Shown piece by piece: positions 1 to 29,839 of a stretch of 29,839 nucleotides of DNA. This DNA comes from a virus. The first letter of the stretch is position 1, and the number at the start of each line of letters is the position of its first letter. The translations under genes were made by a program, and so were the position numbers. The DNA lies in IMG/VR virus record IMGVR_UViG_3300050821_002185, positions 1-29,839 of that record. One strand, written 5' to 3'. The notes beneath the pieces were generated by a model. The model ran no database searches. It was not told where the DNA came from and worked only from the letters and a program-made list of their open reading frames with translations.

Positions 1-254
1 ATGACTTCTCTTATCTTTACAAGATAGTAAAGTTTGCTCAATTTTAGATCAAGCGTCTTCCCGTATTCGGCAAACGTGTTATATTTTGGTTTGAAATAGC
101 CGTTGCTCTTTATCTCAAAGGCTAAGTCCATTATGTCGAATGTGCTCGTCCCAAGATTCTTGATCAGCGCGTTTAATTGCTTGCGGACTTTCGCCGCTTG
201 TCCGGCTTCAGCAGAATCAACGATTGCTGGCGGATTCTCTAATTGGTCAAACAT
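1..254 (-). CDS. Hypothetical protein, C-terminus beyond window
   Basis: The reading frame opens at ATG 254 after a strong GGAGGAAG ribosome site and runs off the left edge, so only the first 84 residues are visible. It begins MFDQLENPPAIVDSAE and continues as a charged, probably helical protein with a segment around residues 40-80 rich in Lys, Tyr and Leu (FAEYGKTLDLKLSKLYYLV). I do not recognise a named family. It overlaps the end of the upstream endonuclease gene by 16 bases, so it is probably co-transcribed with it. Confidence 0.75.
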   Translation of the reverse strand, partial: MFDQLENPPAIVDSAEAGQAAKVRKQLNALIKNLGTSTFDIMDLAFEIKSNGYFKPKYNTFAEYGKTLDLKLSKLYYLVKIREV

Positions 255-736
255 ACTTCCTCCTTTGGAAAATTAAATCTGGCAAATTCTCCGAAATGCA
301 ATTTTGCTTTAACATCATAAGCCTTTGCCGCATCTTCTTTCTGATCGAAACGTCCAATAAACAGCTTTTTATTATCTACGCTAATCTGTGCTGCCCATGC
401 TTTCCGAACTTTATCCCAATGAACGCCTTTAAAACCACTAGTATTATTGCAAAACTTGCCTGTATTAGCTTGATTACAGGACGGCGTAGCCCGACGAAGA
501 TTGTGTTTTTGATTGTCAATGCCGTTGTCGTTTCTATGATCGACATGAATGTTTGGATTTGTTTCGTTTAAAATAAAACGATGCATACTATTCGGCTTGC
601 TTAAATGGTTTCTCACTGCGTAGATACGACCATTTTTATTATCGATATGCGTAGTCCATTTAAATGCTGACACGCGTTCATAATCCTCGTCGTCAACAAG
701 TGCAACATATCCTTTTGTCAGTACAATTTCTTTCAT
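239..736 (-). CDS. HNH homing endonuclease with AP2 DNA-binding domain
   Basis: The 165-residue protein has an HNH nuclease core (MHRFIL, then VDHRNDNGIDNQKHNLR at about residues 51-82), followed by an AP2/ERF-type DNA-binding domain from about residue 99 (SGFKGVHWDK...WAAQI...IGRF...AAKAYD). This HNH+AP2 layout is typical of free-standing phage homing endonucleases, which cut an allele lacking the gene so that repair copies it in. The start at 736 follows GGAAGG. It sits 9 bases after the RNA ligase gene and has no promoter of its own that I can see. Confidence 0.9.
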   Translation of the reverse strand: MKEIVLTKGYVALVDDEDYERVSAFKWTTHIDNKNGRIYAVRNHLSKPNSMHRFILNETNPNIHVDHRNDNGIDNQKHNLRRATPSCNQANTGKFCNNTSGFKGVHWDKVRKAWAAQISVDNKKLFIGRFDQKEDAAKAYDVKAKLHFGEFARFNFPKEEVCLTN

Positions 737-745
737 TTTACCTTC

Positions 746-1900
746 CTACAAATGACTATCGACTAACGGTTTTACGCCCGATACTTTACTTTTAAGCATT
801 TTCCAGATAATCGGGCGAACGTTTTTTCCGTCTAACATTGCGAAGAGAACGCCCGAAATCGGCTTATTTTGTGTATTTGTAAAAAGTTCTGCCCACTGTT
901 TGCGAGTCGGAAGCTCATTTCCGTAAGGCGGCGCGTTTAGCGCTGCTCGGGCGCACATAAATATTGTTTCTGCTGCGCCATTAATTTGCTTGTATTCATT
1001 CTCCAGATAGTGCCGCCACTTGCTAATGAAATGACTAAACCAAGGGTTTGTCTCGTTCGTCCATTGATCTAAAACACTATCCCAACCGTTTTCCAGCGCT
1101 TCGAGAATGCGTTTCGGGCTAGTTTGTGTCACAATACGGTGAATTTTCAAGTATTCGAGTAGCTTTACTTTGAGACGAAAGGGTGTTTGGCCTGATCTAT
1201 GCCACACGAGCACAAAACCTTCGAAGTTCTGCTTATTAGTATTTGCTTCTTTTAACGCTTTATCCATCGTGAACCTATACTTTTCAGGAATGGACAAACT
1301 GTTTAAAGACGCGTACTGACACAAATCGTCGTAATCGATTTCTTCGCCCGTTTCGTTGTCGATCAGAGCGAGTAACGTCAACCCTTCACGTTTTCCATAA
1401 TCAACTACGATTCTGAGATTTGGTGTCAATCCTTCAAACACAGGAGTAAATCCCGGACGCCAGCGCCAATCCGGGCGATGTTTCTGATACCATTTCGTCG
1501 CCCATTTTGCGTGAACTGAATTGAACGAACCTTTGCTCGCGATATAATCTATCCCGTTGTAATTATACAGAATACAAAGAAATCCGTCCATTTTTTCGTA
1601 AATCTCGGGTTCGCCCGAAAAGCTCGCATCGTAATGAGAACAAAGCGCAGTGAGCGGAGGAACGCCATAATTAAAGAACTTCTCAAATGGCCGAGACACA
1701 ATTTCAAATGTCTCTGTATTGTAAATTAGCCCGCGACATTTTGTTGTGACCGAATCCCAAATATTATCGTAAACCGCTTTCCGGCCATAACACATAATCG
1801 CGAGCGGAAATTCGTCATGAAAGTTCCGGTCGATCAAACGATTATCGATATATTCATCGAGTTTGTCTGCATCGATTTCGAGATATGTGAATAAATTCAT
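746..1900 (-). CDS. T4 Rnl1-like RNA ligase
   Basis: The 384-residue protein shows nucleotidyltransferase motifs of the T4 RNA ligase 1 type. The adenylation motif is EKMDG near residue 104, with lysine as the AMP acceptor. RGLIYN lies just upstream near residue 56, FEGFVLVW is the motif IV-like segment, and the lysine pair in RLKVKL is motif V. The family seals RNA 5'-phosphate/3'-OH ends; in T4 it repairs host tRNAs cut by anticodon nucleases. No polynucleotide kinase partner is visible in this window. The ATG overlaps the stop of the 59-residue gene upstream (ATATGA). A copy of the dispersed palindrome lies inside at 1562-1578. Confidence 0.85.
   Translation of the reverse strand: MNLFTYLEIDADKLDEYIDNRLIDRNFHDEFPLAIMCYGRKAVYDNIWDSVTTKCRGLIYNTETFEIVSRPFEKFFNYGVPPLTALCSHYDASFSGEPEIYEKMDGFLCILYNYNGIDYIASKGSFNSVHAKWATKWYQKHRPDWRWRPGFTPVFEGLTPNLRIVVDYGKREGLTLLALIDNETGEEIDYDDLCQYASLNSLSIPEKYRFTMDKALKEANTNKQNFEGFVLVWHRSGQTPFRLKVKLLEYLKIHRIVTQTSPKRILEALENGWDSVLDQWTNETNPWFSHFISKWRHYLENEYKQINGAAETIFMCARAALNAPPYGNELPTRKQWAELFTNTQNKPISGVLFAMLDGKNVRPIIWKMLKSKVSGVKPLVDSHL
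1562..1578 (-). promoter_or_regulatory. Dispersed palindrome inside RNA ligase gene
   Basis: ATTATAC-AGA-ATACAAA on the plus strand is identical to the promoter-overlapping copy at 17454-17470. No TTGACA-like -35 lies at the right distance, so an operator or stoperator role fits better than a promoter. Confidence 0.5.
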
Positions 1901-2076
1901 ATCACCGCCTTTAGTTCAGGATGTTCGGTATGAATTTCTTTCTTGATATCGCGATCAACACCGTCGATAGCCGCGTTCTGATGCTCAGTTTTACGTCCGG
2001 GCGCGCTCTTTCGCCCGCCATTACTTTGTACAAACGTCTTTCCGTTCAGCCAAGACAACTTCGGCAAATCGCGCAT
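1897..2076 (-). CDS. Small basic hypothetical protein (59 aa)
   Basis: This 59-residue reading frame starts at ATG 2076 behind AGAGGTG and ends with TGA overlapping the RNA ligase start codon. It begins MRDLPKLSWLNGKT and has a Gly/Arg/Lys-rich middle (NGGRKSAPGRKTEHQN). The product is basic and probably disordered in part. I recognise no family. The well-placed ribosome site and the stop-start overlap support it as a real gene in the RNA ligase operon. Confidence 0.65.
   Translation of the reverse strand: MRDLPKLSWLNGKTFVQSNGGRKSAPGRKTEHQNAAIDGVDRDIKKEIHTEHPELKAVI
2020..2034 (-). promoter_or_regulatory. Dispersed palindrome copy
   Basis: ATTAC-TTT-GTACAAA inside the 59-residue gene, in the same orientation as most other copies. 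No -35 box accompanies it. Confidence 0.4.
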
Positions 2077-2098
2077 ATTTCACCTCTTATCGAATATA

Positions 2099-2308
2099 CT
2101 ATGTATTCGGATGGTTGTTTAAGATCGTGTCAGCTTCAGCAATACGTCGTTCAATGCATCGCAGATTAGTCCAGCCTATGAGACGTGCTACTTCTACACG
2201 ATCTGCAATATCCAAAGCACCGTGGATTTCATTACGTAAACTCCGCAAGGCTTCAAAAACTATTCTATTCCTGTCGGCCATCGCGTTGTAACTGTTCATA
2301 ATCGACAT
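2099..2308 (-). CDS. Hypothetical protein, probably leaderless
   Basis: The frame is open from 2323, but the strong promoter at 2315-2342 places transcription start near 2308, exactly on an in-frame ATG (MSIMNSYNAM). No candidate start has a Shine-Dalgarno site, so a leaderless message is the simplest reading. The 69-residue product is helical and charged (RNRIVFEALRSLRNEIHGAL). It matches no family I know. It is the first gene of the leftward transcript that reads on into the RNA ligase. Confidence 0.6.
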   Translation of the reverse strand: MSIMNSYNAMADRNRIVFEALRSLRNEIHGALDIADRVEVARLIGWTNLRCIERRIAEADTILNNHPNT

Positions 2309-2314
2309 AATATT

Positions 2315-2342
2315 ATTATACATGTACAGGATGCTTTGTCAA
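2315..2342 (-). promoter_or_regulatory. Promoter with embedded palindrome
   Basis: On the minus strand TTGACA (2342-2337) is followed after 16 bp by TATAAT (2320-2315), a consensus sigma-70 promoter. ATTATAC-AT-GTACA overlaps the -10 box and spacer. The -10 box is followed by six bases and then ATG 2308. It sits at the 3' end of the nuclease gene. Confidence 0.85.
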
Positions 2343-3401
2343 GTATAAAGTTTCACACGCCGCGCACATTGTTTCTGCCCCGTTACAGCCTTTCTTTCGG
2401 CGCGAACCTTTGTACTTTGTATAATCTAAACATTGTAATTGCCGTTCCGCCGCAAGTATTTCTTTCACCCGATCACGTTTCTTTTCTTTAATATCATCAA
2501 TTCGGTCTTCTAATTGATTCAACGACCGATAAAGCGCCAGCGCATTCAGAAATCCGGCCAAATCTTGCTCGAATAATTCTTTTCCGGGCATAAACCACGG
2601 ATCGAATTCTGCCGTTTCTTTGTCTAGTCTAAGAATCCATCTGTCGTCGATTTCATCATCAAATTCTTCTTGTTGGCAGTGCTGGTAAATCGCTGTTTGC
2701 ATTAAATAAGAAACGTATAAAAAATTAGAAGTCTTAAAATCAATTAACGATTTATGATCTTTGAACGATTTCGGACAACAATTTGTATCTGTACAAGAGT
2801 CTACTAGCGCGAGTCCGTCTAGTGTCCCGGCGACTTTATACTTACGTGAATAGCACTTTCGCTCTGTCGCTAGCCAGCGAACATTATGCGCGAACATCCA
2901 TGATAAGATTGCCAAAACACAGTTCGCGGATCGTTCATCTTCTGGCAACTTCGACAGGAGTTCTAATCGTCTGTCTTCGTCATTCTGTAATATCGCCCGA
3001 ATGTACTGTTCGGCCCAATTATGAGCAATTGTTCCTACTTCGCCCGCGTCTTCTAACTCTTCTTTGTCAGCCCGTTTTGCCGCAGCAATTATATCGTCAA
3101 GAATCGATTCAAACAGTAAATTCGGTTCGTCGTTGTTCGTGTCCGTTACAACATAATTACCAGCGATTAATAATCGTTTTAGCTTCTCAAGAGCTTTCTT
3201 TTTGGCCCAAGCCATCAATGGTTCAGAACGATCAATCGTCTTATGTAGAACAGTTGTGACGCCTGCTTGTAGTTCCCGACCTTCGGGCGTAACACGATAA
3301 TAACTCCATTTTGACTGATCGAATAAAAGAGTTTCTGTTCCACCGTAAAAACTATAACTCGGCAAATCGCCAAAGCCGTCTGCGTACAGAACGAGACTCA
3401 A
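2316..3401 (-). CDS. PD-(D/E)XK (RecB/Cas4-like) nuclease
   Basis: The 361-residue protein carries a PD-(D/E)XK nuclease core: HNWAEQY (about residues 127-133), AGTLDGLALVD (about 191-201), LIDFKTSN (about 219-226, the D-x-K motif) and a downstream YLMQTAIYQH helix. This is the layout of phage RecB-like exonucleases used in recombination or DNA processing. The C-terminal part is a charged helix, then a Cys-containing tail (CNGAETMCAAC). The start is TTG 3401 behind GGAGGTAAA, overlapping the upstream stop (TTGA). Palindrome-like sites lie inside at 2409-2425 and 2782-2797. Confidence 0.8.
   Translation of the reverse strand: MSLVLYADGFGDLPSYSFYGGTETLLFDQSKWSYYRVTPEGRELQAGVTTVLHKTIDRSEPLMAWAKKKALEKLKRLLIAGNYVVTDTNNDEPNLLFESILDDIIAAAKRADKEELEDAGEVGTIAHNWAEQYIRAILQNDEDRRLELLSKLPEDERSANCVLAILSWMFAHNVRWLATERKCYSRKYKVAGTLDGLALVDSCTDTNCCPKSFKDHKSLIDFKTSNFLYVSYLMQTAIYQHCQQEEFDDEIDDRWILRLDKETAEFDPWFMPGKELFEQDLAGFLNALALYRSLNQLEDRIDDIKEKKRDRVKEILAAERQLQCLDYTKYKGSRRKKGCNGAETMCAACETLYLTKHPVHV
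2409..2425 (+). promoter_or_regulatory. Dispersed palindrome, reversed orientation
   Basis: TTTGTAC-TTT-GTATAAT on the plus strand, so the TATAAT half faces opposite to the gene it lies in. It is one of few reversed copies. No -35 is visible. Confidence 0.45.
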
Positions 3402-3898
3402 TTTACCTCCGGGCGAAATGATTCAAATCTGACTCGGCCTTCATCAATTGCACGTTTTACCTGAACTTGGCGCGAATTTAATTTCGCAACGCCAGTTTTG
3501 ACATCCAACAGAACAACCGATTTTAATATTCCTTCATCAAGTCCGTCGAAGATTAAATAGTCGATTGGCGCTCCGATAAAGTGCGAGTCTTTCGGGTTGT
3601 AATTAAATCCCTGAAGATACGGCGCAAATTGTTCTGATATTAATCCCCGATTTACGGCCCGAGAGATTTTCACTGCATTTGCGCGTTCTTTTTCCGTATG
3701 CTCGGATTTCCAATCTGCGAACTTTAACTCATACTCGCCCGCGATTAAAGATTTATGTCGTTCGAGTTCCGATTGCATTTGTTCTAGCGTTTGCATTCGA
3801 ATCGCGGTTGTATCGGCGTCTTGTTTCGCAAGCAAACTTGAATATCTGCGCCAAAGAATTACGACGATTATACATAGTACAATAATTGCTACAAGCAT
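3398..3898 (-). CDS. Membrane-anchored Holliday-junction-resolvase-like endonuclease
   Basis: The 166-residue protein has an N-terminal transmembrane helix (residues 2-16, VAIIVLCIIVVILW), a coiled-coil stretch to about residue 75, and a domain like the predicted endonucleases distantly related to archaeal Holliday junction resolvase. Visible family features are GAPIDYLIFDGL (about 108-119), VVLLDVKTG (about 127-135, the D-x-K pair) and RQVQVKRAIDEGRVRFE. Such proteins are common in phages and bacteria, and the true substrate is unsettled. The start directly follows the MazG stop, suggesting translational coupling. Confidence 0.75.
   Translation of the reverse strand: MLVAIIVLCIIVVILWRRYSSLLAKQDADTTAIRMQTLEQMQSELERHKSLIAGEYELKFADWKSEHTEKERANAVKISRAVNRGLISEQFAPYLQGFNYNPKDSHFIGAPIDYLIFDGLDEGILKSVVLLDVKTGVAKLNSRQVQVKRAIDEGRVRFESFRPEVN
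3867..3883 (-). promoter_or_regulatory. Dispersed palindrome copy
   Basis: ATTATAC-ATA-GTACAAT near the 5' end of the resolvase-like gene. Both half-sites match the family consensus and no -35 is present. Confidence 0.5.
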
Positions 3899-4225
3899 TT
3901 ACCGATTATCTCCATCTCCTCTTAAAACGCCTCTTTGTCGGCGGGATTCAAGCTTTTCTTTATTTGCTTGCAAGACTTCAGATGGGGCAAAACCAAATTG
4001 CTTACAAATTCGCGCCCAATAATAAGCGACATCGCCAAGTTCTTTCTTTAGCGCGTCTCGATCAAGATTGTTATCACGAATATGCTTTTTAATATGTTCT
4101 TGAACTTCCCCCGTTTCGCCGCCTAACCCGATGGTCATAATAGCGATACTTTCTAGCTCTGATCGATCTTTTCCTGAGAACCAGAAGTCTTCAGTAAATT
4201 GGCCATAAACATCAATGTCTTTCAT
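3899..4225 (-). CDS. MazG-like nucleotide pyrophosphohydrolase
   Basis: The 108-residue protein matches the all-alpha NTP pyrophosphohydrolase (MazG/dUTPase-2) fold. GLGGETGEVQEHIKK (about residues 33-47) gives the E-x-x-E metal site, and KKELGDVAYYWARIC (about 60-74) gives the second E-x-x-D helix. Phage MazG proteins hydrolyse (d)NTPs or alarmones to adjust nucleotide pools. The start follows AGGAGAAAAAGAA. It lies in one operon with the nucleases on either side. Confidence 0.85.
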   Translation of the reverse strand: MKDIDVYGQFTEDFWFSGKDRSELESIAIMTIGLGGETGEVQEHIKKHIRDNNLDRDALKKELGDVAYYWARICKQFGFAPSEVLQANKEKLESRRQRGVLRGDGDNR

Positions 4226-4236
4226 TTCTTTTTCTC

Positions 4237-4461
4237 CTATGTTGTTCCGGCGATTCTCGCGCCCATTACGCGATTCAAATGTTTACGTTTAATTTCTGCG
4301 GCTTCTTTTGTCTGACTCGCGACAAGATCAAGCGCGTCTTGTACTTTGTATAAAGCAAATGTCTTTGGCTCTTGCCAACACCACGGACTAAATGAATATA
4401 CTTTCTTCCAGCCTGCGGCGAGAAGCGGGCCGACATCCGGCTTAGTCTTGATATTTTTCAT
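4237..4461 (-). CDS. Hypothetical protein (74 aa)
   Basis: I chose ATG 4461 (MKNIKTKPDVGPLLAAGWKK), preceded by AAAGAAAGA, over the longer TTG start at 4488. It overlaps the upstream gene by 20 bases. The product is mostly basic with a Trp-rich middle (SFSPWCWQEPKTFALYK) and a helical C-terminus. No family recognised. Confidence 0.6.
   Translation of the reverse strand: MKNIKTKPDVGPLLAAGWKKVYSFSPWCWQEPKTFALYKVQDALDLVASQTKEAAEIKRKHLNRVMGARIAGTT
4339..4354 (+). promoter_or_regulatory. Dispersed palindrome copy
   Basis: TTGTAC-TTT-GTATAAA on the plus strand, inside the 74-residue gene. It is nearly symmetric, so orientation is uncertain. Confidence 0.4.
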
Positions 4462-4606
4462 TAGTCTTTCTTTGAACAATATTGTCAAGTATTTCGCCTG
4501 TCAAACGTTGTGCGACCGAAAACTCGTTAATCTTGAGAACGCGAATCCCGGACTTGTTTTGAACCAAAGTCAAATCGTCTTGATGAATACTTGGAAATTC
4601 AGACAT
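4442..4606 (-). CDS. Small hypothetical protein (54 aa)
   Basis: The start is ATG 4606 (MSEFPSIHQDDLTLVQ), seven bases after AGGAG. A longer start at 4624 overlapping the upstream TAATG is possible but lacks its own ribosome site. The product is short and mixed alpha/beta in appearance with a helical tail. No family recognised. Tight packing on both sides supports it being real. Confidence 0.65.
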   Translation of the reverse strand: MSEFPSIHQDDLTLVQNKSGIRVLKINEFSVAQRLTGEILDNIVQRKTNEKYQD

Positions 4607-4623
4607 ATATTTTCTCCTCTTCA

Positions 4624-4896
4624 TTAGAACGGAATATCATCGTCTGCTATTTGTTCCGGCAGATAAAGTTTTTCTTGTATTGCGTCTTCGCCTTCGTCAA
4701 GAGCGAATTGTTTGCCCATGTCTTTTAAATCCTCATGTGCTCGTCGATATTCGTCTCTCGCTTTCTCTTGTTCCGCGTCTTTGGCTTTTTTTAGACTGTA
4801 AACAGTCGAATATTCTTTATAAAGAATCTCGAATTTCTCTTGCAATATTCTTACTTCTTCGCGCTTCGCCCGGATTTGTTTTAATGTCACGGCCAT
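4624..4896 (-). CDS. Coiled-coil protein ending in an SSB-type tail
   Basis: The 90-residue protein is almost entirely a charged coiled coil (Lys/Glu/Arg-rich, residues 3-70) and ends ADDDIPF. The last six residues equal the conserved tip of bacterial single-stranded DNA-binding protein, which docks repair and replication partners such as RecQ, ExoI, PriA and RecO. There is no OB-fold here, so it is not itself an SSB. I infer that it presents an SSB-like docking peptide to host or phage SSB partners, as adaptor or decoy. Its ATG lies directly behind the phosphoesterase gene. Confidence 0.75.
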   Translation of the reverse strand: MAVTLKQIRAKREEVRILQEKFEILYKEYSTVYSLKKAKDAEQEKARDEYRRAHEDLKDMGKQFALDEGEDAIQEKLYLPEQIADDDIPF

Positions 4897-5538
4897 TTAA
4901 ATCTCCACAACCCAAGGTTTGTTTACCACTTCGTAAGCTTCGTTTACGACACTCGCGTTAAAGAATTCTGTCCCATTGAAATTCTTATAACCGTATCCGC
5001 AATGAATGTGCCCAAATACGTGAACTTCCGGGCAAGTCGCCGCAACTCTGACAGCAAGATCGGCACAGCCCACATGTTCATTTCCTACACGATCTAAAAT
5101 ACCCATAGGCGGGCCATGTGTAACCAAGACTTGCGTATCTTGAGGAATTAAATCCCAATACTTCTTGATATCCGGCCCGCGCTGAACGTTAAACGCCCAA
5201 TCGTAGAACCAAGGTTGCCACGGTGATCCGTAAAAATTTACGCCATCAATCGTTACGCCCGAATCGCGCAAGTAATGAATTCCAGGAAAGAAATCTTTTC
5301 GTAAAATATCTTCGTGATTTTCTTTCATGAACGCTTCGAGAATGAAATCGTGATTGCCGCCGATTAAGACGATTTCTTTAAATTTCTTCTTTTGTTCTTG
5401 CAGCCAAAGTGACGCAGAATTGAGTTCAGACAATTTGCCCCGATTAAGCAAATCTCCGGCGTGAACAAGAACATCAGCTTCGGGCAAAACAAGCTGATCG
5501 TGAAGCCCATGTGTGTCGGAAATCAAGCACAATTTCAA
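4897..5538 (-). CDS. Calcineurin-like metallophosphoesterase
   Basis: The 213-residue protein has all metallophosphoesterase signatures in order: ISDTHG (6-11), VLVHAGDLLNRG (about 23-34), GGNHDF (about 60-65), THGPP (about 140-144) and FGHIHCG (about 175-181). The family binds two metal ions and cleaves phosphoesters. Many phage members are suspected nucleic-acid or cyclic-nucleotide phosphatases, and the substrate cannot be read from sequence. The start is TTG 5538 behind GAGGTAAAATC, overlapping the upstream TGA. A second, only distantly similar member lies at 20311-20880. Confidence 0.9.
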   Translation of the reverse strand: MKLCLISDTHGLHDQLVLPEADVLVHAGDLLNRGKLSELNSASLWLQEQKKKFKEIVLIGGNHDFILEAFMKENHEDILRKDFFPGIHYLRDSGVTIDGVNFYGSPWQPWFYDWAFNVQRGPDIKKYWDLIPQDTQVLVTHGPPMGILDRVGNEHVGCADLAVRVAATCPEVHVFGHIHCGYGYKNFNGTEFFNASVVNEAYEVVNKPWVVEI

Positions 5539-5708
5539 GATTTTACCTCTTTTTGTACTTCGTACAATCCTTCACCAATGCTCTGACGAACAATCAATTC
5601 TTTCATCGTCGCTTCATTCTTCGTCTTGGCCGTTCCGACAACTTCGCCGTCAAGAAGAATCTCGAATGATTCATCCCAAAGCGCTTCGATTTTGACTCGG
5701 TTAGACAT
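5535..5708 (-). CDS. Small hypothetical protein (57 aa)
   Basis: The frame ATG 5708 to TGA 5535 encodes 57 residues (MSNRVKIEALWDESFEILLD...). The stop overlaps the TTG start of the phosphoesterase gene, whose ribosome site lies in its last codons. The N-terminal half looks beta-rich and the rest is helical. There is no clear Shine-Dalgarno site upstream and the start sits behind a structured leader. A symmetric palindrome copy (5552-5568) lies near its 3' end. No family recognised. Confidence 0.65.
   Translation of the reverse strand: MSNRVKIEALWDESFEILLDGEVVGTAKTKNEATMKELIVRQSIGEGLYEVQKEVKS
5552..5568. promoter_or_regulatory. Dispersed palindrome, fully symmetric copy
   Basis: TTTGTAC-TTC-GTACAAT; the inner six bases of each arm (TTGTAC / GTACAA) are perfect inverse complements. 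It lies just before the phosphoesterase start. Confidence 0.5.
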
Positions 5709-5792
5709 AAATTTAAGAAGTGGGCGATCTTCGATCTAGTCGCCGGATCGCCCTAAAGCATACGCGGATCGTTTGCAACGCGTTGCCCCTCT
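5709..5792 (-). other. Structured 5' leader without ribosome site
   Basis: The transcript from the promoter at 5799-5827 would have a leader of about 84 bases. It contains the perfect palindrome GCAACGCGTTGC and a hairpin with 8-bp arms GGGCGATC / GATCGCCC. No U-tract follows, so a plain terminator is unlikely. No Shine-Dalgarno site precedes ATG 5708, so the structure may control initiation. Confidence 0.4.
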
Positions 5793-5798
5793 TAAAAT

Positions 5799-5827
5799 AT
5801 AATACTAAATACAAAGATTGATGTCAA
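5799..5827 (-). promoter_or_regulatory. Promoter with embedded palindrome
   Basis: Minus-strand TTGACA (5827-5822), 17-bp spacer, TATTAT (5804-5799). The spacer and -10 together form TTTGTAT-TTA-GTATTAT, a member of the dispersed palindrome family. It drives the leftward operon from 5708 down. Confidence 0.8.
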
Positions 5828-5835
5828 TCTTTATT

Positions 5836-6051
5836 TCAAGAAAAATCTAATGTATTTTCGACAAAATGTTCACCCGGCAAAGAATACGTATAAAGGCTGG
5901 ACGTATTCCATTTTTTAATTATTTCAATTGCTCGTTCAGATGAAATTGCGCCATTCGAATCAATTTCTAGACTAGACGGCGTGTAATCTCTAAACGCCCA
6001 TAACTTGTTTTTGTATTGAGGGCCATTAATAAGAAAGTGCGTTACTCTCAT
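5836..6051 (-). CDS. Hypothetical protein (71 aa)
   Basis: The start at ATG 6051 (MRVTHFLINGPQYKNKLW) overlaps the stop of the clamp-like gene as ATGA. A longer in-frame extension to 6150 would overlap that gene by 100 bases and is less likely. The product is mixed alpha/beta with a helix at about residues 38-48 (SERAIEIIKKW). No family recognised. It ends just before the promoter at 5799-5827. Confidence 0.6.
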   Translation of the reverse strand: MRVTHFLINGPQYKNKLWAFRDYTPSSLEIDSNGAISSERAIEIIKKWNTSSLYTYSLPGEHFVENTLDFS

Positions 6052-6680
6052 CGAAATTTTCTGCCTTCGGTACTCGGCAGCGGCAAACGCTTTTCTTCGT
6101 AATATTCGTTTGTCGTATTTGTTTTGCCGTCCGGTTCGCCCGGCATACATGAACCATTATATTGTATTCCCATTAACACACCACAAAATTCTTGATCATT
6201 TTCCATTCTGTGCGCGTCGATCCGAAGACTATTTCCACAGAATCTAAGTTTAACAAGACTGCGCGAATGATCTGTGACTTCAATCGCCGCTTGTAAAAGT
6301 TTAATCAAACTTTTTGCGTTAACTGTAATACTCGCCGTTTGTTTATTTGAATCGACAATTCCTTGTTCGAGATTCGGAACGGTAAATCGGCCTGAAGTTT
6401 TCGCTTCAAGACCTTCGGGGAGTTCGACAAATTCTTCTTGTGTTTCTGGCACGATTTTGTCAAATACCGCTTTAGGAAAAACTTGAGGTTCAGTCGGCGC
6501 AAACATATTTCCGGTCGGTGTGGCTTTTGAACGAGTTGGCAATGTTACACGTATAATCGAAGTCGTGTCTGTACATAAAATTCCTTTCGGGCCGACAAAC
6601 GCATATTCGAATTTTCCCTCTCCAATCGCTCGGAGCGCGGCGAAACATTTCTTATTGAGAATAAATCTTCGTTCAGACAT
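6048..6680 (-). CDS. Putative sliding-clamp-like (DnaN-fold) phage protein
   Basis: The 210-residue protein resembles phage proteins of the DNA polymerase beta-clamp fold. Suggestive segments are FAALRAIGEGKFEYAF...CTDTTSIIRV (residues 13-45), PKAVFDKIVP (about 69-78), and a second domain with VNAKSLIKLLQAAIE...LVKLRFCGNSLRIDAHR (about 120-157). At 210 residues it is about half the length of a bacterial clamp, so oligomer state would differ. This is a weak, pattern-based call. It could instead be an unrelated replication accessory protein. The predicted 5' leader is only about five bases, with no Shine-Dalgarno site. Confidence 0.45.
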   Translation of the reverse strand: MSERRFILNKKCFAALRAIGEGKFEYAFVGPKGILCTDTTSIIRVTLPTRSKATPTGNMFAPTEPQVFPKAVFDKIVPETQEEFVELPEGLEAKTSGRFTVPNLEQGIVDSNKQTASITVNAKSLIKLLQAAIEVTDHSRSLVKLRFCGNSLRIDAHRMENDQEFCGVLMGIQYNGSCMPGEPDGKTNTTNEYYEEKRLPLPSTEGRKFR

Positions 6681-6692
6681 TTTTTGCGCCCC

Positions 6693-6720
6693 CGAATACC
6701 AAATATAACATACTTGTCAA
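6693..6720 (-). promoter_or_regulatory. Promoter of clamp-like operon
   Basis: Minus-strand TTGACA (6720-6715), 16-bp spacer, TATTCG (6698-6693), a weaker -10. ATG 6680 follows 12 bases after the -10 box, so the leader would be almost absent. Confidence 0.55.
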
Positions 6721-6945
6721 GAAAAATCTACTCCCCGGAAAAGCCCTTGAAATTTGTATTTAGAAATCATAGGCGATTTTTTCTAAATCTGACTTATGCC
6801 AAAAACATCAAAAAAGTAACTTTTTGTATGTAAAAATTCTATATTACCTATGAAAAATCATATTTCTCATTGGGGCCGATTTAAGAGCCGATCTTTTCTC
6901 AAAGCCCCTAAACCTCGTTCTCGTCATAATTATCGCTCATATCGG
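6721..6945. other. AT-rich non-coding stretch
   Basis: No reading frame with codon structure or ribosome site is visible on either strand. The stretch is AT-rich with runs of A and T, and holds two nearby GCCGAT copies around 6875-6890. It separates the decayed deaminase from the clamp-like operon. It could be an origin or simply debris; nothing decides. Confidence 0.35.
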
Positions 6946-7394
6946 CTATAATGCGTTTTCTGTACCGCTATAAGGGCTGATTAACCCGTAAACTACCGCT
7001 ATGTGGGTACTTCCAATTATCAGTGTATTCCGTCATACCAGAGCGTCAACTGTCGGCCCGAATCTTGACTTTATCTGTGTCTGTTCCGTCATCCAAAATC
7101 ATATGGCCGATTCCTCTTGTTTACCCGAAAGGTCAAAATATCTCACACGAGTTACTCCCGCGAGTCGCGCCAGTTCAAGACAGTTCGCGCAAGGCTTTGA
7201 ACATCCGAGACTGCCGTCTGCTCGTCTACGCGCAACATAAAGAGTCAATCTTGCGCCTACGTCATAATAGTTGCGCCTAATCAAAGCCGATTGCCCGAAA
7301 ATAACGCAGCGCCCATCCGTAATCCCGGACGCGGCGCGTTACTTAACAAAGCGGTCGCCAATGCGACATCGAAACCTCGGGCGATTGAATTCAT
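6946..7394 (-). pseudogene. Decayed nucleoside-deaminase-like gene
   Basis: From ATG 7394 the frame reads like a deaminase N-terminus (MNSIARGFDVALATALLSN... GAALFSGNRL) and stops at TGA. The next recognisable part, in another frame, starts LIRRNYYDVGARLTLYVARR and holds the zinc motif SKPCANC (7190s). The segment between, where the family has its H-A-E zinc/proton-shuttle motif, is missing. After ESAI an in-frame TGA is followed by FWMTEQTQIKSRFGPTVDALV, another TGA and RNTLIIGSTHIAVVYG, up to TAG 6946. Both TGAs could come from TGG. So deletion, frameshift and two nonsense changes have destroyed it. Confidence 0.65.
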
Positions 7395-7400
7395 GATTTG

Positions 7401-7604
7401 TTAACGCACGACCTTAAACCCAAAATCTGCCTCTGACTCGTTCGGCCATAGATTAGACGGCAAAGGTTCTTGCATATAGCCGGGACAATCCGAGTCACAG
7501 TAATACGAATCCAAGGGCGCAGACCTTCCCCAAGGTTTCTTTTCAACACTGCACACCACGCAAGTGACACGATAGCCAAAATAATCTTTTCTCAATTCGG
7601 CCAT
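7401..7604 (-). CDS. Small Cys-rich protein, possible zinc binder
   Basis: ATG 7604 follows GAGGTG. The 67-residue product has VTCVVC (about 15-20) and YYCDSDC (about 35-41), a C-x2-C...C-x3-C pattern that suggests a zinc-binding knuckle. No exact family is recognised. Its stop lies six bases before the start of the decayed deaminase, so both were once read together. Confidence 0.7.
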   Translation of the reverse strand: MAELRKDYFGYRVTCVVCSVEKKPWGRSAPLDSYYCDSDCPGYMQEPLPSNLWPNESEADFGFKVVR

Positions 7605-7663
7605 AAACACCTCACAATTTAATACACACATAACACACAATCGCCAACACGATTAGACGGGCG

Positions 7664-7680
7664 ATTATACTAAGTACAAA
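7664..7680 (-). promoter_or_regulatory. Palindrome with possible -10 box in leader region
   Basis: ATTATAC-TAA-GTACAAA gives minus-strand TTTGTAC-TTA-GTATAAT in the gap between two genes. TATAAT is perfect but no TTGACA lies 15-18 bp upstream, so it is either a weak promoter for the gene at 7604 or an operator only. Confidence 0.5.
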
Positions 7681-7685
7681 AATGA

Positions 7686-8093
7686 TCATCCTCGCCCGCA
7701 ATGTGAGCAATAGCCATCTTCTTCTTCTTCTTCTTCGTCATCCGGATCAGTATCAATCGCATATCCGCCGAAGTAAAGAACGCCGTCGCCCCGATCTTCA
7801 CATTCAATCGGCTCAGTAAACGTAAACATGTGAACGCCTGTCGGTTTTTTAATTGTCGCCATGCTAACAGGCACAAGGCCAATCATGCCCGCGTCAACCG
7901 GATATTCATTACCGTATTGATCCATGTACTGCCCGTCGCCGTATGCCGTACCGAAAGCAACGGCCATCTTCTTGCCCTTTACGTATGGCTTATCAAAATA
8001 ATCAGACTGTTTCAAAACATCAAGCCATTTATCGCCGCCTAACGTGTAACATGGATCACCGAGATAGTATTTTCCCGCTGGCAGAGTAAACAT
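7686..8093 (-). CDS. Conserved phage protein with acidic, CxxC tail
   Basis: The 135-residue protein opens PAGKYYLGDPCYTLGGDKW, a pattern I know from many uncharacterised phage and bacterial proteins (G-D-P-C-Y). The middle is beta-rich. Residues about 115-126 are a run of Asp/Glu encoded by a GAA/GAG microsatellite, and the protein ends YCSHCGRG with a CxxC pair. Function unknown. The start follows GGAGG and overlaps the upstream stop (TAATG). Confidence 0.75.
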   Translation of the reverse strand: MFTLPAGKYYLGDPCYTLGGDKWLDVLKQSDYFDKPYVKGKKMAVAFGTAYGDGQYMDQYGNEYPVDAGMIGLVPVSMATIKKPTGVHMFTFTEPIECEDRGDGVLYFGGYAIDTDPDDEEEEEEDGYCSHCGRG

Positions 8094-8992
8094 TATTGCG
8101 CCTCCGGTACGTCTCTAAATTTTCGGCCTTTGACTTCGATCAAACTTCCGATACTCTGTGTCACGTTCTTAAATTGCGATTGCAAATCGAGTCGCAGAGT
8201 CTCAGAATTTTTGATCTTTTCGACATCAATCCCAGACATAATCGCTTTCAGTTTGTCCATCTCGGTCTGCAATTCTTTCGAGTCTGTGACATTTCGCAAA
8301 TCAAACGTATTCAGAAATTCCTGTAACTTCGTGACGTGTACAGCGTACAATTTCTTCGACTTTCCGTCTGCGTCAGGAGTCAATCGGTCAAGGAGATTCG
8401 CAACAAGTTCGTGCGCCGTTGTCGCCAAAGCTTGCCCGATTCCAGCAGCCGCTTCCATCAGCATCTCATGCGCTTTTTCTTTCTCTGCCGCGAATACGCC
8501 CGGAGCAACGGACTTGAGATGACCGGGAACGGAAAAGCTAATGAATTGATAAGTAAACGTAAACTGCGCTGCGACTTGTTCGGGACTCGGATAATCTGCC
8601 GGATTGAAATGTTCTTTTAGCTCAATTTCAGCATCGGCAGTTTGAATTTCGTATACTAGGACAAAAGCATCAATCAAAGCAGGCCGAGTCTTGGCATAGT
8701 TCGAGAGAATCGAATCGATCTGTTCAATCGCCGCAATCGGCGCAAAGCGAATTCCGACATCGTAAGGCAGACAAATCGCGTCAATCTGCGCTTTAATCTC
8801 GTTATCCGCTTTTGCAATCGCCTTTAGCTCGGGCGAAACAAGAAGTTTCTTCTGGTGCGTAAACCGCGATTCTACAGCCTCAGATTGAATTCCAATATCG
8901 ACTTTGCGCGTCACTCCGAATCGGCCAAAGTTGAGACGTAGAAAAACCGTTTTGTCAATCAGTGAATCTAGATTAGTCGTTTCGATTGTCAT
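8093..8992 (-). CDS. DUF3150-like protein
   Basis: The 299-residue protein resembles DUF3150 proteins: an N-terminal LIDKTVFLRLNFGRFGVTRKV, SPELKAIAKADNEIKAQI and CLPYDVGIRF-APIAAIEQID in the first third, then FNPADYPSPEQVAAQF, a beta segment ending SVPGHLK, and a helical C-terminus. Such proteins occur beside AAA+ ATPases in phages and bacteria, as here with the ATPase at 11373-12929; their role is unknown. ATG 8992 follows GAGGT and overlaps the upstream TGA. A palindrome copy lies at 8335-8351. Confidence 0.65.
   Translation of the reverse strand: MTIETTNLDSLIDKTVFLRLNFGRFGVTRKVDIGIQSEAVESRFTHQKKLLVSPELKAIAKADNEIKAQIDAICLPYDVGIRFAPIAAIEQIDSILSNYAKTRPALIDAFVLVYEIQTADAEIELKEHFNPADYPSPEQVAAQFTFTYQFISFSVPGHLKSVAPGVFAAEKEKAHEMLMEAAAGIGQALATTAHELVANLLDRLTPDADGKSKKLYAVHVTKLQEFLNTFDLRNVTDSKELQTEMDKLKAIMSGIDVEKIKNSETLRLDLQSQFKNVTQSIGSLIEVKGRKFRDVPEAQ
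8335..8351 (-). promoter_or_regulatory. Dispersed palindrome copy
   Basis: CGTGTAC-AGC-GTACAAT inside the DUF3150-like gene. The GTACAAT half is perfect, the other half diverged. Confidence 0.35.
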
Positions 8993-9150
8993 TGTTTTGA
9001 CCTCAATTCATTATAGAGATATTCCGTAATGCGGGCGGTCGCTTCTTCCGCAGTCGCGCCTAATGCGACTGGCGTTTCAACTTGTCCGCTTATCCATGCA
9101 ACAAATTTGCCGTTCTTTAATTCTTCTGTTACAAATCCGTCTTTAATCAT
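8989..9150 (-). CDS. Small HicB-like fold protein (53 aa)
   Basis: ATG 9150 follows GGAGA. The 53-residue protein (FVTEELKNGKFVAWISGQVETPVALGATAEEATARI) has the strand-strand-strand-helix rhythm and the final GATAEEA helix start of HicB-type domains. No HicA toxin partner is next to it, so a toxin-antitoxin role is not supported. The stop overlaps the DUF3150-like start. Confidence 0.6.
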   Translation of the reverse strand: MIKDGFVTEELKNGKFVAWISGQVETPVALGATAEEATARITEYLYNELRSKQ

Positions 9151-9151
9151 T

Positions 9152-9490
9152 TCATTCTCCTATAAACCAAGAATTCAAAAATTTTATTTCTGCGTCGATT
9201 GCGTCTTTTCGATTGCGCCATCGGCCCGCGAGAATCGGCCCGCCTACAGGTTTCGTATTGACTCTCCAGCGAATCGGCCAATTTCTCGTAAACTCTGACA
9301 TTCGGCCCTTATCGCCTAACACTTGTCGCAGACCGTGAAAGATTATACGAAGTACAAAGTTGTCCGGCTCTACGTGACTCGCCCGCGAAATGTTTGCGCC
9401 TTCGAGTAATGGACTTTCAGACATGAATTCAGGGACGAGAAATTTCATATCGCCCGCAGAGTCAATCACGAATGTAAGTTCTTGGGACAT
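9152..9490 (-). CDS. Hypothetical protein (112 aa)
   Basis: The start at ATG 9490 overlaps the upstream stop (TAATG). The 112-residue product has an N-terminal beta region (ELTFVIDSAGDMKFLVPE) and a Trp/Arg-rich C-terminal half (NWPIRWRVNTKPVGGPILAGRW, then a helix ending NSWF). It matches no family I can name. Its place between DUF3150- and DUF2997-like genes suggests a part in the same module. A palindrome copy lies at 9342-9358. Confidence 0.65.
   Translation of the reverse strand: MSQELTFVIDSAGDMKFLVPEFMSESPLLEGANISRASHVEPDNFVLRIIFHGLRQVLGDKGRMSEFTRNWPIRWRVNTKPVGGPILAGRWRNRKDAIDAEIKFLNSWFIGE
9342..9358 (-). promoter_or_regulatory. Dispersed palindrome copy
   Basis: ATTATAC-GAA-GTACAAA, both halves consensus, inside a gene and without a -35 box. 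Confidence 0.5.
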
Positions 9491-9681
9491 TAGTTTTTCT
9501 GCTGCAACTTTGTCTGTGTCAAACACGGCCTGTTGAATTCAGGTTTGTGCGTCACATGGTCCGACTTTCCGACCGCACGCGCAAAACCTTCTTGGATCGC
9601 GGCACAGCCTTGACCCATGAATCCTTCCAAGTCTACTGTCGAATCGCCCTTTTCATCAATTTCAATCGTTATGATTTTCAT
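9490..9681 (-). CDS. DUF2997-like protein
   Basis: The 63-residue protein starts MKIITIEIDEKGDSTVDLEGFMGQGC, matching small DUF2997 proteins (I-x-I-x-x-x-G-x-x-x-x-x-x-x-G-F-x-G-x-x-C). These are regular neighbours of DUF1257/Ycf35 proteins and AAA+ ATPases, as here. Function unknown. The start overlaps the stop of the HNH gene (ATGA), which separates it from the DUF1257 gene. Confidence 0.65.
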   Translation of the reverse strand: MKIITIEIDEKGDSTVDLEGFMGQGCAAIQEGFARAVGKSDHVTHKPEFNRPCLTQTKLQQKN

Positions 9682-10406
9682 TGTATCATTCCTTTCTGCG
9701 TAAGTACAGCATTTCTTACTGCCATCGCTTTCTCTAACGTTTTAAACGTGCCATAATAGTCACCTTGAATGCGGACCTGATAAGTGTGATACTTTGTTTC
9801 ATGCACATGCTTAGAATTTAAAGACGGTCTACGCTGTGCTCTTATCAGTATAGCATCTTTTGCATGACGTTGTTTTCGTTCCAATCTTTTTCGTTCTGTC
9901 TCTTTCTTTAGCTGATGGTTAGCACAAAGCGTTTGAAACCCTTCCGGGTAGCCTGCATTCTTTAATCGAGTACAGGCAGACGCACCGCCCGGAAATTTCT
10001 TTCTCCGATGTTCTGCCCCGTCGTTGACAATGTGGTCTAGCGTAAGCATGTCAAGGTCTGTAATATCACATTCCGGCCAGCAGCACTGTAGCTGTCCATT
10101 TTTTCCGTAATGCGCAAGTCCTTCTTTTTTAGCCTGTAAACGCCACTCTGCTTGCTGTTCTAATATTTCTGGACTTTTGTCACTATAGCGTGTTTTCGAT
10201 TTTGCAAGAACGACATCTTTATTTTTCTGATATCGCGCCGCCTTCTTTATAGCAATTTCTTCACGATTTTCGGCTGCGTATGCCTTTTTATAGGCTAAAA
10301 TCGTTTCTCGATTCGCCGCATAGTATTCGTTAGCAGTTTTTAATACTTTATCTCTGTTCTTTTGATACTGCGCCGATCTATACGCTTTAGTTTCTTCAGG
10401 GGTCAT
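9678..10406 (-). CDS. HNH endonuclease with N-terminal repeats
   Basis: The 242-residue protein has N-terminal repeats of the type YQKNRDKVLK / YYAANRETILAYK (residues 12-95), then a zinc-bound HNH domain: CCWPECDITDLDMLTLDHIVNDGAEHR (about 108-134) and GFQTLCANHQLKK (about 155-167). A C-terminal AP2-like segment (YQVRIQGDYYGTFKTLEKAMAVRNAV) probably contacts DNA. It is a typical free-standing phage homing endonuclease and interrupts the DUF1257/DUF2997 gene pair. Confidence 0.85.
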   Translation of the reverse strand: MTPEETKAYRSAQYQKNRDKVLKTANEYYAANRETILAYKKAYAAENREEIAIKKAARYQKNKDVVLAKSKTRYSDKSPEILEQQAEWRLQAKKEGLAHYGKNGQLQCCWPECDITDLDMLTLDHIVNDGAEHRRKKFPGGASACTRLKNAGYPEGFQTLCANHQLKKETERKRLERKQRHAKDAILIRAQRRPSLNSKHVHETKYHTYQVRIQGDYYGTFKTLEKAMAVRNAVLTQKGMIQ

Positions 10407-10407
10407 T

Positions 10408-10809
10408 TTACGCTTTCAAATACTTAATCACGGTCTTGCCATTAACTACAGCGCGAGAGTAGAACTTTAAACCCTGTTTTCGGGCCTCTTTCACGACTAC
10501 GCGCTCTGTGTAATTCTTTTTCAATCCGTCAAGCCATTTCGTATTGTGTTTGCCCGAATCGTATTGGCTTATGATGGCCGAATAAGTTCCTGCGGGCGTT
10601 TTGACAAAGCCAATGTCATTCGCGGCACTTCCGACAAACTTGCGCCGGACTATGACATTCGCTTTCTCGGCCCGAGTATCGCCGTAATAGCCTGTCAACG
10701 ATTGCGCCTCATCATGGACTTCCACATCTTTATAACCCATATCTCCGAGTGCCTGAACTAAGCATTCTCTGTCTTTATAAAGTGTCTCCAGCGTTGCGTA
10801 TGCAGAAAT
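10408..10809 (-). CDS. DUF1257 (Ycf35-like) protein, probable AUU start
   Basis: From internal ATG 10740 the frame reads GYKDVEVHDEAQSLTGYYGD...NVIVRRKFVG...NDIGF, matching DUF1257. Family members begin 20-some residues earlier with MSHF-like residues and a conserved (K/R)DRE(C)L segment. The in-frame upstream codons supply this: SAYATLETLYKDRECLVQAL. The first codon of that segment, where family members have Met, is ATT 10809, about six bases after TAGGGT. No ATG, GTG or TTG lies before the TAG stop further up. I therefore infer an AUU start giving 133 residues. Translation from 10740 alone would lose a conserved part. Confidence 0.65.
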   Translation of the reverse strand: MSAYATLETLYKDRECLVQALGDMGYKDVEVHDEAQSLTGYYGDTRAEKANVIVRRKFVGSAANDIGFVKTPAGTYSAIISQYDSGKHNTKWLDGLKKNYTERVVVKEARKQGLKFYSRAVVNGKTVIKYLKA

Positions 10810-10825
10810 ATAAATACCCTACTTT

Positions 10826-11227
10826 CTAGGCAAATTGCCCGGTTAATGGATTCCGCACGATCAGCCCATGTTGAATACCGTGCGCAGTCTGTTCATGATA
10901 TGTTGCCCATTCAAGATTGTCAACCGTGTTATTCCACTTCTCATCGCCCTTTTTATGATTCACAGTCGGGCTATTCTCGGGATTCGGTATAAAAGCTTGA
11001 GCAACCAAAATATGCACATACCGATAGTGAGACTTACAATCTTTACGCAAGACTACTTGCGCGTACTCTCGATTACGCCCTGCCCACTTGTAGGCTAATA
11101 TACCTGTCGGCCAGCCTCTCGCGCCAACCTTGCCCGGAGTGGGCAGAATAGCGATTGCCCGCTTTACGCGCCCTTGATCACTGACAGCGTAATCAGGAAA
11201 ATCGGGAATTGTAATCCATTGTTCCAT
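10826..11227 (-). CDS. NUMOD4-HNH homing endonuclease
   Basis: The 133-residue protein starts with a NUMOD4 motif (WITIPDFPDYAVSDQGRVKR), then the HNH core: VHILVAQAFIPNP (about 71-83), VNHKKGDEKWNNTVDNLEWAT (about 89-109) and HEQTAHG. It is a standard phage homing endonuclease of the SPO1/I-HmuI class in free-standing form. It lies between the AAA+ and DUF1257 genes and has its own strong promoter 12 bases upstream, giving an mRNA with nearly no leader and no Shine-Dalgarno site. Confidence 0.9.
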   Translation of the reverse strand: MEQWITIPDFPDYAVSDQGRVKRAIAILPTPGKVGARGWPTGILAYKWAGRNREYAQVVLRKDCKSHYRYVHILVAQAFIPNPENSPTVNHKKGDEKWNNTVDNLEWATYHEQTAHGIQHGLIVRNPLTGQFA

Positions 11228-11238
11228 AGTCTATATTA

Positions 11239-11266
11239 ATTATACACGTACAAAATCTTGTGTCAA
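11239..11266 (-). promoter_or_regulatory. Strong promoter with palindrome and upstream element
   Basis: Minus-strand TTGACA (11266-11261), 16 bp, TATAAT (11244-11239). ATTATAC-AC-GTACAAA (11239-11254) covers the -10 box and spacer. Just upstream lies a small inverted repeat GCAC/GTGC and GTAATA, repeated at two other promoters. Confidence 0.85.
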
Positions 11267-11289
11267 GCACTTTCGTGCTATTACTAAAG

Positions 11290-11376
11290 TTACTCCGCTC
11301 GGATTTTCAAAATGGCGTTTATCTCACATGCAATCCAGCCAACTGCAATTCCAAACATAAACACAAAATATATCAT
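11290..11376 (-). CDS. 28-residue membrane microprotein
   Basis: ATG 11376 overlaps the TGA stop of the AAA+ gene (ATGA), and GGAAGG lies upstream. The product MIYFVFMFGIAVGWIACEIN plus a short basic tail is one hydrophobic helix of about 18 residues. Tiny single-helix membrane proteins at operon ends are common in phages. I cannot assign a role. The overlap arrangement and composition make chance less likely. Confidence 0.5.
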   Translation of the reverse strand: MIYFVFMFGIAVGWIACEINAILKIRAE

Positions 11377-12929
11377 CGCATTTTCCTTCCCGTAGTCGTA
11401 ACAGTCGGGACGTGTGTAATCTCAGTCTTAGGCGCGGTATAAGTATAAAGGCCCGGATGTGACGCGCTAAGAAAACGATTGTGGGCCGATTGCTGCAATT
11501 CCGCCATCTGTTCACTGTGACTTTTCATTAGTGGCACGACATAGCGCGAAGCTTCAATGAGTGTCGAATTCATCATATCGGCTTTGTCACACATCGAATC
11601 AATTTCGCGCCCGGTAAACATATCCATTTCTGGAATCTCTGTCGTTTGCTCGGATGTCAATTTGTACTTCGCAATCTTTAGTCTCAGAATCTCGGCCCGC
11701 TCATCAGCATTCGGAGGGGCGAAAAAGAAAATTCCGCCTTTCTCGAATCGTGAGATTAACTCCGCTGGCAAACCGCGCAAGCTATTCGCAGTCGCGCACA
11801 ACAGAATTTGACCATCAGATATCGCTTCGACTACAGCCTCAGCATTGCGCAGATTCTTGCCCGAATTGCCGACGAGTGAATCCTGCATTCCCGCGATATC
11901 AAAATTGATTACCGGAACCTCGAATTCGCCGCCAAGACAATAAATGATGTGCGATTTCGATGCTCCCGGAACGCCAAGAAACAAAGTGCAGACGACTTTT
12001 TTATCTTCGACCCACGAAAGAAAGTTCCCGAGTAAATCGCCCTTGACTCCACTTGTATCAGTTCCCGCCCCCGCAAAGGCTTTCTCGATTTCATCAACGC
12101 GGAGAATTACTTTCGCACCACGTTTTCCTTTCATGATCTGCGTCAGATACGTTTTGATATTCGTTAATCCGCCCGCATCTTTCAGTGTTTCCGGGCCTGT
12201 GTAAAAGCTAAGACCGGGACACGCGCTGACGATATCGCGCTTTCTCTGCCACATTCCAGCGATATCAAGCTTACTCGTTTTTAGATTGATATGCATTGCC
12301 GTTGCTTGGTCCGAAGGGAACGCCGCGATTCCTACGAGTGCATCAGCAGACTTCTCAAGAATTTCTTCGGTCGGAGTTTTTGCGCCCGCGAATCCGAAAC
12401 AATCTTTTACGATCTGCTTTAGCTCGGCCCTAGTCGGCAATGGTTCTTCGAGTGCGAGAACATCGTTATTCAATTCAGGCGGAAGAACAGTTCCGAGAAC
12501 AGACAAAAGAACGAGCATATTTCCGTTCGCTTTGTACGAGTCTCGGACGTTCCAAATGCCCTGTAATACGAGCGGGTCGGCCCAAAAAAGATGTATATTG
12601 TGTACAAAACAAATGACATCTTCAGACGCGTATTCGAGTGCCGACAAAGCAATCGGCAATTGCGCAGTCGCGCCCGCGTCTACTTGAATCTTCGCAATCA
12701 TGCTTGCGACTTCGGCAGAACCTTTGTCGTTCTTGCCGATTAAACCGTGAATCGCGTCCCAAGATACAAGCGGCGTTTTGTTAATTAATTCTTCGCCCGC
12801 AGTTTTCGTAAGTCCGGTAATCAAAGCTTTGCGAACGTTTGTAATAGTCGAAGCGGCATCGGATGTTCTGACGCTAATAATCGGCGTTGAGACGGCGCGT
12901 GCGGCGATAAATTGCTTAAGAAAATTCAC
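11373..12929 (-). CDS. Circularly permuted AAA+ ATPase (Ycf46-like)
   Basis: The 518-residue protein has an N-terminal domain (residues 1-240) and a C-terminal AAA+ core. In canonical AAA+ proteins Walker A comes first, then Walker B. Here the Walker B segment ILRVDEIEKAFAGAGTDTSG (275-294) and FLSWVEDKK (303-311) come before Walker A GVPGASKS (319-326, K325). After Walker A follow FDIAGMQDSLVG, the sensor-1 strand LLCATANS (376-383) and the SRF arginine region (393-395). All catalytic residues are present but in permuted order. DUF1257/2997 neighbours fit the Ycf46/Ycf35 pairing. Start GTG 12929 after GGAGGT. Confidence 0.85.
   Translation of the reverse strand: MNFLKQFIAARAVSTPIISVRTSDAASTITNVRKALITGLTKTAGEELINKTPLVSWDAIHGLIGKNDKGSAEVASMIAKIQVDAGATAQLPIALSALEYASEDVICFVHNIHLFWADPLVLQGIWNVRDSYKANGNMLVLLSVLGTVLPPELNNDVLALEEPLPTRAELKQIVKDCFGFAGAKTPTEEILEKSADALVGIAAFPSDQATAMHINLKTSKLDIAGMWQRKRDIVSACPGLSFYTGPETLKDAGGLTNIKTYLTQIMKGKRGAKVILRVDEIEKAFAGAGTDTSGVKGDLLGNFLSWVEDKKVVCTLFLGVPGASKSHIIYCLGGEFEVPVINFDIAGMQDSLVGNSGKNLRNAEAVVEAISDGQILLCATANSLRGLPAELISRFEKGGIFFFAPPNADERAEILRLKIAKYKLTSEQTTEIPEMDMFTGREIDSMCDKADMMNSTLIEASRYVVPLMKSHSEQMAELQQSAHNRFLSASHPGLYTYTAPKTEITHVPTVTTTGRKMR
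12592..12608 (-). promoter_or_regulatory. Dispersed palindrome copy
   Basis: TGTATAT-TGT-GTACAAA inside the AAA+ gene; one half consensus, the other diverged. Confidence 0.4.
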
Positions 12930-13165
12930 TTTGACCTCCGCGCCGCAGCTATCAAATTTGATAGATTAAACTCTTCTGTTTCATTCGTGTATTCATTCTT
13001 GATGCGAATATTGTATTCACCGCACGAATGTTCGACACCATCACCCATCGCGTTATCCAAATGATTGCCGAAAACTTCTACTGATATGCCTTGCTCGTCT
13101 GGTTCGTGCATATCCGACAGTTTTTTGTGATCTTTTGCAAAACGAGTTAGAAAGTTATTATTCAT
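12926..13165 (-). CDS. Hypothetical protein (79 aa)
   Basis: ATG 13165 overlaps the upstream stop (ATGA), and its own stop overlaps the AAA+ GTG start (GTGA). The product is charged: MNNNFLTRFAKDHKKLSDMH, a beta-like middle (ISVEVFGNHLDNAMGDG) and a helical tail. No family recognised. Position directly before the ATPase makes a link to it plausible but unproven. Confidence 0.65.
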   Translation of the reverse strand: MNNNFLTRFAKDHKKLSDMHEPDEQGISVEVFGNHLDNAMGDGVEHSCGEYNIRIKNEYTNETEEFNLSNLIAAARRSK

Positions 13166-13317
13166 AGCGCGAAAATCCTTTCAAGTTCTGCGATATCTTT
13201 GTCAATTCCGGCCCATTCATTAATTACTTCGCCCGGAACTTGGTTTTGCGCGAATCGAAGTTTGTTTAGCGCCTGTTCTTGCTCTGGCGTGCAATCGGAC
13301 CAAATTCGTTCGCTCAT
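13162..13317 (-). CDS. Small hypothetical protein (51 aa)
   Basis: ATG 13317 (MSERIWSDCTPEQEQALNKL) follows GAGGT and overlaps the upstream TGA. It is a short, acidic, mostly helical protein ending KDIAELERIFAL. No family recognised. Confidence 0.6.
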   Translation of the reverse strand: MSERIWSDCTPEQEQALNKLRFAQNQVPGEVINEWAGIDKDIAELERIFAL

Positions 13318-13478
13318 CGTTTTACCTCGTACAAAAATACTAAACTCTTTTTGCAGTCTTGGCAAATCAATTGCCCGGATTCTACCGGACTTCCGCAAAC
13401 ACCACATGCGTTTGTGCTCGACTTTGGCGTTTTCGGCCCGCGTTCTGATTTCTTAATTGCGATTCGTGAATACGACAT
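13314..13478 (-). CDS. Zinc-ribbon protein (54 aa)
   Basis: ATG 13478 follows GGAG with six bases between. The 54-residue product has a basic N-terminus (IKKSERGPKTPK) and a clear zinc ribbon CGVCG (25-29) ... CQDC (39-42). A zinc-bound nucleic-acid- or protein-binding role is likely. The stop overlaps the next start (CGATGA). Near its 3' end a weak palindrome copy (13319-13335) covers the ribosome site of the next gene. Confidence 0.7.
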   Translation of the reverse strand: MSYSRIAIKKSERGPKTPKSSTNACGVCGSPVESGQLICQDCKKSLVFLYEVKR

Positions 13479-13479
13479 T

Positions 13480-13650
13480 TTATACTCCGATAAAATCTTT
13501 CTCTTGAATTTTCAAATCTTGCGCGATTCCCATAACTCGACTTTGTTCTGCGGCAGTTAATTGCCCGAACGTTTTGACCGGAGTCCAAGGACTTTGCATT
13601 GAATTCCAAATTTGTAGCGCCCGAGTCACGAATTTTGTATCGTCAGTCAT
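13480..13650 (-). CDS. Small hypothetical protein (56 aa)
   Basis: ATG 13650 overlaps the upstream stop (TAATG). The 56-residue protein reads TRALQIWNSMQSPWTPVKTF and then LTAAEQSRVMGIAQDL, with two probable helices. No family recognised. Its last codons carry the ribosome site for the zinc-ribbon gene. Confidence 0.6.
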   Translation of the reverse strand: MTDDTKFVTRALQIWNSMQSPWTPVKTFGQLTAAEQSRVMGIAQDLKIQEKDFIGV

Positions 13651-13811
13651 TAGAAAGTCTCAATTGCTTCGCTGATTACTGCTTTGACAATAGACTGAAT
13701 ACCATGAACAGTCAAATGCTCCTCGTCTACGTTTTCGATTGACCCGCCCTCGATAATCAGATGGTAAAAACCTGCTTCGTTTTCGTAAATATCGATAGTG
13801 ATTCGGCGCAT
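13650..13811 (-). CDS. Small hypothetical protein (53 aa)
   Basis: I prefer ATG 13811 (MRRITIDIYENEAGFYHLII), eight bases after GAGGAG, over ATG 13817, which sits too close to it. The product begins with two beta strands and ends in a helix (IQSIVKAVISEAIETF), a compact alpha/beta pattern. No family recognised. It is the first gene behind the promoter/operator at 13831-13874. Confidence 0.6.
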   Translation of the reverse strand: MRRITIDIYENEAGFYHLIIEGGSIENVDEEHLTVHGIQSIVKAVISEAIETF

Positions 13812-13830
13812 TGTCATTGCTCCTCAAAAG

Positions 13831-13874
13831 ATTTTACTCTGTACAATCTACCACCGGACTCCGAGACTTGTCAA
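13831..13874 (-). promoter_or_regulatory. Promoter with operator just downstream of -10
   Basis: Minus-strand TTGACA (13874-13869), 18 bp, TAGATT (13850-13845). The palindrome ATTTTAC-TCT-GTACAAT (13831-13847) starts within the -10 box and extends downstream. The same arrangement occurs at 16333-16375. The -35 overlaps the end of the upstream gene. Confidence 0.6.
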
Positions 13875-14039
13875 GCGAATATTATCCGCGTCAGACAACC
13901 GGGCCGATTTCGCTTCTGCTACGTTTCGATTGATCAAAGCGCAGTGAATGAAGTGGCCGGAATTGCTTCCGCAATGCGGGCAAAGTTCGCCGCGATTCTG
14001 CGCATCGGTAATTGCGTCTGTGATTTCGATGTGTCTCAT
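13848..14039 (-). CDS. Small zinc-knuckle protein (63 aa)
   Basis: ATG 14039 overlaps the upstream stop (TAATG). The 63-residue product contains CPHCGSNSGHFIHC (20-33), a C-x2-C-x7-H-x2-C zinc-binding pattern, between helical flanks. Its 3' end runs into the promoter of the next operon. Family not recognised. Confidence 0.65.
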   Translation of the reverse strand: MRHIEITDAITDAQNRGELCPHCGSNSGHFIHCALINRNVAEAKSARLSDADNIRLTSLGVRW

Positions 14040-14419
14040 TAGCGCGATGCCTCGATTCCTTCCTCAAATTCAACCGGATTATCCCAATCGACAGTTGACC
14101 AGCCTTGTGCATCATTACCGAACTTGGGTGGATAATAAAACCAGTCAAATTTTTTCTGCCCGACTTTACCCGCGATAAACTGGTTAATGCGCCCTTTCGT
14201 TGTGACTGTGCGATATCCGCCTGTGTGCAGCGTTACGCGGCCATCGTGATGAAATATAACAATGTTTGTATTGTGTAACCGGACTGTGATTGCGAGTTGC
14301 CCCTGCGATGAAATGATCTGCTCAAGATAAGTGTTATTGCCAAGTCTGACGGCGCTTTTGCCGTTTAAGACTATTAATGCTTCAGCGAAGTTCTTTGGTG
14401 TAGCTTTCAACTTTGCCAT
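14039..14419 (-). CDS. Conserved phage protein of unknown function
   Basis: ATG 14419 follows AGGAGA. The 126-residue protein has RLGNNTYLEQI...GQLAITVRLHNTNIVIFHHDGRVTLHTGGYRTVTTKGRINQF, a strongly conserved beta-rich motif set that I recall from many phages and actinobacterial prophages, always uncharacterised. It is the first gene behind the promoter at 14452-14480. Confidence 0.75.
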   Translation of the reverse strand: MAKLKATPKNFAEALIVLNGKSAVRLGNNTYLEQIISSQGQLAITVRLHNTNIVIFHHDGRVTLHTGGYRTVTTKGRINQFIAGKVGQKKFDWFYYPPKFGNDAQGWSTVDWDNPVEFEEGIEASR

Positions 14420-14451
14420 TGCTGTTTCTCCTAAACAGATTTACTGTTAAA

Positions 14452-14480
14452 ATAGTATCATTCGGGCCGATTCTTGTCAA
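14452..14480 (-). promoter_or_regulatory. Promoter without the palindrome
   Basis: Minus-strand TTGACA (14480-14475), 17 bp, TACTAT (14457-14452). No ATTATAC/GTACAAA element lies here, so this promoter may escape the common control. Confidence 0.7.
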
Positions 14481-14486
14481 GTGAAT

Positions 14487-14846
14487 TCAAGATAAAATTA
14501 TGTAAACTGTCTTGCCCGAGTCGCCGATCCCGCTATTGATTGCGAGGACGAGGATTACCGATATCGAAAATCCCCATAGCCCGAAGATCGCCGAAGAAAA
14601 CAGAACAAATAAAACTGTGAATATCGGCCAGAACCAGCTTGTTTTCTTAGGTTTAGGCGCGATAATCGGGTTTAATTTGATCTGTTCGAGCCGAATCTCC
14701 GCAAGTTCTTTATCTTCAGCAAGATGCACGAATTGTTGCGCAATCGTTGGCGAATAGTTTCGGATTACGCGCCGTTGAATCAGTTCATCGGCCCGCTTTG
14801 AAAGTCGTTCTTTGAAGTCTTTGTCGTCGCGTTTGTATGTGCTCAT
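14487..14846 (-). CDS. Two-helix membrane protein, probably leaderless
   Basis: ATG 14846 (MSTYKRDDKDFKERLSKRA) lies six bases after the -10 box TATACT and has no Shine-Dalgarno site, so a leaderless mRNA is expected. The 119-residue product has a charged cytosolic-looking half and then two hydrophobic helices (about 68-84 WFWPIFTVLFVLF and 89-106 GFSISVILVLAI). Family not recognised. Confidence 0.65.
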   Translation of the reverse strand: MSTYKRDDKDFKERLSKRADELIQRRVIRNYSPTIAQQFVHLAEDKELAEIRLEQIKLNPIIAPKPKKTSWFWPIFTVLFVLFSSAIFGLWGFSISVILVLAINSGIGDSGKTVYIILS

Positions 14847-14852
14847 GTGTCG

Positions 14853-14880
14853 AGTATACATGATATAAGAAACGTGTCAA
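14853..14880 (-). promoter_or_regulatory. Promoter, leaderless type, with upstream element
   Basis: Minus-strand TTGACA (14880-14875), 16 bp, TATACT (14858-14853), six bases, ATG. Upstream of -35 is a copy of the GTAATA...CAC element shared with promoters at 11239 and 16347. The -35 overlaps the stop codon of the GIY-YIG gene. Confidence 0.75.
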
Positions 14881-15521
14881 GTACTCAAAGGTGTTATTAC
14901 CAAAGAACACAATTCACATTTTGGATTGACTATGCGCCTATCCCTATGCCAACGATTGTGATTAATAATTTTCATCGCGGCACGTCCGCCTTTAACGAGA
15001 GATTCTGGAGTGGCAATTGTATGAATGCGCCCTGTTTCTTTTGCTATCTTTCCAGCAATAGCGCCATTCTTACGACGAACTGCTAAAGGCACACTAGCGC
15101 CGCCCTTGACGCATACTTTCTTCAGATGCCCGAGAGCGGCAGTTTTACGCCCGCCTTTTATTGACGCTTCTCGTGATCGCATTCTATCAAGATACCCTTC
15201 GTTGTTCATTCTAATTCCATTCACACGAAGTTTTTGCCTAGTCGCTTCAGATGTTATGCGCCCAGATTGCCCCTCTCCGCCGTCTGTCCTATTTCTTAAT
15301 ACGCCTGTTCCTAAATCTTTACGTCCGTAATAGCTAATCAAAAATATTTCAGCCGCAAATGCGTCAATTTCAGACTCAAATTCTTGGATTATTATACGTT
15401 GTATATCAGACGGCGGAGTTTGAATGTGAGATGCGCGTTTAAACGCACGATCATCTTTGCCTTTACCGACATAGTAAGGCGTGCCGTCTTCGCGCAACCA
15501 TAGATAAGTATAAAATACCAC
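14877..15521 (-). CDS. GIY-YIG homing endonuclease
   Basis: The 214-residue protein has the GIY-YIG core near its N-terminus: YTYLWL...PYYVGKGKDDRAFKR (4-29), EAEIFLISYYGR (about 56-67) and the GGEGQSGR segment (about 82-89). NUMOD3-like DNA-binding repeats follow (SEATRQKL, then SREASIKGGRKTAALG). It ends with an HNH-like remnant (NHNRWHRDRRIVNPKCELC). It starts with GTG 15521, six bases after a -10-like TAACAT, so it may also be leaderless. Confidence 0.85.
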   Translation of the reverse strand: MVFYTYLWLREDGTPYYVGKGKDDRAFKRASHIQTPPSDIQRIIIQEFESEIDAFAAEIFLISYYGRKDLGTGVLRNRTDGGEGQSGRITSEATRQKLRVNGIRMNNEGYLDRMRSREASIKGGRKTAALGHLKKVCVKGGASVPLAVRRKNGAIAGKIAKETGRIHTIATPESLVKGGRAAMKIINHNRWHRDRRIVNPKCELCSLVITPLST

Positions 15522-15527
15522 TATCCA

Positions 15528-15557
15528 ATGTTATCACGAAAAGTGTTTTAATGTCAA
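15528..15557 (-). promoter_or_regulatory. Probable promoter of GIY-YIG gene
   Basis: Minus-strand TTGACA (15557-15552) and TAACAT (15533-15528) with an 18-bp spacer; the GTG start follows after six bases. The -10 is weak. Confidence 0.5.
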
Positions 15558-15569
15558 GTAAAATCTTAG

Positions 15570-16094
15570 CTAAATCGTAATGCCCGCGACTGCGATTTGT
15601 GCTTTCTGTTTATCCGATTCGACTAAATATCTCATTGTCGAACTTGGGTCTTTATGGCGCAAATACGATTGAATCATGCCAAGATTATGAGTCTTGTCCC
15701 AGAGTAGCATTGCCATTGAATGTCTTAGCGCATGCATATGTGCTTTCTTTGGGTGAATACCTGCAATCGCCGCGTATCGCTTGATAAATTCGTCGGCCCT
15801 TTGGCGCGAGAAATTGAATATGCGACCCGGATTCGACTGCGCAATCGCCAAGATGGGCGAACAATCGAACAATGGATCATTGTCTATATGTATCGGCGGA
15901 AGATCGTCATTTCCGCCCTTGAGCGCACCGATTGCGATTAGCCCAGATTGAATGTCGCGCCCGCAAATTGCCAAAGCTTCGCTGACCCGAGTCGCGTGCC
16001 ACAAAGACATACATAGAAACAAATGATGTGTCTTGTTATGATCGTGCGCCGTTTGCATAAGCGCACGAAGTTCGGGTTTTGTCAGGTATTCCAT
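15570..16094 (-). CDS. Minimal tyrosine recombinase
   Basis: The 174-residue protein contains the complete catalytic set of tyrosine recombinases: WHATRVSEAL (R at about 39), GALKGGN (beta-hairpin lysine), HALRHSMA (H-x-x-R), YLRHKD (second H) and STMRYL (nucleophilic tyrosine). No N-terminal core-binding domain precedes it, since the start ATG 16094 lies two bases after the upstream stop. That is about half the size of a phage integrase. It may act in integration, resolution or dimer processing; the small size leaves this open. Confidence 0.85.
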   Translation of the reverse strand: MEYLTKPELRALMQTAHDHNKTHHLFLCMSLWHATRVSEALAICGRDIQSGLIAIGALKGGNDDLPPIHIDNDPLFDCSPILAIAQSNPGRIFNFSRQRADEFIKRYAAIAGIHPKKAHMHALRHSMAMLLWDKTHNLGMIQSYLRHKDPSSTMRYLVESDKQKAQIAVAGITI

Positions 16095-16095
16095 T

Positions 16096-16311
16096 TTAGA
16101 GAACGGTTTGCTTGAGCACTTGCACATCATTATCACGCCATGTGCGCCCGCAAGCGCGAACTAATTCGTGTTTGGGCTTGAGTGAATGTACGTGTACATG
16201 TTCAGTGCCTTCGCACGTTACCTGCCAACCAAGAGAGCGAAGACGATTAGCAACTTGTTGTACTAATGTTGGCCCTGTATACACTGAGTAGAGACTAGCA
16301 ACTTGCGCCAT
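16096..16311 (-). CDS. Hypothetical protein (71 aa)
   Basis: ATG 16311 (MAQVASLYSVYTGPTLVQQV) lies eight bases after AGGAG. The product has a helix (VQQVANRLRSLGW) and a His/Val-rich beta segment (TEHVHVHSL). No family recognised. It is the first gene behind the operator-bearing promoter and runs into the recombinase gene, so the two are probably co-regulated. Confidence 0.65.
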   Translation of the reverse strand: MAQVASLYSVYTGPTLVQQVANRLRSLGWQVTCEGTEHVHVHSLKPKHELVRACGRTWRDNDVQVLKQTVL

Positions 16312-16332
16312 GATCGCTGCTCCTGTGAATGT

Positions 16333-16375
16333 TTTATACTGTGTATAATCTATCAAACCGGGCCAGAACTGTCAA
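16333..16375 (-). promoter_or_regulatory. Promoter plus near-perfect operator
   Basis: Minus-strand TTGACA (16375-16370), 17 bp, TAGATT (16352-16347). Overlapping and downstream is TTTATAC-TGT-GTATAAT (16333-16349), whose inner arms TTATAC / GTATAA are perfect complements. The upstream element GCAC-N4-GTGC-TATTAC sits directly behind -35 (16376-16394). It controls the small gene and the recombinase. Confidence 0.75.
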
Positions 16376-16415
16376 GGCACAGAAGTGCTATTACTTTAGT
16401 TCTTGTACTGGCCGA

Positions 16416-16847
16416 TTATACATAACTCGGGCGCATGTCTTGCTCATCATTGTGCGTATACGCGGCTGTCATACCGTGTCGATTTAATATCACAGCTTGT
16501 GCGCCATCTACGCGACTAGCAAGCGTATTTCCGCCCGCAATGAAGAAATGACCATCGTTGTATGGATTATAGCAGACTGTACAAGCTAATCGCCCGAACC
16601 TGTCAGTCCCGAAGGCCGAACCAGTGACAAAGCCTTTGGCGAATGCATGTACATTCTTACGACCTTCTTGCAATACCTTTTGTCGGCCCGCTTCGCGCAC
16701 TATGAACCGGACATCGCGTAACATAATAGCGTGTGTATGGCGTACAACACGGCCATTCTGCATTACACTGTACAAAGGCCGAGACTTGCGCCCATGCTTG
16801 AGATTACGATAGACAAGAACAGGCTTTGAGTAGTCTAGCGTTTCCAT
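16416..16847 (-). CDS. Conserved phage protein of unknown function
   Basis: ATG 16847 follows AAGGTG. The 143-residue protein begins YSKPVLVYRNLKHGRKSRPLYS and has HTHAIMLRDVRFIVREAG and RKNVHAFAKGFVTG, a pattern seen in uncharacterised phage proteins. It is beta-rich and basic. A weak palindrome copy (16762-16776) lies inside. Function unknown. Confidence 0.7.
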   Translation of the reverse strand: METLDYSKPVLVYRNLKHGRKSRPLYSVMQNGRVVRHTHAIMLRDVRFIVREAGRQKVLQEGRKNVHAFAKGFVTGSAFGTDRFGRLACTVCYNPYNDGHFFIAGGNTLASRVDGAQAVILNRHGMTAAYTHNDEQDMRPSYV

Positions 16848-17017
16848 ACTAGCACCTTGCCTGAATCGATATGCGGTTTGATTGCGTCAATCGCTGCTTT
16901 GGTGCGCTGGCAAAGGCATAATCCGGCACAATGACTCACCGCATCATAACATTCAATGCGTGCGTAATGCTCTTGCAGTAGCTCGTACATCTCGCGCAAT
17001 GTCGTAGGCTTTACCAT
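16835..17017 (-). CDS. Small Cys-containing hypothetical protein (60 aa)
   Basis: ATG 17017 follows AAGGGGAAGAA. The 60-residue product is helical with CAGLCLCQRTKAAIDAI in the middle, so a metal site is possible but unproven. It overlaps its neighbours on both sides by 7-13 bases. Confidence 0.6.
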   Translation of the reverse strand: MVKPTTLREMYELLQEHYARIECYDAVSHCAGLCLCQRTKAAIDAIKPHIDSGKVLVWKR

Positions 17018-17250
17018 TTCTTCCCCTTGAGATAATACACAGCCGCATGGCGCTTTGCAGTCGTTGTTTCGAGCTGATCAGTCGCAAGCAATAGATCAAT
17101 CGCGGCACGTAGCTGCTTAATCGTTGGCGTTACGCCAGACACGACCTTTAAGAAATGAGTCAACTCATCTTCAGTTGCGCCCGATGATTCGCGGGCCAAC
17201 AATCGTAAATAAATCTCACTGAGCAATCGTTCGGCTGTTAATGTGTCCAT
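17011..17250 (-). CDS. Possible winged-helix DNA-binding protein (79 aa)
   Basis: ATG 17250 overlaps the upstream stop (TAATG). The 79-residue protein reads ATEDELTHFLKVVSG, TIKQLRAAIDLLLATDQLETTT and AAVYYLKG: helix-helix-helix then a two-strand wing, as in winged-helix domains. It is a possible regulator, perhaps a candidate for the protein binding the dispersed palindromes, though nothing proves this. Confidence 0.55.
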   Translation of the reverse strand: MDTLTAERLLSEIYLRLLARESSGATEDELTHFLKVVSGVTPTIKQLRAAIDLLLATDQLETTTAKRHAAVYYLKGKKW

Positions 17251-17447
17251 TAGACGGCCCTCGCAACTTCGCGCCAATACTCATAGAGATGAGACTGGCC
17301 CTGAACATAAAGCGCCTGTTGTGATTGAGCGTATTCAAATGCCTCTTGGACTGAGGCGAATCGGGCAACAAGAGCGGCAGCTTGTTCACGAATGATCTTG
17401 TCACCCTTGCGCTTGTGATAAGCTTTGATTGCTGTGTGTTTGCTCAT
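17250..17447 (-). CDS. Small hypothetical protein, probably leaderless (65 aa)
   Basis: ATG 17447 lies exactly six bases after a perfect TATAAT and has no Shine-Dalgarno site. The 65-residue product is basic and helical: MSKHTAIKAYHKRKGDKII, AAALVARFASVQEAFEYAQ. No family recognised. It is the first gene of the leftward operon that ends at the operator promoter near 16375. Confidence 0.65.
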   Translation of the reverse strand: MSKHTAIKAYHKRKGDKIIREQAAALVARFASVQEAFEYAQSQQALYVQGQSHLYEYWREVARAV

Positions 17448-17453
17448 GTCACG

Positions 17454-17481
17454 ATTATACAGAATACAAAGAACGTGTCAA
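17454..17481 (-). promoter_or_regulatory. Strong leaderless promoter with palindrome
   Basis: Minus-strand TTGACA (17481-17476), 16 bp, TATAAT (17459-17454), six bases, ATG 17447. ATTATAC-AGA-ATACAAA (17454-17470) overlaps it. A second dyad, TAGTAC-AT-GTACAAT, lies at 17490-17504 just upstream of -35. Confidence 0.85.
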
Positions 17482-17489
17482 TAGCACGA

Positions 17490-17504
17490 TAGTACATGTA
17501 CAAT
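17490..17504. promoter_or_regulatory. Second palindrome upstream of promoter
   Basis: TAGTAC-AT-GTACAAT, nine bases upstream of the -35 box at 17481. Two operators at one promoter would allow cooperative repression. The site also lies upstream of the divergent plus-strand promoter. Confidence 0.5.
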
Positions 17505-17578
17505 AGTAACCAATGTTCATGTTACGTGAACAGTGTGAGCAATTGAACGGCCAAAACAACAAAATCGGGCAAATAAAC

Positions 17579-17607
17579 TTGACAGATTACTAAAGATATG
17601 AGATACT
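17579..17607 (+). promoter_or_regulatory. Plus-strand promoter of GIY-YIG gene
   Basis: TTGACA (17579-17584), 17 bp, GATACT (17602-17607), followed by the ribosome site ATGGGAGA before ATG 17628. It points against the surrounding leftward transcription. Confidence 0.65.
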
Positions 17608-17627
17608 GAGATGGGAGAATAAAAACT

Positions 17628-18095
17628 ATGAAAAACTCTATTCGATTGGCTATTGATGCAGCAATGGCAAAACCGCGCCCAATTTGCACTCCGCACACTC
17701 ACATTGTACCGCGTACCAATGCACGCAAATTGCGCGTCAAAGACGAAGCTGATTACAATAAAAGGCGCGACGAAGACGCCGGAGTGTATCTCATCGGTTC
17801 AACCGAGCACGGTTGGTACAAAATCGGGCAATCATCCGAAGTGAACAGACGGATTAGACATTATACGAGCATGCCGTTTGTGAATGATGTGTCATACGTC
17901 TGGCGAGTCAAGAATAACGATTGTAGACGTGTTGAGATAGCTTTGCACTCGCTAGTCGAAGACCGTAGACTGCGGGCGAATGGCGGATATTCTGAATGGT
18001 TTACGCTATCGCCGGATGACGTGAACACGATAGCTCAATTCATGGCAGACCAAAGGTTATTCAATAATGGATCGCCCACTTATTCCCACTCTTGA
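17628..18095 (+). CDS. GIY-YIG endonuclease of T5orf172 type
   Basis: The 155-residue protein has a basic N-terminal region and a T5orf172/MUG113-type GIY-YIG domain: GVYLIGSTEHGWYKIGQS (about 52-69), RRIRHYTSMPF, RRVEIALHSLV (about 105-115) and GGYSEWFTLSPDDV (about 124-137). Relatives act as homing or mobile endonucleases. It is the only plus-strand gene within the leftward region and has its own promoter, which fits a mobile insertion. Confidence 0.85.
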   Translation: MKNSIRLAIDAAMAKPRPICTPHTHIVPRTNARKLRVKDEADYNKRRDEDAGVYLIGSTEHGWYKIGQSSEVNRRIRHYTSMPFVNDVSYVWRVKNNDCRRVEIALHSLVEDRRLRANGGYSEWFTLSPDDVNTIAQFMADQRLFNNGSPTYSHS

Positions 18096-18627
18096 CCACG
18101 CGCAGCTTGCGCTCGTTCATTCCATCTCAATCTGATATATGATTTAACATATCTTTACAATACATATACAATAAAGCGTATGCTCTCGCGCAGTTCCGCC
18201 CTTGTCAAATAACCCATTTGTATTAAGTTATTGATAACAAAGGATTTGACTCGTTTCCATTTTCAACATGCTCGGGTAACGTGGCGAGATAGTAAACACG
18301 ATGATGGGTTTTGCCCTTGCTCGGGTCTGGCAACAAACGTGCTCACGCCGCGATGAGCACTCGCAGGGCCGTTCTCGGAGAAATCTGAATTTCGTAACGT
18401 AATGTAACGAAGTCCGTAACTTATTGATTCGGAGGAGGTTACCTCCCTTGGCGAAGGGGTGCCCCGCCCGACCCCACCCGGAGGTTACTTTTGCCGTAGC
18501 GCCCGGCCCGGTCAAAGAGAAGGCGAACAAAACAATGCTTGGGACTCCGACTATTAGGGAATATACACGGATAAAATATTTATGGGTCCTACTTCTATGT
18601 ATCTGATTATACGGGGTTTATATATTT
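18096..18627. other. Structured, partly GC-rich intergenic region
   Basis: No convincing gene lies here between two converging genes. The left part is AT-rich. From about 18320 to 18530 the DNA is GC-rich and structured: GGAGG-TTA-CCTCC (18434-18446), the hairpin CCCTT-GGCG-AAGGG beside it, and a direct repeat GGAGGTTAC at 18434-18442 and 18480-18488. Three CGTAAC/GTAACG boxes lie at about 18391-18420. A plus-strand frame here is Pro/Arg-rich without a ribosome site and looks spurious. It could be an origin, an RNA or imported repeat DNA. Confidence 0.35.
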
Positions 18628-19107
18628 TTAGATTTCTGATAAGTGGGCAGGATAGAACTTCATACCATAAAGTTTGTCTTTATCCGGGTCTGTATCCGGG
18701 TATTTCTTATTCTGTTCATAAGTTTCGAAGTAACTCATGTTCTTTGTACTATGTACATTCCCGAACTTATCGATGACTGTAATACATATCCAATTATCAA
18801 ACATCTCGACTGACTCAACTTTAATCTTTCCGCCCGCAGGAACATGTACGCCGTACTTCATGTCGTAGTATCCGTTCTCAGACGCCGACCAGTTTTGATT
18901 CATGGTCGCAGATGCAGTCTTAGGTTTATAATTGCCCGGAATATAATTATCTGCTATCGTCGGCTTTAATACTAATTGCGCGAACGGAAGCTTTTCTTGT
19001 CGGCCCGAATTAAGTTCTGCTTCGCGTGCCTGATCTTTACACATTGTACAGTATACGTAGTCTCGGGCATTATTCGGCTGACCGCATATTGGGCAGATTC
19101 CAGCCAT
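18628..19107 (-). CDS. Zinc-ribbon protein (159 aa)
   Basis: ATG 19107 overlaps the upstream stop (TAATG). The protein starts with a zinc ribbon MAGICPICGQ...YCTMC (C-x2-C...C-x2-C, residues 5-23), then a linker with ELNSGRQEKLPFAQLVLKP and a beta-rich C-terminal domain (GYYDMKYGVHVPAGGKIKVESVEMFDNWICITVIDKFG). The segment ELNSG-x-Q-x-LPF/LNF also occurs in the gene upstream, suggesting related modules. A palindrome copy lies at 18743-18759. Function unknown. Confidence 0.65.
   Translation of the reverse strand: MAGICPICGQPNNARDYVYCTMCKDQAREAELNSGRQEKLPFAQLVLKPTIADNYIPGNYKPKTASATMNQNWSASENGYYDMKYGVHVPAGGKIKVESVEMFDNWICITVIDKFGNVHSTKNMSYFETYEQNKKYPDTDPDKDKLYGMKFYPAHLSEI
18743..18759. promoter_or_regulatory. 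Dispersed palindrome copy
   Basis: TTTGTAC-TAT-GTACATT inside the zinc-ribbon gene, nearly symmetric. No -35 box. Confidence 0.45.
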
Positions 19108-19496
19108 TATTGTTTCACCGAGTCTTTTATCAAATCTTCTGGCGCTTTCCACCCTTGGTCTACAAACAGTTTTTCCAAACTCGCCGCCATGTTTTTTGAT
19201 ATCTGTAATCCCAGTTCGTTCGCCGCTTTATAAACATACTCGTCTATGAAATAAAAGTTAGGTTCGAAGTTAAGTGTCTGTTGTTCGCCCGAGTTTAGCT
19301 CTTGCTCGCGTTTTATACATTGTACACATTTTTGTTTCTTTTGATGAAACGCTGAACATTTCGGTTCAGTACACGACCAACAGGCTCGACACTCACACGT
19401 ATGAAAATGATTACTGCCGACCCTTGGCTGACCAATAACTATCGCTCTACGGGCCTGCAAACGCTCGTAACGGGTATTATAATGCCTGTTATGCAT
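19107..19496 (-). CDS. Multi-Cys zinc-finger protein (129 aa)
   Basis: ATG 19496 overlaps the end of the upstream gene by eight bases. The product has a basic N-terminus (RYERLQARRAIVIGQPR), a dense Cys/His region HTCECRACWSCTEPKC...CVQC suited to two zinc ions, a linker EQELNSGEQQTLNFEPN like that of the next gene, and a helical C-terminus. Function unknown; probably nucleic-acid binding. Palindrome copies lie at 19037 (weak, in the neighbouring gene) and 19312-19328. Confidence 0.65.
   Translation of the reverse strand: MHNRHYNTRYERLQARRAIVIGQPRVGSNHFHTCECRACWSCTEPKCSAFHQKKQKCVQCIKREQELNSGEQQTLNFEPNFYFIDEYVYKAANELGLQISKNMAASLEKLFVDQGWKAPEDLIKDSVKQ
19312..19328 (-). promoter_or_regulatory. 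Dispersed palindrome copy
   Basis: TTTATAC-ATT-GTACACA inside the multi-Cys gene, same orientation as the promoter copies. Confidence 0.4.
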
Positions 19497-19863
19497 GATC
19501 TTTATCTTTATCGGCAGTCTTTGACCGAATAACAATAGAAGTCATCGGATGCATCTTGATCTTCTTAAATTTTTGTTTTGCATTCTTACTTTTACTCGGT
19601 ACAAATAATACGAGTTTATGTTCCGGATTAGGCTGCGATTTCGATTCTTCAGGCGGAACTTCGTTCTTATAAACGAACAAACCTGACGGCATAACTAATA
19701 ACGGATATTTCTTTCCGGCGACAGTCGTTTCATCTTCGAACGGAATTGTCTCTTGAATAGCTTCTTCGGACGGCGGTTTCTTTAAATGCTTCTTGAGTAT
19801 ATCGATTACTTCGTCGTCTTCGGGAGAAAACGGACCCCAATCATCGCCGCCAACAAAAGCCAT
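19489..19863 (-). CDS. Hypothetical protein (124 aa)
   Basis: ATG 19863 (MAFVGGDDWGPFSPEDDEVI) follows GAGGT; a longer start overlapping the GNAT gene is less likely. The protein has an acidic N-terminus, a middle beta region (KYPLLVMPSGLFVYKN) and a very basic C-terminus (KSKNAKQKFKKIKMH...KTADKDKDHA). No family recognised. Confidence 0.65.
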   Translation of the reverse strand: MAFVGGDDWGPFSPEDDEVIDILKKHLKKPPSEEAIQETIPFEDETTVAGKKYPLLVMPSGLFVYKNEVPPEESKSQPNPEHKLVLFVPSKSKNAKQKFKKIKMHPMTSIVIRSKTADKDKDHA

Positions 19864-19864
19864 T

Positions 19865-20311
19865 TTAAACCTCACGCATCATCTTCAATCCGTCAACAAA
19901 CTTATCCCCCATCTTATAATAATTCTTCGCGACTTCGATGACACGAAATCCGTGATCAAAATATAATTTCTGAACAGACGAATCGGCCCGACAATGAAGT
20001 TCAAGTGTTTTATACTTTGTACAAACGTGCGCGAGTAACTGTGACCCGCGCCCGCATTTCTGCCAATTAGAGTGAACCGCGAGTGACCACAGGTAAGGAA
20101 TTGTTTCTCCGACTTCTTTTACGATCACAAAACCAATTGGCTTAACGATACCATTGTAGGCGACTGGTTCCCAAGCAACCCAAGTTTCAGATATCGAAAG
20201 CATTTGCCGGAATTCTTCTCGTGTCGGTCGTTCATCGCCGTCATAACAAGAATCGCTAATCGCGAGAAGATGCTCGAATTGATAAGTTCGATATCCTTGG
20301 TCGATTTTCAT
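19865..20311 (-). CDS. GNAT-family N-acetyltransferase
   Basis: The 148-residue protein shows the GNAT fold. WVAWEPVAYNGIVKPIGFVIVKE (about 43-65) is the strand 2-4 region. LWSLAVHSNWQKCGRGSQLLAHV (about 73-95) is the acetyl-CoA pyrophosphate-binding motif (Q/R-x-x-G-x-G). LHCRADSSVQKLYFDHGFRVIE (about 105-126) is the C-terminal part. The acceptor is unknown. It overlaps the phosphoesterase stop (TAATG). A consensus palindrome copy lies at 20009-20025. Confidence 0.85.
   Translation of the reverse strand: MKIDQGYRTYQFEHLLAISDSCYDGDERPTREEFRQMLSISETWVAWEPVAYNGIVKPIGFVIVKEVGETIPYLWSLAVHSNWQKCGRGSQLLAHVCTKYKTLELHCRADSSVQKLYFDHGFRVIEVAKNYYKMGDKFVDGLKMMREV
20009..20025 (-). promoter_or_regulatory. 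Dispersed palindrome copy
   Basis: TTTATAC-TTT-GTACAAA inside the GNAT gene, consensus in both arms. Confidence 0.5.
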
Positions 20312-20880
20312 TATGCGACCACCAACGGGTCTTTATATCCTTGGGCGATTTTCTTCAACATGATTTTATTAATCTCAGAAATACTATACGGCGTAAAATT
20401 ATTCCCGTCAACGCCGACATCGAGGCTCAAACCATACGCGGGCAATTGATTGTGACTGTGCCCGAAAAGATGATAAGAACCTTTGTGAGAACTCGGCCAA
20501 ACGCGGTGAGCATAATGACTCATGAATATCTTCGGAGCACCGTCTTGACGGATTAATAGAACATCGGCAGTTCGTTCGAACGAGAGTAAATATTTATCCA
20601 TCTTCTCGGCAGTTCCATCATGATTGCCCCAAACAAGAATATGCCGACCGTTTAATCGTGCCAGTATTTTGTCGGCGTCTTCGACGGAGACAGAATCCCA
20701 AAAGATGTCTCCGAGATGATAAGTCAATCCATTAGATGGAACTTTCGCGTTAAAGTTCGCGATCAAAGTTTCGGTCATGTGATTGACATCGGAGAACGGA
20801 CGATTGCAATACTCTATGATCCGCCTATGCCCGTAGTGCTCATCGGCAGTAAAGTAGATAGGTTGATTAATTTGACTCAT
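20311..20880 (-). CDS. Second calcineurin-like phosphoesterase
   Basis: The 189-residue protein has IYFTADEHYGHRRIIEYCNRPF (8-29, D-x-H), YHLGDIFW (about 54-61), LVWGNHDG (about 82-89), MSHYAHRVWP (about 119-128) and HLFGHSHNQ (about 136-144). D-E-H-(Y/F)-G-H with G-N-H-D and G-H-S-H is the compact subgroup common in phages and small bacterial operons. Substrate unknown. The start overlaps the upstream stop (ATGA). Confidence 0.9.
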   Translation of the reverse strand: MSQINQPIYFTADEHYGHRRIIEYCNRPFSDVNHMTETLIANFNAKVPSNGLTYHLGDIFWDSVSVEDADKILARLNGRHILVWGNHDGTAEKMDKYLLSFERTADVLLIRQDGAPKIFMSHYAHRVWPSSHKGSYHLFGHSHNQLPAYGLSLDVGVDGNNFTPYSISEINKIMLKKIAQGYKDPLVVA

Positions 20881-21047
20881 CGTTTGTCAGTCGAAACCGG
20901 AATCCGGCCCTCGACAGCCTCTTGACATCGTTGCGAACAATATTCATTCGTCTTCTCGGCGGTTGATAAAGTGAAATATGACATCGTTCCGCCGGATAGA
21001 CATTTCGAATTCAAACATAGTTTTTCTTTTGCGTAATGCTGATTCAT
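20877..21047 (-). CDS. Small treble-clef-like zinc protein (56 aa)
   Basis: ATG 21047 overlaps the upstream stop (ATGA). The 56-residue product has CLNSKC (about 11-16) and YCSQRC (about 36-41), a C-x4-C...C-x3-C arrangement around a short beta segment, followed by a helix (QEAVEGRI). A zinc-binding treble-clef fold is likely. Role unknown. Confidence 0.65.
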   Translation of the reverse strand: MNQHYAKEKLCLNSKCLSGGTMSYFTLSTAEKTNEYCSQRCQEAVEGRIPVSTDKR

Positions 21048-21271
21048 TTCTTTTCTCCGGTCTTCGAAGTTGAAAACCAACCGATAACAAAGTTAAGAAC
21101 AAGCGCACGCCAAAAGTTTAACTTCGCGACTCCGAAGATCGTCGTCAATAGCGAAATCGAGAAAAGATAATTAACTGCCCACATTGTCGGAAACGCGAGC
21201 AGAAGTGCGAGTCCGAATACAAGAACTAATACGCCAATTACTGCAACAACTCCCGCCAAAAAATCAGTCAT
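21044..21271 (-). CDS. Membrane protein (75 aa)
   Basis: ATG 21271 follows AGGAGA. The product has two or three hydrophobic helices (about 5-29 AGVVAVIGVLVLVFGLALLLAF, and 31-47, with 52-66 less hydrophobic) and a basic cytosolic tail ending KTGEKK. Small membrane proteins like this are frequent in phage early operons. Function unknown. Confidence 0.7.
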   Translation of the reverse strand: MTDFLAGVVAVIGVLVLVFGLALLLAFPTMWAVNYLFSISLLTTIFGVAKLNFWRALVLNFVIGWFSTSKTGEKK

Positions 21272-21334
21272 AAAATTCTCCTAATAAATTAAATGCCGCT
21301 ATTATTTAATAAGGAAGCGGCCAACCTCATGCGA

Positions 21335-21475
21335 TTAAAGCCCTGCGGCCATCGCAAACGTCTTCGGCTTTTCAGTCGTAGCGTTTATGGTTTCTGTGTC
21401 CTTAACGCGGCCACAGCATTCGTGTCCATCCATTATCATTTCATCATCGCCATCGATAACCAGTATCAGGCCCAT
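21335..21475 (-). CDS. Possible small protein (46 aa)
   Basis: ATG 21475 opens a 46-residue frame with credible composition: MGLILVIDGDDEMIMDGHEC, then CGRVKDTETINATTEKPKTF. The ribosome site is weak (GAGAAAAAG, rather distant) and no overlap with a neighbour supports it. It lies within an otherwise gene-free stretch of about 360 bases. Confidence 0.4.
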   Translation of the reverse strand: MGLILVIDGDDEMIMDGHECCGRVKDTETINATTEKPKTFAMAAGL

Positions 21476-21562
21476 CAAAGCAGCTTTTTCTCGAAACCGA
21501 TATTCTTTCGCCCTTACTATAGGTATTCAGGGTGGGACTTACATCGATACGCAAAGCCACTT

Positions 21563-21600
21563 TGGTGGACCTGCCCGGATTCGAACCGGGGTGTGACAAC
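21563..21600 (-). other. 3' half of a tRNA gene (possible attachment core)
   Basis: The minus strand carries a perfect tRNA T-arm (CCCGG-TTCGAAT-CCGGG), the 3' acceptor strand CAGGTCC, discriminator A and encoded CCA. A matching 5' acceptor strand (GGACCTG), D-arm and anticodon arm are absent at the expected distance. Phage attP sites often hold just the 3' half of a host tRNA gene, and a tyrosine recombinase lies 5.5 kb away. It could also be a tRNA remnant. Confidence 0.55.
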
Positions 21601-21634
21601 GGAAATAACAACTTCATCTGAACAAATTTACAAA

Positions 21635-21928
21635 TTAAAACTCTAGACTTTCTTTGACATCTGCAATTGCTTCGGAATATCCGTCATCGAATGCGTCACT
21701 GTATTGTTCAAAAGCAAAGTCGTCTTCGGTTAGTTCTACTCCGCAATCAGTACAAGTTTCAGGCTCCGGTTCCGGGTCTGCTTTAGTATATTCTTGCGTA
21801 TTGACTGTATTACCGACTTGACCTTGCGCAAATTGCGAATTAATCTGACTGTCACGCAAACCGTCTTCATAACCTTCTGATCGTGCGCCCCACAACAAGT
21901 TATTCAAATCTGCTACTGTAATATTCAT
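21635..21928 (-). CDS. Hypothetical acidic protein with CxxC (97 aa)
   Basis: I chose ATG 21928 (MNITVADLNNLLWGARSEGY) after AAAGGA; a GTG at 21961 would lie in the upstream hairpin. The protein is acidic, with a helix (GYEDGLRDSQINSQFAQ), a PEPEPE linker, TCTDCGVEL (a CxxC pair) and a Phe/Asp-rich C-terminus ending KESLEF. No family recognised. Confidence 0.65.
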   Translation of the reverse strand: MNITVADLNNLLWGARSEGYEDGLRDSQINSQFAQGQVGNTVNTQEYTKADPEPEPETCTDCGVELTEDDFAFEQYSDAFDDGYSEAIADVKESLEF

Positions 21929-21957
21929 ATTGTCCTTTCGTTCTATTATCTTAGGGC

Positions 21958-21977
21958 GCACGGTCTTTCGACCGTGC
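21958..21977 (-). other. Intercistronic hairpin with GNRA loop
   Basis: On the minus strand GCACGGTC-GAAA-GACCGTGC forms an 8-bp stem closed by a GAAA tetraloop. A smaller stem TCGAG/CTCGA lies just before it. There is no U-tract, so it is more likely an mRNA stability or processing element than a terminator. Confidence 0.5.
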
Positions 21978-22009
21978 CGCCTCCACCATCGAGTTTACGT
22001 CTCGAAACG

Positions 22010-22531
22010 CTACTTAATCCGAAGTGAATACTCGAAGTCAAGCCATTCGTCACGGTCTGCGTAATTCGCAGCCGAGACTTGCTCAACAAAGATTACTTCG
22101 CGAGAGTTGACGATAATATAACGCGACCGCTTTGAAAGATTTACGTCTTCGTACATAAAATTACGAAACGTATAAGTAAACGGATGTCCTTCCCAAACAT
22201 TGTGTGCCGTATTTGCGGTATCGACAGTTCCGCCCGTTCGGTCGTCATTTGCATAAAAATCCGATGACGTATAATCGACCGCGATATCGTGATCGACAGT
22301 ACGAACAGCAATTAGCTGCGCAACTGTTCCATTATTCGATGTATAAATAACATCAGAACTCGTCGTATTTGTTTGTGTACGAACAGCAACCGCGCCGTTA
22401 AACGTTGCTGAGAAAGTTGCGACAGAATACGGCGTATTAGCCTTTCCTGTGTTCGGACTTGTTGGATACTGCGCGACAGCCGCGACCGACATCATCACAG
22501 CCAAAATAATAGTCATAAAAACATTCTTCAT
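22010..22531 (-). CDS. Exported protein with signal peptide
   Basis: ATG 22531 follows GAGGAG. The 173-residue protein begins with a classic Sec signal: MKN, the hydrophobic core VFMTIILAVMMSVAAV, then A-V-A before Gln21. The mature part is Thr/Ser/Asn-rich and beta-like (TFSATFNGAVAVRTQTN, ...SRYIIVNSREVIFVEQVSAANY). An envelope or secreted location is likely. It is unusual among replication genes and may alter the host surface. No family recognised. Confidence 0.7.
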   Translation of the reverse strand: MKNVFMTIILAVMMSVAAVAQYPTSPNTGKANTPYSVATFSATFNGAVAVRTQTNTTSSDVIYTSNNGTVAQLIAVRTVDHDIAVDYTSSDFYANDDRTGGTVDTANTAHNVWEGHPFTYTFRNFMYEDVNLSKRSRYIIVNSREVIFVEQVSAANYADRDEWLDFEYSLRIK

Positions 22532-22554
22532 GTTTAATCTCCTCGATTTAAAGT

Positions 22555-22743
22555 TTACTTCTTTTCTTTCTTGTTGTCAAGTTCTTTTTCAATAAACGTA
22601 TGATAAAAAACTGCGTGTAAGTGCCATCCGGCGCAAAGTCCAGTAACTAACTTTCTTGTCTTAGACTTACAGTCGAACGCTTCGGCGATTGCAAGTCCAG
22701 CGAGAACAGCGTGAGTCAGTGCCTTCAAATCTTTTTCTCGCAT
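22555..22743 (-). CDS. Small hypothetical protein (62 aa)
   Basis: ATG 22743 overlaps the upstream stop (TAATG). The product is helical with a moderately hydrophobic centre (HAVLAGLAIAEAF, TGLCAGWHLHAVFYHTF) and a Lys-rich C-terminus. It may associate with membrane. No family recognised. Confidence 0.6.
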   Translation of the reverse strand: MREKDLKALTHAVLAGLAIAEAFDCKSKTRKLVTGLCAGWHLHAVFYHTFIEKELDNKKEKK

Positions 22744-22994
22744 TACTTCTTCAGCTTAACTGGAATATTCAATTGTTTGAGAACATCTTGAAGCAATTCA
22801 AGTCGGATTTGAAGATCGCGGTTATTTTCATGCAACGCAACTCTCACACTATTTGCATCTGCGAGTTGAACTTTTAGATTATCAACTTGTGTTTGCGCAG
22901 CGGCAGAATCTCTATAAGCATCGCGCCAATTTTTATAATATGCATCAGAATAAGCTTTCAATTCTTTAATTTTCTTTGCTTTCTTCCCGAACAT
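22743..22994 (-). CDS. Coiled-coil protein downstream of polymerase (83 aa)
   Basis: ATG 22994 lies three bases after the polymerase stop and behind GGAAGGGG. The protein is highly charged and helical (MFGKKAKKIKELKAYSDAYY, then VDNLKVQLADANSVRVALHE with a heptad pattern). Direct coupling to the polymerase gene suggests co-expression. No family recognised. Confidence 0.65.
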   Translation of the reverse strand: MFGKKAKKIKELKAYSDAYYKNWRDAYRDSAAAQTQVDNLKVQLADANSVRVALHENNRDLQIRLELLQDVLKQLNIPVKLKK

Positions 22995-22996
22995 AA

Positions 22997-24940
22997 TCAC
23001 CCCTTCCTATAAATCTTGCCTTCGTAGCCTTCAACAGCTAACGGAATGTCTTGCCCCCATTGCGGAGCTAATGTCATACTATACTCAAAGTCTTCGTATG
23101 TCAAGTGCGAAATTTCAGGAACTTCTGCAACAAGTTCATCGTGTACATGTAAAACAATTTCAAACCCGGCTTCAGTCGCGTTCATCATTCCGTTGACAAG
23201 AAGATCGCGAGCAATCGCTTGAACAACGTTCTCAACTAACGAAGACCCGCGAGCTTCAATTACACCCCATCCGCCACCTGCGCCTCCGGGACCATAATAC
23301 TTTACGATCTTCTTCATGTACATATCGACATCAATAAACGGCTTGTCGTAATGAAGTGCGCGACCGCTCGGTAATACGATATGTAACATGTTCGGATCAC
23401 GACCATCGATTCGTAACGGCCCGAGTTGATATTGTTCTTTAAATGTCACGGCGCGAACTGCCGCGTTTCCGAGTGCTTTCCAATAATCAGGAACTTCCGG
23501 ATATGCTTCGCGCCACGCGTATACAAGTTCTTTCGCTTGGTCTTCGGTGATCTTCTGACCCATTGCTGCGGCGTAAGCGATCAGCCGATTCCAACCCATA
23601 CCGAATCCGCAACCGAGAACCGGAGACTTGCAAAAGTTTCTTTGGGCTTTCGTTACATCTTCGTAAGCAATTTTGTACATCAGCGCTGCAAACGATTTGT
23701 ACGGATCAAGACCTTTCTGAAAAACTTGTAACATTCCGGGACATTGCGCCAACCAAGCGAGTACGCGGTTTTCAATCGAAGAATAATCCGCGACCATAAG
23801 TCGTTTGCCTTCAGGTGCTTGCACGCTCGCCCGCAAAGTTCCGCCGATTGCTTCAATCGGATGAATATTCGCGGGTATATTCGCCGCGTTCATAATCGCT
23901 GTAACAATCGCGTCATAATTTTCAGCGACTTGCTTTGTCGGCTTTAACAGATTATGAAACTGGACTCCTCGACTTGCCCATCGTCCTGTATGCGCCGCGT
24001 GATATGTAAACGCTTCGCACAGCCGTTCGTTGCGCGTTCGATTCTGAATAACGGGAAGTTTCTTAAAGGCTATTCCGCCGAGTAATTGCTTTAACTCAAG
24101 AACATCACGAACGTTTTGACTAAGATTAGTTTCAAGCGCGGCAACAACATGGTTCTTATCAAGACTGTCAAAAGACAAACCTTGCTGATCAAACCACAAC
24201 TTCAACTGTGCGGGTGAATTAGGATTTGCACATCCGGTCAACACTTTCAAGTGTTCAATAATCTCGGCTCGGGCGCTTTCCGCAATCGCTAATGCCTTGC
24301 CGACGAATTCAAGATTAATCGGAATTCCGTGTTGATTAATCTTTTGATCGAGAACCCAAGTTTTGCGCTCGATTTCCGGAAACGGCGCTTTCTTTTCTAG
24401 TTCATGAAAAATCGCCCGTTCAGAGATAGCGTCTTGTTCGCAATATTCATCAAATAGTTTCCATTCTTCAGGATTCGAATTCCAATCTTTAAAGTGCGCC
24501 GGAACTTTCTTTGTCGCCCGAGTCGGCATTGAAAACATCTTAATTAATTTTTTACCGATAGGATTTTTCAAATGTTCTTGTGGAATACCCAACGCTTCGC
24601 CTGCATCTTCAAGCTTACCCGGATACCCAAGATACCGAGCGTAAGCCATAGGGTCAAACCATTCTTCGATCCTAAGCGGTATTTGTAAAACCGCGCTAAT
24701 GATTGAGAATTCAAAGCCAACATTCCAAGCAATTTTTGTAATCAAAGGATTTGTAAGTGCAGAAAGTAACTCTTTCGGCATCGGGCCGAGATGCGGCTCC
24801 CACAAAGAAACCGGGCCGTCATCGAACGCATACGCGAGCATCAGGACCTTTGTATCTGCATGATTCGCATAGACATCCGTGCCGACTTTTTTCAAATCAA
24901 CAGTTGACCGAGTTTCGAGGTCGAGATGCAAAGTTTTCAT
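22997..24940 (-). CDS. Family A DNA polymerase with 3'-5' exonuclease
   Basis: The 647-residue protein has an exonuclease domain (LDLETRS, D7/E9; YCEQD near 166-170 as the third exonuclease motif) and the family A polymerase motifs. Motif A is VADYSSIE (383-390), motif B is RNFCKSPVLGCGFGMGW (434-450) and motif C is LHVHDELVAEV (597-607). Motif B has Phe where most have Tyr in the YG pair. It is the phage replicative polymerase. The start ATG 24940 has no clear Shine-Dalgarno site. Confidence 0.95.
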   Translation of the reverse strand: MKTLHLDLETRSTVDLKKVGTDVYANHADTKVLMLAYAFDDGPVSLWEPHLGPMPKELLSALTNPLITKIAWNVGFEFSIISAVLQIPLRIEEWFDPMAYARYLGYPGKLEDAGEALGIPQEHLKNPIGKKLIKMFSMPTRATKKVPAHFKDWNSNPEEWKLFDEYCEQDAISERAIFHELEKKAPFPEIERKTWVLDQKINQHGIPINLEFVGKALAIAESARAEIIEHLKVLTGCANPNSPAQLKLWFDQQGLSFDSLDKNHVVAALETNLSQNVRDVLELKQLLGGIAFKKLPVIQNRTRNERLCEAFTYHAAHTGRWASRGVQFHNLLKPTKQVAENYDAIVTAIMNAANIPANIHPIEAIGGTLRASVQAPEGKRLMVADYSSIENRVLAWLAQCPGMLQVFQKGLDPYKSFAALMYKIAYEDVTKAQRNFCKSPVLGCGFGMGWNRLIAYAAAMGQKITEDQAKELVYAWREAYPEVPDYWKALGNAAVRAVTFKEQYQLGPLRIDGRDPNMLHIVLPSGRALHYDKPFIDVDMYMKKIVKYYGPGGAGGGWGVIEARGSSLVENVVQAIARDLLVNGMMNATEAGFEIVLHVHDELVAEVPEISHLTYEDFEYSMTLAPQWGQDIPLAVEGYEGKIYRKG

Positions 24941-25075
24941 TTTTTACTAAGTTCTTTCTTTTCAACAAAACGGCCACATTACAGAACATGTACTCCAATA
25001 AGAGTATTATTATATTATGTGTTTAGAGTACATGGTAAGGAGACATTTGTCTCATTATGAGATAATTTATATTTA
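24941..25075 (-). promoter_or_regulatory. Leader region of the polymerase gene
   Basis: The gap holds two small dyads, GAGACA-TT-TGTCTC (25040-25053) and TCTCA-TTA-TGAGA beside it. A possible promoter is TTACCA (25038-25033), 18 bp, TATAAT (25014-25009). GTACTC/GAGTAC arms flank the -10 region. It probably sets separate control of the polymerase after the primase gene. Confidence 0.45.
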
Positions 25076-26488
25076 TCAAAAGTATCTCGTGACAGACATC
25101 AGCTGTGTAAATTTTATACTATCTTGTTCTCGTTTTGCGCGACGAACCGTTCTTTCAGATACTCCGAGCAATGCCGCGCCTTCATAAACATTATCCGGAT
25201 CAGTTTTTAGTACTTGTATAATCTTTTCTGTCTTGGTCAATTTACCTTGTTCGATTAGAATCGGTTGTTGTGATTGTTTCGGCCCTGCGATTTGTTTGCC
25301 GTTTAAAAGTAATATACGCTCATCCCATACGAATATAGGTTTTGTAGATCGTGATTCAACGAAGTTTCTGAATCCGCGCCAGTTGTGAAGATCAGAACAA
25401 TGGGCGTGCTGACAACGGAAGCTATAAGCGCCTGTTGCTGCGACCATCGCGACCGCTTCGAGTTCGCCGCCGTCCATTGTGTGCTCAGATGCATTCGGGC
25501 AAGTACACGGTATAATTACATCATCGCCATTTTGCCTGATTGATTGATAATCAACATCATAGTAATCGAGATATGATTTTAACTTATCGACTTTCTCGCG
25601 GATTTCTTTATCATCGATGACTTCGTCATTGGGATTGAAATGATCGAACTCGCCCGCGATAGAAATATATTCATTTGCGATTTCTGTGATCTGAGATTCA
25701 GTCGCCGAGGTTTTAGAGGCGAAGTGTAGAACTTTGCTTTGTCTATTGGGCCGATCTTCTGTATGCGGACCTTTGTAGACGTGCGTTCCTGCCGCCTTTG
25801 TAATTCGGGCCGCGTTAAACATTCCTTCATCGACCATTGCAGTTCCGAATTGTCCGCGAAAGTTTTGATTGATAGATTTAAGAAATCGTTTGACAAGTAA
25901 AAGATTTTCTGTTGTATTAAGAAGATCGATTCGAACGTAAATGTGATGGCCGTTGCCAGAGTTTGTCAAAGCAGTTTTTGGAAAACCGCGAGATGTCAGA
26001 TAAGCGCGAATTTCCATCGCCATATCAAGGGTATCACGATGTTCTTGATCAGAACTATTTGTACCTGCGGGTTGTCCGGCGTCGATGTCGATTAATATCC
26101 AACGACGTAAAGAAATATCTTCATCTTCGGACATCCGCATCGAATAATGCGTCTTACCTGATTCCCACGCGATACTCTTTTTCATGCGCGGTTCTAGCGG
26201 CTGTTGCGACAATTGCAATTCTTCGCGCAGTGTTGCACTTCCAATATAAGCTTGATTGTTTACACCTTGCCAATCGCGCTTAACCGGATTCATTGTGACG
26301 TAAACGGTTTGTTTCTTTTTTGTATTTATGTATTCTATCGCTTCGGCCAACCGATCAAGATCATCGAAGAATCCGGATGTTGTAGAAGAATATTCGACTT
26401 CGTGCTTACGCGGAACGCGCAATTCGACAACGTCTCCGGGTTCGAAGAGAAGGTCTAATCCTTTTCGTATTTCAGTTAAATTGTCCAT
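25076..26488 (-). CDS. Archaeo-eukaryotic-type primase (PrimPol-like)
   Basis: The 470-residue protein (from MDNLTEIRKGLDLLFEPGDV) has the AEP catalytic core: WILIDIDAG (about 130-138, metal-binding D-x-D) and TNSGNGHHIYVRID (about 175-188, S-G-x-G-x-H). A zinc-binding region CTCPNASEH...CQHAHC lies near 310-360, and the C-terminal helix-turn-helix is VYEGAALLGVSERTVRRAKR. It makes primers for the adjacent polymerase. A longer start at 26518 lies inside the loop of an inverted repeat; neither start has a ribosome site. Confidence 0.85.
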   Translation of the reverse strand: MDNLTEIRKGLDLLFEPGDVVELRVPRKHEVEYSSTTSGFFDDLDRLAEAIEYINTKKKQTVYVTMNPVKRDWQGVNNQAYIGSATLREELQLSQQPLEPRMKKSIAWESGKTHYSMRMSEDEDISLRRWILIDIDAGQPAGTNSSDQEHRDTLDMAMEIRAYLTSRGFPKTALTNSGNGHHIYVRIDLLNTTENLLLVKRFLKSINQNFRGQFGTAMVDEGMFNAARITKAAGTHVYKGPHTEDRPNRQSKVLHFASKTSATESQITEIANEYISIAGEFDHFNPNDEVIDDKEIREKVDKLKSYLDYYDVDYQSIRQNGDDVIIPCTCPNASEHTMDGGELEAVAMVAATGAYSFRCQHAHCSDLHNWRGFRNFVESRSTKPIFVWDERILLLNGKQIAGPKQSQQPILIEQGKLTKTEKIIQVLKTDPDNVYEGAALLGVSERTVRRAKREQDSIKFTQLMSVTRYF

Positions 26489-26497
26489 GATAAAAAT

Positions 26498-26576
26498 ATT
26501 GTACGGCGCATATTCCATGCTTTTATAGGCAGTGCTAATTTATTGGTCGTTTACCATGAAACCCGCGCCGTACAAT
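26498..26576. repeat. 12-bp perfect inverted repeat around primase start
   Basis: ATTGTACGGCGC (26498-26509) and its exact inverse complement GCGCCGTACAAT (26565-26576) enclose 55 bases. In the minus-strand RNA this stem places the upstream start ATG 26518 in the loop and is followed by ATTTTTATC, a short U-rich run. It could be a weak terminator/attenuator or a translation switch between the ssDNA-binding-like gene and the primase. Confidence 0.6.
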
Positions 26577-26580
26577 CTTG

Positions 26581-27024
26581 TTAGATTTCCTCTGCCATCT
26601 TTGCCGCAGCAACAGACGACTTACGAATACGCGAAGCTGAATCGACGTTCGCATAAGTTCGGTCGCCGTTCTTGTTGTGAACGATGTTGACGTTGATCCT
26701 CATTCCGGCGATTTCAGAAATATCGAGCGACGGCTGATCGGTATTAACGCCGAGTGAACGGAGTCTCATTCCGAGTCGGGTCTTCTTGCCGAAAGACGCA
26801 GTAAATGTTTCGAATACGAGCATCGGACTTCCGTCTGCGCCGTTCTCGTCTTCGATGCGGTAAGTGATACGAACCTTGCGTTGTTCGCCGTACAGTTCAG
26901 ATTTGATCATTCCCAAATCTTCGACAGAGAGGATGGTTGCGACGTGCAAACCAACTTCAGGAAGTTCGTAAACTTTTGCTTCGATTACAACAGGTGCTTG
27001 CACCTTAGTAGCTGTTTGAGTCAT
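26581..27024 (-). CDS. Probable ssDNA-binding/replication protein
   Basis: The 147-residue protein reads LPEVGLHVATILSVEDLGMIKSELYGEQRKVRITYRIEDENGADGSPMLVFETFTASFGKKTRL and later GMRINVNIVHNKNGDRTYANVDSA. This beta-barrel-like pattern, directly upstream of primase and polymerase genes, is common in phages and is usually suspected to be an OB-fold ssDNA-binding protein. The C-terminus (KMAEEI) is not the SSB tip; that tip instead sits on the protein at 4624-4896. The start follows AGGAAAA. Confidence 0.6.
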   Translation of the reverse strand: MTQTATKVQAPVVIEAKVYELPEVGLHVATILSVEDLGMIKSELYGEQRKVRITYRIEDENGADGSPMLVFETFTASFGKKTRLGMRLRSLGVNTDQPSLDISEIAGMRINVNIVHNKNGDRTYANVDSASRIRKSSVAAAKMAEEI

Positions 27025-27156
27025 TTGTTTTCCTAGTTTACATCAATGCCGAGCGCCAAGAACGGCCCCGAACGGTGTGTGATGGGCCGGGTTTGCTTTT
27101 ATGTCTGCCTTATCAGCCTTTTGCATCGGGCGACAATCCGATTTCAACGCATCACA
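27025..27156 (-). other. Long structured leader with possible upstream ORF
   Basis: From the promoter at 27163-27191 the leader would be about 130 bases. It contains a GC-rich hairpin CGGCCC/GGGCCG (about 27058-27088). It also holds a 27-codon frame (27043-27126, MQKADKADIKANPAHH...) without a good ribosome site. Attenuation or leader-peptide control is possible. Confidence 0.35.
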
Positions 27157-27162
27157 ATTATA

Positions 27163-27191
27163 ATAATATCAACATAAAAGCAAGATGTCAA
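27163..27191 (-). promoter_or_regulatory. Promoter of the replication operon
   Basis: Minus-strand TTGACA (27191-27186), 17 bp, TATTAT (27168-27163). It begins four bases after the Mom-like stop codon. It has no GTACAAA palindrome. Confidence 0.75.
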
Positions 27192-27194
27192 GTG

Positions 27195-27860
27195 TTATTT
27201 TGTTTTAATATAAGGCTGAAGCGGGTACTTCAATAGCGGCGTCAGTTCCGGTCGAAGAACATATACATAGCGATGTTTTGATTCTCTCGGCAGCGTTTCG
27301 ATTGTCAGCCCCAAAGCTTTCAGTTTTGGTATAGACGATGTTCCGTAGCGATTTACACACATACGTGGATGAACGTCAATCCCATTTACGAAGATTCTCG
27401 GGCGTGCAGGCTTTTGTAAACCTGTGTAAAGCCAATTGCCAGCGCGATAAATTCCACCAGAATGCCCATGTACAGGATCAGCAAATGAGAGAACTGCCAG
27501 CAAGTCCGTATTCTTTTTAAGCCAGCGAAGACACCAGCCTACGAATTGACTTTCGCTATTTTTTGGAACTTCATCTAACAGAACAAGGCGCATTAGTTCT
27601 CGATACTTAGAAGTGTCATCGTGCCCGGACAACACGCAAGAGGCTTTGGGATTACCAGCCATATAGCCGAATAAGCACACGCCCGCTAATTCGCCGTTGT
27701 ATTCTAGTTTGAAGCTGAAGTCTATCCCGCCCGGATGCGTCTTGGAATAGTGGTTTGTTTTCACGAACTTAGAGACTTCTTTAAGTGAACAAACGGAAAA
27801 ATGGAGCGGAAGGGTCGATTTCGAATCGCCATCTTGCGATTGGGTCGCTTGTTCTACCAT
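27195..27860 (-). CDS. Mom-like DNA adenine modification protein
   Basis: The 221-residue protein resembles phage Mu Mom and relatives, GNAT-fold enzymes that hypermodify adenine and block restriction. Visible features: VKTNHYSKTHPGG (about 33-45), GELAGVCLFGYMAG (about 56-69), YRELMRLVLLDEVPKNSESQFVGWCLRWLKK (about 85-115) and LSFADPVHGHSGGIYRAGNWLYTG (about 124-147), followed by a basic C-terminus. The first 20 or so residues are not part of the family; they are translated from a tRNA-Gly-like sequence. ATG 27860 is the only credible start. It ends against the replication promoter. Confidence 0.75.
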   Translation of the reverse strand: MVEQATQSQDGDSKSTLPLHFSVCSLKEVSKFVKTNHYSKTHPGGIDFSFKLEYNGELAGVCLFGYMAGNPKASCVLSGHDDTSKYRELMRLVLLDEVPKNSESQFVGWCLRWLKKNTDLLAVLSFADPVHGHSGGIYRAGNWLYTGLQKPARPRIFVNGIDVHPRMCVNRYGTSSIPKLKALGLTIETLPRESKHRYVYVLRPELTPLLKYPLQPYIKTK

Positions 27861-27874
27861 TGAACTACCTCCGC
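27802..27874 (-). tRNA. Degenerate tRNA-Gly-like sequence forming a gene start
   Basis: The 73 bases carry a tRNA-Gly skeleton: acceptor GCGGAGG / CTTCCGC (one G-U), TA, D-stem GTTC/GAAC with loop AATGGTA, T-loop TTCGAAA, and 3' TCCA. The anticodon arm pairs GCGA/TCGC but leaves only CCCAA as loop, two bases short of the seven expected for a CCC anticodon, and the T-stem has a bulge. A working tRNA is therefore unlikely. Its GGAGG and D-loop ATG serve as ribosome site and start codon of the Mom-like gene. Confidence 0.7.
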
Positions 27875-27880
27875 ATTCTT

Positions 27881-27909
27881 AGAATACATGTACAAAGGCG
27901 ACGTGTCAA
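27881..27909 (-). promoter_or_regulatory. Promoter of tRNA-like/Mom gene with palindrome
   Basis: Minus-strand TTGACA (27909-27904), 17 bp, TATTCT (27886-27881); start is predicted at about 27874, the first base of the tRNA-like sequence. The spacer/-10 form TTTGTAC-AT-GTATTCT. An inverted repeat GTGTC...GACAC (27903-27926) covers the -35 box. Confidence 0.75.
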
Positions 27910-27941
27910 GAGAAATCTTGAGACACAGGCAAAAATAAAGC

Positions 27942-27970
27942 TTGACAAGACTTGCGCCGTGTGTCAGAAT
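27942..27970 (+). promoter_or_regulatory. Divergent rightward promoter
   Basis: TTGACA (27942-27947), 17 bp, CAGAAT (27965-27970) with an extended -10 TGT before it. It would start the rightward transcript of the sigma-like gene. Confidence 0.55.
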
Positions 27971-28010
27971 GATACTGTGGTGTGTTAAAAGCCGCAGAAA
28001 GTGAGAGATA

Positions 28011-28415
28011 GTGATCGAGAAAGAGCAGCAATTATTGTGGTTGGAAGAAATTTATCCGAGTTTAGAGAAGATCGCGCAAGCAATTATAGTGGATAGTAGG
28101 ACTGCCGCCGAAGATGTTACTAGTAATGCGGTCGCTAAAGTGCTGATTCAAATAGAGAAAGGTAAGACATTTGAAAGCAAAGGCAAGTTTTTTGCGTATG
28201 TTAAGCTGGCAGTTCGGCGTTGTTCGAGTGAATATTATACAAAGTACAAAGGAGATGTCGTGAGAGATGTCGCTAAGTCTAATCTTATCAAAGAGATGCG
28301 CCCGAGTATACGGCGCACTCCGGTGTATAATATTGATGTTGATGCGGATGATTTTAACCCTTTCGAACGCTATGAAGACGCCGATTTTGAAGTAGCCGAA
28401 AATAAATGTGATTAA
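28011..28415 (+). CDS. Sigma-70 region-2-like protein
   Basis: The 134-residue protein (GTG start, GTGAGAG upstream) resembles region 2 of ECF-type sigma factors: YPSLEKIAQAIIVDSRTAAEDVTSNAVAKVLIQIEKG (about 15-51), FESKGKFFAYVKLAVRRCSSEYY (about 54-76), which match the D-A-E-D...F...F..W/Y..I/V-A-R-N pattern. No region-4 helix-turn-helix follows; the C-terminus is acidic. It heads the rightward arm, so a role in switching transcription to that arm is a fair inference. Similarity is moderate. Confidence 0.6.
   Translation: MIEKEQQLLWLEEIYPSLEKIAQAIIVDSRTAAEDVTSNAVAKVLIQIEKGKTFESKGKFFAYVKLAVRRCSSEYYTKYKGDVVRDVAKSNLIKEMRPSIRRTPVYNIDVDADDFNPFERYEDADFEVAENKCD
28234..28250. promoter_or_regulatory. 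Dispersed palindrome in rightward gene
   Basis: ATTATAC-AAA-GTACAAA, both arms consensus, inside the sigma-like gene. Confidence 0.5.
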
Positions 28416-28548
28416 ATTGATCGATTTTACCGCCTAGCTTAGTTATAGGTAGTAGAGGAGCACGGAAACACAGTTTTTGGTCCGACCGTACCTTTTGAGT
28501 CCTGAGTGACCAAGAATTAAGCAAAAACGGTCAAATCTTCACGACAAA

Positions 28549-28594
28549 CAGCCCGGACCTCCTCCTTAGTGTACACAGTATACTAACCGGGCTG
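28549..28594 (+). promoter_or_regulatory. Operator dyad inside a hairpin loop
   Basis: An 8-bp stem CAGCCCGG / CCGGGCTG (28549-28556, 28587-28594) holds the best long copy of the palindrome: TTAGTGTAC-ACA-GTATACTAA (28566-28586), arms matching at eight of nine bases. The minus strand also shows AAGGAGGAGG. The 28416-28652 gap is otherwise gene-free. Confidence 0.6.
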
Positions 28595-28600
28595 ATATTA

Positions 28601-28639
28601 AGCCAGCGTTTAAGAGATATCATCTCCGCTGGCTTTTTT
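28601..28639 (+). terminator. Rho-independent terminator before rightward operon
   Basis: AGCCAGCG (28601-28608) pairs with CGCTGGCT (28627-28634), with an inner GAGAT/ATCTC stem, and is followed by a run of six T. It lies between the sigma-like gene and the next operon, so that operon needs its own promoter or antitermination. Confidence 0.8.
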
Positions 28640-28652
28640 CTTATGGAGGATC

Positions 28653-28952
28653 ATGTCTGATATCAAAACGCCGAAACCGCGCCCGCCGATTCGATGGGGT
28701 CATATTGAAACTGAATTAGCTCCGGTCGCGCCCGCAGAACCGATTGCAATGAGTGAAATTTCGCGCAATCTTCTTGCAGTCGTGGGAAATAAACACAACG
28801 ATCCGATTGCAGTCGAACGCGCAAAGAAACAACTAGAAAACTTTCGGGGTGATCCGGCAGTCGATAATTATTTTGCGCGAGTGAAATATTTGCGCGAACA
28901 AGAGATTCTGAAACAAAAGATTAAGACATTAGCGCAGCGGCCAATAAAATAA
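28653..28952 (+). CDS. Hypothetical protein (99 aa)
   Basis: ATG 28653 follows GGAGGA. The product has a Pro-rich start (TPKPRPPIRWGHIETELAPV), a middle helix (SEISRNLLAVVG) and a charged helical end (YFARVKYLREQEILKQKIKTL). It could be a small DNA-packaging or structural accessory, but nothing in it decides. It is the first gene after the terminator. Confidence 0.65.
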   Translation: MSDIKTPKPRPPIRWGHIETELAPVAPAEPIAMSEISRNLLAVVGNKHNDPIAVERAKKQLENFRGDPAVDNYFARVKYLREQEILKQKIKTLAQRPIK

Positions 28953-28968
28953 ATTGATAGGAGGAGAA

Positions 28969-29235
28969 ATGGACAGTCAAGAGCAGTCTTGGGAAAAACC
29001 AATAGGCGGAACTGTTACATTAGAAGAGATTCGTAAACCGGAAGAGGCGTTAAGTCGCGCCGTACTTGAGGCGACCATAAACGCTGCGACGAAAGATGAT
29101 CTTACAGATTTGAAGAATCAGTGTAATTCATCGTTTTTCGAGGTTGCAAACATGTTCCTCGAACTGCAATCAGGGCTTCAGCAATTAAACGAGCGCATCG
29201 ATCTTTATAACAAGAAATCGAGTCATAAGATATAA
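28969..29235 (+). CDS. Hypothetical protein (88 aa)
   Basis: ATG 28969 (MDSQEQSWEKPIGGTVTLEE) lies just after AGGAGGAGAA. The protein is acidic and then helical, with a coiled-coil-like C-terminus (MFLELQSGLQQLNERIDLYN). No family recognised. Its stop lies two bases before the glycosyltransferase start. Confidence 0.65.
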   Translation: MDSQEQSWEKPIGGTVTLEEIRKPEEALSRAVLEATINAATKDDLTDLKNQCNSSFFEVANMFLELQSGLQQLNERIDLYNKKSSHKI

Positions 29236-29237
29236 TC

Positions 29238-29839
29238 ATGGCAAACTGTGAGGAGTGCGGAGCGCCGCATATATTGCGCAATACATCGGGCGCAACTTGG
29301 AAAAACAATTGCTTGTGCCCCGATCTTTCAACACACGTTCCGAGAACTCGGGCGACGATAATCGTCCCGTCAAAACACAACGACATTTTTGAAGCTTGCA
29401 AGAATAGTATTGATAAGTACGCGCCGAAAGAAAAAAAGATTTTGGTGAGAGACGGCAATGCTATACCATCGCCCGACCAATGGATTACGGTTCAAGGTCC
29501 GGCTAGTCCGTTCGTATATAGCAGAAACATCAATCTGGGAATCAAACAATCTACAGGTGATGTTCTGCTTACGAATGATGATGTTAGATTCACTCATCCA
29601 TACACGCTTGAGATAATGCAGAATATAATGGAGAAAAACCCCGACGTGGGAATTCTCTCACCTGTAGTCATTGGCGACATCGGGGAATTCTGGCAGTCCC
29701 ACGCGACTAAGTCTTTACATTACACTCAAATTCGTCTCTGCTTTGTTTGTGTACTTATAAAAAAAGAAGTACTGGATAAAGTCGGCCTTCTTGATGAACG
29801 CTTTACAGGGTACGGATATGATGATTGCGATTACTCACG
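29238..29839 (+). CDS. Family 2 glycosyltransferase, 3' end beyond window
   Basis: The visible 200 residues begin with a small Cys region (MANCEECGAP...CLCPD) and then a GT-A fold: TRATIIVPSKHNDIFEACKNSI (about 43-64), SRNINLGIKQSTGDVLLTNDDV (about 95-116, with the metal-binding N-D-D), GILSPVVIGD and KVGLLDERFTGYGYDDCDYS. These are family 2 glycosyltransferase hallmarks. It could decorate virion proteins, the cell surface or modified DNA bases. There is no ribosome site; coupling to the gene two bases upstream is likely. Confidence 0.85.
   Translation, partial: MANCEECGAPHILRNTSGATWKNNCLCPDLSTHVPRTRATIIVPSKHNDIFEACKNSIDKYAPKEKKILVRDGNAIPSPDQWITVQGPASPFVYSRNINLGIKQSTGDVLLTNDDVRFTHPYTLEIMQNIMEKNPDVGILSPVVIGDIGEFWQSHATKSLHYTQIRLCFVCVLIKKEVLDKVGLLDERFTGYGYDDCDYS

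What the first reader, a model, noticed from the sequence alone, without database searches (positions are those of the whole stretch)
27802..27909. A tRNA-Gly gene has become the translation start of a Mom-like gene
The sequence at 27874-27802 is a tRNA-Gly from acceptor to encoded CCA, but the anticodon loop lacks two bases. The open frame of the Mom-like protein begins at the ATG in its D-loop; GGAGG of the acceptor stem is the ribosome site, seven bases away. The first 20 or so residues are tRNA-encoded and no other start exists. The promoter is spaced to start transcription at the tRNA's first base. If the RNA folds as a tRNA, the ribosome site pairs in the acceptor stem and the start codon sits in the D-arm, so folding, RNase P or RNase Z cutting could gate translation. 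I know of no such case.
Basis: partly seen in the sequence, partly recalled or inferred. Interest (0 to 1): 0.9.

Follow-up and report, generated by a model that had tools for sequence, protein, structure and literature searches.

The report
Glycine tRNA built into mom gene
In many unrelated phages the gene for the DNA-modifying enzyme Mom contains, or abuts, a deviant glycine tRNA, which suggests that Mom takes the glycine it puts on DNA from a private tRNA that the phage encodes beside it.

Summary
A tRNA-Gly-like element at 27874-27802 (-) (Rfam tRNA, 37 bits) supplies the ribosome site, the ATG (D-loop) and the first 19 codons of a Mom gene (27860-27195). The Mom domain starts at residue 20, where the tRNA ends.

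It is not unique but a widespread module. In 117 of 125 a mom gene adjoins: 84 directly after the tRNA (83 in one reading frame running through it), 33 directly before. The same search with an unbulged tRNA-Gly pattern gave 0 of 120. In two loci and in Microbacterium phage Dropshot the tRNA lies on the opposite strand, so it is not merely a leader of the mom mRNA.

The elements keep the bacterial glycine identity set but carry non-standard anticodon loops and a bulge where EF-Tu binds. Mom of phage Mu makes a glycinamide-type adenine. Best explanation: a dedicated, non-translating Gly-tRNA feeds glycine to Mom. No experiment shows this yet. Translation gating remains possible but secondary. 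I found no report of this in the held library.

The parts
27881..27909 (-). sigma-70-like promoter TTGACA-17 nt-TATTCT; expected start near tRNA base 1 (27874)
   Evidence: 10 of 12 consensus matches; 5 sites found against 1.4 in shuffles; consensus match only
27802..27874 (-). tRNA-Gly-like element (73 nt, encoded CCA)
   Evidence: RF00005 37 bits; mom-tRNA model R1 74.4 bits (the window is in the model)
27868..27872 (-). GGAGG: acceptor-stem 5' strand and ribosome-binding site of mom
   Evidence: sequence
27855..27861 (-). D-loop AATGGTA with the mom ATG at 27860-27858
   Evidence: sequence; ORF
27836..27848 (-). anticodon arm GCGA-CCCAA-UCGC, 5-nt loop (two short) that keeps CC
27813..27830 (-). 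T-arm GGCGA-UUCGAAA-UCG[A]CC; the bulged A (27815) is the hallmark shared with other mom-linked tRNAs
27802..27812 (-). acceptor 3' strand CUUCCGC, discriminator U73, CCA
27195..27860 (-). mom-like ORF, 221 aa; residues 1-19 encoded wholly by the tRNA, codon 20 spans its last two bases
   Evidence: PF25680 E 3.8e-40, residues 20-218; phrog_1384
27549..27551 (-). Ser104, aligned with Ser124 of Mu Mom (S124A is the inactive mutant in PDB 8bv8)

Best explanation
The element is a dedicated tRNA-Gly that works with Mom. Shown here: an element with tRNA fold and glycine identity is tied to mom in many phages, either inside the 5' end of the reading frame, overlapping or abutting its 3' end, or next to it on the other strand. 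Inferred: host glycyl-tRNA synthetase charges it; its bulged T-stem and altered anticodon loop keep it away from EF-Tu and the ribosome; Mom, a GNAT-fold enzyme, takes glycine from the Gly-tRNA (perhaps through its conserved serine) and puts it on N6 of adenine in phage DNA, giving after rearrangement the glycinamide-type base known from phage Mu. In the window one transcript serves as tRNA precursor or, if not processed, as mom mRNA that starts in the D-loop.
For: Mom loci found by protein alone carry the element in about 20 lineages; 23 of 39 Mom clusters at 50% identity have it. Position varies: 5' in-frame, 3' overlapping, opposite strand (L117, L128; phage Dropshot). Structure is kept: 252 double-changed cells against 87 +- 9 in shuffles, acceptor 99.8% paired. 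Identity: all 25 elements found through Mom have GCG/CGC-U73 and 24 have CC in the anticodon loop, matching the bacterial glycine set in PMC9976931. Degenerate members (L064, L068, L081) lose D-arm or T-loop but keep these features and the bulged T-stem. Anticodon loops are 7 nt in 62 of 68 controls but 28 of 91 mom-tRNAs. Precedents: S. aureus non-proteinogenic tRNA-Gly that escape EF-Tu through T-arm changes (PMC9976931); GNAT-fold Gly-tRNA transferases (PMC12945691). Mom's proposed donor in the literature is an acyl-CoA such as glycyl-CoA (PMC7824862), an inference.
Against: No biochemistry. Most isolated phages examined with a mom gene have no linked tRNA and would need host Gly-tRNA. RNA processing, charging and EF-Tu exclusion are read from sequence only. 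Some members (Arthrobacter phages, Dropshot) lack the bulge. The chemistry of Mu Mom is from memory plus PMC7824862; the modification of these phages is unknown.
Confidence: 0.75

Rival explanations
1. Cis-regulator: the tRNA-like fold in the mRNA hides the ribosome site and start codon; folding, RNase cutting, or binding of Mom, GlyRS or Gly-tRNA level gates mom translation. Mu mom is also translationally controlled through mRNA structure and Com.
For: In the window GGAGG pairs in the acceptor stem and ATG is in the D-loop. Mu mom mRNA has a translation inhibition structure opened by Com (PMC6483171). 83 of 84 5' fusions share one frame.
Against: 33 loci carry the tRNA at the 3' side of mom and L117, L128 and Dropshot on the other strand. 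Several 5' loci have a start codon upstream of the tRNA. Conserved glycine identity and CCA are not needed for a leader.
Confidence: 0.15
2. Relic of recombination at a host tRNA-Gly gene (attachment site) or captured pseudogene whose ATG happens to serve mom.
For: The window encodes a tyrosine recombinase 12 kb away; L224 has one beside the tRNA.
Against: Neighbour is mom in 117 of 125 loci, not an integrase; structure is maintained by compensatory changes; only 5 hits in 84,980 genomes.
Confidence: 0.03
3. Translation-related phage tRNA: supplementary Gly tRNA, +1 frameshift suppressor (8-nt loop) or decoy for host tRNA-targeting toxins.
For: Many arms can be drawn with 8-nt loops; host GNAT and toxSAS toxins target tRNA-Gly (PMC9976931, PMC11559606).
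Against: Exclusive linkage to mom; bulged T-stem; loops of 5 to 8 nt; N34 is U or A in the pattern set, never G; control tRNA-Gly are not near mom.
Confidence: 0.05

Closest known systems
Phage Mu Mom (PF25680; PDB 8bv8) and the com-mom operon
   Same: Same protein family, fold and Ser124 position; mRNA structure at the start in both
   Different: I know of no tRNA at Mu com-mom (not searched here); the donor of Mom is given in the literature held as acyl-CoA-like
Non-proteinogenic tRNA-Gly of Staphylococcus (cell-wall glycine donors)
   Same: Glycine identity kept, T-stem altered at EF-Tu contact pairs, amino acid goes to a non-ribosomal acceptor (PMC9976931)
   Different: Chromosomal stand-alone genes, no bulge reported there, acceptor is peptidoglycan; here phage-borne, inside or beside an enzyme gene, acceptor proposed to be DNA
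GNAT-fold aminoacyl-tRNA transferases (FemX, DhpK, Orf11)
   Same: GNAT fold, Gly-tRNA donors known (PMC12945691)
   Different: Usually double GNAT domains, acceptors are peptides or small molecules, no DNA substrates
tmRNA
   Same: One RNA with tRNA and mRNA parts
   Different: tmRNA is a trans-translation RNA with a short tag frame; here the tRNA itself is read as codons of an enzyme

Membership tests
Mom family (PF25680) | profile match above curated cutoff | tested here: met
   138.1 bits against 27.1
Mom family (PF25680) | GNAT-like fold and catalytic Ser of Mu Mom | tested here: met
   AlphaFold pLDDT 95.2; best PDB match 8bv8, E 3.1e-13; aligned Ser conserved
Mom family (PF25680) | DNA adenine modification activity | not testable with these tools
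   needs LC-MS of DNA
tRNA-Gly (RF00005 plus glycine identity) | covariance score above gathering | tested here: met
   37 against 29 bits
tRNA-Gly (RF00005 plus glycine identity) | G1-C72, C2-G71, C35 C36, U73 | tested here: met
   window and 24 of 25 elements found through Mom; all 25 have the acceptor pairs and U73; set from PMC9976931. With a 5-nt loop the numbering of C35 and C36 in the window is by analogy
tRNA-Gly able to decode | 7-nt anticodon loop and regular T-stem | tested here: not met
   5-nt loop, bulged A in the T-stem
Non-proteinogenic tRNA-Gly | changes at EF-Tu contact pairs of the T-stem | tested here: met
   sequence only: bulge in the T-stem of 23 of 25 elements by inspection; EF-Tu binding not tested
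Non-proteinogenic tRNA-Gly | glycylated and used by a transferase | not testable with these tools
   needs charging and transfer assays

The most novel reading that the evidence does not exclude
Aminoacyl-tRNA-dependent DNA modification: Mom is a Gly-tRNA:DNA-adenine transferase, and phages carry a purpose-built tRNA-Gly whose gene is in-frame part of the mom reading frame, so that one locus encodes an enzyme and its charged-substrate carrier in the same bases.
Probability: 0.7. Interest if true: 0.97.

Novelty: categorically new. Interest (0 to 1): 0.93.

Why it matters
To my knowledge the group donor of Mom has been an open question since the 1980s; this gives a direct, testable answer from comparative genomics. 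It would add DNA to the acceptors of aminoacyl-tRNAs, add a viral class of non-translating tRNAs, and show a tRNA gene and an enzyme gene sharing the same bases in frame. It also gives a sequence hook for finding phages whose DNA is likely to be modified by Mom.

Tried and rejected
Corynebacterium phages Darwin and Stickynote matched the tRNA-encoded N-terminus by tblastn, but the DNA there is the end of an upstream gene, no tRNA. phiEf11 has one tRNA 1.2 kb from mom, but it is tRNA-Asn. Non-Gly tRNAs near mom in L020, L036, L073 and L074 look like phage tRNA genes or clusters. The genome-contig scan with Mom patterns found nothing. Three mixed Mom alignments gave no searchable stretch. Eight pattern loci lack a recognised mom: two end at the contig edge just after the tRNA (L190, L245), one starts inside it (L246), one starts just before it (L222), two hold only the 3' half (L232, L258), two read into a short unrecognised frame (L224, L254). 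My first idea that U33 is generally lost did not hold: loops are mostly longer or shorter with UUCC kept. The tRNA-encoded peptide itself drifts, so I do not claim that it is functional. The window tmRNA call by ARAGORN is not backed by Rfam.

Full report
**Observation.** The 73 bases at 27874-27802 (-) score as a tRNA in Rfam (37 bits against a gathering score of 29). ARAGORN misses the element. It has 7 of 7 acceptor pairs, U73 and an encoded CCA, a 5-nt anticodon loop CCCAA, and a T-stem GGCGA/UCG[A]CC with one bulged A. The mom ORF starts at ATG 27860, tRNA position 15 in the D-loop; GGAGG of the acceptor stem is seven bases upstream. PF25680 begins at residue 20, and the first strand of the AlphaFold model (pLDDT 95.2) starts right after the CCA end. 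The later in-frame GTG at 27764 would cut off the first strand and helix.

**Relatives.** The two closest Moms align from residues 17-19 on, yet both have a tRNA-Gly directly upstream: L001 an ARAGORN-positive tRNA-Gly(CCC), L002 a degenerate one. L003, whose Mom is 34% identical, has two tandem tRNA-mom units. Scanning 100 records with mom genes gave more: L018, L024, L045, L096, L102, L105, L139. In nearly all of these the CCA end runs into Mom in one frame (CTC CAN) with no start codon in between; starts are the D-loop ATG or an ATG a few bases before the tRNA. L002 is the exception, with its own ATG after the tRNA.

**Reverse test.** I turned the shared feature, the bulged-A T-stem, into a pattern (GCGGTTCRANNCCGACYYCNNCGCTCCA). 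It hit 120 viral contigs, where the scan stopped at its limit, and 5 contigs in 84,980 genomes. With a Mom profile built from the session's alignments, 84 of 125 loci have mom directly downstream, 83 in the same frame reading through the tRNA; 33 have mom directly upstream. In the upstream cases 31 of 33 mom frames also read through the tRNA and stop soon after it. The matching control, an unbulged tRNA-Gly pattern, gave 120 loci and about 1 Mb with no adjacent mom. The frame used by mom is open through the tRNA in 63 of 64 5' elements and 27 of 27 3' elements, but in 16 of 68 control tRNAs. The pattern fixes parts of the T-stem, CGC and U73, so conservation of those bases in the pattern set is by construction. 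The 25 elements found through Mom are free of that bias: all have GCG/CGC-U73, 24 have CC in the anticodon loop, and 23 have a bulged T-stem by inspection.

**Structure and identity.** On 65 elements the bulged tRNA fold has 89.7% paired cells and 252 double-changed cells (shuffled 87 +- 9), and slid versions collapse. Glycine identity in bacteria is U73, G1-C72, C2-G71, C35 and C36 (PMC9976931). The same review reports S. aureus non-proteinogenic tRNA-Gly that escape EF-Tu through changes at T-arm pairs 49-65 and 51-63, the region bulged here. L064, L068 and L081 have lost D-arm or T-loop features but keep the acceptor, CC, U73 and the bulged T-stem.

**Layouts.** Beside the 5' and 3' layouts, L117 and L128 carry the tRNA on the opposite strand overlapping the 3' end of mom. 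Isolated phages: Arthrobacter phages Sicarius2, Wyborn and Sonny have an unannotated tRNA-Gly over the 3' end of mom, and Microbacterium phage Dropshot has its annotated tRNA-Gly(ccc) convergent beside mom. In Sicarius2 and Wyborn it is the only Rfam tRNA hit, in Dropshot the only one above cutoff. These isolates lack the bulge. Most other isolates checked have no linked tRNA. On a quick tree of 203 Moms, presence needs at least 14 changes, 9 forced by well-supported branches, so linkage was gained or lost repeatedly.

**Mechanism.** The varying position argues for an RNA acting in trans; the identity set argues for glycylation; the bulge and altered loops argue against use in translation; the partner is a GNAT-fold enzyme whose product in Mu is a glycinamide-type adenine (from memory; PMC7824862 names glycyl-CoA-like donors). 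GNAT-fold enzymes that use Gly-tRNA are known (PMC12945691). Hence the donor hypothesis. Charging, processing, transfer and the rearrangement are inferred. Gating of mom translation by the fold may exist in the 5' layout as a second effect: a transcript cut to release the tRNA loses the mom start.

**Literature.** Nine searches of the held library found no paper that ties Mom to tRNA. Subscription papers and most preprints are not covered, and the paper behind 8bv8 was not readable. If Gly-tRNA use by Mom has been published, the private in-gene tRNA remains new.

Noticed in passing
L003:2345-3594: Two tandem tRNA-mom units in one phage; the first tRNA is very like the window's although the Mom proteins are far apart.
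   Followed up: partly
L038:1247-3133: Two tandem mom genes, each preceded by an identical tRNA-like element with no clear bulge.
   Followed up: partly
L096:703-2085: A tRNA-mom fusion followed by a second mom without a tRNA.
   Followed up: partly
L224:1183-1630; L254:4075-4240: Bulged tRNA-Gly fused in frame to short ORFs that the Mom profile does not recognise: decayed mom or another partner. In L224 a tyrosine recombinase-like ORF lies just upstream.
   Followed up: partly
L232 near 4343; L258 near 1996 of its reverse strand: Only the T-arm and acceptor 3' half of the element remain, beside an ORF that looks like a small terminase subunit (by eye).
   Followed up: no
window 746-1900 (-): T4 RNA ligase 1-like protein (PF09511, E 1.6e-19) in the same phage, possibly relevant to tRNA repair.
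   Followed up: no
window 21244-21655 (-): ARAGORN calls a permuted tmRNA; Rfam does not support it; probably false.
   Followed up: partly
window 15570-16136 (-): Tyrosine recombinase (PF00589).
   Followed up: no
L394:1495-1569, L397:1501-1574, L008:2137-2210: Arthrobacter phages have an unannotated tRNA-Gly over the 3' end of mom.
   Followed up: yes
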